Shown: positions 1 to 64,000 of the stretch, one piece after another | Layout: every line of letters starts with the position of its first letter | Numbering within the stretch: position 1 is the stretch's first letter | DNA from: Streptacidiphilus rugosus AM-16 | GTDB taxonomy: Bacteria; Actinomycetota; Actinomycetes; Streptomycetales; Streptomycetaceae | Assembly: GCF_000744655.1 (NCBI RefSeq) | Contig: NZ_JQMJ01000003.1 | Location: 930,001 to 994,000 of the forward strand | Length of the DNA: 64,000 nt | Direction of reading: 5' to 3' | The notes under the pieces: model-generated | The model's input: the letters and a program-made list of their open reading frames with translations, nothing else | What the model was told of the DNA's origin: nothing | Database searches by the model: none | Made by a program: the position numbers and the translations under genes

Positions 1-10
1 ACTCTAACTT

Positions 11-20
11 AACGATCGTT
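11..20. promoter_or_regulatory. 10-bp palindrome, possible repressor operator
   Basis: AACGATCGTT is a perfect palindrome lying 24 bp before the first start codon and 10 bp before its ribosome-binding site. TetR-family operators often have an ACG..CGT core, so an operator is possible. The upstream gene is outside the window, and a 10-bp palindrome can occur by chance. Confidence 0.25.
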
Positions 21-44
21 CGTGAAGGTTGGAGGAGGCAACTG

Positions 45-431
45 ATGACGATCGCCACGCCGCCCAGCGCCGATCCGGCCGAGATCTACCGGGAGGGCCT
101 CGCCCACGGCGAGCTGCGCTACCAGCGCTGCCAGTGGTGCTCCACCCGCTTCGCGAGCGTCAGCCTGCTCTGCGCCACCTGCGGCGGCTCCGACTTCGTC
201 TGGGAGCTCAGCAGCGGACAGGGGAAGATCCACGCCCTCCCTCGCGCCGCCCTCGCGCCGGACCGGCAGGAGTGCACCGCCGTCGTCGAGCTGGACGAGG
301 GCTTCCGGATGCGCGCCCAGCTCGCGCCGACCCCCGCGCACCGGATCTGGCAGGGCGCCCCCGTGCGGCTCGAGGTCGCCGAGACCTGCGACGGTTCGCT
401 GCGCCCCGTCTTCCGTCCGGTGGCCGCCTGA
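45..431 (+). CDS. Zn-ribbon/OB-fold protein (DUF35 family)
   Basis: 128-residue protein with the DUF35 layout: a short helical start, a rubredoxin-like zinc ribbon with two CxxC pairs (CQWC and CATC, about residues 30-48), then an OB fold. Family members pair with thiolases or polyketide-type condensing enzymes as acyl-CoA-binding partners, often in sterol or fatty-acid degradation operons. The start is fixed by a strong GGAGGAGG site at 31-38. The expected thiolase partner would have to lie upstream of the window, because the next gene downstream is unrelated. Family assignment is solid; the acyl substrate is unknown. Confidence 0.8.
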   Translation: MTIATPPSADPAEIYREGLAHGELRYQRCQWCSTRFASVSLLCATCGGSDFVWELSSGQGKIHALPRAALAPDRQECTAVVELDEGFRMRAQLAPTPAHRIWQGAPVRLEVAETCDGSLRPVFRPVAA

Positions 432-579
432 CCCCCGCCGATCGGCTGGTTGAAGACCCGACCTGCGATCTGCAACCCTCTGCACGCTGACTACGTCCTT
501 CGAGACGCGCCACAGCAGCACCGGGCCTGCACTCACCGCGCTCGGCCACACCGAGCCCGTGACGGATCGAGGGATCGTC

Positions 580-969
580 ATGTCCGCACGTCGTGCCACT
601 TCGCTACTCGCCACCGCGCTCCTGGCCGCGTGCGTCGCGACCGGAGTCGCCACGCCGGCCTTCGCCAAGTCCTCGATCTCCCTGCGCGTCGCCGCGTCGC
701 ACGTCGCCCTCGGGCGCCAGATCCACCTCACCGCGACCGGCACGTCCGACGACCTCGGCGGGGTGCCGATGCGGCTCTGCGTGGAGGAGCGGGTGGGGCG
801 CGGCGCCTGGTTCCTGGCGGGCTGCGGCCGTGAGGGCGCCCTGTCGCTGTCGGTCCGGGCGGGGCACGCCGGCGTCGTCACCTTCCGCGCCGAACTCCTC
901 GGCGTGGGAAGCCACGGCCACGTCGTCGTGGACCGGGTGAGCGGGCCGGTCACCGTGCGCGTGCGCTGA
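580..969 (+). CDS. Small secreted protein, function unknown
   Basis: Encodes about 129 residues when started at the ATG at 580, which follows a CGAGGGA site; an in-frame GTG at 559 would add seven residues. The N-terminus is a typical Sec signal: two arginines, a hydrophobic Leu/Ala-rich core, and a likely cleavage after PAFA. The mature part (about 100 residues) is beta-rich with two cysteines about 17 residues apart that could form a disulphide. I recognise no family. It resembles the short Ig-like exported proteins common in Streptomyces. It stands alone between the DUF35 gene and the iron operon. Confidence 0.6.
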   Translation: MSARRATSLLATALLAACVATGVATPAFAKSSISLRVAASHVALGRQIHLTATGTSDDLGGVPMRLCVEERVGRGAWFLAGCGREGALSLSVRAGHAGVVTFRAELLGVGSHGHVVVDRVSGPVTVRVR

Positions 970-1042
970 GCCGTCCCGCCCGCATCGGGAGTTCCCCTTC
1001 CTGCAGCCGCACCCCCATTCCGGGGCGGTCTTGAACCGCTAG

Positions 1043-1061
1043 TAAGGTATGCCTAAGCTAA
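1043..1061. promoter_or_regulatory. Iron box (DmdR/IdeR-type operator)
   Basis: TAAGGTATGCCTAAGCTAA matches the actinobacterial iron-box consensus TTAGGTTAGGCTAACCTAA at 14 of 19 positions. It lies about 80 bp before the start of the EfeU-EfeO gene. This is where a DtxR-family repressor (DmdR1 in Streptomyces) would block transcription in iron-replete cells. The match is seen in the sequence; binding is inferred. Confidence 0.65.
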
Positions 1062-1139
1062 CCGGCGAGCGCAGTGCTCGCTCGGTCGGCTGCTGCCGCC
1101 GTACTGGTCGAACCGGGTGTCCGGGGAGGGGTCCTTCTG

Positions 1140-3224
1140 ATGTGGGACGACGCGTTTCCCAGCTTCTTGATCGGATTGCGTGAGGGGCTGGAGGCCGGAC
1201 TGGTCGTCTCCATCCTCGTCGCGACCCTCGTGCGCGCAGGGGAGAAGGCCCGTCTGCCCCAGGTCTGGACGGGCGTCCTCGCCGCGCTGGGACTCTCCCT
1301 CAGCTTCGGCGCCGTGCTCACCTTCACCTCGGCCAACCTGTCGGCCAAGGCGCAGGAGGCCTTCGGCGGCTGCCTGAGCATCATCGCGGTGGCCTTCGTG
1401 ACCGCGATGGTCTTCTGGATGCGCAGGAACGCCCGCACCCTCTCCGGCGAGATCAAGGAGAAGGTGACCGCGGCCCTGGCCATGGGCGCGGGCATGCTGG
1501 TGGTCACCAGCTTCCTCGCGGTCGGCCGCGAGGGTCTGGAGACGGCGCTCTTCATCTGGACCACCGCCCAGACGGCGGGCGAGAGCACCGGCCCGATGGT
1601 CGGTGCGGCGATCGGCCTGGTCCTGGCGACGGCGCTGTGCTGGGGCCTGTACCGCAGGGTCCTGAAGATCAACCTGACGAAGTTCTTCACCTACACCGGC
1701 GCCGGCCTGGTGATCATAGCGGCGGGCGTCCTCGCCTACGGCCTGCGCGACCTCCAGGAAGGCGGCGTCCTGCCCGGCGCGGGCAGCTTCGCCGTCGACC
1801 TCGGCGGCAGCGTCGACGCGAACTCCTGGTACGCGACCCTGGTCCAGGGCGTCCTCAACCTCACCACGCAGATGACCTGGCTCCAGGTCGTGGCCTACGT
1901 GGTCTACCTGGCCGTGGTGATGACGCTCTTCCTGCGCGGCACCCGCGTCGCCGCCCCGAAGCCCGCCGCCCCGAAGCCCGTCGCCGCGCCCGCGCCGGCG
2001 CAGTCCGCCGAGTCGGCCGACGCCGGGGCCGACGCCCTCGCTTCGGCCCCTGCTTCCGCTGCCGCCAGGCGCAGGTGGGTCGTTCCCGTCGCGGTCGTGG
2101 CCGTCCCCGCCGTCGTCGCCGGGGCCGTGATCGCCGGATCGAGCGGCAAGCAGGCCGCCGCCGCGACCGTCTCCGTCTCGCCGACCGAGTGCGGCAAGGG
2201 CTTCACCGCCCCCCGGCCCGGCCAGCAGACCTTCCAGATGCGCAACACCGGCGGGCAGACCTCCGAGGTCTACCTGATCAACCCGGCCACCAACGCCGTC
2301 TACGGCGAGATCGAGGGCCTGGCCCCGGGCACCACCCGGGCGCTGGTCGCGACCCTCGGCGCGGGCCAGTACGCCTGGCGCTGCGTGCCGACCGGCGGCA
2401 AGGCGGTCACCTCCGCCGCCGTCACCGTCTCCGGCGGAGCCGCCGTCCAGGCCGTGCTGCCGGTCTCCGAGGACGATCTGGCCGGTCCGCTCGGCCAGTA
2501 CAAGGCGTACGTCGACGTCGGTCTGGCCACCCTGCAGACGGAGACCGCCAAGCTCGCCGCGGACCTGCACGCGGGCGACCTCGCCACGGCCAAGAAGGAC
2601 TGGCTGACCGCCCACGTCCAGTACTCCTCGCTCGGCGCGGCCTACGGCACCTTCCAGGACTTCGACCAGGCCATCAACGGCCGCGCCGACGGCCTGCCCA
2701 AGGGCGTCGACGACCCCGACTTCCACGGCTTCCACCGCCTGGAGTACGGCCTCTGGCACGGCCAGACCCCCGAGGCCCTGGCCCCCGTCGCAGACAAGCT
2801 CGCCGCCGACGTCACCGGCCTGCGCAAGGCCTTCCCGACGCAGGACTTCGACCCGACGGACCTGCCGCTGCGCACCCACGAGATCCTGGAGAACACCCTC
2901 CAGTTCGAGCTCACCGGGGACACCGACGAGGGCAGCGGCACCAACCTCGCCACCGCCCAGGCGAACCTGGCCGGCACCCAGGAGCTGCTCGGCCTGCTCC
3001 GCCCGCTGATCTCCGCCCGCAGCCCGCAGCTGATCGCCACCGTCGACGCCGACATCGCCCGCTTCGGCGGCCTGCTCAAGCAGTCCCAGCCGAGCGGCGG
3101 CGCCTGGACGCCCGTCAGTCAGCTCGACCCGACCCTTCGGAGCGCCCTCAACGGCGCTCTCGGCCAGCTCCTCGAAGACCTCGCCCCCATTCCCGACCTG
3201 CTCGAGATCCGGAAGTCCGCCTGA
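1140..3224 (+). CDS. efeUO: EfeU-EfeO fusion: ferrous-iron permease joined to imelysin-type iron-binding protein
   Basis: 694 residues. The first about 270 are an FTR1/EfeU permease with the two iron-binding REGLE motifs (residues 14-18 and 130-134) and about seven membrane segments. An Ala/Pro linker and an extra membrane helix (near residues 320-340) follow. Then comes a cupredoxin-like domain and an M75 imelysin/EfeO domain with its HxxE motif (His532, Glu535, in a GFHRLEYG context). EfeU and EfeO are usually separate proteins, so this gene carries both. The ATG at 1140 follows GGGGAGGG, and the ORF upstream of it lacks family similarity. EfeB follows after one base. Expected role: take up Fe at the cell surface and pass it through the permease. 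Confidence 0.88.
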
Positions 3225-3225
3225 G

Positions 3226-4542
3226 ATGACCGACAACCAGACCCCTGCCGGCTCCTGCCCCTTCGGCTTCGGCTCCAGCAGCTCGACCCCGGGCGCCTCC
3301 CGTCGCTCCTTCGTCAAGACCGCGCTCGGCGCCGGCGCGGCCGGTGCCGCGCTCGCGGGCGGCGGGCTCGCGCTGACCGGTGCGACCGCGTCGCCCGCCG
3401 TCGCCGACAGCAAGAACGGCGCGACGGACATCAGCGCCGGCGCGGTCGACTTCCAGGGCGCGCACCAGGCCGGGATCACCACCCCGGCCCCGGCCTTCGC
3501 CGCCTTCCTGTCGATGAACGTCATCGCCGAGAACCGGGCCGGCCTGGAGCAGCTCTTCCGCACCCTCACCGACCGGATCCGCTTCCTGACCGCCGGCGGG
3601 ACCCCGCCCGACCTCGGCGTGGGCGCGCCGCCGTCCGACAACGGCATCCTCGGCCCGGTCGTCCCCGCCGACGACCTGACCGTGACCGTCGGCGTCGGGG
3701 CCTCGCTCTTCGACGGCCGCTACGGGCTGGCCAAGCAGCGCCCCGCCAAGCTGGGCCCGATGCGGACCTTCCCCAACGACAACCTCGACCCGGCCGAGTG
3801 CCACGGCGACCTCAGCCTGCAGATCTGTGCGGCCCGCCAGGACACCGTGCTGCACGCGATGCGCGACATCGCCAAGCACACCCGCGGCCTGATGCAGGTC
3901 AAGTGGCGCATCGACGGCTTCCAGAGCGCGCCGCGCCCCACCGGCGCGCAGCGCAACCTGCTCGGGTTCAAGGACGGCATCGCCAACCCGGACACCGGTT
4001 CCGGCCGCGAGATGGACAAGCTGGTCTGGGTCCGGCCCGGCGCGGGCGAGCCCGCGTGGGCGGTCGGAGGCAGCTACCAGGTGATCCGGATCATCCGGAT
4101 GCTGGTGGAGTTCTGGGACCGCGTCTCGCTCACCGAGCAGGAGAAGATGTTCGGCCGCCGCAAGGACACCGGCGCCCCGCTCGACGGCGCCAACGAGACG
4201 GACATCCCCGACTACGCCAAGGACCCCCAGGGCGACGCGATCCCGCTGGACGCCCACATCCGGCTGGCCAACCCGCGCACCGCGAAGACCGACGACAGCC
4301 GCATCCTGCGCCGGGGCTTCAACTACGACCGCGGCCTGGACGCGGTCGGCAACCTCGACATGGGCCTGGCCTTCTGCTGCTACCAGCAGGACGTGGTCCG
4401 GCAGTTCGAGGCGACGCAGACCCGGCTGATCGACGAGCCGCTGGTCGACTACATCTCGCCCACCGGCGGCGGCTACTTCTTCGCGCTGCCCGGCGTGAAG
4501 GACGCCTCCGACTGGCTCGGCCGCGGCCTGCTCTCCGCCTGA
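3226..4542 (+). CDS. efeB: Deferrochelatase/DyP-type peroxidase EfeB
   Basis: 438 residues. A twin-arginine signal (SRRSFVK, Arg26-Arg27) is followed by an Ala/Gly-rich hydrophobic stretch, so the folded haem protein is exported by Tat. The DyP signature GFKDG is at 247-251 with the catalytic Asp250, and the proximal haem ligand is probably the His near 344. EfeB is the third member of the EfeUOB iron system; it uses peroxide and is proposed to oxidise Fe(II) or help free iron from haem. Its ATG sits one base after the efeUO stop (TGAGATG), so the two are translationally coupled and share the iron-box promoter. Confidence 0.93.
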
Positions 4543-4568
4543 GCCTCTGCTCCTCCGCCTCTGCGGTC

Positions 4569-4601
4569 CCCTGCGTTCCTGGGCCCCCTGCGTTCCTGGG
4601 C
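4569..4601. repeat. Tandem 17-bp repeat after efeB
   Basis: CCCTGCGTTCCTGGGC occurs at 4569-4584 and again at 4586-4601. It lies just beyond the efeB stop and before the hairpin at 4615. It is probably a local duplication with no known role. Confidence 0.5.
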
Positions 4602-4614
4602 TCCGGGGGGAGGT

Positions 4615-4652
4615 ATACCCGCTTTCGTCCTATAAGCGACGTAAGCGGGTAT
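4615..4652. promoter_or_regulatory. Long interrupted hairpin between efeB and the ThrE-like gene
   Basis: ATACCCGCTT (4615-4624) and AAGCGGGTAT (4643-4652) are perfect inverted copies. Inside them, after one T.T mismatch, CGTC (4626-4629) pairs with GACG (4638-4641), leaving an 8-nt loop CTATAAGC. There is no U-run after it, and the following gene starts 57 bp later. It could end the efe transcript or act as an operator or 5' UTR element of the exporter gene. Confidence 0.5.
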
Positions 4653-4708
4653 GCGTCACCTCTGCCGATCGGGCAAGGTAGGGGGCGGAGACGTGAGGGG
4701 AGCAGTAG

Positions 4709-6424
4709 GTGCCCGAGGGCAGACAGCCAGCACAGCCCGACAAGCCGTCGGACCAGCGGGAGGAACCGTCGGGGAAGTCGGCGGAGGCGGCGGAGGGGGC
4801 GGCGGAGGAGGCGGAAGCGGCGGTCGGGCCGGACGAGGAGCTCACGGTCACACCGGGACTCCTCGGCCACGCCGAGCCGGTCGGCACCACGCCCGCGTCA
4901 CTGGAGGCCGCCCCTGTCGAGCCCGAGGAGGAGGGGAAGCCAGACAGCGACTGGGCCCACTTCGGCTACACCCCCACCTCCGGCATCCCGGTCGTCTCGC
5001 TCCGCAAGGGCGCGCCCGGCCCCGCCCCCTGGCCGGACCGGATGCGGACCCTGCTGCGCACCCCCATGTCCGAGCGCCCCGCCTTCGAGCGCACCGAGAC
5101 GGAGGACCGCCCCGCCGAGGTTCCCGCCCCGAAGATCGCCCGGGTGCTCGACCTCTCCCTGCGCATCGGCGAACTGCTGCTCGCCAGCGGGGAGGCCGCC
5201 GAGGACGTCGAGGCGGCCATGCTCGGCGTCTCGCACGCCCTCGGCCTGGACCGCTGCGAGCCGCAGGTCACCTTCACCCTGATCTCGATCACCTACCAGC
5301 CCTCGCTGACCGAGCCCCCGATCACCTCGGCCAGGGTCGTGCGCCGCCGGGGCTCCGACTACACCCGGCTGGCGGCCGTGTACCGGCTGGTCGCGGACAT
5401 CACCGGCGAGCAGGCCGGCGTCGAGGAGGCGTACCGCCGCCTCGCCGAGATCCGGCGCAACCGGCACCCCTACCCGACCTGGCTGCTCTCCCTGGCGACC
5501 GGCTGCCTGGCCGGCGCGGCGACGCTGCTCGTCGGCGGAAAGGCGGACGGCCAGGCCTGGCTCGTGCTGCTCTGCGCGTTCGTCGCCTCGGTGGTCGGCG
5601 ACCGGCTGGCCTGGCTGATCTCGACGCGCGGACTGCCGGAGTTCTACCAGTTCGTCGTCGCGGCCATGCCGGCCGCCGCGCTCGGCGTCACCCTCACCCT
5701 GGTCGGCACCGGGCTGCGCGGCTCCGTCGTGATCACCGGCGGCCTGTACGCGCTGCTCCCGGGCCGCGCGCTGGTCGCCGCCGTCGCCGACGGCCTCACC
5801 GGCTTCTACATCACCGCCGCCGCCCGCCTGCTCGAAGTGCTCTACCTCGTCGTCGGCATCGTGCTCGGGGTCAGCCTGGTGCTCTACGTCGGCGTCAGCT
5901 TCGGCGCGAAGCTCCACCCGGAGCAGACCTTCGCGCAGCAGGAGGCCCCGCTGGTGCAACTGCCGGCCGCCATGGCGCTGACGCTCTTCTTCGCCGTACT
6001 GCTGCAGTCCCCGCGCCGGGTGCTGTTGATCGTCACCCTGCTCGGCGGCATCGGGTGGACCGTCTTCGGCGTGCTGCGCACGGCGGGCGTCTCGGCCATC
6101 GTGGCCACGGCGGGCGCGGCCATGATCATCGGCCTCTTCGGCCAGATGGCCTCGCGCTACCGGTACGCGTCCTACCTGCCCTACGTCACGGCGGCGCTCG
6201 GCCCGCTGCTGCCGGGGTCGGTGATCTACGTCGGTCTGCTCTCCTTCACCCAGAACGAGCCGATCTCCGGCCTGCTCTCGGTCATCCGGGCGGCGGCGCT
6301 GGCCCTCGCGCTGGCCGTCGGCGTCAATCTGGGCGGGGAGATGGCCCGCCTGTTCCTGAAGATCCCCCAGGGCGACGCCCCGAACTTCGTCCGCCGCGCG
6401 GCGAAGCGCACCCGGGGCTTCTGA
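4709..6424 (+). CDS. ThrE-family threonine/serine exporter
   Basis: 571 residues. The first about 130 are a soluble, acidic, Ala/Glu/Pro-rich stretch of low complexity. Next is the cytoplasmic ThrE domain (about 140-260, LDLSLRIGELLLASGEAAEDVE) and then about ten hydrophobic helices to the C-terminus. This matches the one-chain ThrE of actinobacteria, which exports threonine and serine by proton-motive force. The GTG start at 4709 follows GAGGGGAG; low-complexity N-termini make starts uncertain. A run of short tandem repeats follows the stop and bridges to the next membrane-protein gene. Confidence 0.82.
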   Translation: MPEGRQPAQPDKPSDQREEPSGKSAEAAEGAAEEAEAAVGPDEELTVTPGLLGHAEPVGTTPASLEAAPVEPEEEGKPDSDWAHFGYTPTSGIPVVSLRKGAPGPAPWPDRMRTLLRTPMSERPAFERTETEDRPAEVPAPKIARVLDLSLRIGELLLASGEAAEDVEAAMLGVSHALGLDRCEPQVTFTLISITYQPSLTEPPITSARVVRRRGSDYTRLAAVYRLVADITGEQAGVEEAYRRLAEIRRNRHPYPTWLLSLATGCLAGAATLLVGGKADGQAWLVLLCAFVASVVGDRLAWLISTRGLPEFYQFVVAAMPAAALGVTLTLVGTGLRGSVVITGGLYALLPGRALVAAVADGLTGFYITAAARLLEVLYLVVGIVLGVSLVLYVGVSFGAKLHPEQTFAQQEAPLVQLPAAMALTLFFAVLLQSPRRVLLIVTLLGGIGWTVFGVLRTAGVSAIVATAGAAMIIGLFGQMASRYRYASYLPYVTAALGPLLPGSVIYVGLLSFTQNEPISGLLSVIRAAALALALAVGVNLGGEMARLFLKIPQGDAPNFVRRAAKRTRGF

Positions 6425-6478
6425 GATGACGGGGCTTCTGAGATGACGGGGCTATCGAGATGACGGGCCGCTGAGATG
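6414..6478 (+). repeat. 17-bp tandem repeat carrying chained stop-start codons
   Basis: The unit GGGGCTTCTGAGATGAC is present exactly at 6414-6430 and 6431-6447, with a diverged third copy at 6448-6464 and a partial fourth up to 6478. Each unit carries a TGA and an ATG. Reading from the ATGs at 6426, 6443 and 6460 gives micro-ORFs of 6, 6 and 4 codons. The first two stops overlap the next ATG as ATGA, and the last ends one base before the ATG of the next gene. Confidence 0.8.
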
Positions 6479-7498
6479 TGGGGCGACCTTCCCGACTACT
6501 ACACCCAGCACATCCAGGACCCCGGCAAGCAGCCGCTCTTCCTGCTGCTGGTCGGCTTCATCAGCTCCTTCCTCTTCATCCGCTTCAGCGTGCGGATGAT
6601 CCGCCGCGGGGTGAAGTGGTGGCCGGGCAACGTCACCCCCGGCGGGCTGCACATCCACCACGTGGTCTTCGGGGTCTTCTTCCTGCTGGTCGCGGGGTTC
6701 GTGGTGTTCGCGACGGACGGCTCGCACCCGTGGATCGACGCCGCCGGACTGCTCTTCGGCATGGGCTGTGGGCTGGTGCTCGACGAGTTCGCCCTGCTCC
6801 TGCACCTGGAGGACGTCTACTGGAGCGAGCAGGGCCGCAAGTCCGTCGACGCGGTGATCATCGGAATCCTCTTCACCGGACTGCTGCTCGTGGGCTATCT
6901 GCCGCTCGGGGTGACCCCGGACGCACCCGTGCGCTGGGGCCTGATCGGGATCATCTGCACGAACGCCTGCTTCACCGTGGTCGCCCTGCTCAAGGGCAAG
7001 TTCTGGAGCGGCATGCTCGGAATCATGGTGCCGGGCCTGTCCTGGATCGCCGCCATCCGGCTGGCCCGCCCGCGCAGCCCCTGGGCCCGCTGGCGCTACA
7101 CGCACCGCCCCCGCAAGTTCGCCCGCGCGCGCCGCCGCGAGGCCCGCTGGCACCGCCGCGCCGACCAGGCGCGGCTGTGGTTCTTCGACCTGATCGCGGG
7201 CAAGCCCACCCCACCAGGGGTCGAGCCCTCGCGCGCCCACCTCTTCGCGGAGCGCTGGGCCCACCGCGTGACGGCCCGCCTGGAGCACGCCGCCTACGCC
7301 CCGCTAGACCAGGCCAGGGTCCGCCGCCTCGCCCGCCTGAACCGCCTGGCCGCCAAGCACGGCACGCCCCTCTCCCTCTCCTCCTCCCGGTCCGGCTCCG
7401 CGGCCGCCCGCGGCGTGGCCTCCGCCGAGTCCGCCCGCCGCCGCGCCGCCGCCCGCCGCCGCCGCGCGGTGGCCGCCGGCCGCCTCAAGCGGCGCTGA
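6476..7498 (+). CDS. Integral membrane protein, function unknown
   Basis: 340 residues. The N-terminal about 200 form roughly five or six transmembrane helices, with a GGLHIHHVVFG histidine cluster (about 55-65) at one membrane face and an acidic LDEFALLLHLEDVYW segment. The C-terminal about 140 residues are cytoplasmic and very Arg/Ala-rich (HRRADQAR, RRRAAARRRR). I know this type as a conserved actinobacterial membrane protein without assigned role. The HxHH and acidic residues could bind metal, but that is speculation. It directly follows the ThrE-like gene through the tandem repeat and is probably co-transcribed. Confidence 0.75.
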   Translation: MWGDLPDYYTQHIQDPGKQPLFLLLVGFISSFLFIRFSVRMIRRGVKWWPGNVTPGGLHIHHVVFGVFFLLVAGFVVFATDGSHPWIDAAGLLFGMGCGLVLDEFALLLHLEDVYWSEQGRKSVDAVIIGILFTGLLLVGYLPLGVTPDAPVRWGLIGIICTNACFTVVALLKGKFWSGMLGIMVPGLSWIAAIRLARPRSPWARWRYTHRPRKFARARRREARWHRRADQARLWFFDLIAGKPTPPGVEPSRAHLFAERWAHRVTARLEHAAYAPLDQARVRRLARLNRLAAKHGTPLSLSSSRSGSAAARGVASAESARRRAAARRRRAVAAGRLKRR

Positions 7499-7635
7499 GC
7501 CACGGGAACCACGTGAGCCGCTGGAGGTCGTGGAGGCTACGGAGTCCAGGGCGTCCCGCGGCCTGTGCCGTGCGTCACCGGAACGGACGGACCGTCACCC
7601 GAGTGGCCCGCACATCGGGCATGAGTTTCTGACGG

Positions 7636-8844
7636 ATGGCCAGACTTGTTGATGTGAATCGCCGCACCGCCTCCCTCGTCGCCGGCCTCGCCGCTCTGCT
7701 GCTGCCGGGGGCCCTCGCCCTGCCCCAGGCTGTCGCGAGCGCCCGCGCCGACACCCCGCCCGGCCCTTCCTCGGGTGCGGTCCACTCCGCGCAGGCCGCC
7801 GCCGAGGCCGCCCAGGCGCGGGTGAACGCGGTCGCCGCGCAGCTGGCGGCGGCACAGGCCACGGAACAGGCGCTGAACATGCGGGCGGAGGCCGCCGTCG
7901 AGGCCTACAACGGCGCGGTCGTCGCCCAGCAACGCGCCGACAGCGCAGCGGCGACCGCCCGCGTCGCGGCTGCCGCCGCAGACCAGGCCAACGCCTCCGC
8001 CCTGGAGCAGGTGGGCCGGCTGGCAGTGCAGGAGTACCAGGACGGCGGCCCGCCGCAGCTCGACGGATTCGTCGGCCTGCTCGCCGCCCAGACCCCCGCC
8101 GACGCCGCCCTCGCCACCCAGGCCGCCCGCGCCGCGGCGGAACGGGCGAGCTCCATCCTGCACGCCGCCGCGGCGACCGCCTCGGCCGCAGCGCGGACCT
8201 CCGCCGCCGCCCAGGCGGCGAGCACGGCGGCCGCCGCCGCGACGGCGAAGGTCCAGGCCGCCCGCATCCAGGCCCAGCAACTGCTGGCCGACCAACAGGC
8301 CCAGGTCACCGCGCTGGACACCCAGCGCACCCAACTCCTCGCCGGCCTGGCCGACGCGCAGCGCACCGCCCTCCAGCTCACCGAGGCCCGCGCCGCCGCC
8401 CTCGCGGCCCAGGCGGCCCGCCTGGCCGCGCTGCAGAAGCAGCAGAGCGCGGGCGTGGCACCGGTCCCGGTCCCCGTCTCCGGGAACGTCTCCGACGTCA
8501 TCGCCTTCGCGCGTGCGCAGCTGGGCCTGCCGTACGTCTGGGGCGGCGCCGGACCGGCCACCTACGACTGCTCCGGCCTCACGATGCGCGCCTGGCAGCG
8601 CGCAGGCATCTCCCTCCCGCACTTCGCCGCCGACCAGTACGCCGAGTCCCACCCTGTGACCTATCGCCAGCTCCAGCCCGGTGACCTGGTCTTCTGGTCC
8701 CACGACGGCACCCCGCAGGGCATCTACCACGTGGCCCTCTACATCGGCTCCGACACCATCATCGAGGCCCCGCGCACCGGCGACGTCGTCAAGACCGCCT
8801 CACTCTGGATCATGGGCACCCCGGCCTACTACGCCCGCCCCTGA
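7636..8844 (+). CDS. Secreted NlpC/P60 peptidoglycan endopeptidase
   Basis: 402 residues. A signal peptide (about 1-38, cleaved near SARA) is followed by about 230 residues of Ala/Gln-rich coiled coil. The C-terminal NlpC/P60 domain (about 285-402) has the catalytic Cys312 in YDCSG and His365 in YHVALYIG. This is the usual RipA-like plan: the coiled coil keeps the enzyme inactive or docks it, and the cysteine peptidase cuts the stem peptide between D-Glu and diaminopimelate. No strong Shine-Dalgarno site is visible before the ATG. It stands alone between two intergenic gaps. Confidence 0.9.
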   Translation: MARLVDVNRRTASLVAGLAALLLPGALALPQAVASARADTPPGPSSGAVHSAQAAAEAAQARVNAVAAQLAAAQATEQALNMRAEAAVEAYNGAVVAQQRADSAAATARVAAAAADQANASALEQVGRLAVQEYQDGGPPQLDGFVGLLAAQTPADAALATQAARAAAERASSILHAAAATASAAARTSAAAQAASTAAAAATAKVQAARIQAQQLLADQQAQVTALDTQRTQLLAGLADAQRTALQLTEARAAALAAQAARLAALQKQQSAGVAPVPVPVSGNVSDVIAFARAQLGLPYVWGGAGPATYDCSGLTMRAWQRAGISLPHFAADQYAESHPVTYRQLQPGDLVFWSHDGTPQGIYHVALYIGSDTIIEAPRTGDVVKTASLWIMGTPAYYARP

Positions 8845-8908
8845 GGCACGGAGCGGTAGCGGTCGAAGGCATGCGGTTGTCAGGGACGAACGTTGGCTCA
8901 TGGTCGGA

Positions 8909-8924
8909 GCGACGAGTTCGTCGC
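8909..8924. promoter_or_regulatory. 16-bp palindrome in the gap before the aldo/keto reductase
   Basis: GCGACGA and TCGTCGC are perfect inverted arms around a GT centre. It lies 64 bp after the NlpC/P60 stop and about 190 bp before the reductase gene. It may be an operator or a weak terminator. The rest of the 8845-9100 gap shows nothing else I can name. Confidence 0.25.
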
Positions 8925-9100
8925 CGGCCCGCTCGCCCAGTGCGTCGACCTCCTGACACCAGATACAACGGTTCCGCGGTGCGCCGCGTTCCGCCGCGCG
9001 ACGTGACATTTCCCTTTCCGGTAAAGCCTGTTCGGGGCCGCATCCGCACCCGCATACTCCGAGGTCTGCCCAATTCCCAGTCACGAGAACGGGATGCGAA

Positions 9101-9997
9101 TTGATCTCAGGGACGATGCCCGACGCTGCCGCCGCCGGCACCTGGAAGCTCGGCGACCGCGAAGTCAACCGGCTCGGATTCGGCGCGATGCGGCTGACCG
9201 GCAACGGCGTGATGGGCAATTCCGACGGCGCTCCGATCGACCGCGATGTCGCGATCGGGCTGCTGCCTCGGGCCGTCGAGCTCGGCGTGAACCACATCGA
9301 CACGGCGTCCTTCTATTTCGGTCCGCTCCGGTCGGCCAACGAACTGATCAACCGCGCGCTGGCCCCCTACGACGACCAGGTGGTCGTCGTCACCAAGGTC
9401 GGCCCCGGGCGTGGTCCGTCGGGGGATTGGACGGCCAGGGCGACACCGGAGCAGCTGCGGGGGCAGGTGGAGGAGAACCTTCGCCAACTCGGCGGTGACC
9501 ACCTCGACGTCGTCAATCTGCGGCGCGGACTGGAGCCCTCGATCGCCGAACACTTCGGGGCGCTGGCCGATCTTCGTGATGCCGGGCTCATCCGTCACCT
9601 CGGCATCTCCCACGTCACGCCCGAGCACCTGGCGGAGGCCCAGGCCATCGCGCCGGTGGTGTGCGTGCAGAACTTCTACAGCCTCGACTGCCGCCGTGCC
9701 GACGAGAACGGATTGTTGGACAGCTGTGGCGAGCAAGGCATCGCCTTCGTCCGGTACTACGCCATCTCCGGCCTCCAGCGCGAGGCCGCAGCCGCCACCG
9801 CCCACGACGACGCCGTCCTCGCCGTCGCCCGCGCCCACGACGCGACGCCCGCGCAGGTCCGACTGGCGTGGACCCTCCAGCGTGGCCCTCATGTCCTTGC
9901 GATCCCGGGTACCCGCAATCCGCAGCACCTGGAGGAGAACATCGCAGCCGCCGCACTGCGGTTGTCGGAGGACGAGTTGGCCCGCCTGGCTGGTTGA
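9101..9997 (+). CDS. Aldo/keto reductase
   Basis: 298 residues with a TIM-barrel aldo/keto reductase pattern: LGFGAMRL near the start, the catalytic Asp and Tyr in HIDTASFYFG, and the C-terminal NADPH-binding stretch IPGTRNPQHLEENIAAA. It reduces aldehydes or ketones with NADPH; the physiological substrate cannot be read from sequence. The given start is the TTG at 9101; the ATG at 9116 (MPDAAAAGTWKLG) is equally possible and would drop five residues. Neither has a well-spaced ribosome-binding site. It faces the HNH gene tail to tail. Confidence 0.85.
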   Translation: MISGTMPDAAAAGTWKLGDREVNRLGFGAMRLTGNGVMGNSDGAPIDRDVAIGLLPRAVELGVNHIDTASFYFGPLRSANELINRALAPYDDQVVVVTKVGPGRGPSGDWTARATPEQLRGQVEENLRQLGGDHLDVVNLRRGLEPSIAEHFGALADLRDAGLIRHLGISHVTPEHLAEAQAIAPVVCVQNFYSLDCRRADENGLLDSCGEQGIAFVRYYAISGLQREAAAATAHDDAVLAVARAHDATPAQVRLAWTLQRGPHVLAIPGTRNPQHLEENIAAAALRLSEDELARLAG

Positions 9998-10068
9998 TCG
10001 CTGGGCATGTGGACATGTGGGCGTGCCGATGGGCCGCCGGGTGGGCGGCTCATCGGCTGTTGGGTTGT

Positions 10069-11508
10069 TCAGTGGGGGTAGCGGGTGTTGGGGGGTGGGG
10101 GTGTGTCGGGTGGTGGGACGGCTGTGGGTCTGCCGTTGCTCATTTCGAGTTCCCAGCCGGTGTGGTGGAGGTCGGTGTGGTGTTCTCCGCAGAGGAGGGC
10201 CAGGTTGTTCAGGCTGGTGTGGCCGCCGTCGGCCCAGTGGGTGAGGTGGTGGGCTTCGCACCAGGTGGGTGGCCTTGTGCAGCCGGGCCAGACGCAGTGC
10301 CGGTCCCGGGCGATGACCGCGTCCCGCAGGTGCGCGGGCACGGTGCGGGTGGCGCGGCCGATGGAGACCGGCTTGCCCTGGCCCTTGGTGAGGATGACGC
10401 GGAGTCGGCAGTCGCAGGACTCCTTACGGGCCTGCCACCGCGGCAACCGGAACCCCCGCGTGGACGTGGCGACGCCGACGGGGTGCAGCAACCCCGACAC
10501 ATCATCGTTCCCGTCCGTTTCCGGGTCGTCGGTGAAGGTGGGGTGGGCCGGGCACTCCTCCCGCAGCGCGTCCAGATCCGCGATCACGGTGAAGTGGGGG
10601 CGCTGACCACCGGTGGTGGGGAGCTTGTCGCAGCCCAGCGCGAGGTCGGCGACCGCTTCGAGGGCGTCGCCCATCCGCTCCGGATGCGTCCGGGTTTCCC
10701 CCTCGACGGGGGTGCCCATCGCCGCCTCCAGCGCGACGCGCAGCTTCTCCCCCGCCACCGCCGACAGTTCGGCGGTCAGCACCCAGAACGGGTCATCGCT
10801 CGTGCCGGTCTGCGACAGCCTCGCGGTGGACCGGAACAGCGCCGGGGCGTCCTTCACCTGCGGCTCCTGCTCCTCGACCAGGTGGGCGCGGACCTGCCGG
10901 GCGGCCTGCTTGAGCTGCCCCAGGTGGAGTTCCTTCGCCTGCCCGACCAGGAGTTCTTCGGCCTGTTCGCGGGCCTGGGGGTCCTCCACGTCGGTGATCT
11001 CGTGGGCGATGACCTCCGCCTGGCTGGCGGAGAGTTCCCCGTCGGTGAGCGCGGTGCGGACGGTGCGGAGGGTGTCCAGGCGGCGGGCGCGGTCCACGAG
11101 CTGCTTCGCCGCCCGGTCGCTCAACTGGCCGTGCGTCTGCAGGAACCCCTTCGCCGTCCGGGAACGGGTGGCGGCGACCGCGCCGGTGCGGTCGAACACC
11201 GCGACCCGACGTGCCAGCTCCGCCCCCACCATCTCCTCGAAGCGGACCAGCGCGAGGAGCTGCTCGGCCTGGAACGGGGCGCCGGCCGCACACAGGGCGT
11301 CATCGTCCTCCGCCGCCAACGCGGCCAGGAACGTCATGCACGAGGCGGGCAGGGTCCGCAGCGGCTCGGTGCTCGCAGCACGGGCCTGGCGGGAGCTTGA
11401 GGGAGTCAGGGGATCCGCACGGAACACGTCCCCCAGCGAGGCAGAAAACACCTCACCCATGGACGCATCTCCGTCTTCACACCCGCCCCCGAACATCGAG
11501 GCGTCCAT
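10069..11508 (-). CDS. DUF222 / HNH endonuclease protein (13E12 family)
   Basis: 479 residues. The long N-terminal helical DUF222 domain ends near 340. The C-terminal HNH nuclease carries CVWPGC, the histidine pair of WCEAHHL, the Asn of SLNNLALLC and GEHH, so the zinc and catalytic residues look intact. This is the actinobacterial 13E12 family, abundant in mycobacteria and patchy in Streptomyces, which suggests acquisition. The ATG at 11508 was chosen because a CATAAT hexamer lies six bases before it; the frame is open a further 13 codons upstream. Proposed role is DNA cleavage in a mobile or repair context, unproven. No insertion sequence or phage gene flanks it. Confidence 0.82.
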   Translation of the reverse strand: MDASMFGGGCEDGDASMGEVFSASLGDVFRADPLTPSSSRQARAASTEPLRTLPASCMTFLAALAAEDDDALCAAGAPFQAEQLLALVRFEEMVGAELARRVAVFDRTGAVAATRSRTAKGFLQTHGQLSDRAAKQLVDRARRLDTLRTVRTALTDGELSASQAEVIAHEITDVEDPQAREQAEELLVGQAKELHLGQLKQAARQVRAHLVEEQEPQVKDAPALFRSTARLSQTGTSDDPFWVLTAELSAVAGEKLRVALEAAMGTPVEGETRTHPERMGDALEAVADLALGCDKLPTTGGQRPHFTVIADLDALREECPAHPTFTDDPETDGNDDVSGLLHPVGVATSTRGFRLPRWQARKESCDCRLRVILTKGQGKPVSIGRATRTVPAHLRDAVIARDRHCVWPGCTRPPTWCEAHHLTHWADGGHTSLNNLALLCGEHHTDLHHTGWELEMSNGRPTAVPPPDTPPPPNTRYPH

Positions 11509-11514
11509 AGAACA

Positions 11515-11520
11515 ATTATG
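11515..11520 (-). promoter_or_regulatory. Candidate -10 box for the HNH gene (leaderless layout)
   Basis: On the minus strand CATAAT ends six bases before the ATG at 11508. This spacing would put the transcription start at the start codon. No clear -35 is visible. Confidence 0.35.
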
Positions 11521-11570
11521 ACACCCCACCAAGCCCCACACCATCACTCACAAGAGTGAAAACCCCCAGC

Positions 11571-12053
11571 TCACACGGCCTCTACGGGCGTCAGGGGCAG
11601 GCCCAGCGTGCGGAAGGTGACGCGCTGGTCGAACCACATCAGGCCGACCGTCGTCGCGGTCATGAACGCCGCCATCCCCAGGTGTCCGGCGGTGGACGTG
11701 ACCTGCGTGCCCAGGAGGCCGAGGATCAGGTGAACGCCGATCCTGAGCCCGATCAGCGCGCCCAGGATCGTGCGGCTGCGTCCGTTCTTCAGCATGGCGC
11801 GGACGAGCTTGCGGCGCTTGCCCAGGACCGTGAGCCCGACGAGCATGTTGACCAGGCCGAGCCCGGAGAGGGCCATCCAGGCGTCCGGGTGGAGCTTGAT
11901 GATGTCGTAGGCGGCGCCCATCAGACCCTCGAACACGAAGAACCAGGGGGAGAGCGGCTTGACCCCGGCGAGCGACGCCGCCGCGTCCGAAGGCTGGTCC
12001 TTCTTGCCGAAGCTGATGAAGGCCGGCTTCGTCAGTGCCGTGGTGATGCTCAT
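11571..12053 (-). CDS. Small four-helix membrane protein, function unknown
   Basis: 160 residues, with hydrophobic segments around 33-50, 58-77, 95-115 and 122-140, basic loops (GKRRKLVRAMLKNGRSR) and a soluble N-terminus. I do not recognise a family. The gene has the same orientation as the amine oxidase upstream (220 bp apart) but its own dense palindromic upstream region (12149-12232) suggests independent control. Confidence 0.6.
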   Translation of the reverse strand: MSITTALTKPAFISFGKKDQPSDAAASLAGVKPLSPWFFVFEGLMGAAYDIIKLHPDAWMALSGLGLVNMLVGLTVLGKRRKLVRAMLKNGRSRTILGALIGLRIGVHLILGLLGTQVTSTAGHLGMAAFMTATTVGLMWFDQRVTFRTLGLPLTPVEAV

Positions 12054-12148
12054 TCCGGTCGCCCCCTGGGTGCCTGCCGACCTGCTGATCGGCTTTCCTT
12101 GTGATCACGAGCTTGCCGTGGGAGGGGGTGGGCGCGGCAGTCGCGGCC

Positions 12149-12232
12149 GTCCTGACAATCGCAGGACATTTGTCATACGCCGCGCATGACAGTGCAGGAC
12201 ACGGCGCATGACGGCACGTGAAGGCGCATGAC
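12149..12232. promoter_or_regulatory. Cluster of palindromes and direct repeats upstream of the small membrane protein
   Basis: Three elements are packed in 84 bp. GTCCTG (12149-12154) and CAGGAC (12162-12167) form a 6-bp inverted repeat with a 7-bp spacer. GTCATACGCCGCGCATGAC (12172-12190) is a 19-bp palindrome with one mismatched pair. CGCATGAC recurs at 12183, 12205 and 12225. This looks like a multi-site operator for the gene starting at 12053; no regulator gene is adjacent. Confidence 0.45.
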
Positions 12233-12272
12233 AGCGACGGCCTTCGCCGCCGCGTCCGCCGCTGGTCGCCGC

Positions 12273-13967
12273 TCAGACCTGGGAGTTGACCTCCGTGGCC
12301 GCACGCTCGCCCGAGGCGACCGCCGCGTTCAGGGTCGCGTTGTCGACGTCGGTGTGTTCCCCCGCGAAGTGGATCCGGCCCTCCTGGACCGCCTCGTAGC
12401 CGGCGAATCCGGTGTACTGGCCGATCCCGTAGTAGTGGTACGCGCCCTTGTGCCACGGGTCGAGCGACCAGTGGTCCTCGTAGGCGAGGCCGTTGAACGC
12501 TGCGGTGGTCCCCGGGTAGACGTTCTCGATCTGTGAGAGGAACCAGTCGACGTCCGCCGAGGGGGCGGGGCCGTGGGCCGCGCCGGTGAGGACGGAGCGG
12601 GCGGTGTCGCCGCCGGGGAAGTTGACCAGAAGGGCGGGGCCGCCCTTCGCACCGAGCTGGACGGAGCCGTCCCAGGCCGTCTGGTAGCCGGTCGGGCCGG
12701 TGTTGCTGACGCCGTTGTAGCCGAGTGACGGCCAGGTCTTACCGGTCAGCTGGGTGACCAGCTTGGCGTTCTGGCCCATCCCCTGCTGCTGGATGGCGGT
12801 GAGCTTCAGCGCCGAGAGCCCGGATCGGCTCAGGTCGACGTCCCGCAGGGTGCTGAAGGGCAGCGCGAGCACCAGGTGGTCGGCCTGCGCGGTGACCGCC
12901 GGACTCCCGCCGCCCACGCAGGAGAAGGTGCAGCTGTAGCTGCCGTCGCTGTTCTGCACCACCGCTGTGAGCTGGTAGCCCTGCCGGACCGTCCCCGGGG
13001 GAAGCCGGCCCAGCATGCCGCTGACCAGCTGGTCGTTGCCGCCGATGAGGTGGTACTTCTCGTCGAAGCCGGCCCCGCCGTCGAAGGTCGAGGACGCGCC
13101 GAGGAAGCCGATCATGCCCAGCGCCGACGAGTGCGCGGGTTCGCCGCCGGACTGGAGCTGGATCGACTGGATCAGCTGGCTCAGCGCCGAGCCCGAGGGA
13201 AGGCCGATCTGGGTCAGGTAGTCGAGGCAGGAGAGCTGGTCCAGGCGTTTCGCCTCCGCGGTGGCGTTGTTCCAGCGTGGGGTGCCCATCGCGGCGTATG
13301 ACGCCGCAAACGCCTGGTAGGCCTCGGCGACCCAGTCGCTCTGCTGCTGTGCGCCGTCGTAGCGGCCGCCGTCGATCCAACCGGCGTAGGTGCCCGAGCC
13401 GAGGGTCCCGCCGTTCGCGTACTCGGTCTTGAGGCCGAGGGACTTGGCCAGGGCGAGTACGGAGGTGTCGGTCGAGCTGATGAAGGAGCCGCCGTGCTCG
13501 CTCACCATGCCGTTGGCGAAGAACCCGCGCAGCGACCAGCACCGACCGCCGATGTGCGTGGTGTCGGCCTCGTAGACGGTCGAGGCGATCGCTTTGGGCC
13601 CCGTCCACAACTGGTGTGCGCAGCGCAGTCCGGCCAACCCGGCCCCGACGATGACGACGCGCGGGGCGGTCGCGCTCGCCGCGGCCGCCGCCCCGGTGGC
13701 CGCCGCAGCCCTGGTCGAGCCCGCCAGTGCGGCTCCGGCCAGTCCTGCGACGGAGACCGCGCCTGCTCCGGCCAGTAGTTGACGCCGATTCAGCCGGAGC
13801 TCGGCGCGGTCCGCACGTTCGGCGCGCTCGCCGGCGACCTCGGCGACCGGCATGCCGCGACGCCGGGCCTCGCCGTGCAGGGAGAAGGCGAGGCCGAGGC
13901 GGTCCGGAGAACCGGTGCGGGTGGTCGGCTGGGGCGTGGTGCTCGATCTGGCAGGTTCCCGGTGCAT
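12273..13967 (-). CDS. Flavin-dependent amine oxidase, Tat-type N-terminus
   Basis: 564 residues. The FAD Rossmann motif VVIVGAGLAG is near residue 105, and the C-terminal FAD-binding region (GRIHFAGEHTDVDNATLNAAVASGERAA) is complete. This is the monoamine oxidase / L-amino-acid oxidase family, which oxidises an amine to an imine and releases ammonia and peroxide. NRRQLLAGAG at 60-69 is a twin-arginine motif before a hydrophobic stretch, implying export, although the n-region is long; the Met at residue 39 would give a normal-length signal. The ATG at 13967 has a good GAGAGGGA site. Its promoter carries one of the two 29-bp palindromes shared with the amidohydrolase operon. The substrate is unknown. 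Confidence 0.87.
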   Translation of the reverse strand: MHREPARSSTTPQPTTRTGSPDRLGLAFSLHGEARRRGMPVAEVAGERAERADRAELRLNRRQLLAGAGAVSVAGLAGAALAGSTRAAAATGAAAAASATAPRVVIVGAGLAGLRCAHQLWTGPKAIASTVYEADTTHIGGRCWSLRGFFANGMVSEHGGSFISSTDTSVLALAKSLGLKTEYANGGTLGSGTYAGWIDGGRYDGAQQQSDWVAEAYQAFAASYAAMGTPRWNNATAEAKRLDQLSCLDYLTQIGLPSGSALSQLIQSIQLQSGGEPAHSSALGMIGFLGASSTFDGGAGFDEKYHLIGGNDQLVSGMLGRLPPGTVRQGYQLTAVVQNSDGSYSCTFSCVGGGSPAVTAQADHLVLALPFSTLRDVDLSRSGLSALKLTAIQQQGMGQNAKLVTQLTGKTWPSLGYNGVSNTGPTGYQTAWDGSVQLGAKGGPALLVNFPGGDTARSVLTGAAHGPAPSADVDWFLSQIENVYPGTTAAFNGLAYEDHWSLDPWHKGAYHYYGIGQYTGFAGYEAVQEGRIHFAGEHTDVDNATLNAAVASGERAATEVNSQV

Positions 13968-14006
13968 GAGAATCCCTCTCTGGGGGACCGAACGATGCTG
14001 ACCGGG

Positions 14007-14036
14007 AGTGAACTGCTAGCGCAATGCTGTTGTCAA
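14007..14036 (-). promoter_or_regulatory. Candidate promoter of the amine oxidase gene
   Basis: On the minus strand TTGACA (14036-14031) lies at the centre of the palindromic operator, and TTCACT (14012-14007) follows after 18 bp. The start codon is 39 bp further on. Repressor bound at the operator would cover the -35 box. Confidence 0.55.
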
Positions 14037-14047
14037 CAGTGTTGCGC
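14019..14047. promoter_or_regulatory. 29-bp palindromic operator, copy 1 (amine oxidase promoter)
   Basis: Outer arms GCGCAA/TTGCGC and inner arms CTGTTG/CAACAG are perfect inverted repeats around a single central T, separated by 2-nt spacers. It matches the copy at 14879-14907 at 27 of 29 positions. It lies in the 142-bp gap between the TetR gene and the oxidase gene. The adjacent TetR protein is the obvious binder (inference). Confidence 0.8.
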
Positions 14048-14109
14048 GAACTGCCGCCGCGGCGGCCCCTCGCGGCGGCTTCGGGAACCCCGCCGCGAGG
14101 GTCGTCCGC

Positions 14110-14844
14110 TCACGCGCCGCCGCGCAGCTCCGTCGCCCTGCGTTCGATCGCGGTGATCAGCGCCTCGACCCTGGCGTCGTAGACCTGGTCCTGTGTCACC
14201 TCGGCCAACTCCGCCGCTGCCGCCGTGATCCGGGGAAAGGCCTGCGGATCGACGAGCCGGTACTCGCGGTTCCACGCGGACTCGTCCGCGGCCCGCGCCT
14301 CGGGGGAGAAGAGCAGGTAGGCGGCGCGCTGCCCGACCAGGGCCAGCAGCGAGTCGCCCACCATCCGGTAGTGGACCGCCGCGTCCGTGCCGGTCAGGCC
14401 GGCTTCGGTCACCGCCCCGAGGATCAGTTCGACGACGCGGAACTCGTTGGCCCGTCGCGTCGTCCGGCTCGCCATGGCGGAGGCCACGGCGGGGTAGCGC
14501 AGCGCGACCGCCAGCGAGCCGTCGGCCAGCGCGCGGATCCGGTCCTGCCAGCTCAGTCCGGCCGGGATGCTGTCCAGGACTTCGCCGAGCGTGCGGTCGG
14601 CGACCTCGAGCAGCAGCTCGTCCTTGTCGCGGAAGTGACGGTAGACGGCGGTCGGGTCGGCGCCGAGCTCCTCGCCGAGGCGGCGCACCGTGAAGGCGTC
14701 CGCGCTGCCGCGTGCGGCGATACGCAGACTCGCCTCGATGATCAGCTCGGGCGTCAGCTGGCTGCCCGAGCGCTTGCTCCGGGTGGACTTGGCGGGGGCG
14801 TCCGCGGGGGCGTGCGCGGCGGTTCCCAGGGGTGGCTTCGACAT
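14110..14844 (-). CDS. TetR-family transcriptional repressor
   Basis: 244 residues. The N-terminal HTH (about 30-80: LIIEASLRIAARG, FTVRRLGEELGADPTAVYRHFRDKDELL) is typical TetR and is followed by a helical ligand-binding domain. It sits between two gene sets that share an operator found nowhere else in the window, and reads divergently from the amidohydrolase operon. A candidate -10 (TACACT, minus strand 14859-14854) is nine bases before its ATG, right beside the operator at 14879-14907, so autoregulation is likely. The ligand is probably a substrate or product of the oxidase/amidohydrolase route. Confidence 0.9.
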   Translation of the reverse strand: MSKPPLGTAAHAPADAPAKSTRSKRSGSQLTPELIIEASLRIAARGSADAFTVRRLGEELGADPTAVYRHFRDKDELLLEVADRTLGEVLDSIPAGLSWQDRIRALADGSLAVALRYPAVASAMASRTTRRANEFRVVELILGAVTEAGLTGTDAAVHYRMVGDSLLALVGQRAAYLLFSPEARAADESAWNREYRLVDPQAFPRITAAAAELAEVTQDQVYDARVEALITAIERRATELRGGA

Positions 14845-14878
14845 GGTCCGGCCAGTGTAACGATGCGGGACAGTCCGA

Positions 14879-14907
14879 GCGCAATGCTGTTGACAACAGC
14901 GTTGCGC
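14879..14907. promoter_or_regulatory. 29-bp palindromic operator, copy 2 (tetR/amidohydrolase divergent promoter)
   Basis: Same outer arms GCGCAA/TTGCGC and inner arms CTGTTG/CAACAG as copy 1, with A as the centre base. It lies in the 106-bp divergent gap, 43 bp before the amidohydrolase ATG and 34 bp from the tetR ATG, and so can control both directions. Confidence 0.82.
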
Positions 14908-14918
14908 GCCGCTTCACT
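14890..14918 (+). promoter_or_regulatory. Candidate promoter of the amidohydrolase-transporter operon
   Basis: TTGACA (14890-14895) at the operator centre and TTCACT (14913-14918) are separated by 17 bp. The same pair, at 18 bp, occurs at the amine oxidase promoter. The ATG follows 32 bp after the -10. Confidence 0.55.
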
Positions 14919-14950
14919 CCTCCTCACCACCACACGGGGAGGGAACACCG

Positions 14951-16699
14951 ATGGCGCACCACCCACACCAGACGGCCGAGTTGGTCTTCCGAGGCGGGAG
15001 TGTCTTCACCGCAGCGACGCCGACCAGCACTCGCGCGGGAGCCTCCCCCGCAGCCCCCGTTCCCACAGCCCCTGTCCCCGCAGCCCCCGTTCCGGCGGCG
15101 GTCGCCGTCCGGGACGGCCGCATCCTCGCGGTGGTCCGCGACGAGTCCGAGCTGCGTGATCTCGTCGGGCCGGCCACGGAGGTCGTCGACCTCCAGGGCG
15201 GTCTGCTCGCGCCCGGGTTCCAGGACGCCCACGTGCACCCCGCCGTGGCCGGCGTGCAGATGCTCCGCTGCGACCTCGCGGGACAGCGCAGCATCGAGGG
15301 GTATCTCGCCACCGTCGCGGCCTACGCCGCCGCCCATCCGGACGCCGCGTGGATCAGGGGCGGCGGCTGGTCGATGGACGTGTTCCCCGACGGCATCCCG
15401 ACCCGCACGATGCTCGACTCCGTCGTTCCCGATCGGCCGGTGCTGCTGACCAACCGCGACGGCCACGGCGCGTGGGTCAACTCCCGTGCGCTGGAGCTGG
15501 CCGGGGTCGACCGGCGCACGCCCGATCCGGCCGACGGACGGATCGAGCGGGAGCCCGACGGGACACCCGTCGGCACTCTCCAGGAGGGCGCGATGAACCT
15601 GGTCGGCGACCTCGTGCCGGTCGCCACGGCGGAGGAGGCCCGTGCGGGGCTGCTCGTCGCCCAGCAGCACCTCTTCTCGCTCGGCGTCACCGCCTGGCAG
15701 GACGCCATGATCGGCGCCTTTCCCGGCAACCCGGACAACTTCTCGGTCTACGTCGACGCCGCCCGCGAAGGCGCGCTCCGGGCGCGCGTGGTCGGCGCGT
15801 TGTGGTGGGACCGCGAGCGTGGCGTCGAGCAGATCCCCGACCTGCTGGAGCGCCGTCTGCACGGCCGCGTCGGCCGGTTCGACGCCACCACCGTGAAGAT
15901 CATGCAGGACGGCATCGCCGAGAACTTCACCGCGAGCATGCTCGAGCCGTACCTCGACGGCTGCGGCTGCGCGACCGCCAACTCCGGCCTGAGCTTCGTC
16001 GATCCGGCCGTGCTCCGCGAAGCTGTGCGGCAACTCGACGCGCTCGGCTTCCAGTTGCACTTCCACGCGCTGGGCGACCGAGCGGTCCGCGAGGTCCTCG
16101 ACGCACTGGAACTGGCCCGTGCCGCCAACGGTGCGAACGACAACCGGCACCACCTCGCCCATCTCCAACTGGTGCACCCGGACGACCTCAAGCGCTTCGC
16201 CGAGGTCGGCGCCGCCGCCAACATCCAGGCACTCTGGGCGGCGCACGAGCCGCAGATGGACGAGCTCACCATCCCCTACCTGGGCGCCGAACGCGCCGCG
16301 CTGCAGTACCCGTTCGGCGACCTGGCCCGCGCGGGCGCCCGCCTGGTCGCGGGCAGCGACTGGTCGGTCAGCAGCCCCAACCCGCTCTGGGGCATCCACG
16401 TGGCGGTCAACCGCGCCGTGCCGGTCGACGCGCCGAACGCCGCGACCGACCGGCGGCCCCGGCGGCCGTTCTACCCCGAGCAGGCGCTCACCCTGGGGCA
16501 GGCCTTCACCGCGTACACGGCGGGGAGCGCCTGGGTGAACCACCTGGACCAGGAGACCGGCACCGTCGAGCCGGGCAAGTGCGCGGACCTGGTCGTGCTG
16601 GACCGCGACCCGTTCGCCGGTCCGCCCGAGGAGATCGGCGCGGCCAAGGTCCGGATGACCTTCATCGACGGACGCCCCGTCCACGTCGCCGACAGCTGA
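14951..16699 (+). CDS. YtcJ-type metal-dependent amidohydrolase
   Basis: 582 residues of the amidohydrolase_3 / YtcJ family. The metal motif is DAHVHP (His94, His96); later metal and catalytic positions are in HFHALGDRAV and GSDWSVSSPNP. These enzymes hydrolyse amide or related bonds, some releasing amines from N-acyl or formyl compounds; the exact reaction is not predictable. An odd Pro/Ala/Val insert near residues 33-50 comes from an 18-bp direct repeat (15046-15063 and 15076-15093). A GGGGAGGGA site precedes the ATG. First gene of a six-gene operon with a peptide/opine-type ABC importer. Confidence 0.88.
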   Translation: MAHHPHQTAELVFRGGSVFTAATPTSTRAGASPAAPVPTAPVPAAPVPAAVAVRDGRILAVVRDESELRDLVGPATEVVDLQGGLLAPGFQDAHVHPAVAGVQMLRCDLAGQRSIEGYLATVAAYAAAHPDAAWIRGGGWSMDVFPDGIPTRTMLDSVVPDRPVLLTNRDGHGAWVNSRALELAGVDRRTPDPADGRIEREPDGTPVGTLQEGAMNLVGDLVPVATAEEARAGLLVAQQHLFSLGVTAWQDAMIGAFPGNPDNFSVYVDAAREGALRARVVGALWWDRERGVEQIPDLLERRLHGRVGRFDATTVKIMQDGIAENFTASMLEPYLDGCGCATANSGLSFVDPAVLREAVRQLDALGFQLHFHALGDRAVREVLDALELARAANGANDNRHHLAHLQLVHPDDLKRFAEVGAAANIQALWAAHEPQMDELTIPYLGAERAALQYPFGDLARAGARLVAGSDWSVSSPNPLWGIHVAVNRAVPVDAPNAATDRRPRRPFYPEQALTLGQAFTAYTAGSAWVNHLDQETGTVEPGKCADLVVLDRDPFAGPPEEIGAAKVRMTFIDGRPVHVADS

Positions 16700-16764
16700 A
16701 CCCTTCTCCCCGACGCCGTCCGCTCCGCTCCTGCACCCGTTCCGCTCCGACCGGAGGCCACCCC

Positions 16765-18552
16765 ATGAGCACGCCCACGAGCTCCACCCCGCGCCGCACC
16801 GCCCCGCGCCGCACCGCCCGCACCGGATCCGCGCGCCGCACCCTCCTCGCCGTCTCCTCCCGCTCCGCAGTCTCCTCCCGCTCCGCCGTCTCCGCTCTCG
16901 CCGCCCTCTCCGCCCTCGCCCTGACGCTCACCGCCTGCAGCGGGACAGCCCACCCCGGCGGGGCCGGCGGCGCTTCGGGCACCGGGGCCGCCTACCGGCT
17001 CACCGCCAGGACCCCGGCGAGCGCCGGCGGCCTGGACTCCTTCACCTGGTCGCTCTTCGCCGAGCCGACGTCGATCGACTACGCCTACTCCTTCGACTAC
17101 CCGCCGAACACGGTGCTCGCCAACGTCTGCGAGAGCCTGCTGCGCTGGAACCCGGACCTCACCACCTCGCCGGGTCTCGCCTCCGCCGTCGCCAGCCCCA
17201 CGCCCACCACCTGGGTCTACACGATCCGCGGCGGCGTCCACTTCCACGACGGGACGGTGCTCACGGCGGACGACGTGGTCGCCTCGCTGCGCCGCAACCT
17301 CGACCCGAACGTCGGGAGCGACTGGGCCTACCCGTACCGCAACGTGAAGTCCGTCGACAAGACCGGGCCGATGCAGGTCACCGTCACCCTCAACACCCCC
17401 GACTCGACCTTCAACAAGTACATGGCGGCCAGTCCCGGCACGGTCGAGTCGGCCGCGACGCTGCGCAGCGACGGCAAGGACTACGGCAACCCGTCCAAGG
17501 GTGTGAACTGCACCGGACCGTTCGCCTTCTCCTCGTGGACGCCCGGTCAGTCCCTGGTGCTGACCCGCTTCGACGGCTACTGGGACCCGTCGCTGCGCGC
17601 CAGGTCCAAGCAGGTGAAGTTCGTCTTCCTCTCCGACGCCACCGCGCGCGTCAACGCCTTCCGGACCGGCGAGGTCGACGGCGGCTGGATGGTCCCGCCG
17701 GACTCCTACGCCCAGCTCGCCTCCTCCTCGGCGGGCAGGCTCTACTACGGGCAGAACACCACCGTCGCGGACGAGGTCGTGGGCAACCTCAAGGGCGTGC
17801 TGGGCAGCGCCGACGTGCGCCGGGCACTGCTGATGGCGATCGACCGGAAGGGCATCATCAAGGCCGGCGTCGCCGGGGTCGGCGACGTCGCGGACTCCCT
17901 GGTGACGCGGAACAACTGGAACGGCAGTCTTTCCGGCGGCAGCCTCGACGCCGTTCTCAAGGCGCTGCCCGCCTACCCCTACGACCCGCCGAAGGCTAGG
18001 CGGCTCGCCGCGAAGGCGGGAGTCGCGGGGCAGAAGGTGGTGATCGCGACCAGCCCGCTGGACTCGCAGACCACGATCATCACCCAGGCCGTCGCGCAGG
18101 CCGCCACGGCCATCGGCCTCAAGCCGGAGATCGACACGATCTCGTCCGACAAGTACACCGCGCTCTTCACCGACCCCGCCGCCCGCAAGGGCGTCGACCT
18201 CTTCCTGACCTTCTGGTACACCTCCATCACCGACCCGCTGGACATGTACGGCTCGCTGCGGACCGGCGCGTTCAGCAACTACGGCAACTGGTCGAACCCG
18301 CAGTTCGACGCCGCCGTCAACCAGGCCGTCGGCTCCGCCGATCCGGCCGCCCGCGCCGCCGCCGCGGCCAAGGCGCAGCAGATCGCCATGGACCAGCTGC
18401 CCTGGCTGCCGCTCTACACCGAGCCGGTCAGCGTCTTCCTCGGCAAGCGGATCACCGGCGTGCAGCCCTCCATCGACTACCTGTACTACCCCTGGGCGGC
18501 CGAGATCGGCGCACAGGGCAGCGGATCACAGGGCACGGGAGCGCAGGGATGA
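16765..18552 (+). CDS. ABC transporter substrate-binding lipoprotein (family 5)
   Basis: 595 residues. A long Arg/Ser-rich n-region leads to a hydrophobic core and the lipobox LTAC (Cys58 lipidated). The mature protein is an SBP_bac_5 domain (DppA/OppA class) with the typical ESLLRWNPDL start and VHFHDGTVLTADDVVASLRR. It captures small peptides or similar compounds outside the membrane. The ATG at 16765 follows GGAGG at 16753; the reading frame upstream of it is only a shadow of the amidohydrolase. The signal region has an 18-bp-period in-frame duplication (16852-16886). It overlaps the first permease gene by 4 bp. Confidence 0.92.
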   Translation: MSTPTSSTPRRTAPRRTARTGSARRTLLAVSSRSAVSSRSAVSALAALSALALTLTACSGTAHPGGAGGASGTGAAYRLTARTPASAGGLDSFTWSLFAEPTSIDYAYSFDYPPNTVLANVCESLLRWNPDLTTSPGLASAVASPTPTTWVYTIRGGVHFHDGTVLTADDVVASLRRNLDPNVGSDWAYPYRNVKSVDKTGPMQVTVTLNTPDSTFNKYMAASPGTVESAATLRSDGKDYGNPSKGVNCTGPFAFSSWTPGQSLVLTRFDGYWDPSLRARSKQVKFVFLSDATARVNAFRTGEVDGGWMVPPDSYAQLASSSAGRLYYGQNTTVADEVVGNLKGVLGSADVRRALLMAIDRKGIIKAGVAGVGDVADSLVTRNNWNGSLSGGSLDAVLKALPAYPYDPPKARRLAAKAGVAGQKVVIATSPLDSQTTIITQAVAQAATAIGLKPEIDTISSDKYTALFTDPAARKGVDLFLTFWYTSITDPLDMYGSLRTGAFSNYGNWSNPQFDAAVNQAVGSADPAARAAAAAKAQQIAMDQLPWLPLYTEPVSVFLGKRITGVQPSIDYLYYPWAAEIGAQGSGSQGTGAQG

Positions 18553-19505
18553 GCCTCGCCGTCGCCGTGCTGCGCAGACTGGCCGGGATGGCGGTGACCC
18601 TGCTGGTGACCTCCTTCCTCGTGTTCTCCTCGCTCTACCTCGCGCCGGGCGACCCGGTCTCCTTCCTGGTCCGCGGCCGCAGCCCGAGCCCGGCCGAACT
18701 GGCGGCGATCCGCCGGCAGTTCGGCTTCGACCAGCCGTTCCCTGTGCGCTACTGGCACTGGCTGGACGCGGTCCTGCACGGCGACTTCGGCCGCTCCTAC
18801 CTCTTCCACGAGAGCGTCGGCGCGGTGATCTCCTCCAGGCTCCCCGCCTCGCTGCTGCTGGTCGGTGTGTCGACGGTGCTGATCGCGGTGGTCGGGATCG
18901 GCGCGGGTGCGCTCGGCGCGCTGCGGCGCGGGACGCGCACCGACAAGACGGTGCTGCTGCTGATGACGGTCGGCGCCGCGGTGCCCTCCTTCGCCGCCGC
19001 CATCGTGCTGCGGTCGGTGTTCGGGGTTCGGCTGGGCTGGTTCCCGACCATCGGCAACGGCACCGGCTTCGTCGACCAGCTCCACCACGTGGCGATGCCC
19101 GCCGTCGCCCTGTCGGTCACCTTCATGGCCCTGGTCACCCGCGTCTCCCGGACGGCGATGCTGGACGAACTGGGCCGGGAGCACGTCGAGGTGGCGCTGA
19201 GCCGGGGGACCGGCCGGTGGAGCGTGCTGCGCCGGCACGTGTTCCGCAACGCGCTCGGCCCGATCGTCACCGTCTCCGGCCTGCTGGTCTCCGGGATGCT
19301 CGTCAGCACCGCGATCGTCGAGACCGCCTTCGGGATGTCCGGGATCGGCTCGCTGTTGGTGCAGTGCGTCGACGAGCTGGACTTCCAGGTCGTGCAGGCG
19401 TTGGTGCTGCTGGTCGTCGCCGTCTTCGTCGTCGTCAACACCCTGGTCGACCTGCTGTATCCGCTGATCGACCCGAGGGTCGCCGCCGGGGGAGGAGCCC
19501 GATGA
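18549..19505 (+). CDS. ABC transporter permease, DppB class
   Basis: 318 residues with an N-terminal helix, a periplasmic loop and about five further helices. The EAA loop (about 210-230: EVALSRGTGRWSVLRRHVFRNALGPIV) contacts the ATPases. It matches the first permease of dipeptide/oligopeptide/nickel importers. The ATGA overlaps with the genes before and after place it in one translationally coupled unit. Confidence 0.93.
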   Translation: MSLAVAVLRRLAGMAVTLLVTSFLVFSSLYLAPGDPVSFLVRGRSPSPAELAAIRRQFGFDQPFPVRYWHWLDAVLHGDFGRSYLFHESVGAVISSRLPASLLLVGVSTVLIAVVGIGAGALGALRRGTRTDKTVLLLMTVGAAVPSFAAAIVLRSVFGVRLGWFPTIGNGTGFVDQLHHVAMPAVALSVTFMALVTRVSRTAMLDELGREHVEVALSRGTGRWSVLRRHVFRNALGPIVTVSGLLVSGMLVSTAIVETAFGMSGIGSLLVQCVDELDFQVVQALVLLVVAVFVVVNTLVDLLYPLIDPRVAAGGGAR

Positions 19506-20428
19506 GCAGCGCCACCACCCCACCACGGCCGGAACCCTCGCTGCAGCCCCGGCCCGCCTCGGGCCTGCAGCGTCGCCCCGGGGCGGCCTGGCTGCGCCGC
19601 GGCCTGGGCAGCGGCTTCCTCCGGTACGGAGTGCTGTTCCGGATCTGCCTGGTGCTGCTGGTCCTGTTCGTGCTGGTGGCGGTGTTCGCGCCCTGGCTCG
19701 CGCCGCAGGACCCCACGATCGGCGACTTCGCCGACACCATGGCCGGTCCCGGGGCCGACCACTGGCTCGGCACCGACCAGGGCGGGCACGACACGTTCTC
19801 CGCGCTGCTGGAGGGGGCCAGGACCAGCCTGCTGGGGCCGCTGGGCGTGGTCGTCTTCTCCAGCCTCAGCGGCATCGCCGTCGGCCTGTTCAGCGGCTGG
19901 CGCGGCGGACGCGTGGACGCGGTGATCGGCCGCATGCTGGACGTCCTGTTCGCGTTCCCCTCCCTGCTGCTGGCGATCCTCGCCGTCGCGCTGTTCGGCA
20001 AGGGTCTCGGCGCGCCGGTGCTGGCCATGGCGGTCGCCTACATGCCCTACACGGCCCGGCTCGTGCGCAGTCTGACGGCGCAGCAGAAGAACCGCCCCTA
20101 CGTGTCCGCCTACCTGGTCCAGGGCCACGCCCCGGCGTACGTGGCGGCACGAAGGCTGCTGCCGAACATCGCACCGACCGTGCTCGCGCAGTCCACCGTC
20201 AACTTCGGCTACGCGCTGCTGGATCTGGCCGCGCTCTCCTTCCTCGGCCTGGGCGTGCAGCCGCCGACGCCCGACTGGGGCGCGATGATCAACCAGGGCC
20301 AGGGGGCGGTGCTCGCCGGACAGCCGCTGTCCGCGGTGCTGCCGGCCCTGGCCGTGGTGCTGGTCGTGGTGGCCTTCAACGTGGTCGGCGAACAGCTCGG
20401 CGACCAGCTCGCCGGAAGGGAGTCCTGA
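19502..20428 (+). CDS. ABC transporter permease, DppC class
   Basis: 308 residues. A Pro/Arg-rich cytoplasmic start precedes the first helix (about 45-65), then the DppC hallmark HWLGTDQGGHDTFSALLEGARTSL. The EAA loop reads SAYLVQGHAPAYVAARRLLPNIAPTVL. It is the partner of the DppB-class subunit. Its ATG overlaps the previous stop by 4 bp and its stop shares one base with the next start (TGATG). Confidence 0.93.
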   Translation: MSSATTPPRPEPSLQPRPASGLQRRPGAAWLRRGLGSGFLRYGVLFRICLVLLVLFVLVAVFAPWLAPQDPTIGDFADTMAGPGADHWLGTDQGGHDTFSALLEGARTSLLGPLGVVVFSSLSGIAVGLFSGWRGGRVDAVIGRMLDVLFAFPSLLLAILAVALFGKGLGAPVLAMAVAYMPYTARLVRSLTAQQKNRPYVSAYLVQGHAPAYVAARRLLPNIAPTVLAQSTVNFGYALLDLAALSFLGLGVQPPTPDWGAMINQGQGAVLAGQPLSAVLPALAVVLVVVAFNVVGEQLGDQLAGRES

Positions 20429-21471
20429 TGTCATCGGCATCCGCATCAGCGTCCGCATCCGTGCACCGCGCCGAGGCCCCCGCCGCGCTGCTCCGCCTGG
20501 ACGCGCTGACGGTCGAACTCCCCGGCGCGGCCAGGCCGGTGCTCGACGCGGTGTCGTTGAGCGTCGCGGCGGGCGAGGTCGTCGGGCTGGTCGGCGAGTC
20601 GGGCTCGGGCAAGTCGGTGACCGCGCGTTCCGCGCTCGGCCTGCTGCCGCACGGCGCGCGGACCGCCGGCCGGATCCTGGTCGACGGCGTGGACCTGGTC
20701 GGGGCCGACGCCGCCCGGCTGCGCGAGGTGCGCACGGCGACCGCCGCCATGGTCTTCCAGGACCCGAGGGCCGGCATCAATCCGGTGCGCCGCGTCGGCG
20801 ACTTCCTCACCGAGCCGCTGCGGCTGACCCACCGCTGGTCCCGCAGGCAGGCCGACGCCCGTGCCCTCGACCTGCTCGCCGCCGTGGGCCTGCCCGATCC
20901 CGAGCGGCAACTGCGGCAGTATCCGCACGAGTTGTCCGGCGGCATGCTGCAAAGGGTGATGATCGCCGGAGCCCTGGCGGGAGAGCCGCGGCTGCTGCTC
21001 TGCGACGAGCCGACGACGGCGCTGGACGTCAGCACCCAGGCGGAGATCCTGGCCCTGCTGGGTCGGCTCCAACGCGAGCGCGGCCTGGGCATGTTGCTGA
21101 TCACCCACGACATCGAGCTGGCCGCAGCCTCCTGCGACCGGGTCTACGTGATGTACGCGGGCCGCATCGTCGAAGCCGCGCGCGCCGACGAGCTGTTCGG
21201 TTCGCCGCGTCACCCGTACACCGTCGGCCTGCTGGGCTCCTCACCGCCGCTGACCGGGCCGCTGGAACGGCTCCGGCCGGTCCCCGGCGCGCCGATGGGG
21301 CTGAACGAGTCCGCACCCGGCTGCGCCTTCGCCGCCCGGTGCGCGTTCGTCGACCCCGGTCGCTGCGACCGGGCGCAGCCCGCACTGCTGCCGCTCCCCG
21401 AAGCGCCGGGCCGCTCCGCCGCCTGCGTCCGCGCGTCGGAACTCCCGCTCATGACGGAGGCCCACCCGTGA
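20428..21471 (+). CDS. ABC transporter ATP-binding protein, DppD class
   Basis: 347 residues. The N-terminus has a Ser/Ala repeat, then Walker A GESGSGKS, the signature as LSGGM, Walker B LLLCDEPTTALD, and the C-terminal oligopeptide-transporter domain with a cysteine cluster (CAFAARCAFVDPGRC) typical of DppD/OppD. It powers uptake together with the next gene. An in-frame AST run (SSASASASASVH) from short DNA repeats makes the very N-terminus variable. Confidence 0.92.
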   Translation: MSSASASASASVHRAEAPAALLRLDALTVELPGAARPVLDAVSLSVAAGEVVGLVGESGSGKSVTARSALGLLPHGARTAGRILVDGVDLVGADAARLREVRTATAAMVFQDPRAGINPVRRVGDFLTEPLRLTHRWSRRQADARALDLLAAVGLPDPERQLRQYPHELSGGMLQRVMIAGALAGEPRLLLCDEPTTALDVSTQAEILALLGRLQRERGLGMLLITHDIELAAASCDRVYVMYAGRIVEAARADELFGSPRHPYTVGLLGSSPPLTGPLERLRPVPGAPMGLNESAPGCAFAARCAFVDPGRCDRAQPALLPLPEAPGRSAACVRASELPLMTEAHP

Positions 21472-22289
21472 CGACGCCCACCCCGCTGCTCGAAGTCGCC
21501 GGGCTGCGCAAGACCTACGGCGCGACCGTGGCCGTCGACGGGGTCTCCTTCGCGCTGCCGCCGGGCGGTGCGCTCGGTCTGGTCGGCGAGTCGGGATCCG
21601 GCAAGACGACCACGGCCCGGATGCTGGTCGGGCTGGAGCGTCCCGACAGCGGCTCCATCCGCGTGCTCGGGACGCCGCTCGCGCCCGCCGTCCACGGCCG
21701 GGCCGCCCGCCTGGCCCGGGCGAAGGCGGTGCAGATCGTCTTCCAGGACCCCTACCTCTCACTGGACGCCAGGATCGGCGTCGGGGCGACGATCGACGGG
21801 GTGCTGCGGCTGCACGGGCTGGGCGACCGCGTCGCCCGTGCGGCCAGGGTCCGCGAGCTGCTCGACCAGGTCGGCCTCGGCGAGCGCGAGGCGGCCGCGC
21901 TGCCGCGCCGGCTCTCCGGCGGCCAGCGGCAACGGGCGGCGATCGCCCGCGCGTTGGCGGTGGAACCCGCCGTGCTGGTGCTGGACGAGGCGGTCTCCGC
22001 GCTCGACGTCTCGGTGCAGGCGCAGGTGCTGAACCTGCTCGCCGACATCCGCCGGGAGGCGGGTATCGGCCTGGTGTTCGTCAGCCACGACCTCGCGGTG
22101 GTCCGCTACGTCTGCGACGAGGCCCTGGTCCTGCACCGCGGCCGGCCCGTGGAGCACCGCCCGATGGCGGAACTCCTCGACGCCCCGGCCCATCCGTACA
22201 CCCGGCTGCTGCTGGCCTCGGTCCCGCACCCGGGCTGGGACCCCGACGACATCGCCCGCCGCCGCCGCGAACTGAGCCGCCAGGGTTGA
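21468..22289 (+). CDS. ABC transporter ATP-binding protein, DppF class
   Basis: 273 residues with Walker A GESGSGKT, signature LSGGQRQR and Walker B VLVLDEAVSALD. It is shorter than most DppF proteins and lacks the C-terminal Cys-rich extension. The GTG at 21468 is chosen because it has GGAGG at 21456-21460 and overlaps the previous stop; the reading frame is open far upstream but that stretch is a shadow. Last gene of the amidohydrolase-importer operon. Confidence 0.9.
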   Translation: MTTPTPLLEVAGLRKTYGATVAVDGVSFALPPGGALGLVGESGSGKTTTARMLVGLERPDSGSIRVLGTPLAPAVHGRAARLARAKAVQIVFQDPYLSLDARIGVGATIDGVLRLHGLGDRVARAARVRELLDQVGLGEREAAALPRRLSGGQRQRAAIARALAVEPAVLVLDEAVSALDVSVQAQVLNLLADIRREAGIGLVFVSHDLAVVRYVCDEALVLHRGRPVEHRPMAELLDAPAHPYTRLLLASVPHPGWDPDDIARRRRELSRQG

Positions 22290-22295
22290 GCCGGG

Positions 22296-22967
22296 TCAGT
22301 GACCGCCGGGACTCCCGTCATCGCCGGCGGCGTCCGGCTCCGGCGGGGCCGTCCAGTCGGGGCGGAGTCGGTGCAGGGCGTCGAACTTGGCCTTGGCGCT
22401 CTTGGCCTCCGCGCTGCGGGTGGCGCTCTGGTTGAACAACCGGAGCGTCTCCCGCGGCTCCGCCTCGGCCCGGACCGAGCGGTCGTGCGCCGCCCGGCTC
22501 TGCCTGGCCCGGGTCCGGGCGGCGTGCCAGGCACGGTGGGCGGCGAGGAGCTGCGCGTCGCTCGGCAGATCGGCGGCCGGGACGGCGGCGGGGCGCGGGT
22601 CCGTCCGTCCGGTCAGGCGCTGCTCGGCGCGCGCGACGGCCTCGGCCTGCTGCGCCTGCTGTACCGCGTCGCGCTCGGCGGCGAGCGCCGGCTCGTCGAC
22701 GACGATCTTCGTCCGGTCCTCGGCGGCGTGGCGGACCGGGACGACGTCGCCCACGGCGTACGCGAGTGCCGAGGAACGGAGCAGCCCACCGACCCGGCAG
22801 GACACCTCCGCGGTCGACCCGTCGTCGAAGTGGACCCGCAGGTGCAACCGCACCGGCACCGCGCCCGCCGCACTGCTCGCGCCGGCGACCGACTTCGTCT
22901 CCACCCCGAGCACGACCCCGCGGGCCTGGACCCCGTCGCGCACCAGCTTGTGCTGTCCACCGAACAT
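22296..22967 (-). CDS. Conserved hypothetical protein, function unknown
   Basis: 223 residues from the ATG at 22967 (MFGGQHKLVRDGVQARG); the frame stays open 29 codons further upstream but that part is Arg/Ala-rich. The N-terminal about 90 residues look like a small beta barrel (VRLHLRVHFDDGSTAEVSCRVGG ... GDVVPVRH), reminiscent of DUF3592/TPR-like modules. The rest is charged and helical (AERDAVQQAQQAEAVARAEQ). No domain assignment is safe. It ends six bases from the stop of the importer operon, tail to tail. Confidence 0.6.
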   Translation of the reverse strand: MFGGQHKLVRDGVQARGVVLGVETKSVAGASSAAGAVPVRLHLRVHFDDGSTAEVSCRVGGLLRSSALAYAVGDVVPVRHAAEDRTKIVVDEPALAAERDAVQQAQQAEAVARAEQRLTGRTDPRPAAVPAADLPSDAQLLAAHRAWHAARTRARQSRAAHDRSVRAEAEPRETLRLFNQSATRSAEAKSAKAKFDALHRLRPDWTAPPEPDAAGDDGSPGGH

Positions 22968-23056
22968 GCGCCCGCCCCCGACCTGTCGTCCCGCACCGCT
23001 CGTGCGCGCCGATGCTAGCGCCGCGCGCACCGCCCTGGAGCGTCGCCGGAGCAACG

Positions 23057-23084
23057 AAAACGCCCCCCGGCGTACCGGAGGGCG
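23057..23084 (-). terminator. Rho-independent terminator after ppa
   Basis: On the minus strand a 10-bp GC stem (one G.U pair) with a TACG loop is followed by TTTT. It lies about 90 bp after the ppa stop codon. Confidence 0.6.
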
Positions 23085-23171
23085 GTTCGTACCGCGAGCG
23101 ACGCCTGGCGTCGCAGTGCGACGCAGCGCAGCGCTTCGCGGCGCTTCGCGGCGAGGTGCGGAGCGCTCGGC

Positions 23172-23666
23172 TCAGTGCGACTTGCCGGAGTCGGCGAGAC
23201 GCTTGATGGAGTTGGTGATCTCCTCCTCGGCCTCCTGGCGACCGACCCAGTGCGCGCCCTCGACGGACTTGCCGGGCTCCAGGTCCTTGTAGACCTCGAA
23301 GAAGTGCTGGATCTCCAGGCGGTCGAACTCCGACACGTGGTGGATGTCGCGCAGGTGCTCCCAGCGCGGGTCCGAGGCCGGGACGCAGAGCAGCTTGTCG
23401 TCGCCGCCCGCCTCGTCGGTCATGTGGAACATCCCGATGGCGCGGCACTTGATGACGCAGCCGGGGAAGGTGGGCTCCTCGAGGATGACGAGCGCGTCGA
23501 GCGGGTCGCCGTCCTCGCCGAGGGTCCCGTCGACGAAGCCGTAGTCGGCCGGGTAACGGGTCGAGGTGAAGAGCATGCGGTCGAGGTAGATGCGACCGGA
23601 CTCGTGGTCGACCTCGTACTTGTTCCGCGAACCCTTCGGGATCTCGATCGTGACGTCGAACTCCAA
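23172..23666 (-). CDS. ppa: Inorganic pyrophosphatase (family I)
   Basis: 164 residues, the normal bacterial length. The signature DGDPLD (residues 52-57, inside [11 protein letters not shown]) binds Mg2+, and [14 protein letters not shown] is conserved at the start. It hydrolyses PPi from biosynthesis, pulling nucleic-acid and tRNA-charging reactions forward. A GGAGGAG-type site (TCTCCTCC on the plus strand) precedes the ATG. The start is 63 bp from the divergent dacB-like gene, so the two share a promoter region. Confidence 0.97.
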
Positions 23667-23729
23667 GGCTCTCCTCCAATATCAGTGGTTGCAGCCAATA
23701 GTGTCTCCTACGGCGTGGAGTGCTCTGGA

Positions 23730-25415
23730 ATGGGGAAGGGCCGGATGGGGAACTGGCGGGTTTGGGCAGGTGCGGTGAGAGGTCGGCTGAGGCCTGCGCT
23801 GGCGTCCGCACGCGAGGCGGTACGGACGGCGTCCACCGCGGCGTGGACGGCCGCCGCGCCGACCGCCAAGAAGGCCGGCCGCCGGTACGCGTACGCACCG
23901 ACGCGCTGGGTGGCCGGGATCGCGGCCGGGACGGGGCTGGTCCTCGCGGTCGTGTCGATCGCCGTGGCCGGCCCGTGGCAGGGCGGCCAGCGGACCAGTG
24001 AACGTGCCCTTGCCGCAGGTCGGGGCCATGTCGCCGGTCACCCGGGCGGTGCGGCGGGCAGCCCGGCGAAGCCCGCCGGACCGAGCTGGCAGGCGCCCGC
24101 CGCCGTCCTCACGCCCGCGGGCGTGACCGCCACGGCGCCGACCAGGAGCGGACTGGCCGGCGCGCTGACCGGTCCGCTGGCCGACCGGGCGCTGGGCCGG
24201 GTGACCGCGTCCGTGGTGGACGTGGCCGACGGCAGCACGCTCTACAGCTCCGGCGCCGACCAGCCGCAGCAGCCCGCCTCCACCAACAAGATCGCCACCG
24301 CGACGGCCGCGCTCGCCCTGCTCGGCCCCGACCACCGGTTCACCACGAAGGTGGTCGGTGACGGGCACGGCGGCCTCGTCCTGGTCGGCGGCGGGGACCC
24401 GACGCTGACGTCCTCCGGCGGGAGCGGCAGCGACAGCCTGTCCGCGCTGGCGGCGGCCACCGTCCAGGCGCTGAACGGTCCGTCCGCGACGGCCGCCACC
24501 GGCGGCAAGGCCGACGCGGCGGACGCGGCCGCCACGGCCTCGACGGATGCTCCGGCCACCACGGGCGCCCCGGTGAGCCCGTCCGCCCGACCGCGGGTGA
24601 CGTACGACATCTCGCTCTTCGCCGGCCCCGCGCTTCACCCGATAGGGGTCAACGGGAACATCGCCCTGGTCCAGGCGCTGACCGCGGACGAGGGCAGGAT
24701 CGACCGTCAGAGCACGGAGGACGCCCCGCGCTACGCCGATCCGGCGGCGACCGCGGCCCGCACCTTCGTCCAGGCGCTGAACGCCGCGGGGCTCCACGTC
24801 GCCGGCTCGGGCACGCCCGTGCAGGCCACCGCCCCGGTCGGCGCGAAGGTCGTCGCCGAGGTGCAGAGCGCTCCGCTGAGCGAGATCGTCGAGCGGATGC
24901 TGACCGAGAGCGACAACGACATCGCCGAGGCGCTCGGTCACGCCTGCGCGATCGCCGCCGGCCGCCCGGCCACCTTCGCCGGCGGCGCGGACGCGGTCCG
25001 GGCGACGCTCACCCGTCTGGGCGTCTCCCTGGGGGCGACCCGCCTGGTCGACTCCAGCGGACTCAGCGGCCAGGACGGGATCCCGGCCCGGGTGCTGACG
25101 CAGCTGCTGGTCCTGGACGCCTCCCCGGCCCACCCCGAGCTCCGGGCGGTCCTCAGCGGCCTGCCGATCGCCGGCTTCACCGGCACGCTCGACAACCGCT
25201 ACGGCGGCGAGGGGAGCGCCGCGGGTCTGGGCGTGGTCCGCGCGAAGACGGGCTCGCTGAGCACGGTGAACACCCTGGCGGGTCTCGTCGTCGACCGCAG
25301 CGGCCGACTGCTGGCCTTCGCCTTCATGTCCAACGGCAGCGCGGACGCGACCTCGGCCCGCGCCGCGCTCGACCGCCTGGCGGCGAAGGTGGCCACCTGC
25401 GGCTGCGCGGCCTGA
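23730..25415 (+). CDS. dacB: D-alanyl-D-alanine carboxypeptidase/endopeptidase (PBP4, peptidase S13)
   Basis: 561 residues. A short cytoplasmic start, one membrane helix (about 62-82) and an Ala/Gly/Pro linker precede the S13 penicillin-binding domain. The three active-site motifs are visible: STNK (Ser184, Lys187), SDN (Ser394-Asn396) and KTG (Lys506). It trims peptidoglycan stem peptides outside the membrane. A low-complexity Ala/Thr insert sits near 250-280. Start choice: the ATG at 23730; the next in-frame ATG at 23745 is also possible. The same divergent pairing with ppa is familiar from Streptomyces. Confidence 0.9.
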   Translation: MGKGRMGNWRVWAGAVRGRLRPALASAREAVRTASTAAWTAAAPTAKKAGRRYAYAPTRWVAGIAAGTGLVLAVVSIAVAGPWQGGQRTSERALAAGRGHVAGHPGGAAGSPAKPAGPSWQAPAAVLTPAGVTATAPTRSGLAGALTGPLADRALGRVTASVVDVADGSTLYSSGADQPQQPASTNKIATATAALALLGPDHRFTTKVVGDGHGGLVLVGGGDPTLTSSGGSGSDSLSALAAATVQALNGPSATAATGGKADAADAAATASTDAPATTGAPVSPSARPRVTYDISLFAGPALHPIGVNGNIALVQALTADEGRIDRQSTEDAPRYADPAATAARTFVQALNAAGLHVAGSGTPVQATAPVGAKVVAEVQSAPLSEIVERMLTESDNDIAEALGHACAIAAGRPATFAGGADAVRATLTRLGVSLGATRLVDSSGLSGQDGIPARVLTQLLVLDASPAHPELRAVLSGLPIAGFTGTLDNRYGGEGSAAGLGVVRAKTGSLSTVNTLAGLVVDRSGRLLAFAFMSNGSADATSARAALDRLAAKVATCGCAA

Positions 25416-25460
25416 GCGCAGGCGCGCGGCTCTGAGCAGGCGGGGAACCATGCAGGGCCG

Positions 25461-25626
25461 CAGAGCCTCGCGCCCCTGGACAGTGCGACGACCCCTGTGC
25501 GGAGACGTACGCGCCCGCATGCCGGAGGCGCACGGTTCCCCGCGCCCCTGATGGTGCAACCGGTCCGGCGTCGGGTAGGGCAGAGCCTCGCGCCCCCGGG
25601 GGGCGTGCAACTGGCCCGGCGTCGGG
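25461..25626. repeat. Intergenic direct repeats between dacB and the DUF2342 gene
   Basis: CAGAGCCTCGCGCCCC occurs at 25461-25476 and 25581-25596. A 22-bp element ending in CGGCGTCGGG occurs at 25554-25575 and 25605-25626 with two mismatches. Between them a GGTTCCCCGCGCCCCTG stretch resembles the dispersed hairpin family at 31987, 36619 and 51341. No gene is visible in 25416-25683. Confidence 0.55.
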
Positions 25627-25683
25627 AGGGAGGGGGCGGTGCCCTTCTGCCCAGAACGGGGAAGAGAACGTACGGTTGAACGC

Positions 25684-26790
25684 ATGACGAGCGCCGGCGG
25701 TAGCAAGGGCACGGACATGATCGACTGGGACCTCGCGGTCGCGACAGCGACCCGACTCGTTCGGCCGGGGCCCGACGTGAGTCGCGAGGAGGCCCGCGCC
25801 GTCGTCGCGGAGCTGCGCGAGCACGCGCGGGAGGCCGAGGGCCATGTGCGGGCGTACACGAAGATGGGCTCCCCCCACGGCGGCACGCCCGTGCTCGTCG
25901 TGGACCGGCCCGGGTGGATCCGGGCGAACGTCGCCGGCTTCCGGACCGTGATCACTCCGCTCACCGAGCGGATGGCCGCGAAGCGGGTCGCGCTGCCCGG
26001 CGCGGGGGCGATGAACGCGGTCGGCGGCAAGCTGACCGGTGTGGAGCTGGGCCTGGTGCTGTCGTTCCTGTCGACGAAGGTGCTCGGCCAGTACGAGACC
26101 TTCGCGCCCGCCGACGTCCCGGCCGACCTCTCGGCCATGGGCAAGCCCGCCACGCCCCCCGGGCGGCTGCTGCTGGTCGCGCCGAACATCGTCTCGGTCG
26201 AGCGCGAGCTGGACGTGAACCCGCACGACTTCCGGCTCTGGGTCTGCCTGCACGAGGAGACCCACCGGACCCAGTTCACCGCCGTGCCGTGGCTGCGCGA
26301 CCACATCGAGGGAGAGATCCAGGCCTTCCTCGCCGAGACCGAGATCGACCCGGCCACGCTGCTGGAGCGGCTCCGCGAGACGGTCAGCGGCGGCGCGCCC
26401 TCGCCCGGCAACCTCGTCGAGGTCGTGCAGACGCCCGCGCAGCGCGAGATCCTCGGCCGGCTGACGGCCGTCATGTCGCTGCTGGAGGGTCACGCCGACG
26501 TGGTCATGGACGGCGTCGGTCCGCAGGTCGTGCCGAGCGTGGCGGAGATCAGGGAGAAGTTCCAGCAGCGCCGCGCCAAGGGCGCGAGCCGGATGGACCA
26601 GCTGCTGCGCAGGCTGCTGGGCATGGACGCCAAGCTGCGCCAGTACCAGGACGGCGCGGTCTTCGTGAACGCGGTGCTGGACGCGGTCGGCATGGAGGGC
26701 CTCAACAAGGTCTGGACGTCGCCGAACACGCTTCCCACGAAGGAGGAGATCCACAACCCCGCCGCCTGGGTGGCCCGTATGCACCGCTGA
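25684..26790 (+). CDS. Zinc-dependent metallohydrolase (DUF2342/zincin_2 family)
   Basis: 368 residues from the ATG at 25684. The zincin motif HEETH (190-194) sits in WVCLHEETHRTQF, and a conserved GHADVVMDGVG follows. This actinobacterial family has been labelled coenzyme F420 biosynthesis-associated by gene neighbourhood, but its substrate is unknown. There is no signal peptide, so it acts in the cytoplasm. It directly precedes tilS in conserved Streptomyces order. The start lies after a GGAAGAGAA purine stretch somewhat far upstream. Confidence 0.85.
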   Translation: MTSAGGSKGTDMIDWDLAVATATRLVRPGPDVSREEARAVVAELREHAREAEGHVRAYTKMGSPHGGTPVLVVDRPGWIRANVAGFRTVITPLTERMAAKRVALPGAGAMNAVGGKLTGVELGLVLSFLSTKVLGQYETFAPADVPADLSAMGKPATPPGRLLLVAPNIVSVERELDVNPHDFRLWVCLHEETHRTQFTAVPWLRDHIEGEIQAFLAETEIDPATLLERLRETVSGGAPSPGNLVEVVQTPAQREILGRLTAVMSLLEGHADVVMDGVGPQVVPSVAEIREKFQQRRAKGASRMDQLLRRLLGMDAKLRQYQDGAVFVNAVLDAVGMEGLNKVWTSPNTLPTKEEIHNPAAWVARMHR

Positions 26791-27108
26791 CGGCCCCGCC
26801 GCCCGGCCCCGCCCGCTCCGGACCCGGCCCGACCCGACCCGCGCCGGACCCGCGCCGGACCCGCTTCGGACCGCCACGCCGCGCTGACGACACCTCAGCT
26901 CGTGTCCAGCGGACGCGCGGACCGGGTGCCGAAACGTTTCGGCGTTCACCCGTCCGCGCGAACCAGGTCGGCGGGCTGACGACGAAGCCGCGTGTCGGGC
27001 AGGAGGTCTGCGACGATCTGCGACATGCCGGTCACTCTGGGTATGAGACGATGCGGCAGCCTCCTGCTCCGCACGCTCTGCTCCGTACGCTCCAAGGAGT
27101 GATCGACC
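26791..27108. other. 318-bp gap with GC-rich repeats and an orphan palindrome
   Basis: The first about 90 bp are CCG/GACCC-rich with an 11-bp tandem repeat (GCGCCGGACCC) near 26841-26862. A perfect 16-bp palindrome is at 26928-26943. The last about 80 bp presumably hold the tilS promoter; AAGGAG at 27093 is its ribosome-binding site. I see no gene. Confidence 0.5.
26928..26943. promoter_or_regulatory. Perfect palindrome GCCGAAACGTTTCGGC, LacI-type operator candidate
   Basis: The core GAAACGTTTC with a central CpG is the form typical of LacI-family operators. It lies 165 bp before tilS and 138 bp after the DUF2342 gene. No LacI regulator or sugar gene is nearby, so its role here is unexplained. 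Confidence 0.4.
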
Positions 27109-28296
27109 ATGGGTCCACATCCCGCGGTGGCGGCGATACGCCTGGCGGTGCGCCGGGTGCTCGCCGAGTTCGCCGACGAGGTTCCGGCCACCTTCAGCGC
27201 CGCCGGGACCGATACCGCCACCGCCGCTGCACCGGGCTCCGCCGCATCGATTTCCGCCGAACCGGACACCCCGAACGCCCCGAACACCCCCGACACCGCC
27301 GCACCGCGCCCGCTCATCAGGTCCGTCGGCGACGTCGACCCGCGTCACGCCAAGTTCCGCAGGCCCCGCCCCCGTGCCGCCGCCGGCGCGCCGCTGGTGC
27401 TGGTGGCCTGCTCCGGCGGGGCCGACTCGATGGCCCTCGCCGCCGCCACCGTCTTCGAAGCCGCGAAACTCGGCCTGCGCGCCGGGGCGGTCACCGTCGA
27501 CCACGGCCTTCAGGCCGGGTCCACCTCCCGCGCCGTCGAGGTCGCCGCCCGCCTGCGCGCCCTCGGGCTCGACCCGGTCGACGCCCTCGGCGTCCGGGTC
27601 CCCTCCGCCACCGGCCACGGCGGTCCCGAGGCCGCCGCCAGGGACGCCCGCTACGCCGCGCTCGCGTCCGCCGCCGACCACCACGGCGCCCGGGTCGTCC
27701 TGCTCGGGCACACCCGCGACGACCAGGCCGAGACCGTGCTGCTGGGCCTCGCCCGCGGCAGCGGCACCCGCTCGCTGAGCGGGATGCCCGCCGCGACCGG
27801 CCGCTACCGCCGGCCCTTCCTGGAACTGGACCGGGCCACCACCCGGGCCGCCTGCACGGTGCTCGACCTGCCCGTCTGGGACGACCCGCACAACGTGGAC
27901 CCGGCCTACACCCGCGCGCGGGTCCGCCACGAGGTGCTGCCGGTGCTGGAGAAGCACCTCGGCGGCGGCGTCGTCGAGGCGCTGGCCCGCACCGCCCGCC
28001 TGTTCAGGGACGACGCCGACGCGCTGGACGTCTGGGCCGCCCAGGTGGAGACGGATGTCACTCGTCCGGACGGGCTGGAGGCCACGCGGCTGGCCGAGCT
28101 GCCCGCCGCCGTCCGCCGCCGGGTGCTGCGCCGCGCGGCGCTGGCCGCGGGCTCCCCCGGCGGGGAGCTGTTCGCCCGCCATGTGGAGGCGATGGACCTG
28201 CTGGTCACCGGCTGGCGCGGACAGGGTCCCGTGCATCTGCCGGGCAACGTCCGGATGAGGCGGCAGGCGGGTCGGCTGACCTTCCGCCGGGCCTGA
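27109..28296 (+). CDS. tilS: tRNA(Ile)-lysidine synthetase
   Basis: 395 residues. The PP-loop ATPase motif SGGADS is at 102-107, followed by DHGLQ and the [20 protein letters not shown] stretch of TilS. It joins lysine to C34 of tRNA-Ile(CAU) so that AUA is read as isoleucine. Unusual: about 65 residues of Ala/Pro/Thr-rich sequence (26-92) separate the conserved first helix from the PP-loop, a segment that is much shorter in other TilS proteins I know. AAGGAG precedes the ATG. First of tilS-hpt-ftsH. Confidence 0.93.
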
Positions 28297-28377
28297 CGGC
28301 CCGGTCGGCTCCCGTAAGGTTGAGGGACGCAGCCGCAGGGGACGACTCTGCGAACTCCAGCTTGAGGAAGTAGCGCG

Positions 28378-28932
28378 GTGGACGAGAAGGACATGGGCAC
28401 CGACCTTGCCAAGGTGCTCATCAGCAAGGACGAGATCGACGCCAAGCTCGCCGAGCTCGGGGCGCTGATCGACCGCGACTACGCCGGAAAGGACCTGCTG
28501 ATCGTCGGTGTCCTCAAGGGCGCGGTGATGGTGATGGCCGATCTGGCGCGCACCCTGCACTCCGACGTGACCATGGACTGGATGGCCGTCTCCTCCTACG
28601 GGATGGGCACCAAGTCCTCCGGCGTCGTCCGCATCCTCAAGGACCTGGACACCGACATCTCCGGCCGCGACGTGCTGATCGTCGAGGACATCATCGACTC
28701 GGGGCTGACCCTGTCCTGGCTGCTCAGCAACCTGCAGTCGCGCAACCCCGCGTCGCTGGAGGTCTGCACGCTGCTGCGCAAGCCGGACGCCGCGAAGGTG
28801 TCGATCGACGTCAGGTACGTCGGATTCGACATTCCCAACGAGTTCGTCGTCGGCTACGGCCTCGACTACGCGGAGAAGTACCGCAACCTCCCGTTCGTGG
28901 GCACGCTCGCGCCCCACGTGTACGGCGGCTGA
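28378..28932 (+). CDS. hpt: Hypoxanthine phosphoribosyltransferase
   Basis: 184 residues with the PRPP-binding motif [11 protein letters not shown] and the flexible-loop residues in [11 protein letters not shown]. It salvages hypoxanthine or guanine to IMP or GMP. The GTG at 28378 is chosen because GAGGAAG lies about nine bases before it; an ATG five codons further in is the alternative. The tilS-hpt-ftsH order is conserved in many bacteria. Confidence 0.95.
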
Positions 28933-29187
28933 CTTCGCGGCTTTCGCCGGGAACAGTGGTCGGTTTCCCTCCGTTGGAGGGTGGGAAGAGCCGTTTGACA
29001 CGGGAGCGCAACCGTTCAGATGGAGAATGGCTGCGGTACCGTCCAATAATTCGCTGTTCCTATCGGGACGGTCGAGGACACACAGCAGTTACGCAAACGC
29101 AGACATAGGACGCATCGCCCGGCCGCCGAGCCGGGAGGTGCCGCACAGTGGCAGGAGGGACGGGGCGGCCAGGGTCGCCCCGCATGG

Positions 29188-31206
29188 ATGGACGTGAAGC
29201 GATACTTCCGTGCGCCGATGATGTGGATCGTGCTGGCCGTCCTCGCCGTCATCGTGCTGATGCAGGTCGTCTCCCAGACGCAGGGATACAAGACCGAGGA
29301 CACCAGCGCCGTCATCAGTCAGGTCACGCAGGGCAACGCCCAGTCGGTCCAGGTGACCACGGGCGACAGCCAGCTGATCAAGGTGCAGCTCAAGAGCGGC
29401 AAGCAGTTCGACGGCACTGACAAGATCGAGGCCCCGTACGCCTCCGACCAGTTCGCGGCGACCCTGCAGACCGATCTGCAGAAGGCCGTGGACCAGGGCA
29501 CGCTCCCCAGCTACACGGTGAAGCAGGACAAGCAGAACGCCTTCGTCGGCATCCTGCTCTCGCTGCTGCCGTTCGTGCTGATCGTCGTGGTCTTCCTGTT
29601 CCTGATGAACCAGATGCAGGGCGGCGGCTCCCGGGTCATGCAGTTCGGGAAGTCCAAGGCCAAGCTGATCACCAAGGACACCCCGAAGACCACCTTCGCC
29701 GACGTGGCGGGCGCGGACGAGGCGGTGGAGGAGCTCCACGAGATCAAGGAGTTCCTGCAGGAGCCGGCCAAGTTCCAGGCCGTCGGCGCCAAGATCCCCA
29801 AGGGTGTGCTGCTCTACGGCCCGCCCGGAACCGGCAAGACCCTGCTGGCCCGCGCCGTCGCCGGCGAGGCCGGGGTGCCGTTCTACTCGATCTCCGGCTC
29901 CGACTTCGTCGAGATGTTCGTGGGTGTCGGCGCCTCGCGTGTCCGTGACCTGTTCGAGCAGGCCAAGGCGAACGCACCGGCGATCGTCTTCGTCGACGAG
30001 ATCGACGCGGTCGGCCGCCACCGCGGCGCCGGCCTCGGCGGCGGTCACGACGAGCGCGAGCAGACGCTGAACCAGCTGCTCGTCGAGATGGACGGCTTCG
30101 ACGTGAAGGGCGGCGTGATCCTGATCGCGGCGACCAACCGTCCCGACATCCTCGACCCGGCGCTGCTGCGTCCGGGCCGCTTCGACCGCCAGATCGCCGT
30201 GGACCGCCCGGACCTCACCGGCCGTCTGGAGATCCTCAAGGTCCACCAGAAGGGCAAGCCGGTCGCCCCGGACGTCGACCTGATGGCCGTCGCCCGCCGC
30301 ACCCCCGGCTTCACCGGCGCCGACCTGAGCAACGTGCTCAACGAGGCCGCGCTGCTCACTGCGCGCAGCGACAAGAAGCTGATCGACAACACCATGCTGG
30401 ACGAGGCGATCGACCGCGTCGTGGCGGGTCCGCAGAAGCGCACGCGGATCATGTCCGACAAGGAGAAGAAGATCACCGCGTACCACGAGGGCGGTCATGC
30501 CCTGGTCGCGGCGGCCTCGCCGAACAGCGATCCGGTGCACAAGGTCACGATCCTCTCCCGCGGCCGCGCCCTCGGCTACACGATGGTGCTGCCGGACGAG
30601 GACAAGTACTCGACCACCCGCAACGAGATGCTGGACCAGCTGGCCTACATGATGGGCGGGCGCGCGGCGGAGGAGCTGGTCTTCCACGACCCGACCACCG
30701 GCGCGTCCAACGACATCGAGAAGGCCACCGGCACCGCCCGGGCCATGGTCACCCAGTACGGCATGACCGAGCGCCTCGGCGCGATCAAGTTCGGCACCGA
30801 CGCCTCCGAGCCCTTCCTGGGCCGTGAGATGGGTCACCAGCGCGACTACTCGGAAGAGGTCGCCGCACTGGTGGACGAGGAGGTCAAGAAGCTGATCGAG
30901 AACGCCCACAACGAGGCCTGGGAGATCCTGGTCGAGAACAGGGACGTGCTCGACAACCTGGTTCTGGAGCTCCTGGAGAAGGAGACCCTGAACAAGGAGC
31001 AGCTGGCCGAGATCTTCGCCCCGATCGTCAAGCGCCCGCCGCGCCCGGCGTGGACCGGTTCGGCGCGGAGGACCCCGTCCACCCGCCCGCCGGTGCAGTC
31101 GCCGCGCGAGCTGGCCCTGACCAACGGCGTCAGCGACAGCGCCCCGTCCCTGGACAAGGGCCCGTCGATCCCGCCGCTGTCGGGTCTGGACCAGCCGGAG
31201 CTGTAG
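29188..31206 (+). CDS. ftsH: ATP-dependent zinc metalloprotease FtsH
   Basis: 672 residues. Two membrane helices flank an extracytoplasmic domain (about 10-30 and 115-137). The AAA ATPase has Walker A GPPGTGKT (211-218) and the SRH; the M41 protease has HEGGH (433-437). It degrades damaged or regulated membrane and soluble proteins. The C-terminal about 50 residues are a Pro/Ser-rich tail usual for streptomycete FtsH. The preceding 255-bp gap (28933-29187) must hold its promoter: TTGACA is present at 28995-29000 but no convincing -10 at the right spacing. No close Shine-Dalgarno site is seen. Confidence 0.97.
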
Positions 31207-31235
31207 CGCTTCGCGAACAGTGCGGAATGAACACT

Positions 31236-31265
31236 GCTGCCCCAGGGCTTTAGCCTTGGGGCAGC
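31236..31265 (+). terminator. Hairpin terminator after ftsH
   Basis: A 13-bp stem (GCTGCCCCAGGGC / GCCTTGGGGCAGC, one G.U pair) closes a TTTA loop 30 bp after the ftsH stop. There is no U-run, as is common in Streptomyces. It would separate or attenuate ftsH from folE. Confidence 0.6.
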
Positions 31266-31305
31266 GGCGTGTCTTCTTCGAATCATCAAGCGAGGAGAAC
31301 CACTC

Positions 31306-31911
31306 ATGATCGACCCGGTGACCATCGAGACGACCGGAGCAGTCCGGGAGTTCGACCAGAAGCGGGCCGAGGACGCCGTCCGTGAGCTGCTGATCGCCGT
31401 CGGCGAGAACCCGGACCGCGAGGGCCTGCGTGACACGCCCGCCCGAGTGGCCCGCGCGTACCGCGAGATATTCGCGGGGCTGTACCAGGAGCCGGAGGAC
31501 GTCCTGACGACGGTCTTCGATCTCGGTCACGACGAGCTGGTCCTGGTGAAGGACATCGAGCTGGTCTCCTGCTGCGAGCACCACCTGCTGCCGTTCCACG
31601 GCGTGGCGCACGTCGGCTACATCCCTGCCGAGAGCGGGAAGATCACCGGCCTGTCGAAGCTGGCCCGCCTGGTCGACGTGTTCGCGCGCCGGCCCCAGGT
31701 GCAGGAGCGTCTGACGACGCAGATCGCGGACTCCCTGATGCGGATCCTGGAGGCACGCGGGGTGATCGTCGTGATCGAGGCGGAGCACATGTGCATGTCC
31801 GTGCGGGGCATCCGCAAGCCCGGCGCGAAGACGATGACCTCCGCGGTCCGGGGCCAGCTGCGCGACGGCAAGACCCGCGCGGAGGCGATGAGCCTCATCA
31901 TCGGGCGATAG
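31306..31911 (+). CDS. folE: GTP cyclohydrolase I
   Basis: 201 residues with the zinc and catalytic residues in [12 protein letters not shown] and the C-terminal [16 protein letters not shown]. It makes dihydroneopterin triphosphate, the first step of folate synthesis; folP, folB and folK follow 5-7 kb downstream. GAGGAG lies just before the ATG. The gene order ftsH-folE is typical of Streptomyces. Confidence 0.97.
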
Positions 31912-31986
31912 TCGGTCGCACCACCAGGGGCCCGAGGCTCCGCCGATGGCGCGGAACCTTCGAGCAGAGGGCCGGTGGCACCACCC

Positions 31987-32133
31987 CAGGGGCGCGGGGC
32001 TCTGCTTGATCGACTACGTGCGCGACAGTCCCCAGCCTTCGGCCGGGAGGTGCCCCCTCTGACGACCGGATGGACCCGAACGCGCAGGGCCGTCCGCACA
32101 GGGTGGTTCCTCGCGCAGTTCCTCGCGCCCCTG
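31987..32133. repeat. Dispersed intergenic hairpin repeat, copy A
   Basis: CAGGGGCGCGGGG (31987-31999) pairs with CCTCGCGCCCCTG (32121-32133), one mismatch. The right arm continues as GTGGTTCCTCGCGCAGTTCC, which matches the copies at 36619 and 51414. It fills the 240-bp gap between the convergent folE and esterase genes, where it may stop both transcripts. Confidence 0.65.
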
Positions 32134-32151
32134 AGGCGTTGCCACCGGGCC

Positions 32152-33297
32152 TCAGTGGGTGAGTTGGGCGCTGAGCCATTCGAGGGTGGGGCCCTGTTCG
32201 GCGGACCAGGTGCCGAAGTTGTGGCCGCCGGAGCGCAGCAGCAGAGGGGTGGCCTGCATCGGGGGGCGGACCTCGGCGAGGAACCGCTGGGTCGCGGGGT
32301 AGTCGCGGTCGCGGACCGACGTGGCCAGCAGGACCTTGATCGGCGGAGCCGGCAGATGCGTGAGGCGCCAGCCGAAGTCCGCCTCGGACATCATCCGGTC
32401 CCGGTCCGGGCCCTCGGGCCCGAAGAGTGTGCCGGTCTGGCGGTTCTCGTAGAGACCGTAGTCGCCGCCCAGATCGCCGACCACGCCGAAGACCCCCGGG
32501 TGGCGCATCGCGAAGGCCAGCGCGCAGGTGCCGCCCTCGGAGTAGCCCTCCACCGCCCAGCCGCCGGGCGAGGGCAGCAGGCGGTAGGCGGAGCGCAGCG
32601 CCGCAGGGACCTCGGTGGAGAAGTAGGTGTCCACCTGGGGTCCGCCGACTGCGTCCACGCAGTTGGTGTCCCTGGGCAGGGCCACGTTCTGGGAGACCAG
32701 CACCAGGATCGTCGGCTGCATCCGGCCGCCCGCGATCAGGCCGGCCGCCTGCCGGGGCGGGTCCAGGCGGCCCAGGGTGCTCTGGATGGTGCCGGGGAAG
32801 CCGGTCATCATCAGCACGACGGGGAAGCGGGTGCGCGCGTAGGCCGGCTGGAAGTACTGCGGGGGAAGGTAGACGTACGCCTGCTGCCGGAGCCCCGTCC
32901 GGGGGCCGATCAGGCGGACCGAGGAGAGCGAGCCGACCCGGTTCGCCGGGCCGGGCAGGATGGCCGGGGCCGGGCCGTCGGGCCGGACCAGGCGTGAGCC
33001 CGCCGTGCCGCCGGGCAGGCCCAGCGCGTCGCCCCCGCCTGCCGCCCTGCCCAGGCTGACCTGCTGGTCCGGGCCGAGCAGGTCGTCCCAGGTGGGATAG
33101 AAGTCACCGTACGAGTTGACCAGCAGGGCCGCCGCGAGCACCAGGCCCAGCTGGCCGGAGAGCAGCGCGCCCAAGCGGGCCGCGACCCGTGCCCAGCCCC
33201 GGCCGGCCAGCCGTGGCCAGCACCACACCGTCACCACCGTGACCAGCACGGTCAGTCCGAGAACCGTCCAGAGCAGCGCAGCGCTGGTCAGCTCCAT
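32152..33297 (-). CDS. Membrane-anchored alpha/beta-hydrolase esterase (esterase D / mycolyltransferase-like), copy 1
   Basis: 381 residues from the ATG at 33297; the frame is open 22 codons further but that stretch is Asn/Asp/Thr-rich. Two N-terminal hydrophobic segments (about 8-27 and 43-63) anchor it, and the catalytic domain lies outside. The nucleophile elbow is GYSEGG and the catalytic His is in SGGHNFGTW. This is the esterase/antigen-85-like fold, but streptomycetes lack mycolic acids, so the acyl donor is unknown. It is a tandem paralogue of the next gene. Confidence 0.82.
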   Translation of the reverse strand: MELTSAALLWTVLGLTVLVTVVTVWCWPRLAGRGWARVAARLGALLSGQLGLVLAAALLVNSYGDFYPTWDDLLGPDQQVSLGRAAGGGDALGLPGGTAGSRLVRPDGPAPAILPGPANRVGSLSSVRLIGPRTGLRQQAYVYLPPQYFQPAYARTRFPVVLMMTGFPGTIQSTLGRLDPPRQAAGLIAGGRMQPTILVLVSQNVALPRDTNCVDAVGGPQVDTYFSTEVPAALRSAYRLLPSPGGWAVEGYSEGGTCALAFAMRHPGVFGVVGDLGGDYGLYENRQTGTLFGPEGPDRDRMMSEADFGWRLTHLPAPPIKVLLATSVRDRDYPATQRFLAEVRPPMQATPLLLRSGGHNFGTWSAEQGPTLEWLSAQLTH

Positions 33298-33399
33298 CAC
33301 ACCGGTACCCCGTTCCGCGTTCGCCCCGTCGTCGTCCGGGGTGTTCAACTCCGGGGTGTTCAACGACCGAGGGGAGCGGAGGGCGTCGGGCGGGGCGGG

Positions 33400-34557
33400 T
33401 CAGGTGCCCGCGGTGTTCGGGACGACCAGCTTCGACGCGAGCCAGGGCAGCGCCTGCGGGGTCTCCTGGTTCCAGGTGTTGAAGTTGTGGCCGCCGCTCT
33501 CCAGCATGAGCGAGGAGATCGTGAAGGGCGGCTTGGCCGAGACGGCCTTGATGAAGGCCAGCGTCGACTTGTAGTCGGCCTCGGTCTTGCTGCTGGTGAC
33601 CAGCAGGGAGACCGGGACGGGCGGCAGGTTCTGCACACGCCACATCAGGTCGGCCTGGTTGCGCAGGTCCTGGCTGCCGCCGAAGAGGTCGCCGGTGGTG
33701 GAGTCCTGGATCGCCTTGTAGTACCCGGAGAGGGAGACCGCGGCGGTGAAGGAGTCGGGGGCGCGCATGGCCAGCGAGAGCGCGCAGTAGCCGCCGGTCG
33801 AGTCGCCGAGCACGCCCCAGGCCTTGCCGTCGGTGGAGATGTCGTACTGCGTGGCCAGCGCCCGGCGGAGGTCCTTGGCGAAGAAGGTCTGCGCCTGCGG
33901 GCCGCCGGGTATGTCCTGGCACTCGTTGTCGCGAGGCATGGCCACCGCGGGACGCATCAGCACCATGACCGTGGGCTGCATCTTCTTCTGGTAGATCGCC
34001 TGGGCGGCGATCGTCGGGTACTTCATCCGGGAGACGAGGTTCTCCGGGGTGCCCGGGTAGCCGGTGAAGACGATCATGACCGGGTACTTCTTGTGCGCGT
34101 TCGCCGGGTCCTTGTAGCCCGCCGGCAGGTAGACGAAGGCCGGCTCGTCCAGGTCGGTGGAGCCGCCGTGGATGGAGACCTGCTCCACGGTGCCGCCGCG
34201 CGCGTTCGAGCTCGCGCCGCCCATCTGCAGGGCCACCGGCTTGGAGTCGATCACGGTGACGCCGCCGGCGCCCTTGCCGTCCGAGGTCGGCTTGGTGTGG
34301 TCGACGATGCTGGTGGCGCCGCCCTGGTCGGTGCCGAACAGGTCGCTGAAGGAGCTGTAGAAGCCGCCCCAGTTGTTGGCGACCAGGCCGATCGCCATCA
34401 GGCTCAGCAGCTGACTGGTCAGCAGCGTGCCGACCCGGCCCAGCAGGGCCTTCCAGTTGCGGGAGCTCAGCTTGGGCCACAGCCAGATCGTCCCGACGAA
34501 GCTCGCCACCGCCAGAAGTGCGACAAGCAGCTCCAGTTTCCTGCTGGTGAGTCCCAT
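33400..34557 (-). CDS. Membrane-anchored alpha/beta-hydrolase esterase, copy 2
   Basis: 385 residues. Two N-terminal helices (about 8-26 and 42-62) precede the hydrolase domain. The nucleophile motif is GDSTGG and the catalytic His is in SGGHNFNTW. Matching stretches in copy 1 (FPVVLMMTGFPGT versus YPVMIVFTGYPGT; RMQPTILVL versus KMQPTVMVL) show a tandem duplication that has diverged well. Both read away from the MprF-like gene across a 187-bp divergent gap. Confidence 0.84.
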   Translation of the reverse strand: MGLTSRKLELLVALLAVASFVGTIWLWPKLSSRNWKALLGRVGTLLTSQLLSLMAIGLVANNWGGFYSSFSDLFGTDQGGATSIVDHTKPTSDGKGAGGVTVIDSKPVALQMGGASSNARGGTVEQVSIHGGSTDLDEPAFVYLPAGYKDPANAHKKYPVMIVFTGYPGTPENLVSRMKYPTIAAQAIYQKKMQPTVMVLMRPAVAMPRDNECQDIPGGPQAQTFFAKDLRRALATQYDISTDGKAWGVLGDSTGGYCALSLAMRAPDSFTAAVSLSGYYKAIQDSTTGDLFGGSQDLRNQADLMWRVQNLPPVPVSLLVTSSKTEADYKSTLAFIKAVSAKPPFTISSLMLESGGHNFNTWNQETPQALPWLASKLVVPNTAGT

Positions 34558-34744
34558 GACCTGCCCAAGATCTTAATCGTGCGTCCACCCGTTGTTCGGG
34601 CCGAGGCCCGACGTACCAGCATGCCTGAGTGCAAGCTGAGAAGCAGCATGAAAAGGCGTGTATGAGTTCTATTCATGTGCTGTCATCACCTGGGACGGCG
34701 CATCCGGAACCAAGTCCTTACCAGTACGTCTACGCTGTGCACCC

Positions 34745-36553
34745 ATGAGCGAACCCGTGGCCACCGAACGACCGACCCGCAAGGGTCTGCCGATCCCCAA
34801 GATCTCCCGTCCCTGGGTCCCGAGGGTCGTCGGCTACGCGACCGCTCTGATCGGCATCTTCGACATCGTCGCCGCGGTCTTCCCGCACTTCCGTGCCTCG
34901 CGGATGCACGAGCTCGCCGCGGTGCTGCCGGGCACCGTCACCACCGTCGCCACGGCGTTGTCCCTGGTCATCGGCATTCTGCTGATCATGCTCGCGCACG
35001 CGCTGCGCCGCCGTAAGCTGCGCGCCTTCCGCGCGGTCGCGGTGCTGCTGCCGATAGGGGCGGTGGTCGAACTGCTGCGCTGGCACCACGCCGGCACGGC
35101 GGCGATCACGCTCGTGGTGTGGGTGGTGCTGCTGGTGAACAACCGGGAGTTCTACGCCCTCTCCGACCCGCGCACCCGCTGGCGCGCGCTGTTCAACCTG
35201 GTGCTGATGGGCGCGCTGAGCTTCGGCCTCGGCATGATCATCGTGTCGGCGCACGCGAAGACGACTGTGGGGAACCCCTCACTGCGCGAGCGGTTCTGGG
35301 AGGTGTTCTGGGGGCTGGTCGGCATCGGCGGCCCGATCCAGTACACCGGCGACCGGACCGGCGACCTGGTCTACTACTCGCTCGCCGGCCTCGGCCTGTT
35401 CACCGCGGTCAGCACGGCGTGGCTGGCGCTGCGTCCCTCCAAGCCCTTCGCCTCGCTGGACCAGGCCGAGGAGCAGCAGGTCCGCGAGCTGCTGACCAAG
35501 CACGGCGCCCGCGACTCGCTCGGCTACTTCGCGCTGCGCCGCGACAAGTCGGTGATCTTCTCGCCGACCGGCAAGGCGGCGGTGGCGTACCGCGTCGTCT
35601 CCGGTGTGATGCTGGCCTCCGGCGACCCGATCGGCGACGTCGAGGCCTGGCCCGGCGCGATCAAGCGGTTCATGGAGGAGGCCTACCAGCACGCCTGGGT
35701 CCCCGCGGTGATGGGCTGCAGCGAGACCGGCGGCGAGGTGTGGACCCGCGAGGCGGGTCTGGACGCGCTGGAGATCGGCGACGAGGCGATCGTCGAGGTC
35801 GCCGACTTCACCCTGGAGGGCCGCGCGATGCGCAACGTCCGCCAGATGGTGAAGCGGATCGAGCGCGCGGGCTACGAGTGCCGGGTGCGCCGGGTCTCCG
35901 ACCTGGACGCGCAGGAGCGCGACGCGATCCGCCACGCGGCGGACACCTGGCGCGGCACGGAGACCGAGCGCGGCTTCTCGATGGCGCTGGGCCGCTTCGG
36001 CGACATCCGCGACGAGGGCTGCGTGGTGGTGACCGCGCACAAGGCGGTGGAGGGCGCTCCTGAGGGGACGTCGGACATCCGCGCGGTGCTGCACTTCGTG
36101 CCCTGGGGCAAGGACGGCATCTCGCTGGACCTGATGCGCCGTGACCGGGACGCGGACCCAGGCCTGAACGAGCTGCTGATCGTGAAGGCGCTGGAGGCCT
36201 GCCCGTCCCTGGACGTCACCCGGGTCTCGCTGAACTTCGCGATGTTCCGTTCGGCGCTGGCGCGGGGTGAGCGGATCGGGGCCGGTCCGGTGCTGCGTGC
36301 CTGGCGGGGGCTGCTGGTGTTCCTGTCGCGGTGGTTCCAGATCGAGTCGCTGTACAAGTTCAACGCGAAGTTCCGGCCGATCTGGGAACCGCGGTTCCTG
36401 GTCTACCCGAGCACGGCGGACCTGCCGCGGATCGGCATCGCCGCGCTGCAGGCGGAGGCGTTCATCGTGATGGAGCTGCCGAAGGCGCTGCGCCGCTTCC
36501 AGAAGCAGCACCCGGAACCCAACGCCGCGATCACCGTCCCCGCCCCGAGGTAG
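34745..36553 (+). CDS. MprF-like phosphatidylglycerol aminoacyltransferase (DUF2156)
   Basis: 602 residues. About six membrane helices in the first 230 residues are followed by the C-terminal DUF2156 transferase domain, two GNAT folds (for example SPTGKAAVAYRVVSGVMLASGDPIGD). Family members move an amino acid from aminoacyl-tRNA to phosphatidylglycerol and lower envelope charge, giving resistance to cationic peptides. The amino acid cannot be told from sequence. There is no fused LysRS domain as in LysX. TACGCT ends eight bases before the ATG, a near-leaderless arrangement. Confidence 0.85.
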   Translation: MSEPVATERPTRKGLPIPKISRPWVPRVVGYATALIGIFDIVAAVFPHFRASRMHELAAVLPGTVTTVATALSLVIGILLIMLAHALRRRKLRAFRAVAVLLPIGAVVELLRWHHAGTAAITLVVWVVLLVNNREFYALSDPRTRWRALFNLVLMGALSFGLGMIIVSAHAKTTVGNPSLRERFWEVFWGLVGIGGPIQYTGDRTGDLVYYSLAGLGLFTAVSTAWLALRPSKPFASLDQAEEQQVRELLTKHGARDSLGYFALRRDKSVIFSPTGKAAVAYRVVSGVMLASGDPIGDVEAWPGAIKRFMEEAYQHAWVPAVMGCSETGGEVWTREAGLDALEIGDEAIVEVADFTLEGRAMRNVRQMVKRIERAGYECRVRRVSDLDAQERDAIRHAADTWRGTETERGFSMALGRFGDIRDEGCVVVTAHKAVEGAPEGTSDIRAVLHFVPWGKDGISLDLMRRDRDADPGLNELLIVKALEACPSLDVTRVSLNFAMFRSALARGERIGAGPVLRAWRGLLVFLSRWFQIESLYKFNAKFRPIWEPRFLVYPSTADLPRIGIAALQAEAFIVMELPKALRRFQKQHPEPNAAITVPAPR

Positions 36554-36618
36554 TCGCACGCTCCGGCGACCGACGGCGTGCGGAGGGCCCTGCGCGTGGG
36601 CGGCCATCCGCTCGTCAG

Positions 36619-36648
36619 TGGCTCGTCACGCAGTTCCTCGCGCCCCTT
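36619..36648. repeat. Dispersed intergenic hairpin repeat, fragment B
   Basis: A 30-bp stretch whose core CGCAGTTCCTCGCGCCCCTT matches the right arms at 32103-32133 and 51414-51444. The left arm is not found here. It lies between the MprF-like gene and folP, overlapping the likely folP promoter region. Confidence 0.55.
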
Positions 36649-36684
36649 GGGCAGGCGGTCGTCTGCCTGAATTGTCACGCGCGG

Positions 36685-36690
36685 GATAAT
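36685..36690 (+). promoter_or_regulatory. -10 box of folP (leaderless layout)
   Basis: GATAAT ends six bases before the folP ATG at 36697 and there is no ribosome-binding site, so the transcript probably starts at or next to the ATG. Confidence 0.5.
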
Positions 36691-36696
36691 CAACGC

Positions 36697-37554
36697 ATGA
36701 ACACTCCGCACCGCACGCTGCCCGGGTTGCCCGATTGGGGTCGCTGCGGGGTGATGGGCATCGTCAATGTCACGCCGGACTCCTTCTCGGACGGCGGGCT
36801 CTGGCTCGACCCGGACAAGGCGGTCGCCCACGGGCTCGCGCTCGCGGAGTCGGGCGCGGACATCGTGGACGTCGGCGGTGAGTCGACCCGGCCAGGGGCC
36901 ACGCGGGTGACCGAGGACGAGGAGCTCCGGCGCGTGCTGCCGGTCGTGCGGGGGCTGGCCGGGGCCGGGGTCGTGGTCAGCGTGGATACCATGCGCGCGG
37001 TCGTCGCCGAGGCCGCCGTCGCCGCCGGGGCGAAGGTGATCAACGACGTGAGCGGAGGGCGCGCCGACTCCGGCATGGTCAAGGTCGCCGCGGAGACGGG
37101 CGTCCCCTTCGTGGTGATGCACTGGCGCGGCCAGTCGACGGAGATGGACGCGCTGGCCCGCTACGAGGACGTCGTCGCCGAGGTGGTCGCGGAGGTCGAG
37201 GCGCAGATGGAGACGGTCGTGGCCGGCGGGGTCGACCCGGCCCAGGTGATCGTCGATCCCGGCCTCGGGTTCGCCAAGACGCGTGAGGACGACTGGGCCC
37301 TGCTGGCCCGGCTCGACGCCTGGGCGCGCCTCGGGCGCCCGCTGCTGGTCGCGGCCTCGCGCAAGCGGTTCCTCGGCACACTGCTCGCCGACGAGCAGAC
37401 CGGCGAGCTGCGCCCCGCCCGCGCCCGTGACGCCGCCACCGCGGCCGTCTCCGCGCTCGCCGCGGCCGGCGGCGCCTGGGCGGTGCGGGTGCACGAGGTG
37501 ACGGCCAGCGCCGACGCGGTCCGTGTCGAGGCGGCCCTGCGGGCCGCCCGGTGA
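36697..37554 (+). CDS. folP: Dihydropteroate synthase
   Basis: 285 residues with the TIM-barrel signatures GIVNVTPDSFSDGG, DVGGESTRPGA and the C-terminal ASRKRFLG. It joins para-aminobenzoate to the pterin diphosphate and is the sulfonamide target. Start at the ATG at 36697: no Shine-Dalgarno site is seen, but a GATAAT -10 box ends six bases before it. The GTGA overlap with the next gene (37551) shows coupling. Confidence 0.96.
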   Translation: MNTPHRTLPGLPDWGRCGVMGIVNVTPDSFSDGGLWLDPDKAVAHGLALAESGADIVDVGGESTRPGATRVTEDEELRRVLPVVRGLAGAGVVVSVDTMRAVVAEAAVAAGAKVINDVSGGRADSGMVKVAAETGVPFVVMHWRGQSTEMDALARYEDVVAEVVAEVEAQMETVVAGGVDPAQVIVDPGLGFAKTREDDWALLARLDAWARLGRPLLVAASRKRFLGTLLADEQTGELRPARARDAATAAVSALAAAGGAWAVRVHEVTASADAVRVEAALRAAR

Positions 37555-38021
37555 CCGGGGTTCCCAGGGGGAGCGAGGCCGAGGTCGCCGCGGTCACCGA
37601 GGCGAATCTGGCCCTCTACGCCGCGCTGGAGGCGGGCGACCTGGACGCGCTGACGGACGTCTGGGTCTCCGGGGCCGACGCGGACGACGTGCACGGCGCG
37701 GTCTGCGTGCATCCCGGCTGGCCGGTGCTGCGCGGGCGGGCGTCGGTGCTGCGCTCCTACGCGCTGATCATGGCCCACACCGAGTACATCCAGTTCTTCC
37801 TGACCGACGTCGAGGTCGAGGTGCTCGGCGATGTGGCACTGGTCACCTGCACCGAGAACATCCTCTCCGGCGGCGAGGCCGAGGAGGAGGGCGAGCTGGG
37901 CCCGCTGGTGGGCGGGCGGGTGGTCGCGACCAACCTGTTCCGGCGTAGCGGGGAGGGCTGGCGGCTCTGGTCGCACCACGGTTCTCCGGTGCTCACCGGC
38001 GGCGACGACGACGAGGACTGA
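37551..38021 (+). CDS. NTF2-like / SnoaL-like fold protein
   Basis: 156 residues: EVAAVTEANLALYAALEAGDLDALTDVWV is the first helix pair, and VLRSYALIMAHTEYIQFFLTDVEVEVLGDVALVTCTENI is the sheet of an NTF2-like cone. The C-terminus ends in GGDDDED. Its role is not known. It starts at a GTG overlapping the folP stop by 4 bp, so it is made together with FolP; the position between folP and folB is conserved in Streptomyces and suggests a link to pterin metabolism (inference). Confidence 0.82.
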   Translation: MTGVPRGSEAEVAAVTEANLALYAALEAGDLDALTDVWVSGADADDVHGAVCVHPGWPVLRGRASVLRSYALIMAHTEYIQFFLTDVEVEVLGDVALVTCTENILSGGEAEEEGELGPLVGGRVVATNLFRRSGEGWRLWSHHGSPVLTGGDDDED

Positions 38022-38195
38022 CCGGCCGCGCGTCAGCAGCGGCGGCGCGAATTGATCCTTTCGGGCGGGGCCTGGGAATCAAATGGGCCCCGCGCGGGAT
38101 TGTCGGTTTTGCAAGGTAGCTTGGTGCCGGTAGGCATCGAAGCCTGCTCGCTCCCGCGTGCGTCGCCGGCGAGCCGGACGACAGGGAGTCTTCAC

Positions 38196-38558
38196 ATGCT
38201 CGACCGCATCACGGTCACGGGCCTGCGCGCTCGCGGCCATCACGGCGTCTTCCCGCGTGAACGGGAGCTGGGCCAGACCTTCGTCGTCGACGTCTCCCTC
38301 GGCGTCGACACCCGCCCGGCCGCCTCAGGGGACGACCTCGCCGCCACGGCGCACTACGGCGTCATCTCGGAGGAGGTCGTCGCCGTCGTCACCGGCGACC
38401 CGGTCGACCTGATCGAGACGCTCGCCCAGCGCATCGCCGACCAGTGCCTCAGCCACGCCGCCGTCCAGGAGGTGGAGGTCACCGTGCACAAGCCGGACGC
38501 ACCGATCACCGTCCCGTTCGACGACGTCACCATCACCATCGTTCGGAGCCGCGGATGA
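38196..38558 (+). CDS. folB: Dihydroneopterin aldolase
   Basis: 120 residues, the normal length. The start at 38196 (MLDRITVTGLRARGHHGVF) carries the conserved HHGVFP motif and follows ACAGGGAG. It converts dihydroneopterin to the hydroxymethyl pterin used by FolK, whose gene overlaps it by 4 bp. The upstream 174-bp gap (38022-38195) shows no gene. Confidence 0.95.
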   Translation: MLDRITVTGLRARGHHGVFPRERELGQTFVVDVSLGVDTRPAASGDDLAATAHYGVISEEVVAVVTGDPVDLIETLAQRIADQCLSHAAVQEVEVTVHKPDAPITVPFDDVTITIVRSRG

Positions 38559-39151
38559 ATCTCATGAATCCCGATCCCACCGCCACGCCGGTCCCCGCCG
38601 AGGTCAAGGCGACCGTCGACTCGGCGGACACGACCCTGCACAACCCGCGCCACGCCGTGATCGCCCTCGGCAGCAACCTGGGCAACCGCCTGGAGACGCT
38701 GCAGGGCGCCGTGGACGCGCTGGAGGACACCCCCGGCGTCCGGGTGAAGGCCGTCTCCGCGGTCTTCGAGACCGACGGCGTGGGCGGCCCCGAGGACCAG
38801 CCCGCCTACCTCAACGCGGTGCTGCTGCTGAAGACGACGCTGCCGCCGCAGTCGCTGCTGGAACGCGCCAACGCCATCGAGGACGCCTTCGGCCGCGTCC
38901 GCACGGTCCGCTGGGGCCCGCGTACGCTGGACGTCGACATCGTCTCCTACGAGGGCGTCGAGCAGGACGTCCCCGAGCTGATCCTGCCGCACCCGCGCGC
39001 CCACGAGCGCGGCTTCGTGCTGGCCCCCTGGCTGGACGCGGACCCCGAGGCGCAGTTGCAGGGCCACGGTCCGGTCGCCCAGCTCCTGGCCGCCGTGGGC
39101 GCCGAGGGCGTCCGCAGGCGTGAGGACCTCGCGCTGCATCTGCCGCGCTGA
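38555..39151 (+). CDS. folK: 6-hydroxymethyl-7,8-dihydropterin pyrophosphokinase
   Basis: 198 residues. The HPPK signatures are ALGSNLGNRLETL, the VFETDGVGGPEDQPAYLNAV region, and RWGPRTLDVDI with the catalytic Asp pair, followed by LPHPRAHERGFVLAPW. The first about 35 residues are an unconserved Pro/Thr-rich start; the ATG at 38555 overlaps the folB stop (ATGA). It transfers pyrophosphate from ATP to give the FolP substrate. Confidence 0.95.
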   Translation: MNLMNPDPTATPVPAEVKATVDSADTTLHNPRHAVIALGSNLGNRLETLQGAVDALEDTPGVRVKAVSAVFETDGVGGPEDQPAYLNAVLLLKTTLPPQSLLERANAIEDAFGRVRTVRWGPRTLDVDIVSYEGVEQDVPELILPHPRAHERGFVLAPWLDADPEAQLQGHGPVAQLLAAVGAEGVRRREDLALHLPR

Positions 39152-39220
39152 CGCCCTCTCACGACGCCTGCCGCGCCCCAGGTCGTAAGGTGGAGCGAAT
39201 CCTTGGCTGGAGGGACTTTC

Positions 39221-39709
39221 GTGAAGGCGCTTCGCCCGCTCGTGCTCGCCGTGATCACGCTGATCGCCGGATTGCTGTCCTGGGCGGGGGCGCGGCTGTG
39301 GAATTCCGTCGGCTCGCTGCCCGGTGTGCCCGCGGCGGCGCCGATCGTGCTGGCCGTGATCGCGGTGGTGCTGACCGCCACCGCGATCTCGCTGCGCGGG
39401 CGGCTGCGCGCGCAGCGGGACCGGGTGCCCGGCGCGAAGGGCGTCGATCCGCTGTCCGCCGCGCGGGCGGTGGTGCTGGGTCAGGCGAGCGCCCTGGTCG
39501 CGGCGCTCGTGACGGGCGTCTACGGCGGCATGGGCGTCTTCCTGATCAGCCTCTGGGACACCTCGCCGGCCCGCAAGGGGCAGTCGCTGACGGCGCTGTT
39601 CGCCGTCGTCGCGGGCATCGCGGTGATGGCGGCGGCGCTGTGGCTGCAGCAGGTCTGCAAGCTGCCGGAGGACCCTGACGACCCGTCGGTGCCCGACCGC
39701 ACACGGTGA
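39221..39709 (+). CDS. DUF3180 membrane protein
   Basis: 162 residues from the GTG at 39221 (GGAGGG at 39210). Four membrane helices (about 7-25, 37-55, 85-110, 120-145) with a conserved VPGAKGVDPLSAARAVVLGQASAL loop identify DUF3180, a family regularly found after folK in actinobacteria. Its function is unknown; the context hints at folate or cell-envelope genes but nothing in the sequence says which. Confidence 0.85.
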   Translation: MKALRPLVLAVITLIAGLLSWAGARLWNSVGSLPGVPAAAPIVLAVIAVVLTATAISLRGRLRAQRDRVPGAKGVDPLSAARAVVLGQASALVAALVTGVYGGMGVFLISLWDTSPARKGQSLTALFAVVAGIAVMAAALWLQQVCKLPEDPDDPSVPDRTR

Positions 39710-39746
39710 TCGAAGCCGTCTGTCAAGAGTGTCTTTGGGACCTCGC

Positions 39747-39776
39747 CTGACATAAGTCGGACGATCACGCTAGATT
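39747..39776 (+). promoter_or_regulatory. Promoter of the coiled-coil membrane protein gene
   Basis: CTGACA (39747-39752) and TAGATT (39771-39776) are separated by 18 bp. The ATG lies seven bases after the -10, a leaderless arrangement with no ribosome-binding site. Confidence 0.55.
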
Positions 39777-39783
39777 TCTGGCC

Positions 39784-41093
39784 ATGTCTCGTGGTCGCCA
39801 CCGTCAAGCCTCCCCGCTGCGCCGGGCGCTGCCGTCGCTCGCCTGTTCGGTCCTCGCGCTCGCCGCGCTGGCGGCTGCGTTGTTGACCAGCAGTACCGGC
39901 GTGCTCAGGGTGCTGGTGATCGCGGTCTCCGTGGGCGCGTGCGCGGCCGCGGTGCTGCTGCGTCAGCGCGAGCAGGCGGCGGAGCAGGAGCTGGCCGCCG
40001 AGCAGGCCGCGCGCGGGCGCGACGAGGCCCGCTTCGAGGAGCGGGTCGCCGAGCTCGAGTACCAGGCGGAGGCCGCCGAGGAGCAGGTCAAGCGCCTGGA
40101 GCGGCGGGTCCTCGCGCAGCGGAGCCAGCTGGCGCACGCGGAGGCCACCCACGGGCAGCTGCTGCGCGAGCGCGCCCGTCTGGCCGCCGAGCAGGCGCTG
40201 CGCGAGGCGGAGGCCGTGCAGGCCCGCGAGTCCGCGAAGCGCGGCGCCCGCCCGACCACGACCGCCTACCTCAAGGCCGCGGCCGCCCTGCGCACCCTGG
40301 AGCGCCGCGCCGAGCTCGCCGAGACCGGCCACGCCGTCGCGCTCCGCCGGCCCGCCCGTGCCGAGCTGGTTCCCGCGGCGGAGGCCGACGCGGCCACCGC
40401 CGCAACGGCCGTGACGGACGCTCAGGTCCCCGCGGCGACGGCGGACGCCACCCCGGCGCCGGCCACCCCGGCCGCGACGCCTACGACCGCGGCCACCCCG
40501 GCCGCGACGGCTCCGGCCGCGCAGGCGGGCGAGAAGGCGGCCGCCCCGGCGGCGCCAGTGCGAGCGGGGCGATCGACCGACGGGCCGCGGCGGCGGAGAC
40601 CGCGGGCGCACAGGGACAGACCTACGGGGCCGCCTCGGCTGCGGCGGGCGCCACCGGGCGCACCGGCCAGCGGCTGGTCGCGCCGTACGTCGCCGGGCGC
40701 GCCGGCGCCGCGGGGTCGGAGCCGTCCGCGGACGCCGCGCCCGCGTGGGCGCGCGCCGCGCTGCCGCCGCTGCGGCCCGCGGCCGCCGTGCCGCCGACCG
40801 CGATGCCGCGTCAGGGCCGGGCCACCGGGACGTTCAACTTCTTCGCCCGCCAGGAGGGCGCGATCGGCTCCAAGCTCGGCGCCGAGACCGGGCCGGAGAC
40901 CGGGGCCGGGACCGACACCGCCGACGTGGTCGGGGACGAGGCAGCGGCCGCGCAGGCGCGCTACGTGGCGGCCCCTGAGGCCCCGTCGGTGCTGCCGACC
41001 AACGCCCACGAGCGGACCGAGCACGCCATCGTCGACCTCACCGCCGAGGACGAGACCGAGCCGATCGACGTCCGCGCCATCCGCGCCGTCTGA
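39784..41093 (+). CDS. Membrane-anchored coiled-coil protein, apparently frameshifted
   Basis: The first about 255 residues are one frame: two close membrane helices (about 18-60), then a long coiled coil (EQELAAEQAARGRDEARFEERVAELEY onward) and an Ala/Thr/Pro tail. Near 40,545-40,560 that frame turns into Arg/Pro shadow sequence, while the frame one base back becomes natural protein (ASASGAIDRRAAAAETAGAQ ... GTFNFFARQEGAIGSKLG ... DLTAEDETEPIDVRAIRAV) and stops at 41093. One missing base near the GGCGGCGCC run explains it; taken literally the first frame runs to 41220, into the convergent nuoD-like gene. It may be a real mutation, a sequencing error, or less likely programmed frameshifting. 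Function unknown. Confidence 0.65.
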
Positions 41094-41111
41094 CGGGCAC
41101 CGCGCCGCGGG

Positions 41112-42266
41112 CTACTTGTCGACGTCGCCGACGACGAAGAACATCGAGCCCAGGATCGCGACCATGTCCGAGACCAGCGTCCCCGGCAGCAGCTCGCTCA
41201 GCACCTGGATGTTGTTGTAGGACGCCGAGCGCAGCTTCAGCCGCCACGGCGTCTTGTCGCCGCGCGAGACCAGGTAGTAGCCGTTGATCCCGAGCGGGTT
41301 CTCCGTCCAGGCGTAGGTGGCGCCCTCCGGCGCCTTCAGCACCTTCGGCAGTCGCACGTTGACGGGACCCTGGGGCAGCTCCGCGATCCGGTCCAGGCAG
41401 GCGTCCGCCAGGTCCAGGCTGTTGTGCAGCTGCTCCAGCAGGCACTCGAAGCGGTCCAGGCAGTCGCCGCGCTGCCGCACCGGAACCCGCAGCACGTCCG
41501 CCAGCTCGCCGTAGGCCAGGTACGGCTCGTCGCGGCGCAGGTCGAAGTCGACGCCGGAGGCGCGGGCGATCGGCCCGCTCACCCCGTAGGAGTGCACCAG
41601 CTCGGGCGCGAGCACGCCGACGCCGCGGGTGCGGGCGCGGAAGATCTCGTTGCCCAGCACCAGCTTGTCGAAGACCTCGCTCTTCGCCCGCACCGCCGCG
41701 ACCGCGCCGCGGACCCGCCCGTACCAGCCGGCCGGCAGATCCTCCTTCAGGCCGCCGACGCGGTTGAACATGTAGTGCATCCGCCCGCCCGAGGCCTCCT
41801 CCAGGACCGCCTGCAGCCGCTCCCGCTCCTCGAAGGCGTGGAAGATCGGCGTGATCCCGCCCAGCTCCAGCGGGTAGGAGCCGAGGAACATCAGGTGGTT
41901 CAGCACCCGGTTCAGCTCGGCCAGCATCGTCCGGGTCCAGGTCGCCCGCGCGGGGACCTCCATGCCGAGCATCCGCTCGACCGAGAGCACGACGCCCAGC
42001 TCGTTGGCGAAGGCGGAGAGCCAGTCGTGCCGGTTGGCCAGCATGATGATCTGCCGGTAGTCGCGGGCCTCGAAGAGCTTCTCCGCGCCGCGGTGCATGT
42101 AGCCGATGACCGGCTCCGCCTCGGTGATCAGCTCGCCGTCCAGCCGCAGCCGCAGTCGCAGCACGCCGTGGGTGCTCGGGTGCTGCGGACCGATGTTCAG
42201 CACCATGTCGCTGGTGCCGAGCTCCGTGGCCGCGCCCGCGCCGATGCCCACCGTCGTCTCCCTCAT
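41112..42266 (-). CDS. nuoD2: NuoD-like NADH dehydrogenase subunit D paralogue
   Basis: 384 residues. [15 protein letters not shown] (about 24-38) and [10 protein letters not shown] are complex I 49-kDa-subunit motifs, and the ending [13 protein letters not shown] is the expected C-terminus. The full nuo operon is not here, so this is the stand-alone second copy known in streptomycetes. Its ATG at 42266 overlaps the stop of the methyltransferase gene (ATGA), giving translational coupling. Arg79 (NRHDWL) aligns with the Arg near cluster N2 (Arg84 in Thermus Nqo4, TPRMDYL) that is methylated in mitochondria by the homologue of its neighbour. Which complex it joins is unknown. Confidence 0.88.
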
Positions 42267-43288
42267 GGGCACAGAGTCTGCCATCCCGCGGGGATCTCCA
42301 TGTCCACAGCCTGTGCACCCCACAGGAAGGAGCCGAGTCCGCCGAGCGCGGTCAGCTCCGCCGCCTCACCGGCGGCGGTCAGGGCCCGGACGTAGCCGGC
42401 CGGATCGGTGGACGCCAGGGCGAGCGGCGGCCGCTCCCCGGAGACGCCCAGCGCGCGCAGCGCCTCGCGCTGCGTCGTCCACAGGCTGTGGGTGACGCGG
42501 CGGTGCGCGGCGGCAGCCGCGTCCAGGCAGGCGTCGAGGGCGACGTGCGCGGTCAGGTCGCAGGAGCCGTCGGGGACGGGCTCGACCTGCCGGCCGGCCC
42601 GGTAGCCGGTCAGGGTGCCGAAGGGAGGTCGGTCCGCCCGGGTGTGGGCGTAGTCGACGGCGACGGCCAGGCCGCGTCCCAGCGAGCCGACCGCCTCGGC
42701 CCAGGCGCGGTCGCGCGTCCCCCCGAGCTCGGCGCGTTCGGCGGCGCTGCCGAAGGCGGCGTCGAGCCAGTCGGCGTCCTCCCTCGAGAGGAGCTCGCCC
42801 GGCCGCTCGTCCCCGGTGGCAGGGTCGACCAGGACGTAACGGGCCGCGCCCGTCCCGTCCCGTTCGGCGATCTCGCAGGGCACGTTGTCGAGCCATTCGT
42901 TGGCGAAGACCAGCCCGGCCCCGACCGGTTCGATCCGGTCGGTCCACTCCACCCAGCCGGGCAGCTCGGCCGGTCGCTCCGCCCGCTCCACCGCCCGCAG
43001 CCGCAGCCGGTCCGCGAGCCCGGGGTCCTGCCGACGCGCCTGCGCGCCCAGCTCGACCAGCAGCTCCCCGCGTCCGGCCCCGATGTCGCAGACGACCAGC
43101 TCGTCCGGACGGTCCAGTGCCTCGTCCACCCACCGGGCAAGCCGCAGCACCGCGCCCGCGAACAGCGGGGACGCGTGCACGGAGGTGCGGAAGTGCGCGG
43201 CCGGGCCTCCGCCCGCGCGGACGAAGAAGCCGTCCGGGCGGCCGTAGAGGGCCTGGTCCATCGCCTGACGCCATCGCACATAGCCCAT
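42263..43288 (-). CDS. SAM-dependent methyltransferase, MidA/NDUFAF7 family
   Basis: 341 residues from the ATG at 43288 (GGTGGA before it). The SAM-binding motif DIGAGRGEL is at 68-76; [13 protein letters not shown] and [22 protein letters not shown] are MidA-family (DUF185) hallmarks. In mitochondria NDUFAF7 symmetrically dimethylates an Arg of NDUFS2, the NuoD homologue, during complex I assembly. Here it is the first gene of a two-gene unit with a NuoD paralogue, overlapping by 4 bp, so the same enzyme-target pairing is suggested. The reaction in bacteria is inferred. Confidence 0.87.
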
Positions 43289-43388
43289 GCGTCCACCCTG
43301 GCAGCGGGTGCCCTTTCCAACCAAACTCCGACTTGGGGAGGAGGAGGACTCCGCCCGGCGGCGGACGGTGGGGCCCTTCGGCACTGCC

Positions 43389-43394
43389 TAATCT
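43389..43394 (+). promoter_or_regulatory. -10 box of the sensor-kinase gene (leaderless layout)
   Basis: TAATCT fits the TANNNT consensus and ends six bases before the GTG at 43401. No ribosome-binding site is present and no clear -35 is seen. Confidence 0.45.
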
Positions 43395-43400
43395 GGAAGC

Positions 43401-44579
43401 GTGCAACTCCTCTACAGCTGGTTCCGCCGCCACCCCACGGTGTCCGACACCGCGTGGGCGCTGCTGCTGCTCCTGCTGTCGTCGATGCAGATCCTCTCCA
43501 CCCACAGCGTCGTCCAGTTGCTGATCTCGCTCTGCCTCTGCGGCCTGCTGTGCGTGCGGCGCATCTATCCGGACGCGACGCTGTGGATCGCGGCCGCCCT
43601 GTCCTTCGTGCAGCTCGCCTACGGCGACAACGTCTACGTGGCCGACATCGCGCTGCTGGTGCTCTGCTACGGCGCGGCGGCCTTCGGCAAGCCGTGGACC
43701 TCGCGGGCCGCGCTGATGCTGGGCTTCGCGTCCGGGCCGCTGGCGGTCATCGCCTTCGACCACACGGTGATGTCGCGTCCGTCGATGATCGCCGAGGCGC
43801 TGCTGGCCTCCACCCCGTTCGTGCTGAGCTGGGTGCTCGGCCGCTTCACCAGCATCCGCCGCGCCTACTACCTGGAGCTGGAGGACCGCGCCGCGCGGCT
43901 GGAGCGCGAGCGCGACGCGCAGGCCAAGGTCGCCGTCGCGGCGGAGCGCGCGCGGATCGCCAGGGAACTGCACGACGTGGTGGCGCACAACGTCTCGGTG
44001 ATGATCGTCCAGGCGGACGGCGCCTCCTACGTGATGGACTCCTCGCCCGAACAGGCCAAGGAGGCGCTGGCCACCATCGCCGGCACCGGCCGCCAGGCGC
44101 TGACAGAGATGCGCCGCCTGCTGGGGCTGCTGCGCAGTGAGGAGACGACGGGCGAGTACGTCCCGCAGCCCGGCGTCGAGCAGCTGCCCGACCTGCTGGA
44201 GCAGGTCCGCAGCGCGGGCCTGCCGGTGGAGTTCAAGGTCGAGGGCGAGCCCAGGCCGCTGCCGCGCGGCGTGGAGCTGACGGCCTATCGCATCGTCCAG
44301 GAGGCGCTGACCAACGCCCGCAAGCACGGCGGCCCGCAGGCCAGCGCGACGGTCAGGATCAGCTTCGAGGACGGCGACCTCGCCATGGTCATCGAGGACG
44401 ACGGCCGCGGCGCGAGCGCGCAGCTGGCCAAGGACGGCGGCGAGGACGGCTTCGGCCACGGCCTGATCGGCATGCGCGAGCGCGTCGGTATGGTCGGGGG
44501 CAGTCTCGACGCGGGGCCGAGGGTGGGCGGCGGTTTCCGCATCAAGGCCGTGCTTCCGCTGGGCCCGTCCCGTATCTGA
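43401..44579 (+). CDS. Two-component sensor histidine kinase, DesK/NarL-type
   Basis: 392 residues. About five N-terminal helices (residues 18-150) form a membrane sensor with little outside loop, then a coiled linker. The HisKA_3 dimerisation helix has the phosphorylated His191 in ARELHDVVAHNVS, and the ATPase domain has the N box ALTNARKHGG and the G boxes EDDGRG and GHGLIGMRERV. The signal is unknown. It starts at a GTG six bases after a TAATCT -10 box and is followed 17 bp later by its response regulator. Confidence 0.93.
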   Translation: MQLLYSWFRRHPTVSDTAWALLLLLLSSMQILSTHSVVQLLISLCLCGLLCVRRIYPDATLWIAAALSFVQLAYGDNVYVADIALLVLCYGAAAFGKPWTSRAALMLGFASGPLAVIAFDHTVMSRPSMIAEALLASTPFVLSWVLGRFTSIRRAYYLELEDRAARLERERDAQAKVAVAAERARIARELHDVVAHNVSVMIVQADGASYVMDSSPEQAKEALATIAGTGRQALTEMRRLLGLLRSEETTGEYVPQPGVEQLPDLLEQVRSAGLPVEFKVEGEPRPLPRGVELTAYRIVQEALTNARKHGGPQASATVRISFEDGDLAMVIEDDGRGASAQLAKDGGEDGFGHGLIGMRERVGMVGGSLDAGPRVGGGFRIKAVLPLGPSRI

Positions 44580-44596
44580 AAGGCAGAGTTGTCCAA

Positions 44597-45274
44597 GTGA
44601 CCGTCCGAATCATGCTGGTCGACGACCAGGAGCTGCTGCGCACCGGCTTCCGCATGGTGCTGCAGTCGCAGAGCGACATCGAGATCGTCGCGGAGGCCGG
44701 GGACGGCGCGCAGGCGCTGGAGGTCCTGGCGGACACCGAGGTAGACGTGGTCCTGATGGACGTCCGCATGCCCCGCCTGGACGGCGTGGAGGCCACCCGC
44801 CGCATCTGCGATCCCGCGACGCGGCTGGCGTCCTCGCCGCGGGTGCTGATCCTGACCACCTTCGACCTGGACGAGTACGCGTTCTCTGCGCTGAAGGCCG
44901 GGGCGAGCGGCTTCCTGCTGAAGGACGTCCCGCCGGTGGAGCTGGTCGCGGCGATCCGCGCGGTCAGCAGCGGCGAGGCGGTGGTCGCGCCGACGACGAC
45001 GCGGCGGATGATCGACCGGTTCACGACCGTGCTGCCGGCCGCCGGGCCCACGAAGCTCCCGCCGGAGGTCGAACGCCTGACGGACCGTGAGCGCGAGGTC
45101 CTGCTGCTGGTGGCCCAGGGCCTCTCCAACGGCGAGATCGCCATGGGCCTGGGCCTCTCCGAGGCGACGGTGAAGACCCACGTCGGAAGGATCCTGACCA
45201 AGCTGGGCCTCCGCGACCGCGTCCAGGCCGTCGTCCTGGCGTACGAGACCGGCATCGTTCAGGCACGCGGGTAA
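44597..45274 (+). CDS. NarL/FixJ-family response regulator
   Basis: 225 residues. The receiver domain has the phospho-acceptor Asp55 (VVLMDVRMPRLDG), acidic pair DD at 9-10 and Lys in FLLKDV. The LuxR-type HTH (about 155-215: LTDREREVLLLVAQGLSNGEIAMGLGLSEATVKTHVGRILTKLGLRDRV) is complete. It is the output partner of the preceding kinase; targets are unknown, and no operator repeat is evident nearby. Confidence 0.95.
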   Translation: MTVRIMLVDDQELLRTGFRMVLQSQSDIEIVAEAGDGAQALEVLADTEVDVVLMDVRMPRLDGVEATRRICDPATRLASSPRVLILTTFDLDEYAFSALKAGASGFLLKDVPPVELVAAIRAVSSGEAVVAPTTTRRMIDRFTTVLPAAGPTKLPPEVERLTDREREVLLLVAQGLSNGEIAMGLGLSEATVKTHVGRILTKLGLRDRVQAVVLAYETGIVQARG

Positions 45275-45330
45275 CCGTCAGAGGCCTTGCCTGGTTTCTC
45301 GCCTGCAGAGCCCGGCGCGCCCCTGAGGGG

Positions 45331-46461
45331 TCATCCCAGGAGCGAAAGGAACTCCGTCAGCGCGTCGGCGATCTCCTGGGGGGACCAGTCCAGGGCGGGG
45401 TCGGCGACGGTGATCTCGGTCAGGGCCAGGCCCGGGACGGGGCTGTCGCGCCAGCCGCCGAACAGGGCCCGCTTGGTTTCCTCCGCCTGACGGAGCGTCG
45501 CCTCGTTGAGGGCTTCGGCGGTGAAGGGGAGCCAGAACTGGAACTGGTGCGTCTGCGGGACCGCCGGGTGGACGCGGGAGCCGGGGGCCGTGGCGAGGGC
45601 CAGGGCGACCTGCTTGGCGTGGACGACGTAGTCGTCGAGGCGGGGGATTTCGCGGTCCAGCCCGATCAGCGCGGCCAGCGCAGCGGGCCACTGCTGGAAC
45701 AGCTGGCCGCCGTAGCGGTGCCGCCAGGCCTTCGCCTGGGCGACGAAGTCCGTCGGGCCGGCCAGCGCCGCGCCGCTGACGCCGCCGAGGGTCTTGTAGA
45801 AGGACACGTACACCGAGTCCGCCAGCTCCGCGATCTCCCGCAGCGGGACGCCGAAGTGCCGGACGGTCTCCCACAGGCGCGCGCCGTCGAAGTGCACCAC
45901 CGCGTCCCGGTCCCGAGCCGCCTGGACCGTGGCCGTGAGCTCCGCCCAGGACGGCAGGACGAAGCCCGCGTCGCGCAGCGGCAGCTCCAGCATCAGCGTG
46001 CCGAACGGCTCGCCGCAGTCGGCGACCTCGCTCGCCGTCGGCAGGCGCGGCGCGGTCGTCGGCCAGACGCTGCGCAGGTCGCTCAGTTGGGCGTAGGCGT
46101 GCCGCTCGTGCACCTCGGGGTGGGCCAGCGGGTGCATCGCGACGAGGTCGTTGCCGGTCCGTTCGGCCCAGCAGCGCAGGGCGACCTGCTGGGCCATCGT
46201 GCCGGTCGGGAAGAACGCCGCGGCCTCCGTGCCGAGCAGCTCGGCGACGCGGTCCTCCAGCGCGGCGACGATGCCGTCGCCGTAGACGTCGGACCGCCCG
46301 TCCAGGTCGTACGCGGCGCGGCCGGCGTCGCCGGAGAGGTCGGCCAGTCGCTCGGCCAGGCTCTGCGGGCGGACCCCGGACAGCTGCCGTTCGCAGCCGC
46401 GCAGCGCCAGGAAACGGCGCTCGACGGGGTCGGTCGTGGTGGTCTCGTCTGCGTCAGCCAT
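45331..46461 (-). CDS. Threonine aldolase-like PLP enzyme
   Basis: 376 residues of the beta-eliminating lyase / aromatic amino-acid lyase fold type I. The PLP lysine is Lys223 in SFYKTLGG, with HFDGARLW providing the Asp that contacts the pyridine nitrogen, and FFPTGTMAQQVAL the phosphate-binding region. Closest in kind to low-specificity L-threonine aldolase (Thr to Gly plus acetaldehyde), but related enzymes act on other beta-hydroxy or aromatic amino acids, so no symbol is given. It is convergent with the response-regulator gene. Confidence 0.85.
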   Translation of the reverse strand: MADADETTTTDPVERRFLALRGCERQLSGVRPQSLAERLADLSGDAGRAAYDLDGRSDVYGDGIVAALEDRVAELLGTEAAAFFPTGTMAQQVALRCWAERTGNDLVAMHPLAHPEVHERHAYAQLSDLRSVWPTTAPRLPTASEVADCGEPFGTLMLELPLRDAGFVLPSWAELTATVQAARDRDAVVHFDGARLWETVRHFGVPLREIAELADSVYVSFYKTLGGVSGAALAGPTDFVAQAKAWRHRYGGQLFQQWPAALAALIGLDREIPRLDDYVVHAKQVALALATAPGSRVHPAVPQTHQFQFWLPFTAEALNEATLRQAEETKRALFGGWRDSPVPGLALTEITVADPALDWSPQEIADALTEFLSLLG

Positions 46462-46570
46462 GGGGCCAGCCTCTCAGACGCGGCCGCCGCTCTCGCCTCG
46501 GACGAGGCTCCCGCGGGCGCGGCCGATGACGTACGATCCGCAGCGCCCGTCAGTGCACTCCGGAGGAACC

Positions 46571-47239
46571 GTGTCCCAAGCGCTCGCCAAGCTGGTGCTG
46601 TCTCCCTTGGCGCGGATGATCTACCGGCCGGTCGTGATCGGACGTGAGAACGTCCCCAAGCGCGGCGCCGTCATCATCGCCAGCAACCACCTCGCCGCCA
46701 TCGACAGCGCGGTGATCCCGCTGCTCGCGCCGCGTCCCGTGTCGTTCCTGGCCAAGGCGGAGTACTTCACCGGGACGGGGATCAAGGGCTGGTTCACCAA
46801 GCTCTTCTTCTCCTCGATGGACTCGATCCCGGTCGAGCGCGGCACCCACCGTTCGGCGCAGGCCTCCCTCGACGCCGGGCTGGCGGTACTCCAGGAGGGT
46901 GGTGCGTTCGGGATCTACCCCGAGGGGACCCGCTCCCGCGACGGGCGGCTCTACCGGGGGCGCACCGGAGTGGCCTGGCTCGCGCTGGCCTCAGGCGCGC
47001 CGGTCGTGCCGGTGGCGCTGACCGGGACGGAGCGGATCCAGCCGGTCGGCAAGCTGCTGCCGCGGATCCGCCGGGTCACGATCAGGTTCGGCGAGCCGAT
47101 CGACTTCTCGGATCGGATCGGGGTCACCCCGGTCGGCCCGGTCCGCCGCGAGGTGACCGACCAGATCATGGACGCGATCCACGCCCTGTCCGCGCAGCCA
47201 CGGGCCGACGTCTACAACGAGCCGCCCAGGGCGGCGTAG
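46571..47239 (+). CDS. Lysophospholipid acyltransferase, PlsC family
   Basis: 222 residues from the GTG at 46571 with GGAGG at 46562. The HX4D motif (His40, Asp45 in SNHLAAIDS), the EGTRSRDG substrate-binding loop and the VPVALTGT region identify a 1-acylglycerol-3-phosphate acyltransferase. It adds the second acyl chain to phosphatidic acid at the membrane face. The frame is open upstream to 46436 but overlaps the divergent aldolase start, so that extension is rejected. It stands upstream of the pan genes. Confidence 0.9.
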   Translation: MSQALAKLVLSPLARMIYRPVVIGRENVPKRGAVIIASNHLAAIDSAVIPLLAPRPVSFLAKAEYFTGTGIKGWFTKLFFSSMDSIPVERGTHRSAQASLDAGLAVLQEGGAFGIYPEGTRSRDGRLYRGRTGVAWLALASGAPVVPVALTGTERIQPVGKLLPRIRRVTIRFGEPIDFSDRIGVTPVGPVRREVTDQIMDAIHALSAQPRADVYNEPPRAA

Positions 47240-47401
47240 CGGGCGGCGTCGCGGGGCCCTCCGGTCCGCGACGTTGCGTACGCCACACCGCCGCACCGCC
47301 GCGTCGGTCGCACCGTAAACTGGCTCGGAACGTCTGGTACCCCCACCTGGGACTGGAACGGAACTGCACCGCTGTGAGGCGTCGGCAATGAGCAGTGAGT
47401 C

Positions 47402-48337
47402 ATGAGCGCGGACGAGTTCGGCCTGCCGGTCTTCGGCGATCCCGACCCGAGCGCGCCCGACAACCGGCCCGCGCGGCTGGCCGTCGGCATCGTCGGCACC
47501 GGGCGCGTCGGCCCAGCGCTGGGCGCCGCGCTGCAGTACGCGGGGCACAAGGTGGTCGCCGCCTCGGGTGTCTCGCTGGCGTCGCAGCGGCGCGCGAACG
47601 CGCTGCTTCCCGGGGTGCGGCTGGTCACGCCGCCGCAGGTGATGGCCGCCGCCGATCTGGTGCTGCTGACCGTGCCCGACGACGCGCTGGCCGACCTGGT
47701 CGCCGGGCTCGCCGCGACCGGCGCCGTGCGTTCCGGGCAGCTGCTCGCGCACACCTCGGGCGCGCAGGGCATCGCGGTGCTCGAACCCGCCACCAGGGCC
47801 GGTGCGCTGCCGCTGGCCCTGCACCCCGCGATGACCTTCACCGGCACCAGCGTCGACGTGGCCCGGCTGGCCGGCTGCCCGTTCGGCGTCACCGCGCCGG
47901 AGGAGCTGCGCCCGGTGGCCGAGGCGCTGGTCGTCGAGATGGGCGGGGAGCCGGAGTGGATCCCCGAGGCCGCCAGGCCGCTCTACCACACGGCTCTGGC
48001 GCACGGTTCGAACCACCTGGTCACACTCGTCGCGCAGGCGATGGAGCTGCTGTCGCTGGCCGGCGTCGCCGAGCCGGGACGGATGCTCGGCCCGCTGCTG
48101 GGCGCGGCGCTGGACAACACCCTGCGCGCCGGGGACGCCGCCCTGACCGGCCCGGTCGCCCGGGGCGACGCCGGCACGGTCCGCGCCCACATCGGCGAGC
48201 TGCACCGGACCACCCCCCAGCTGCTGGAGACCTACCGGGCGATGGCCCGCGCCACCGCCGACCGTGCGCTGGCCAACGGCATGCTCAAGCCCGAGGCCGC
48301 CGAGGCCCTGCTGGACGCCCTCGCGGAGGAGACCTGA
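47402..48337 (+). CDS. Rossmann-like DUF2520 protein, possible reductase
   Basis: 311 residues. The N-terminal NAD(P)-binding fold ([24 protein letters not shown]) is followed by an all-helical DUF2520 domain. The pattern resembles ketopantoate reductase and 6-phosphogluconate-dehydrogenase-like proteins. Its stop overlaps the panC start by one base (TGATG), so it is made with pantoate-beta-alanine ligase. No panE is visible in the window, and a role in pantoate supply is an attractive inference, not shown. The start ATG at 47402 is preceded by a weak purine stretch (GCAATGAGCAGTGAG). Confidence 0.85.
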
Positions 48338-49191
48338 TGACCTTCCTGGTGAACACCGCGCGCGAGCTCGAGGCGGCCCCGCGCGGCGGCGGCCCCCGCG
48401 CCGTCGTGATGACCATGGGCGCCCTGCACGAGGGCCACGCCACGCTGATCCGCGCCGCCCGCGAGCGGGCCGGGGCGGAGGGCACGGTCGTGGTCACCGT
48501 CTTCGTCAACCCGCTGCAGTTCGGCGCGGGCGAGGACCTGGACCGCTATCCGCGCACCCTGGAGGCCGACCTGGTGCTGGCGGGCGACGCGGGCGCGGAC
48601 CTGGTCTTCGCGCCCTCCGTCGAGGAGGTCTACCCCGGCGGCGAGCCGCAGGTCAGGCTGAGCGCCGGGCCGATGGGCACGGGCTACGAGGGCGCCTCGC
48701 GGCCGGGCCACTTCGACGGGATGCTGACCGTCGTCGCCAAGCTGCTCCACCTGACCGGCCCCGACCTGGCCTTCTTCGGGGAGAAGGACGGCCAGCAGCT
48801 GGCCCTCATCCGGCGCATGGTCGCCGACCTCAACTTCCCGGTGGAGATCGTGGGCGTGCCGACCGTCCGCGAGGCGGACGGTCTGGCCCTGTCCAGCCGC
48901 AACCGCTTCCTCTCCGCCGAGGAGCGGAAGCGCGCGCTCGCGCTCTCCCGCGCGCTCTTCGCCGGGCGGGACGCCCGCGCGGCGGGCGCGGATCCTTCGG
49001 CGGTGCGGAAGACGGCCCTCGGCGTGCTCGAGGAGGCGGGGAGCGGCATCGCCCTCGACTACCTCGGGCTGATCGACCCGTCCGACTTCACCGAGATCGA
49101 CAGGGACGACTTCACCGGCGAGGCGGTTCTGGCCGTCGCCGCCAAGGTGGGGGCGACCCGGCTCATCGACAACGTCCGCATCCGGTTCTGA
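48337..49191 (+). CDS. panC: Pantothenate synthetase
   Basis: 284 residues with the nucleotidyltransferase motifs MGALHEGH (HxGH), FGEKDGQQL and [11 protein letters not shown] (KMSKS-like). It condenses pantoate and beta-alanine using ATP. The ATG overlaps the previous stop by one base. PanD, which makes beta-alanine, follows 50 bp later, completing the unit. Confidence 0.96.
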
Positions 49192-49241
49192 CGCCCGTCA
49201 GCAGCCCAGGCATGTACTTCCCCCAGGAGACGTGACCACCC

Positions 49242-49697
49242 ATGATCCGCACGATGCTCAAGTCCAAGATCCACCGGGCCACCGTCACCCAGGCCGACCT
49301 GCACTACGTCGGCTCGGTCACCGTGGACGAGGACCTGCTCGACGCCGCCGACATCCTGCCCGGCGAGCTGGTCCACATCGTCGACATCGACAACGGCGCG
49401 CGCCTGGAGACCTACACCATCGCCGGCGCGCGCGGCACCGGCGTGATCGGCATCAACGGCGCGGCGGCCCGCCTGGTCCACCCCGGTGACCTGGTCATCC
49501 TCATCGCCTACGGGCAGATGGAGGACGCCGAGGCCCGCGCGTACACGCCGCGTATCGTCTTCGTTGACCGCGACAACCGGATCAGCCACACCGGCGCGGA
49601 CGCCGCCGCTGCTCCAGAGGGCAGCGGTCTGACGCGGGGCGACGCGATCGGGACGATCGCGCCGCAGCCCGCCTACGCAGTACGGAGCCAGTCATGA
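49242..49697 (+). CDS. panD: Aspartate 1-decarboxylase
   Basis: 151 residues. The self-cleavage site is Gly24-Ser25 in HYVGSVTV, giving the pyruvoyl cofactor, and TNGARLETY-like and [13 protein letters not shown] stretches are conserved. It makes beta-alanine for PanC. The C-terminus after about 115 is an Ala/Gly-rich extension beyond the usual core. The stop overlaps the nadB ATG by 4 bp. Confidence 0.96.
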
Positions 49698-51328
49698 CAG
49701 TGCGCAGACTCGCCGCCCCTGCACCGGGCTGGATCACGACCGCGGACGTGGTCGTGGTCGGCTCCGGCGTCGCGGGGCTGACCACGGCGCTGCGCGTGCG
49801 CGCCGCCGGGCTGCGGGTGCTGGTCGTCACCAAGGCGATGCTCGACGACGGGTCGACCCGCTGGGCGCAGGGCGGCATCGCCGCGGCGCTGGGCGACGGC
49901 GACACCCCCGAGCAGCATCTGCAGGACACCCTGGTCGCCGGCGCGGGCCTGTGCGACGAGGACGCCGTGCGGACGCTGGTCACCGAGGGCCCGGACGCGG
50001 TCCGCCGCCTGATCGCCACCGGAGCGGCGTTCGACCGCGACGGCGACGGCGAGATCATGCTCACCCGCGAGGGCGGCCACCACCGTCGCCGCATCGCCCA
50101 CGCGGGCGGCGACGCCACCGGCGCGGAGATATCGCGTGCGCTGGTCGCGGCCGTCCGCGAGGACGAGGGCGTCGAGCTGATCGAGCACGCGCTGGTGCTC
50201 GACCTGCTGACCGACGCGGAGGGCCGCACCGCGGGCCTCACCCTGCACGTGATGGGCGAGGGTCAGCGCGACGGCGTCGGCGCGGTCCACGCCCGGGCCG
50301 TGGTGCTGGCCACGGGCGGGCTCGGGCAGGTCTTCTCCGCCACGACCAACCCGGCCGTCTCCACCGGCGACGGCGTCGCGCTGGCGCTGCGCGCCGGCGC
50401 CGAGGTCGCCGACCTGGAGTTCGTGCAGTTCCACCCGACGGTGCTCTGGCTGGGCCCGGACGCGGAGGGACAGCAGCCGCTGATCTCCGAGGCGGTCCGC
50501 GGCGAGGGCGCCCACCTGGTGGACGCGGACGGCGTCCGCTTCATGGTCGGCCGGCACGAGCTCGCCGAGCTCGCCCCGCGCGACATCGTCGCCAAGGGCA
50601 TCATGCGGCGGATGCAGGAGACCGGCGCGGAGCACATGTTCCTGGACGGCCGGCACTTCGGCGCGGAGATGTGGGAGGAGCGCTTCCCCACCATCCTCGC
50701 CTCCTGCCGCGCGCACGGGATCGACCCGGTGACGGAACTGATCCCGGTCGCCCCCGCCTCGCACTACGCCTCCGGCGGGGTTCGCACCGACCTGCGCGGC
50801 CACACCTCGGTCTCCGGCCTCTACGCCTGCGGCGAGGTCGCCTGCACCGGTGTGCACGGCGCGAACCGGCTGGCGTCGAACTCGCTGCTGGAGGGCCTGG
50901 TCTTCGCCGAGCGGATCGCGGCCGACATCATCGAGCGGGACCGGCTGGGCAAGCTGGCGCCGCGTCACGAGGACACCACCCGCCCGGTGGAGATCGTCCC
51001 GCTGCTGGCCGCGGAGGCGCGGGCCGAGATCCAGCGGGTGATGACCCGCGGGGTCGGCGTGCTGCGCTCCGCCGAGAGCATGGCCGGGGCCGCCGAGGGG
51101 CTTGCCGCCCTGGTGGGGTCCGACCTGGAGAAGAACGAGCCTCCGCAGGTGGAGACCTGGGAGGCCACCAACCTCCACCTGGTCGCCTCCGCGCTGACGG
51201 CCGCGGCACTGCTCCGCGAGGAGACCCGCGGCTGCCACTGGCGCGAGGACGCGCCGGATCGCGACGACGTCCACTGGCAGAAGCACCTGATCACGACCTT
51301 GAACGAAGGACGTCTGCAAGTGCGTTAG
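49694..51328 (+). CDS. nadB: L-aspartate oxidase
   Basis: 544 residues. FAD-binding [21 protein letters not shown] at the start, the [12 protein letters not shown] substrate loop, and the C-terminal helical domain with [13 protein letters not shown] are as in NadB. It oxidises aspartate to iminoaspartate for NAD synthesis. It overlaps panD by 4 bp. A nadA gene is not in this window; nadC follows after a 152-bp gap filled with a long hairpin repeat. Confidence 0.96.
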
Positions 51329-51340
51329 GTGCAGCCACCT

Positions 51341-51444
51341 CAGGGGCGCGGGGAACTGCGCGAGCAACCACCGGCATGCGGATGGCCCCGCTCGTTCGGC
51401 GCGCACCTGGGTGGGTGGCTTGTCGCGCAGTTCCTCGCACCCCC
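51341..51444. repeat. Dispersed intergenic hairpin repeat, copy C (between nadB and nadC)
   Basis: The left arm (51341-51372, core CGGGGAACTGCGCGAGCAAC) and right arm (51414-51444, core GTCGCGCAGTTCCTCGCACC) are inverted copies over about 31 positions with a handful of mismatches, leaving a loop of about 40 nt. It could fold as a large stem in the nadB-nadC transcript. Confidence 0.75.
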
Positions 51445-51480
51445 GAACACTCCGTCCCTCTCTGCAAAAAGGAATCCGAC

Positions 51481-52437
51481 GTGCACACCCACGAAGAACT
51501 CGAGATCGTCGACGCCTGCGGCGACGGCTGCGCCTGCGGTGAGGGCGAGTACGAGACCGGGCTGGACCCGGAGCTCGCCGCGCTGCTGGAGGCCGCGGGC
51601 CTGGACCCGGTCGAGGTCGAGGACATCGCCACGCTCGCGCTCGCCGAGGACCTGGCCGGGGGAGAGGACGTCACCTCCGTCGCCACCGTGCCGGCCGACG
51701 CCGTCGCCACCGCGGACTTCGTCGCGCGGGAGGCCGGTGTCGTCGCCGGCCTGCGGATCGCGGAGGCGGTGATCTCGCTGGTCGCCGAGGAGGAGTTCTC
51801 CGTCGAGCGGCACGTCGAGGACGGCACGTCCGTCGCCGCGGGCACGGTGCTGCTCAGCGTCACCACCCGGACCCGCGACCTGCTGACGGCCGAGCGCTCC
51901 GCGCTCAACTTGCTCTGCCACCTGTCCGGCATCGCCACCGCCACCCGCGCCTGGGCCGACGCCCTGGACGGCACCGAGGCCGTCGTGCGGGACACCCGCA
52001 AGACGACCCCCGGCCTGCGCGCGCTGGAGAAGTACGCCGTCCGCTGCGGCGGCGGGGCCAACCACCGGATGGCGCTGTCGGACGCCGCGCTCGTCAAGGA
52101 CAACCACGTCGTCGCCGCGGGCGGCGTCGCCGAGGCGTTCCTGGCCGTGCGCGCCGCCTACCCGGACCTCCCGGTCGAGGTCGAGGTCGACACGCTCGCC
52201 CAGATCCCGCCGGTGCTGGAGGCCGGTGCGGACCTGATCCTGCTCGACAACTTCGGCGTCGACGAGCTGCGCGAGGCCGTCGCGCTGGTGGGCGGCCGGG
52301 CCAAGCTCGAGTCCTCCGGCGGCCTGACCCTCGCCAACGCTCGCGCCGTCGCCGAGACCGGCGTCGACTACCTCGCGGTGGGTGCGCTGACCCACTCGTC
52401 GCCGATTCTTGACATCGGCCTCGACCTGCGCGGATAG
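51481..52437 (+). CDS. nadC: Nicotinate-nucleotide pyrophosphorylase (quinolinate phosphoribosyltransferase)
   Basis: 318 residues from the GTG at 51481, after AAAAAGGA. The core has the conserved RKTTPGLRALEKYAVRCGGGANHR and KDNH motifs and the LESSGGLTL barrel end. It turns quinolinate and PRPP into nicotinate mononucleotide. Unusual: about 35 residues precede the usual start and hold four cysteine-glycine pairs' worth of cluster (DACGDGCACGEG), an extension also present in other streptomycete NadC proteins I know. Confidence 0.95.
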   Translation: MHTHEELEIVDACGDGCACGEGEYETGLDPELAALLEAAGLDPVEVEDIATLALAEDLAGGEDVTSVATVPADAVATADFVAREAGVVAGLRIAEAVISLVAEEEFSVERHVEDGTSVAAGTVLLSVTTRTRDLLTAERSALNLLCHLSGIATATRAWADALDGTEAVVRDTRKTTPGLRALEKYAVRCGGGANHRMALSDAALVKDNHVVAAGGVAEAFLAVRAAYPDLPVEVEVDTLAQIPPVLEAGADLILLDNFGVDELREAVALVGGRAKLESSGGLTLANARAVAETGVDYLAVGALTHSSPILDIGLDLRG

Positions 52438-52496
52438 TCCTCCCGCCCTCCCACCCGCCATCGAGGCCCGGCTGTTCCAGAAAGCGACAAGCGCCC

Positions 52497-53285
52497 ATGC
52501 TGCTCACGATCGACGTCGGCAACACCCACACCGTCCTCGGACTGTTCGACGGTGAGGAGATCGTCGAGCACTGGCGGGTCTCCACCGACCCGCGCCGCAC
52601 CGCGGACGAACTCGCGGTGCTGATCCAGGGGCTCATGGGCGCCCACCCGATGCTGCGCACCGAGTCCGTCGACGGGCTGGCGATCTGCTGCACGGTCCCG
52701 ACCGTGCTGCACGAGCTGCGCGAGGTGACCCGGCGTTACTACGGCGACGTGCCCGCCGTGCTGGTCGAGCCGGGCGTCAAGACCGGCGTGCACGTGCTGA
52801 CCGACAACCCCAAGGAGGTCGGCACCGACCGGATCGTCAACACCCTGGCCGCGAAGCACCTGTACGGCGGGCCGTGCATCATCGTCGACTTCGGCACCGC
52901 GACCAGCTTCGACGCCGTCAACGAGCGCGGTGACTTCGTCGGCGGCGCGATCGCGCCCGGCATCGAGATCTCGGTGGAGGCGCTGGGCGTGCGCGGCGCG
53001 ATGCTGCGGAAGATCGAGGTGACCCGGCCGCGCAGCGTCATCGGCAAGAACACCGTCGAGGCGATGCAGTCCGGGGTGCTTTTCGGATTCGCCGGCCAGG
53101 TGGACGGAATAGTGAACCGGATGGCGGCGGAGCTTTCGGAGAACCCCGACGACGTCCAGGTCATCGCCACCGGCGGGCTGGCCCCGCTGGTGCTGGGCGA
53201 GGCGACCAGCATCGACGTGCACGAGCCGTGGCTCACCCTGGTCGGTCTGCGGCTCGTCTACGAACGGAACACGGCCACCAGCTGA
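52497..53285 (+). CDS. coaX: Type III pantothenate kinase
   Basis: 262 residues with the phosphate-binding DVGNTHTVLG (6-15), the FGTATSFD motif and GGAIAPGIEIS. It phosphorylates pantothenate, the first step from the PanC product towards CoA, and type III enzymes are not feedback-inhibited by CoA. It lies 59 bp after nadC and closes the pan-nad-coa block. Confidence 0.95.
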   Translation: MLLTIDVGNTHTVLGLFDGEEIVEHWRVSTDPRRTADELAVLIQGLMGAHPMLRTESVDGLAICCTVPTVLHELREVTRRYYGDVPAVLVEPGVKTGVHVLTDNPKEVGTDRIVNTLAAKHLYGGPCIIVDFGTATSFDAVNERGDFVGGAIAPGIEISVEALGVRGAMLRKIEVTRPRSVIGKNTVEAMQSGVLFGFAGQVDGIVNRMAAELSENPDDVQVIATGGLAPLVLGEATSIDVHEPWLTLVGLRLVYERNTATS

Positions 53286-53382
53286 TTCGCCGGGCCCGCC
53301 GAGCACACGGCCGAACGGCTGGCTTTGTTCGGACGACCCGCCGACATGCTCGTGGTTCATCCGATTTTCCCTTTTCGCTACG

Positions 53383-53388
53383 TACAGT
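53383..53388 (+). promoter_or_regulatory. -10 box for the conserved hypothetical gene (leaderless layout)
   Basis: TACAGT ends six bases before the ATG at 53395, with no ribosome-binding site and no recognisable -35. Confidence 0.45.
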
Positions 53389-53394
53389 CATCCC

Positions 53395-54303
53395 ATGCCT
53401 ACGCCTCACGGGTCGCGCGGCGGCATGGCCTTCAGCGCAGACGAGCTGCGAGTCCTCCGGCGGGCCCTCGCCCACGTCCTCAATCCACCGATCGGCGCCG
53501 ACGCCAGACCGGACGGGTCCGCCCGTGCCGCCTGGGTGGAGGACGTCCAGGACGTCCTCCGGCTGTCCGAGGCGATCGACGAGGCGGTGCTGGAAGGCGG
53601 CAGAATGCGCGCCTTCGCGCTCGCCGAGCTGGTCCGGTACCGCGCCGCGCTGCCGGGCAGCGCGTCCGGCTATGTGGAGCGGCTTGAGGAGGCCGTCGCC
53701 GACGGCTACCTGCCGGACTCCGAGGACCTGACGGCCCTGCGCTCGGTCAGCGCGCTGCCCTGCGCCCAGCCCGAGCGCGCCCGCCGGGCGTCGCTGCGGC
53801 AGCGTTGCGCCGAGCTCGCGGAGGCGGGCGTGCGGCGTCGGCTCGACATCCCGCCCGTCGTCGCCCTCGCCGCCCCGCGCTCCGCTCCAGAGCTGTCGGT
53901 GGCGGTGCGTCAGGTGGCGGAGCCTCCGGCGGCAGAGCGTCCGGTGACCGAGCGTCAGGCACCGGAGATCCCACGGCCGCCGCGGATCGCGAGCGTGTCG
54001 ATCGGGGGGAAGGTGGCGGATTTCGCGCGTGCGAACCGCCCGACCAGGCTGCGTGAGAAGACCCGCGCAGAGTCGTATCCCCTGCCCGTCCGTCGAGGAG
54101 GAACGATCGCCATGAGCAGCAGCACCGAGCACACCGGCCAGGCGTCCCGGCCCCAGCCCCACGCCCCCGCCCCGTCCCCGGCGCAGCCCGCGACCGGCCC
54201 CGTGCGGCCGGTGCGGCCGATCCCGACGCCCGGCGACCTGTTCCCGCGCGGCGTCCGGCCCTCGGGCGAGCAGGACGAGGAGCTGGCCACCGGCACCGGC
54301 TGA
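53395..54303 (+). CDS. Conserved hypothetical protein, two-part
   Basis: 302 residues. The first about 125 are helical with ADELRVLRRALAHVLNP, AWVEDVQDVLRLSEAIDEAV and a VERLEEAVADGYLPDSEDLTALR repeat-like pair; the middle is Glu/Ala/Pro linker; the last about 80 are Pro/Thr/Ser-rich ending EQDEELATGTG. I recognise only the streptomycete neighbourhood (after coaX, before lysS), not a domain. No signal peptide or membrane helix. Confidence 0.75.
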   Translation: MPTPHGSRGGMAFSADELRVLRRALAHVLNPPIGADARPDGSARAAWVEDVQDVLRLSEAIDEAVLEGGRMRAFALAELVRYRAALPGSASGYVERLEEAVADGYLPDSEDLTALRSVSALPCAQPERARRASLRQRCAELAEAGVRRRLDIPPVVALAAPRSAPELSVAVRQVAEPPAAERPVTERQAPEIPRPPRIASVSIGGKVADFARANRPTRLREKTRAESYPLPVRRGGTIAMSSSTEHTGQASRPQPHAPAPSPAQPATGPVRPVRPIPTPGDLFPRGVRPSGEQDEELATGTG

Positions 54304-54410
54304 GCCGCCGCGGCGCCGAGGTAACGGTCGGGCCACAGGCCTGGCCTCCGGGTTCCCCGAGGTGTTTGGATCTTGCTTTCTTCTCGCCTCCTCCTCACCG
54401 GGAACCTCAC

Positions 54411-56105
54411 ATGGTGTTCGCACGCGCGCGGAGGACGGCCCTTCTCGGGGCCGTCGCCGCTGCCGCAGTCATCTCCGGCGGCCCGACCGCTCTCCCCGCG
54501 TTCGCTGCGGGCGCCGCTCCCGCCGGCGGCGGCAGGCAGTTCACCACCGTCGTCACCTCGCCCGAGGTGACGCTGCTGCCGCAGTCCGGCGGGGCGCAGG
54601 CCCGGTCCTTCCACGACGTCGGACTGGTCGTCATACCCGAGAGCGACGGCGTGACCGGGGTGAAGGTCGCCGTCGACGCGAGCTCGCTCGCCGGGCTCGT
54701 CGAGCTGTCGCTGCCGCAGAACTGCGCCTTCACCGACGCCGCCAAGGTGCACGCGAGCTGCACCCTGGCCGCGGTGGACGGGATCGCGCCGCTCCAGCTC
54801 GGCCTGCGCACCACCGCGTCCGCCGCCGTCGGGGCCAAGGGCACGGTCGCCTTCAAGGTCACCGCCGCGAACGCGACCGAGGACCCGGGCGACGACCCGG
54901 ACACCACGGCGGTGACCGTCGGCGACGGCCCCGACGTGGCCGTGGGTCAGCTCCCGCCGGTGCTCGACCTGAGCTCGGGCAAGCCGGTCGAGGCCAACCC
55001 CTCCGTCAGCAACCTCGGTGACCGGGACGCCCACGGCGTCACGCTGGTGCTGTCCAGCCTGACCGAGGACTTCAAGGTCGGCGGCTCGTACGGCAACTGC
55101 CGCTACGGAGCCGACCTCCACATCTTCCCCGGCGCCCCGAAGAACGGGGTGGTCTGCCACTTCGACACGGTGGTCAGGCCCGGGGAGACCTACTGGCTGG
55201 GCGCGGCCGCGCCGGTCTCCGTCGCCGCATCGGGGACGGACGGCCTGGACGGCGCGCTGATCTACGGCTGGGACACCGCGGACGGGGCCGTCGCGTCCGG
55301 CGTGACCGGCGGCACGCCCGGCACCGGCGCCGCGCTGACCCTCGTCGCCTCCCCACCGGCGGCCAGGGCGGCCCAGGCCGTCGACATCAACTACGACAAC
55401 AACCTGGGCCTCTCCGGCCTGCACGTCGTCAGCCAGGACGACCTCGCCGCCGTCGCGCACAACGTGCGCGGCACGGTGGGCCGGACGCTGACGGCCTCCT
55501 TCGGCGTGCGCAACGCCGGCAAGGTGCCGACCCGCGCGCTGCCCGGCACGGCCGACGTCACCGCCGTGATGGTGCTCGGCCTGCCCAAGGGCGTCCAGGT
55601 GGTCTCGGCGCCCAAGAACTGCGTCGACGACACCAAGGTCGGGAACTCGCTTAAGCACGCCCCGGCCGTCGCCCACGCCCGCACCGCGGCCGGCTTCGAC
55701 CCGGCGACGGTGTACTTCTGCCCGGTCCAGCACGTGCTGCAGCCGGGCCAGGAGGCAGACTTCTCCTTCTCGCTCAAGCCGACCGAGCCGCTCCGGGCCG
55801 CCCAGGGCGCCGTCGTCGCGGCGGGTCAGGTCTCGGACGCGAACGAGGACGACAACCTCGCGACCTTCACGGTGACCGCGACCAAGGCCGCGCCGGGGAA
55901 CCCGACCCCGAAGCCCTCGGCGCCGGCCTCGCAGTCGGCCGGATCGGCGTCGGCCTCCCCGGCGGCGGGCGGCGGCCTGGCGCACACCGGCGGCGGCTCG
56001 GACACGCTGCCGCTGGCGGGCGCGGGCGCGGCGGCGATCGTGCTGGGCGCGGGTGCGGTCCTGCTGGCCCGCCGTCGCCGGGCGGGTGCGGGCAGCCACG
56101 GCTGA
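54411..56105 (+). CDS. Secreted cell-wall-anchored protein with LAXTG sortase signal
   Basis: 564 residues. An N-terminal signal peptide (about 1-30, cleaved near PAFA) is followed by several beta-sandwich repeats with CARDB/DUF11-like flavour (VTVGDGPDVAVGQLPPVLDLS; DINYDNNLGLSGL; DANEDDNLATFTVTA). A Pro/Ser/Ala linker leads to LAHTG (523-527), a hydrophobic helix and the RRRR tail: the class E sortase substrate signal of Streptomyces. It should be attached to peptidoglycan. The start ATG at 54411 was preferred to 54366, because the signal peptide begins there. Binding partner unknown. Confidence 0.85.
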   Translation: MVFARARRTALLGAVAAAAVISGGPTALPAFAAGAAPAGGGRQFTTVVTSPEVTLLPQSGGAQARSFHDVGLVVIPESDGVTGVKVAVDASSLAGLVELSLPQNCAFTDAAKVHASCTLAAVDGIAPLQLGLRTTASAAVGAKGTVAFKVTAANATEDPGDDPDTTAVTVGDGPDVAVGQLPPVLDLSSGKPVEANPSVSNLGDRDAHGVTLVLSSLTEDFKVGGSYGNCRYGADLHIFPGAPKNGVVCHFDTVVRPGETYWLGAAAPVSVAASGTDGLDGALIYGWDTADGAVASGVTGGTPGTGAALTLVASPPAARAAQAVDINYDNNLGLSGLHVVSQDDLAAVAHNVRGTVGRTLTASFGVRNAGKVPTRALPGTADVTAVMVLGLPKGVQVVSAPKNCVDDTKVGNSLKHAPAVAHARTAAGFDPATVYFCPVQHVLQPGQEADFSFSLKPTEPLRAAQGAVVAAGQVSDANEDDNLATFTVTATKAAPGNPTPKPSAPASQSAGSASASPAAGGGLAHTGGGSDTLPLAGAGAAAIVLGAGAVLLARRRRAGAGSHG

Positions 56106-56332
56106 GCCGCGGTCCGGGCCGGTATCGGCCCGCTGACTGAACCGGACCGGGACAGGACATGTCCCCGCGAAGAACTGACGAGTTCTTTGCGGTTGACTGT
56201 CCTGTCCTGTCCCTTTGTGGCCGAAGTATCGGGCCGGGGTCTCGGCCGCGAGACGGGTGGGAAGCGGGCGCCCGGCCCGCGCCGCCCGGGCTCTCCGGGA
56301 TATCGGGTGGCGGGGCACCGCCGTGCGGTCGA

Positions 56333-56338
56333 TACCCT
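56333..56338 (+). promoter_or_regulatory. -10 box of lysS (leaderless layout)
   Basis: TACCCT fits TANNNT and ends six bases before the GTG at 56345. The region has no ribosome-binding site in this position apart from the GGTGGG that runs into the start codon. Confidence 0.4.
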
Positions 56339-56344
56339 GGTGGG

Positions 56345-57880
56345 GTGAGCGATCAGCAGACCCCCGCAGCCGCAGCCGGCTCCGCAGCAGCCCAGGACGA
56401 CCTTCCCGAGCAGATGCGGGTGAGGCGCGAGAAGCTGGAGCGGCTGCGCGCCGCCGGCGTCGACCCGTACCCGGTCGGATTCCCGCGCACCAGCACGCTG
56501 GCCGACCTGCGGGCGGCCTACCCCGGCCTGGAGCCGGACACCGCCACCGGTGAGCGCGCCGGCGTCACCGGCCGCGTCGTGCTCAGCCGGACCGGCGGCA
56601 AGCTCTGCTTCGCCACGCTCCGCGACGGCACCGGCGACCTGCAGGTCATGCTCTCCCTCGACAAGCTCGGCGAGGACCGCCTGGCCGCCTGGAAGGGCGA
56701 CATCGACCTCGGCGACCATGTCGGGGTCGAGGGCGAGGTGATCACCTCCAAGCGGGGCGAGCTGTCGATCATGGTCGACCGCTGGGAGCTGACGGCCAAG
56801 TGCCTGCGCCCGCTGCCGGACAAGCACAAGGGCCTGTCCGACCCCGAGGCCAGGGTCCGCCAGCGCTACGTGGACCTGATCGTGAACCCCGAGGCCCGCG
56901 AGATGCTGCAGCTGCGCGTCCGGGTGCTGCGCTCGCTGCGCGACACCTTCGAGCGCCGCGGCTTCCTCGAGGTCGAGACGCCGATGCTGCAGCCGATCCA
57001 CGGCGGGGCCAACGCGCGTCCGTTCACGACGCACATCAACGCCTACGACATGACGCTCTACCTGCGCATCGCCACCGAGCTCTACCTCAAGCGGCTGATG
57101 GTCGGCGGCGTGGAGAAGGTCTTCGAGATCAACAGGAACTTCCGCAACGAGGGCGCGGACGCGACCCACAACCCGGAGTTCACCGCGATCGAGTCCTACG
57201 AGGCCTACGGCGACTACGACACCCAGGCCGAGCTGACCCGTGAGCTCATCCTCAACGCGGCCAAGGACGCGCTGGGCACCACCGTGATCCGCGGCCTGGA
57301 CCAGCACGGCGAGGAGGTCGAGATCGACCTGGCCGAGCCGTGGGAGGAGATCAGCGTCTACCCGGGCATCAGCGCCCGGCTCGGCGTCGAGGTGACCCCG
57401 CAGACCTCGGTCGACGAACTGCGCAAGCTCGCCGACGAGCACGGCGTGCCCTACGAGAAGAAGTGGGGCCACGGCCAGCTGATCCTGGAGTTCGTCGAGC
57501 GGCTGCTGGAGCACAACGCGGTCCGGCCGACCTTCATCAGGGACTACCCCACCGAGGTCTCCCCGCTGACCCGCAAGCACCGCTCGATCGACGGCGTCGC
57601 GGAGAAGTGGGACCTGGTGATCTTCGGCAAGGAGGTCGCCACCGCCTACTCCGAGCTGATCGACCCGATCGACCAGCGCGAGCGCCTCACCGCCCAGTCG
57701 CTGCTGGCGGCCGGCGGCGACGTCGAGGCGATGCAGGTGGACGAGGACTTCCTGCGGGCCCTGGAGTACGGCATGCCGCCCACCGGCGGCATGGGCATGG
57801 GCGTGGACCGGCTGGTGATGCTGCTCACCGGAAAGCCGATCAGGGAGACCCTCCTCTTCCCGCTCGTGAAGCCCGAGTAG
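56345..57880 (+). CDS. lysS: Lysyl-tRNA synthetase (class II)
   Basis: 511 residues from the GTG at 56345 (MSDQQTPAAAAGS). The OB-fold anticodon-binding domain (about 70-170) precedes the class II catalytic core, with FEINRNFRNEGADATHNPEF as motif 2 and GMGMGVDRLVMLLTG as motif 3. The preceding frame is open but is a shadow. It lacks the LysX membrane domain. A small membrane-peptide gene follows after 10 bp. Confidence 0.96.
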   Translation: MSDQQTPAAAAGSAAAQDDLPEQMRVRREKLERLRAAGVDPYPVGFPRTSTLADLRAAYPGLEPDTATGERAGVTGRVVLSRTGGKLCFATLRDGTGDLQVMLSLDKLGEDRLAAWKGDIDLGDHVGVEGEVITSKRGELSIMVDRWELTAKCLRPLPDKHKGLSDPEARVRQRYVDLIVNPEAREMLQLRVRVLRSLRDTFERRGFLEVETPMLQPIHGGANARPFTTHINAYDMTLYLRIATELYLKRLMVGGVEKVFEINRNFRNEGADATHNPEFTAIESYEAYGDYDTQAELTRELILNAAKDALGTTVIRGLDQHGEEVEIDLAEPWEEISVYPGISARLGVEVTPQTSVDELRKLADEHGVPYEKKWGHGQLILEFVERLLEHNAVRPTFIRDYPTEVSPLTRKHRSIDGVAEKWDLVIFGKEVATAYSELIDPIDQRERLTAQSLLAAGGDVEAMQVDEDFLRALEYGMPPTGGMGMGVDRLVMLLTGKPIRETLLFPLVKPE

Positions 57881-57890
57881 AGTCGACGCC

Positions 57891-58037
57891 ATGCAGTACA
57901 TCGAGGCACTGACCCCGCCCGTCGTGATGGCCGTCGCGTTCGGCTTCATGATTCGTGCGATCTTCCGCAACCAGGGCGGCGCCAACGCCGCCAAGGAGGA
58001 TGCGGCCGCCGAGGCGATCACGCTGTCCCAGGAGTAG
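57891..58037 (+). CDS. 48-residue single-helix membrane protein
   Basis: Short gene with ATG at 57891 and TAG at 58037. It reads MQYIEALTPPVVMAVAFGFM, then basic residues and a charged tail (AAKEDAAAEAITLSQE). One membrane helix spans about residues 8-26. It is 10 bp after lysS and 13 bp before a strong terminator, so it is the last gene of the lysS transcript. A small peptide of this kind after lysS is something I recall from other streptomycetes. Function unknown. Confidence 0.8.
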   Translation: MQYIEALTPPVVMAVAFGFMIRAIFRNQGGANAAKEDAAAEAITLSQE

Positions 58038-58049
58038 GGAACACCGGCC

Positions 58050-58081
58050 GAGGGGTGCGGGGTGAAAACCCCGCACCCCTC
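58050..58081 (+). terminator. Strong hairpin terminator after lysS operon
   Basis: A perfect 13-bp stem (GAGGGGTGCGGGG with its complement) closes a 6-nt TGAAAA loop. There is no U-run, as is frequent in high-GC actinomycetes. Confidence 0.75.
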
Positions 58082-58128
58082 TGTCATGCCCTGTGGATTA
58101 ATTCGGGCAAAAGTGATATTTGCACTGT

Positions 58129-58563
58129 ATGGCGCGCCCACTCGGTGAACTCGAGAACGAGGTGATGACCCGGCTCTGGCAGTGGAACCGGCTGGTCACC
58201 GTTCGCGAGGTGCTGGAGGATCTCCAGCAGGAACGCGAGATCGCTTACACCACGGTCATGACGGTGATGGACAAGCTGTTCCAGAAGGGCTGGCTGCGCA
58301 GGGAACAGGAAGGGCGCGCCTATCGATATGCGCCGGTGTCGACGCGCGAGGCGTATACCGCGACGTTGATGAACGACGCGTGGGAGACGAGTGACAACCC
58401 GGCGGCGGCTCTGGTGCACTTCTTCGGCATGATGTCGCCGGAGCAGCAGGAGGCGCTCGGCGACGCCCTGCGGGTCTTCGCGCCCTCGCTCTTCCCGGCC
58501 GATATCGACGCCTCCGTCGACGCCCCGGAGGAGGCTGTGCGGGACGGCGACCCCGCACGGTAG
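58129..58563 (+). CDS. BlaI/MecI/CopY-family transcriptional regulator
   Basis: 144 residues from the ATG at 58129 (MARPLGELENEVM). The winged-helix N-terminus is the BlaI/MecI pattern LGELENEVMTRLWQWN ... YTTVMTVMDKLFQKGWLRR. In that family the repressor controls beta-lactam or copper genes and is cleaved by a BlaR1-type sensor; no such sensor is next to it here. It starts nine bases after a TGATAT box, so the leader is short or absent. An AGTG/CACT inverted repeat flanks that box and could be its own operator. Confidence 0.87.
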   Translation: MARPLGELENEVMTRLWQWNRLVTVREVLEDLQQEREIAYTTVMTVMDKLFQKGWLRREQEGRAYRYAPVSTREAYTATLMNDAWETSDNPAAALVHFFGMMSPEQQEALGDALRVFAPSLFPADIDASVDAPEEAVRDGDPAR

Positions 58564-58572
58564 CGTCTCTCC

Positions 58573-59076
58573 ATGCAGGTCACCATCCGCCGCGCGCGGA
58601 CCACCGATGTGCCCACGATCCGGCGGCTCGTGGACGGCTACGCCCGCGAACGGATCCTCCTCAACAAGCCGACGGTGACCCTGTTCGAGTCGCTGCAGGA
58701 GTTCTGGGTGGCGGAACGGGACGACAATGCCGAGGTCGTCGCGTGCGGAGCGCTGCATGTCATGTGGGAGGATCTCGCGGAGGTCCGCACCTTGGCGGTG
58801 GACCGTTCCTGCCGCGGTACCGGCATCGGTCACCTGCTGCTGCGGAAGCTGGTGGAGACGGCCCGCTGGATCGGTGTGCGTCGTATTTTCTGCCTGACGT
58901 TCGAAGTCGAGTTCTTCACCAAACACGGCTTCCAGGAGATCGCCTCGACTCCGGTCGACGCCGGCGTCTACGACGAGCTCTCGCGGAGCTACGACGAAGG
59001 CGTCGCGGAGTTCCTGGATCTCGAACGCGTCAAGCCGAACACCCTCGGCAACACCCGGATGCTTCTGCATCTGTGA
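58573..59076 (+). CDS. argA: Amino-acid N-acetyltransferase, GNAT (ArgA type)
   Basis: 167 residues, close in length to mycobacterial Rv2747. The acetyl-CoA loop is CRGTGIGHLLL (about 77-87) and the sequence AGALHVMWEDLAEVRTLAV is typical of the short N-acetylglutamate synthase. It would acetylate glutamate (or glutamine) to begin arginine synthesis. It follows the BlaI-like gene by 9 bp. The substrate is inferred from family likeness, not established for this gene. Confidence 0.85.
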   Translation: MQVTIRRARTTDVPTIRRLVDGYARERILLNKPTVTLFESLQEFWVAERDDNAEVVACGALHVMWEDLAEVRTLAVDRSCRGTGIGHLLLRKLVETARWIGVRRIFCLTFEVEFFTKHGFQEIASTPVDAGVYDELSRSYDEGVAEFLDLERVKPNTLGNTRMLLHL

Positions 59077-59168
59077 GAGATGAGTTCTCCGGGGCCGGTT
59101 GAATTTTTCCCGCAAAGACGGTTTGCTTTCCTACAAGTAATCCAGGCTTTTGAGGAAAGGGACAGCCC

Positions 59169-59516
59169 GTGGCGCAGAAGGTCCAGGTCCTTCTTGTCGA
59201 CGATCTCGAAGGCGGCGAGGCTGACGAGACAGTGACGTTCGCTCTCGACGGGGTTGCCTACGAGATCGATCTCACCCACGCCAATGCGGGCAAGCTGCGC
59301 GAGCTGCTGGCCCCGTACACGGACAAGGGACGCAAGCAGAGCGGCCGCCTGGCCGGTGGGCGCGGTCGTGGCCGCGCCGCCGCCGCACGGCCGGTGGGCG
59401 GGAACCCGGACACCGCGAAGATGCGCGCCTGGGCCAAGGAGCAGGGCTTCGAGGTCAACGAGCGCGGCCGGGTGCCGAGCAACATCCGCGAGGAGTACGA
59501 GAAGGCGCACAGCTGA
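59169..59516 (+). CDS. lsr2: Lsr2 nucleoid-associated protein
   Basis: 115 residues. The N-terminal dimerisation domain (1-50) and the C-terminal AT-hook-like DNA-binding domain with RGR at 99-101 are present; a basic linker rich in GRGRGR joins them. It is an H-NS-like xenogeneic silencer that binds AT-rich DNA. GAGGAAAGGGA precedes the GTG. The preceding gap (59077-59168) is notably less GC-rich than the surroundings, a possible autoregulatory target. Another gene overlaps its 3' end in antisense. Confidence 0.96.
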   Translation: MAQKVQVLLVDDLEGGEADETVTFALDGVAYEIDLTHANAGKLRELLAPYTDKGRKQSGRLAGGRGRGRAAAARPVGGNPDTAKMRAWAKEQGFEVNERGRVPSNIREEYEKAHS

Positions 59517-59979
59517 TCCGCGCCTGACGCTGTGCCGGGACGGTCGGCCACGGGTCGGCCGGCCGGGGCAGCCCGGCGAGCTGGGTGCGGGCGCAGGCGT
59601 CGGCGCAGGCGTCCACCAGGCGCGGCGGCGGCAGCGGGCCGGGGCTGCGGCCCTCGCGCAGCCGGCGCGCGGACGGGAGCCGGCCGGCCTCGTGGCCGCG
59701 CAGCACGCCGTCGAGGTGGGCCCAGCCGAGCCAACGCAGCAGGGCGGGCAGTTCCGCCGCCACCCCGACGGGGAGCGGCAGCAGCAGCCGTCCACCGGCC
59801 TCGGCGCCTTCGGGTCCGTCCGCGGCCCCGGCAAGGGCCCAGGCGGCTCCGGTGGCCCGGCCGCGCAGGTCCATCCTGGCCAGTGCCAGCAGTCCGGCGC
59901 CCAGGGGAACGTCGAGCAGGTCGCAGTCGCCCGGCAGGGGGACCGCGGCCTGCTTTGCCGTACTCGTGGACTGAGGCAC
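59455..59979 (-). CDS. Hypothetical protein resembling SCO3374, antisense tail over lsr2
   Basis: About 174 residues from the GTG at 59979. CDLLDVPLGAGLLALARMDLRG, LPALLRWLGWAHLDGVLRG and PPRLVDACADACARTQLAG look like a conserved actinobacterial protein that I remember between lsr2 and clpC in Streptomyces (SCO3374). The composition is natural in this frame, while the other frames here are Arg-rich shadows. Its 3' end overlaps the last 62 bp of lsr2 in antisense, and the C-terminal 20 residues look unconserved. Function unknown; start uncertain. Confidence 0.55.
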   Translation of the reverse strand: MPQSTSTAKQAAVPLPGDCDLLDVPLGAGLLALARMDLRGRATGAAWALAGAADGPEGAEAGGRLLLPLPVGVAAELPALLRWLGWAHLDGVLRGHEAGRLPSARRLREGRSPGPLPPPRLVDACADACARTQLAGLPRPADPWPTVPAQRQARISCAPSRTPRGCCSAPGRAR

Positions 59980-60391
59980 AATCGGGACAACCGGTGGAGT
60001 GCTCTTCCGGTTACGGGTTCCCCCAGTCGCCCGCGGTCGTCCGTGAAATCGGCGGATTCCTCGGTGGGCGAACACCAGACGGAGTCGCTCCGGTATGGAA
60101 CGGGCCGTCGCCGGGGTATGAATGCCCATGTGGGAAGCCGGATGCAGGCGCGCTGCGGCGTGTCGGCGGTGGCGTTCGCCGTCGGCGTAGCGATTCCAGG
60201 TGGATCTGCCTGGCCTGCGGGAACACCATCCCGGAGCATTCGGTTGGAGTCATTGTCGGCCGTCGCACGGTCCCCCACCAGCGGGTGTCGACGGTTGGAG
60301 TGAGGAGCTGTTCCGGCCCCCGGGACTAGCATGCGGTAGGACAGGGAGGGGATTCCCTCGTTGCCCCGACCGCTCTGAGGAGCGATTAACG
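59980..60391. other. 412-bp intergenic region upstream of clpC
   Basis: Contains the likely clpC promoter(s) and the ClgR-like box at 60175-60189. TGAGGAG at 60376-60382 is the clpC ribosome-binding site. ORFs here are open in several frames by composition only and look like shadows. Confidence 0.5.
60175..60189. promoter_or_regulatory. ClgR-type box upstream of clpC
   Basis: TTCGCCGTCGGCGTA contains CGC-N5-GCG with T/A flanks, close to the ClgR consensus (WCGCYNANRGCGW), one mismatch. It lies about 200 bp before clpC, and ClgR is known to activate clp genes in actinobacteria. Confidence 0.4.
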
Positions 60392-62905
<2,514 letters not shown>

Positions 62906-62928
62906 CCAGCCCGAACCGTGTAGTCCAC

Positions 62929-62966
62929 CCAAGGGCCGCCCCCGCGAAAGCGGGGGCGGCCCTTGG
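62929..62966 (+). terminator. Strong terminator after clpC
   Basis: A perfect 17-bp stem (62929-62945 with 62950-62966) closes a GAAA tetraloop about 25 bp after the clpC stop. GC-rich throughout with no U-run. Confidence 0.8.
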
Positions 62967-63065
62967 CGTCGGGCCATCGAACGCCACCTGATATCGTTCG
63001 CCCACTGCTGACACCGAGATCATCGGGCCCGGCCAGGGGGTCGGGCGACACCCAGGGGCGGGTTA

Positions 63066-64000
63066 GTGAAACCACATCACAGACGCACGCGTTCGAAAGC
63101 ATGGATCGGCGCGACCGCGGCCCTCGCGGCCTCCGCGCTGGTCTACGGGGCGATAGCCGAGGCGTCCTCCTCGTCCTCCTCCGCGCCGACCGCGGCGGGC
63201 ACGAGCGTGACGCCGGTCCGGCTGGGCAGCACGCTGCAGGGTCAGTTCGCCGCCGCCGCCCGCGAGTTCCACGTCCCCACGCGGGTGCTCCTGGCGCTCT
63301 CCTACCAGCAGTCGCTCTGGGACACCCACGAAGGCCTGCCGAGCACCACCGGCAACTACAACGTGATGGGCCTGACCCAGGTCAGCGCCGCCGATCTGGC
63401 GCCGACGGCGGCCGGCGAGGTCGAGAGCGGCGGCTCGGACGACCCGGCGATCGTGCGGCACGCCGCGGCTGCGAAGTCGAAGGCGAAGAAGCAGGCCCCG
63501 GCGGTCGACGCCTCGGCTCCCGGCTTCCACACGCTGGACGCCGCCGCGAAGCTGATCGGCGAGCCCGCCTCCGCGCTGAAGTCCGACGCGCGCCAGAACA
63601 TCCGCGGCGGGGCGGCGCTGCTGGCCTCGTACGAGAAGAAGCTGAACGGCTCGCTCCCCGCCGACCCGGGCCAGTGGTACCGGGCCGTCGCGCAGTTCGC
63701 CCACGCGGACGACGCCGCCACCGCGAAGGAGTTCGCCGACCGCGTCTACACGGTGATGCGCACCGGCGCGCGCCGCACGACCGCGGAGCAGCAGGCGGTG
63801 TCCCTGTCGGCCGACCCCGGCCTGAAGGTGACCGGCGCCGCCTCGGCGAGCACGCTGGCCGGCGCGGGAGTGGCGCCGAGGGCGCTCACGGTGACCCGCG
63901 CCGCGGCGGGGCCGTCGTTCAGCGCGGAGTGCCCGACCGGTCTCAGCTGCACCGTCGCGCCGGCCCTGTACAAGCAGGACTCCGCGGACATCACCGACTA
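63066..64000 (+). CDS. Secreted cell-wall hydrolase (N-acetylmuramoyl-L-alanine amidase type), 3' end outside window
   Basis: At least 311 residues, cut by the window end. The GTG at 63066 starts an Arg/His-rich n-region and a hydrophobic signal (AWIGATAALAASALVYGAIAEAS). The next about 230 residues hold a lysozyme/transglycosylase-like helical domain (LQGQFAAAAREFHVPTRVLLALSYQQSLWDTH, NYNVMGLTQV). The region before the cut (ECPTGLSCTVAPALYK) matches the junction to an amidase_2 domain in streptomycete proteins next to clpC. The catalytic residues would lie beyond the window. No gene is visible between the clpC terminator and this start. Confidence 0.8.
   Translation, partial: MKPHHRRTRSKAWIGATAALAASALVYGAIAEASSSSSSAPTAAGTSVTPVRLGSTLQGQFAAAAREFHVPTRVLLALSYQQSLWDTHEGLPSTTGNYNVMGLTQVSAADLAPTAAGEVESGGSDDPAIVRHAAAAKSKAKKQAPAVDASAPGFHTLDAAAKLIGEPASALKSDARQNIRGGAALLASYEKKLNGSLPADPGQWYRAVAQFAHADDAATAKEFADRVYTVMRTGARRTTAEQQAVSLSADPGLKVTGAASASTLAGAGVAPRALTVTRAAAGPSFSAECPTGLSCTVAPALYKQDSADITD

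Follow-up and report, generated by a model that had tools for sequence, protein, structure and literature searches.

What is encoded by the genes flanking a tetR gene in the soil actinobacterium Streptacidiphilus rugosus AM-16, and are they controlled as a unit by their own repressor? The genes and predicted regulatory elements are collected in Table 1, where positions refer to the window, i.e., the whole stretch of 64,000 nucleotides that was analysed. The first-pass annotation had proposed a self-contained regulon and knew of no described system with its exact arrangement. "Self-contained" stands for the regulon, but the arrangement is not unique to this genome, since the cassette recurs in relatives and also on a linear plasmid.

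Table 1. Genes, predicted operators and predicted promoter elements of the cassette (positions in the window)
Feature	Positions	Strand	Basis
FAD amine oxidoreductase (PF01593), cassette accessory gene	12273..13967	-	Pfam 124.3 bits, cut-off 19.8
TTCACT, predicted -10 of oxidase promoter	14007..14012	-	18 bp spacer
Operator 2 (oxidase side), 29-bp palindrome	14019..14047	.	Predicted from comparison
TTGACA, predicted -35 of oxidase promoter	14031..14036	-	Within operator 2
tetR, local repressor (TetR_N + TetR_C_1)	14110..14844	-	Both Pfam domains above cut-off
TACACT, predicted -10 of tetR	14854..14859	-	19 nt from operator 1
Operator 1 (hydrolase/tetR side), 29-bp palindrome	14879..14907	.	Predicted from comparison
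TTGACA, predicted -35 of hydrolase operon	14890..14895	+	Within operator 1
TTCACT, predicted -10 of hydrolase operon	14913..14918	+	17 bp spacer
YtcJ-type metal-dependent amidohydrolase (PF07969)	14951..16699	+	Pfam 324.5 bits, cut-off 29.7
Family-5 solute-binding lipoprotein (SBP_bac_5)	16765..18552	+	Pfam 223.6 bits; lipobox-like LTACSG
ABC permease B (peptide/nickel class)	18549..19505	+	Start overlaps previous stop
ABC permease C	19502..20428	+	Start overlaps previous stop
ABC ATPase D (ABC_tran + oligo_HPY)	20428..21471	+	Pfam
ABC ATPase F	21468..22289	+	GTG start overlaps previous stop

Gene content and distribution of the cassette

The gene family assignments made in the first pass are upheld by Pfam matches, and the plus-strand operon, with stop/start overlaps at four junctions, contains six genes (hydrolase, binding protein, two permeases and two ATPases) rather than the five originally counted. 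NCBIfam cut-offs are reached by neither the binding protein nor either permease. Comparison of related loci establishes the gene order, the usual core consisting of seven genes: tetR, the hydrolase and five transporter genes.

The oxidase was not found in 25 of the 40 orthologous loci; three of these 25 (L111, L113 and L121) lie near a contig end on the oxidase side. Its presence goes with that of the second operator: two operators occur in all 15 loci with the oxidase, and one in all 25 without it. On this comparison, the oxidase and the operator that accompanies it are accessory to the cassette; because the enzyme goes undetected in so many loci, it is not an obligatory step, nor do the two enzymes have to act on the same substrate. 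For 20 of the 25 loci without the oxidase, the starts of the first few ORFs past tetR were inspected by eye, and no replacement gene recurs among them. Close relatives that lack the oxidase share neighbours past tetR (L096 with L098, and L091 with L095). Locus L110 shows matches to tetR and the hydrolase only, with none to the importer. Occurrence of the oxidase beyond the cassette was assessed within a plasmid collection of 72,556 records.

As judged from these loci, the cassette is conserved but patchily distributed across several actinobacterial genera. A literature search of open-licence PMC papers yielded no described system matching it. The cassette is a conserved catabolic module and not a new kind of system.

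The enzymes and the order of their reactions

The metal site of YtcJ-like members of PF07969 follows the pattern HxH, K, H, H, D. In the cassette hydrolase, residues H94, H96, K316, H372, H404 and D470, which we take to be the metal ligands of the family, are invariant in 29 aligned rows. The structure model of the enzyme (pLDDT 92) finds its best fold matches in 3icj and 3igh, which are 23-25% identical. No export signal was seen by eye in 12 aligned starts, and the hydrolase looks cytosolic.

The oxidase looks Tat-exported. Tat signals combine a twin arginine, a hydrophobic stretch and AxA; a candidate Tat-like signal lies at residues ~59-90, preceded by an N-terminal extension. The twin arginine (R61 R62) goes with a hydrophobic stretch and is invariant in alignments of 14 and 11 rows, some genomes being in both; the Pfam TAT_signal match (E 0.006) is below its cut-off. 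Position F162 is occupied in the compared L-amino acid oxidases by an arginine that presumably binds the carboxylate. K402, invariant in 14 rows, aligns with an L-amino acid oxidase lysine that we assume to be the flavin lysine. One report describes a flavin-site lysine as nearly universal in the flavin amine oxidoreductase superfamily, and reports that Tat-bearing members without a neighbouring cytochrome c are mostly fast with O2 (PMC12224317). The predicted structure of the oxidase is poor (mean pLDDT 46). No CXXCH motif was found in open stretches of at least 80 codons between 5 and 30 kb of the window, and assignment to the cytochrome-c-using (nicotine-dehydrogenase) type of NicA2 and Pnao was rejected, there being no neighbouring CXXCH protein in this region.

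In the order originally proposed, an N-acylated amine is imported, the hydrolase frees the amine intracellularly, and deamination by the oxidase follows. The two enzymes share operators, and the YtcJ-like family includes amide-cleaving enzymes: the epsilon-lysine acylase SmELA is classed as YtcJ-like in one report (PMC10699109), and an N-substituted formamide deformylase is assigned to PF07969 in another (PMC13081902). This order is nevertheless weakened by the starts of the proteins, that of the hydrolase lacking a visible export signal and that of the oxidase carrying the invariant RR and hydrophobic stretch. Moreover, an amine freed in the cytosol would need to pass back out through the membrane, and most loci (25/40) have no detected oxidase. 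We thus consider hydrolysis before oxidation unlikely. Since the oxidase looks Tat-exported and the hydrolase cytosolic, oxidation may come first, outside the cell.

Probable operator palindromes and predicted overlapping promoters

The two 29-bp palindromes are present as first described, with mismatches only at positions 15 and 22 of the 29-mer. With up to three mismatches allowed, the pattern has exactly two sites in the 9.0-Mb genome, both at the cassette; the reversed-pattern control gave no match in the whole genome, and 100 dinucleotide shuffles of the window gave none (≤3 mismatches), versus the two real sites. The internal pattern is an alternation of CAACA and TGTTG, and the operator is 12 bp longer in loci L065 and L070. 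The length of 29 bp, this alternation and the longer variants may hint at binding by a dimer of dimers.

At the centre of both operators lies TTGACA, directed outward from tetR and followed at 17-18 bp by TTCACT (14890-14918 on the plus strand and 14007-14036 on the minus strand), as the first-pass annotation had stated; the combination TTGACA-N17/18-TTCACT occurs only in these two places in the 9.0-Mb genome. Nonredundant sites from relatives show the same outward TTGACA, on the hydrolase side in 52 of 52 and on the oxidase side in 25 of 26 (pooled, 77/78 outward and none inward); as the sites share descent, these counts are not independent. TTCACT follows 17-18 bp downstream in 74 of the 78; on the hydrolase side it stands at 17 bp in 46 of 52 and at 18 bp in three, with three variants. 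Among 38 more distant loci (TetR 32-41%), 14 were searched automatically for palindromes and eight were positive, seven of these eight holding TTGACA or TGTCAA. The conserved outward TTGACA and the promoter spacing agree with the earlier proposal of an operator-borne -35, and operators 1 and 2 are each predicted to supply the -35 box of the promoter that faces outward.

A third promoter, that of tetR itself, is predicted beyond operator 1 and was absent from the first-pass annotation. In 48 of the 52 nonredundant loci compared, a -10-like TANNNT stands at a fixed 19 nt from the operator, and both loci with the 12-bp longer operator keep TTGCGC 19 nt from this box; the outer arm TTGCGC of operator 1 is a possible -35 box for tetR. 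Since the start codon lies 9 nt beyond TACACT, the tetR mRNA is predicted to be leaderless or nearly so.

In S. coelicolor, TANNNT is reported as the -10 motif of 80.4% of start sites (PMC4895711). TTCACT lacks the A of this motif and would therefore be either an unusual -10 or a piece of another site. In the latter case, TTGACA would be kept purely as a TetR contact and TTCACTCC would be the site of a second regulator (e.g., GlnR-like), for which one may cite, besides the deviation from TANNNT, a weak CAAC behind TTCACTCC and the listing of TTCACTCCGGCGAAAC as one of the GlnR-bound sites in S. venezuelae (PMC3087709). We judge this improbable: a symmetric operator alone gives its centre base no reason to maintain an outward TTGACA, as is seen in 77 of the 78 related sites, 17-18 bp is promoter spacing, and in locus L067, where the oxidase-side palindrome is degraded, TTGACA still stands 17 bp from TTCACT. 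A GlnR box in the TTCACT region was tried and rejected, as its second half-site misfits GTnAC.

The adjacent TetR and its probable operators

The regulator matches TetR_N at 40.6 bits (cut-off 24) and a TetR-type C-terminal domain at 29.1 bits (cut-off 21). It was rejected as a tetracycline repressor, its match to the NCBIfam equivalog NF010319 reaching 42.2 bits where 265 are required.

In 297 Streptomycetaceae genomes, a TetR orthologue was found in 24 and a palindrome match in 26, and 23 of the 24 orthologue-bearing genomes have both, counts that are not independent because the sites share descent and adjoin tetR. The 273 genomes without the orthologue contain three palindrome matches, all with one different core. 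Within the genus, the site pair is present in all five genomes with a close TetR orthologue and in none of the nine without. Since the sites adjoin tetR, co-occurrence alone would be expected for any conserved neighbouring DNA. That the palindromes arose by chance or serve another regulator, the neighbouring TetR acting elsewhere, is nonetheless highly improbable: proximity and linkage alone could yield part of the co-occurrence, but the association is near-perfect over the 297 genomes, oxidase-bearing cassettes each hold two copies, and the genome has no further site. It is therefore very probable that both palindromes are operator sites for the TetR encoded between them, and such operators appear confined to the cassette locus.

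Proposed function of the cassette

The most likely role of the cassette is the uptake and breakdown of a compound that contains an amide or amine. We infer a TetR-repressed catabolic cassette, to which we assign a probability of about 0.7. A TetR dimer (or two) would occupy each 29-bp operator, with operator 1 covering two divergent promoters, those of the hydrolase/importer operon and of tetR (autoregulation), and operator 2 that of the oxidase. As the operators hold the predicted -35 of the operon that they face, binding of TetR would exclude RNA polymerase. An inducer, either a substrate or a product of the pathway, would free TetR and thereby switch on the whole set of eight genes. A compound with an amide, peptide or amine group would then enter via the lipoprotein and ABC transporter and be cleaved by the presumably cytosolic YtcJ-type hydrolase. 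In oxidase-bearing lineages, the putatively Tat-exported FAD amine oxidase would act on an amine outside the membrane, before import, and hand its electrons probably to O2.

A broader and rather doubtful extension is that a ~40-bp operator-TTCACT cartridge recruits accessory genes to a mobile, two-compartment cassette. The exported oxidase would then pre-process an amine-bearing amide outside, the imported product would be cleaved inside, and transcription would proceed via an unusual TTNNNT -10. An operator of 6-bp half units that lengthens by 12-bp steps suggests stacked TetR dimers, which form part of this extension.

TetR regulation is by itself ordinary. The cassette offers a testable eight-gene regulon with predicted operators and three predicted promoters, and an oxidase gained or lost together with its own operator provides a natural example of a gene joining a local regulon. 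Identification of the inducer would give a function to an uncharacterised pair of YtcJ-type hydrolase and importer.

Comparison with known systems

The cassette hydrolase shares its family and metal-site pattern with the YtcJ-like/Amidohydro_3 enzymes (NfdA, SmELA/SgELA and P. furiosus 3icj). Among solved structures the nearest are 3icj and 3igh, themselves uncharacterised; NfdA and the SmELA/SgELA acylases are likened to the cassette enzyme at the level of family. The importer has all the components of the Opp/Nik importers, i.e., SBP_bac_5, two BPD_transp_1 and two ABC_tran with oligo_HPY. The oxidase shares PF01593 with the NicA2/Pnao-type oxidoreductases and L-amino acid oxidases, matching them at just ~60-80 bits; its candidate Tat-like signal would be a further likeness to the exported enzymes of the former type. 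In NicA2 and Pnao the Tat signal is accompanied by an adjacent cytochrome c gene, whereas no neighbouring CXXCH protein was seen for the cassette oxidase between 5 and 30 kb of the window.

As in the TetR/TetA, QacR and CprB (Streptomyces) systems, the TetR of the cassette is encoded locally and its probable palindromic operator separates divergently transcribed genes. The operators bound by a dimer of dimers are given as 28 bp for QacR and 22 bp for CprB (PMC4150764), and the 29-bp cassette operator falls in this length range. The cassette differs from these three systems in that its targets are of catabolic type and a second operator accompanies the accessory gene.

Organization of the cassette

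The two 29-bp palindromes reported in the first-pass annotation are both present in the window, one on either side of tetR (see the table). Their pattern had no match in 100 shuffles of the window, and a search of the whole genome (9,002,860 bases, 4 contigs) at up to three mismatches returned just the two window sites, in agreement with the view that the palindrome is restricted to this locus; the reversed control pattern matched nowhere in the same genome. The Pfam assignments give six genes, and therefore not five as earlier counted, in the plus-strand unit, with stop-to-start overlaps at four junctions among the binding protein, permeases and ATPases. A neighbouring DUF222 gene (window 10069-11547) has a weak HNH endonuclease match.

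Features of the cassette and its putative operators
Feature	Position	Strand	Assignment
Flavin amine oxidoreductase (oxidase)	12273-13967	-	Pfam
29-bp palindrome GCGCAATGCTGTTGTCAACAGTGTTGCGC	14019-14047		putative operator, oxidase side
TetR_N + TetR_C_1 (tetR)	14110-14844	-	Pfam
29-bp palindrome GCGCAATGCTGTTGACAACAGCGTTGCGC	14879-14907		putative operator, hydrolase/tetR side
Amidohydro_3 (hydrolase)	14951-16699	+	Pfam
SBP_bac_5, two BPD_transp_1, two ABC_tran/oligo_HPY ATPases		plus-strand unit	Pfam

Co-occurrence of TetR and operator

Among 297 Streptomycetaceae genomes, the palindrome pattern was matched in 26 and a TetR orthologue (E up to 1e-60) was found in 24, the two occurring together in 23. 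The sole genome with the orthologue and without the pattern (G001) has a TetR that is 72% identical. The three with the pattern and no orthologue (G088, G155 and G289) share a single alternative sequence, GCGCAAAGCTGTGACCAGCAGTTTTGCGC, whose core differs. This palindrome is conserved in all three (loci L024, L023 and L026, respectively); both loci checked (L080 and L081) lack the cassette, and no TetR cassette of this kind adjoins the palindrome there. Within the genus, the site pair occurs in all 5 genomes with a close TetR, and the other 9, whose TetRs are just 32-40% identical, have neither site. Part of the co-occurrence is linkage, because the site adjoins tetR; the second operator copy and the conserved symmetry add weight beyond it.

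Predicted promoters

Removal of identical sites left 52 of 65 operators facing the hydrolase operon and 26 of 38 facing the oxidase gene, which share descent, so that counts among them are not independent. All 52 hydrolase-side and 25 of the 26 oxidase-side operators carry an outward TTGACA (L058 has TTGGCA), and none an inward one. On the hydrolase side TTCACT lies 17 bp downstream in 46 of the 52 operators and 18 bp downstream in 3, the others having the variants TTCAAT (L073), TTGACT (L079) and TTCGAT (L115); on the oxidase side the spacing is 18 bp in 21 and 17 bp in 4 of the 26, the remaining one being L067 (see below). The proposal that the operator itself supplies the -35 box is thus backed by an outward TTGACA in 77 and a TTCACT at 17-18 bp in 74 of the 78 nonredundant sites, and the regulatory reading of the first-pass annotation appears correct and gains strength. 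Most telling is the way the centre base is oriented, for which a symmetric dimer site has no need. TTGACA-N17/18-TTCACT occurs exactly twice in the window's genome, both times at the operators, and its reversed control once. The main doubt concerns TTCACT as a putative -10 box, which mismatches TANNNT, the usual form in S. coelicolor (PMC4895711).

Towards tetR, a -10-like TANNNT (mostly TACACT) lies exactly 19 nt past the operator in 48 of the 52 loci and 20 nt past it in 2 (L077, L088); in L065 and L070 it is 31 nt away, the operator being 12 bp longer and TTGCGC still 19 nt away. In the window the tetR start codon lies 9 nt beyond this box, and the mRNA is therefore predicted to be leaderless or nearly so. 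Leaderless transcripts account for 21.0% of primary start sites in S. coelicolor, with TetR regulators noted among them (PMC4895711).

The 12-bp additions in L065 and L070, together with the degraded oxidase-side palindrome of L067, which has a run of three TTGACA copies (one 17 bp from TTCACT), suggest that operators grow in 12-bp units. Other palindromes with TTGACA or TGTCAA occur between tetR and the hydrolase gene in 7 of the 14 distant hydrolase/TetR cassettes tried (L130, L141, L146, L150, L151, L154 and L158), and -35 boxes lying within operators may thus be a more widespread feature of this group of TetRs.

Distribution and modularity

Loci from 22 other genomes with both TetR and palindrome (L058-L079; L066 is interrupted by a contig end) all show the same arrangement around tetR. 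The transporter genes are not all displayed for each locus (permease C is missing from the L077 display and the binding protein from that of L079). The oxidase is present in 20 of the 22 and absent from L078 and L079. When GTDB genomes were scanned using the TetR alignment, the best 80 of 184 relatives yielded 78 distinct named loci. Forty of them (L082-L121; TetR 63-91% identical) represent this cassette, in Streptacidiphilus, Kitasatospora, Streptomyces, Embleya, Yinghuangia, Nonomuraea and Catenulispora; several end at contig boundaries, some genomes overlap with the former set, and L110 has matches to tetR and hydrolase only. Many of the remaining 38 (L122-L159) contain hydrolase and importer, with the oxidase in none within the stretch covered and this operator in none at up to five mismatches.

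All 15 of the 40 loci with an oxidase have two operators (at up to five mismatches), and all 25 in which it was not found have a single one, between tetR and hydrolase, although L111, L113 and L121 lie near a contig end and L121 shows nothing past tetR. By this pattern, the oxidase and the second operator are apparently one module. On a hydrolase plus TetR tree (drawn with 42 rows), the oxidase requires at least six changes of state; this count covers 40 rows, 16 with oxidase, and leaves out six of the 40 loci along with two of the five outgroup rows. Inspection by eye of 20 of the 25 oxidase-free loci revealed no recurrent replacement gene. In Streptomyces fildesensis (L058/L105) and Streptacidiphilus melanogenes (L076/L082) the oxidase frame is broken or shortened, respectively, and the operator kept; assembly errors are possible.

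Streptomyces sp. NBC_01001 carries a complete eight-gene cassette on a linear plasmid (291,692 bp), which suggests that the cassette is able to move. Adjoining it (L180, NZ_CP108713.1, 1359-5398), an APC permease and an alpha/beta hydrolase accompany a second FAD amine oxidase; a plasmid from Streptomyces sp. NBC_01361 likewise has an APC permease beside an amine oxidase.

Oxidase, hydrolase and proposed order of reactions

The hydrolase has no export signal visible by eye in 12 aligned rows. Its residues H94, H96, K316, H372, H404 and D470, which we take to form the metal site, are invariant in 29 rows; its predicted structure is good (pLDDT 92), with two uncharacterised proteins, 3icj and 3igh, as top fold matches.

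The oxidase has an RR pair, invariant in alignments of 14 and 11 rows (some genomes in both). It also has a hydrophobic stretch, and the Pfam TAT_signal family matches it weakly (E 0.006), below the cut-off. An extension of about 57 residues, long for a Tat leader, precedes this Tat-like motif. The part at window 13797-13919 (residues ~17-57) includes a block such as ARRRGMPVAEVAGERA, recognisable in most rows and not in L059 and L073. Variability in this extension is 0.30, 0.25 and 0.42 at codon positions 1, 2 and 3 (16 sequences), the third being the most variable, as in coding DNA; Pfam gave no match in the region except the TAT_signal family behind it.

Open stretches of at least 80 codons in window 5-30 kb contain no CXXCH motif. 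Relatives that bear a Tat signal and lack an adjacent cytochrome c are described as mostly reacting fast with O2 (PMC12224317). On these grounds, together with the predicted topology of the two enzymes, we infer that the oxidase would act first, outside the cell, followed by the importer and lastly the hydrolase. The biochemical scheme of the first-pass annotation is thus plausible, and its order, with hydrolysis before oxidation, is probably wrong, given the RR of the oxidase and the hydrolase's lack of a visible export signal.

Comparison with known systems

We found no described system of this arrangement among open-licence papers. Among known structures, L-amino acid oxidases and NicA2/Pnao-like enzymes come nearest to the oxidase in sequence (about 60-80 bits), and its K402 is aligned with a lysine of L-amino acid oxidase.
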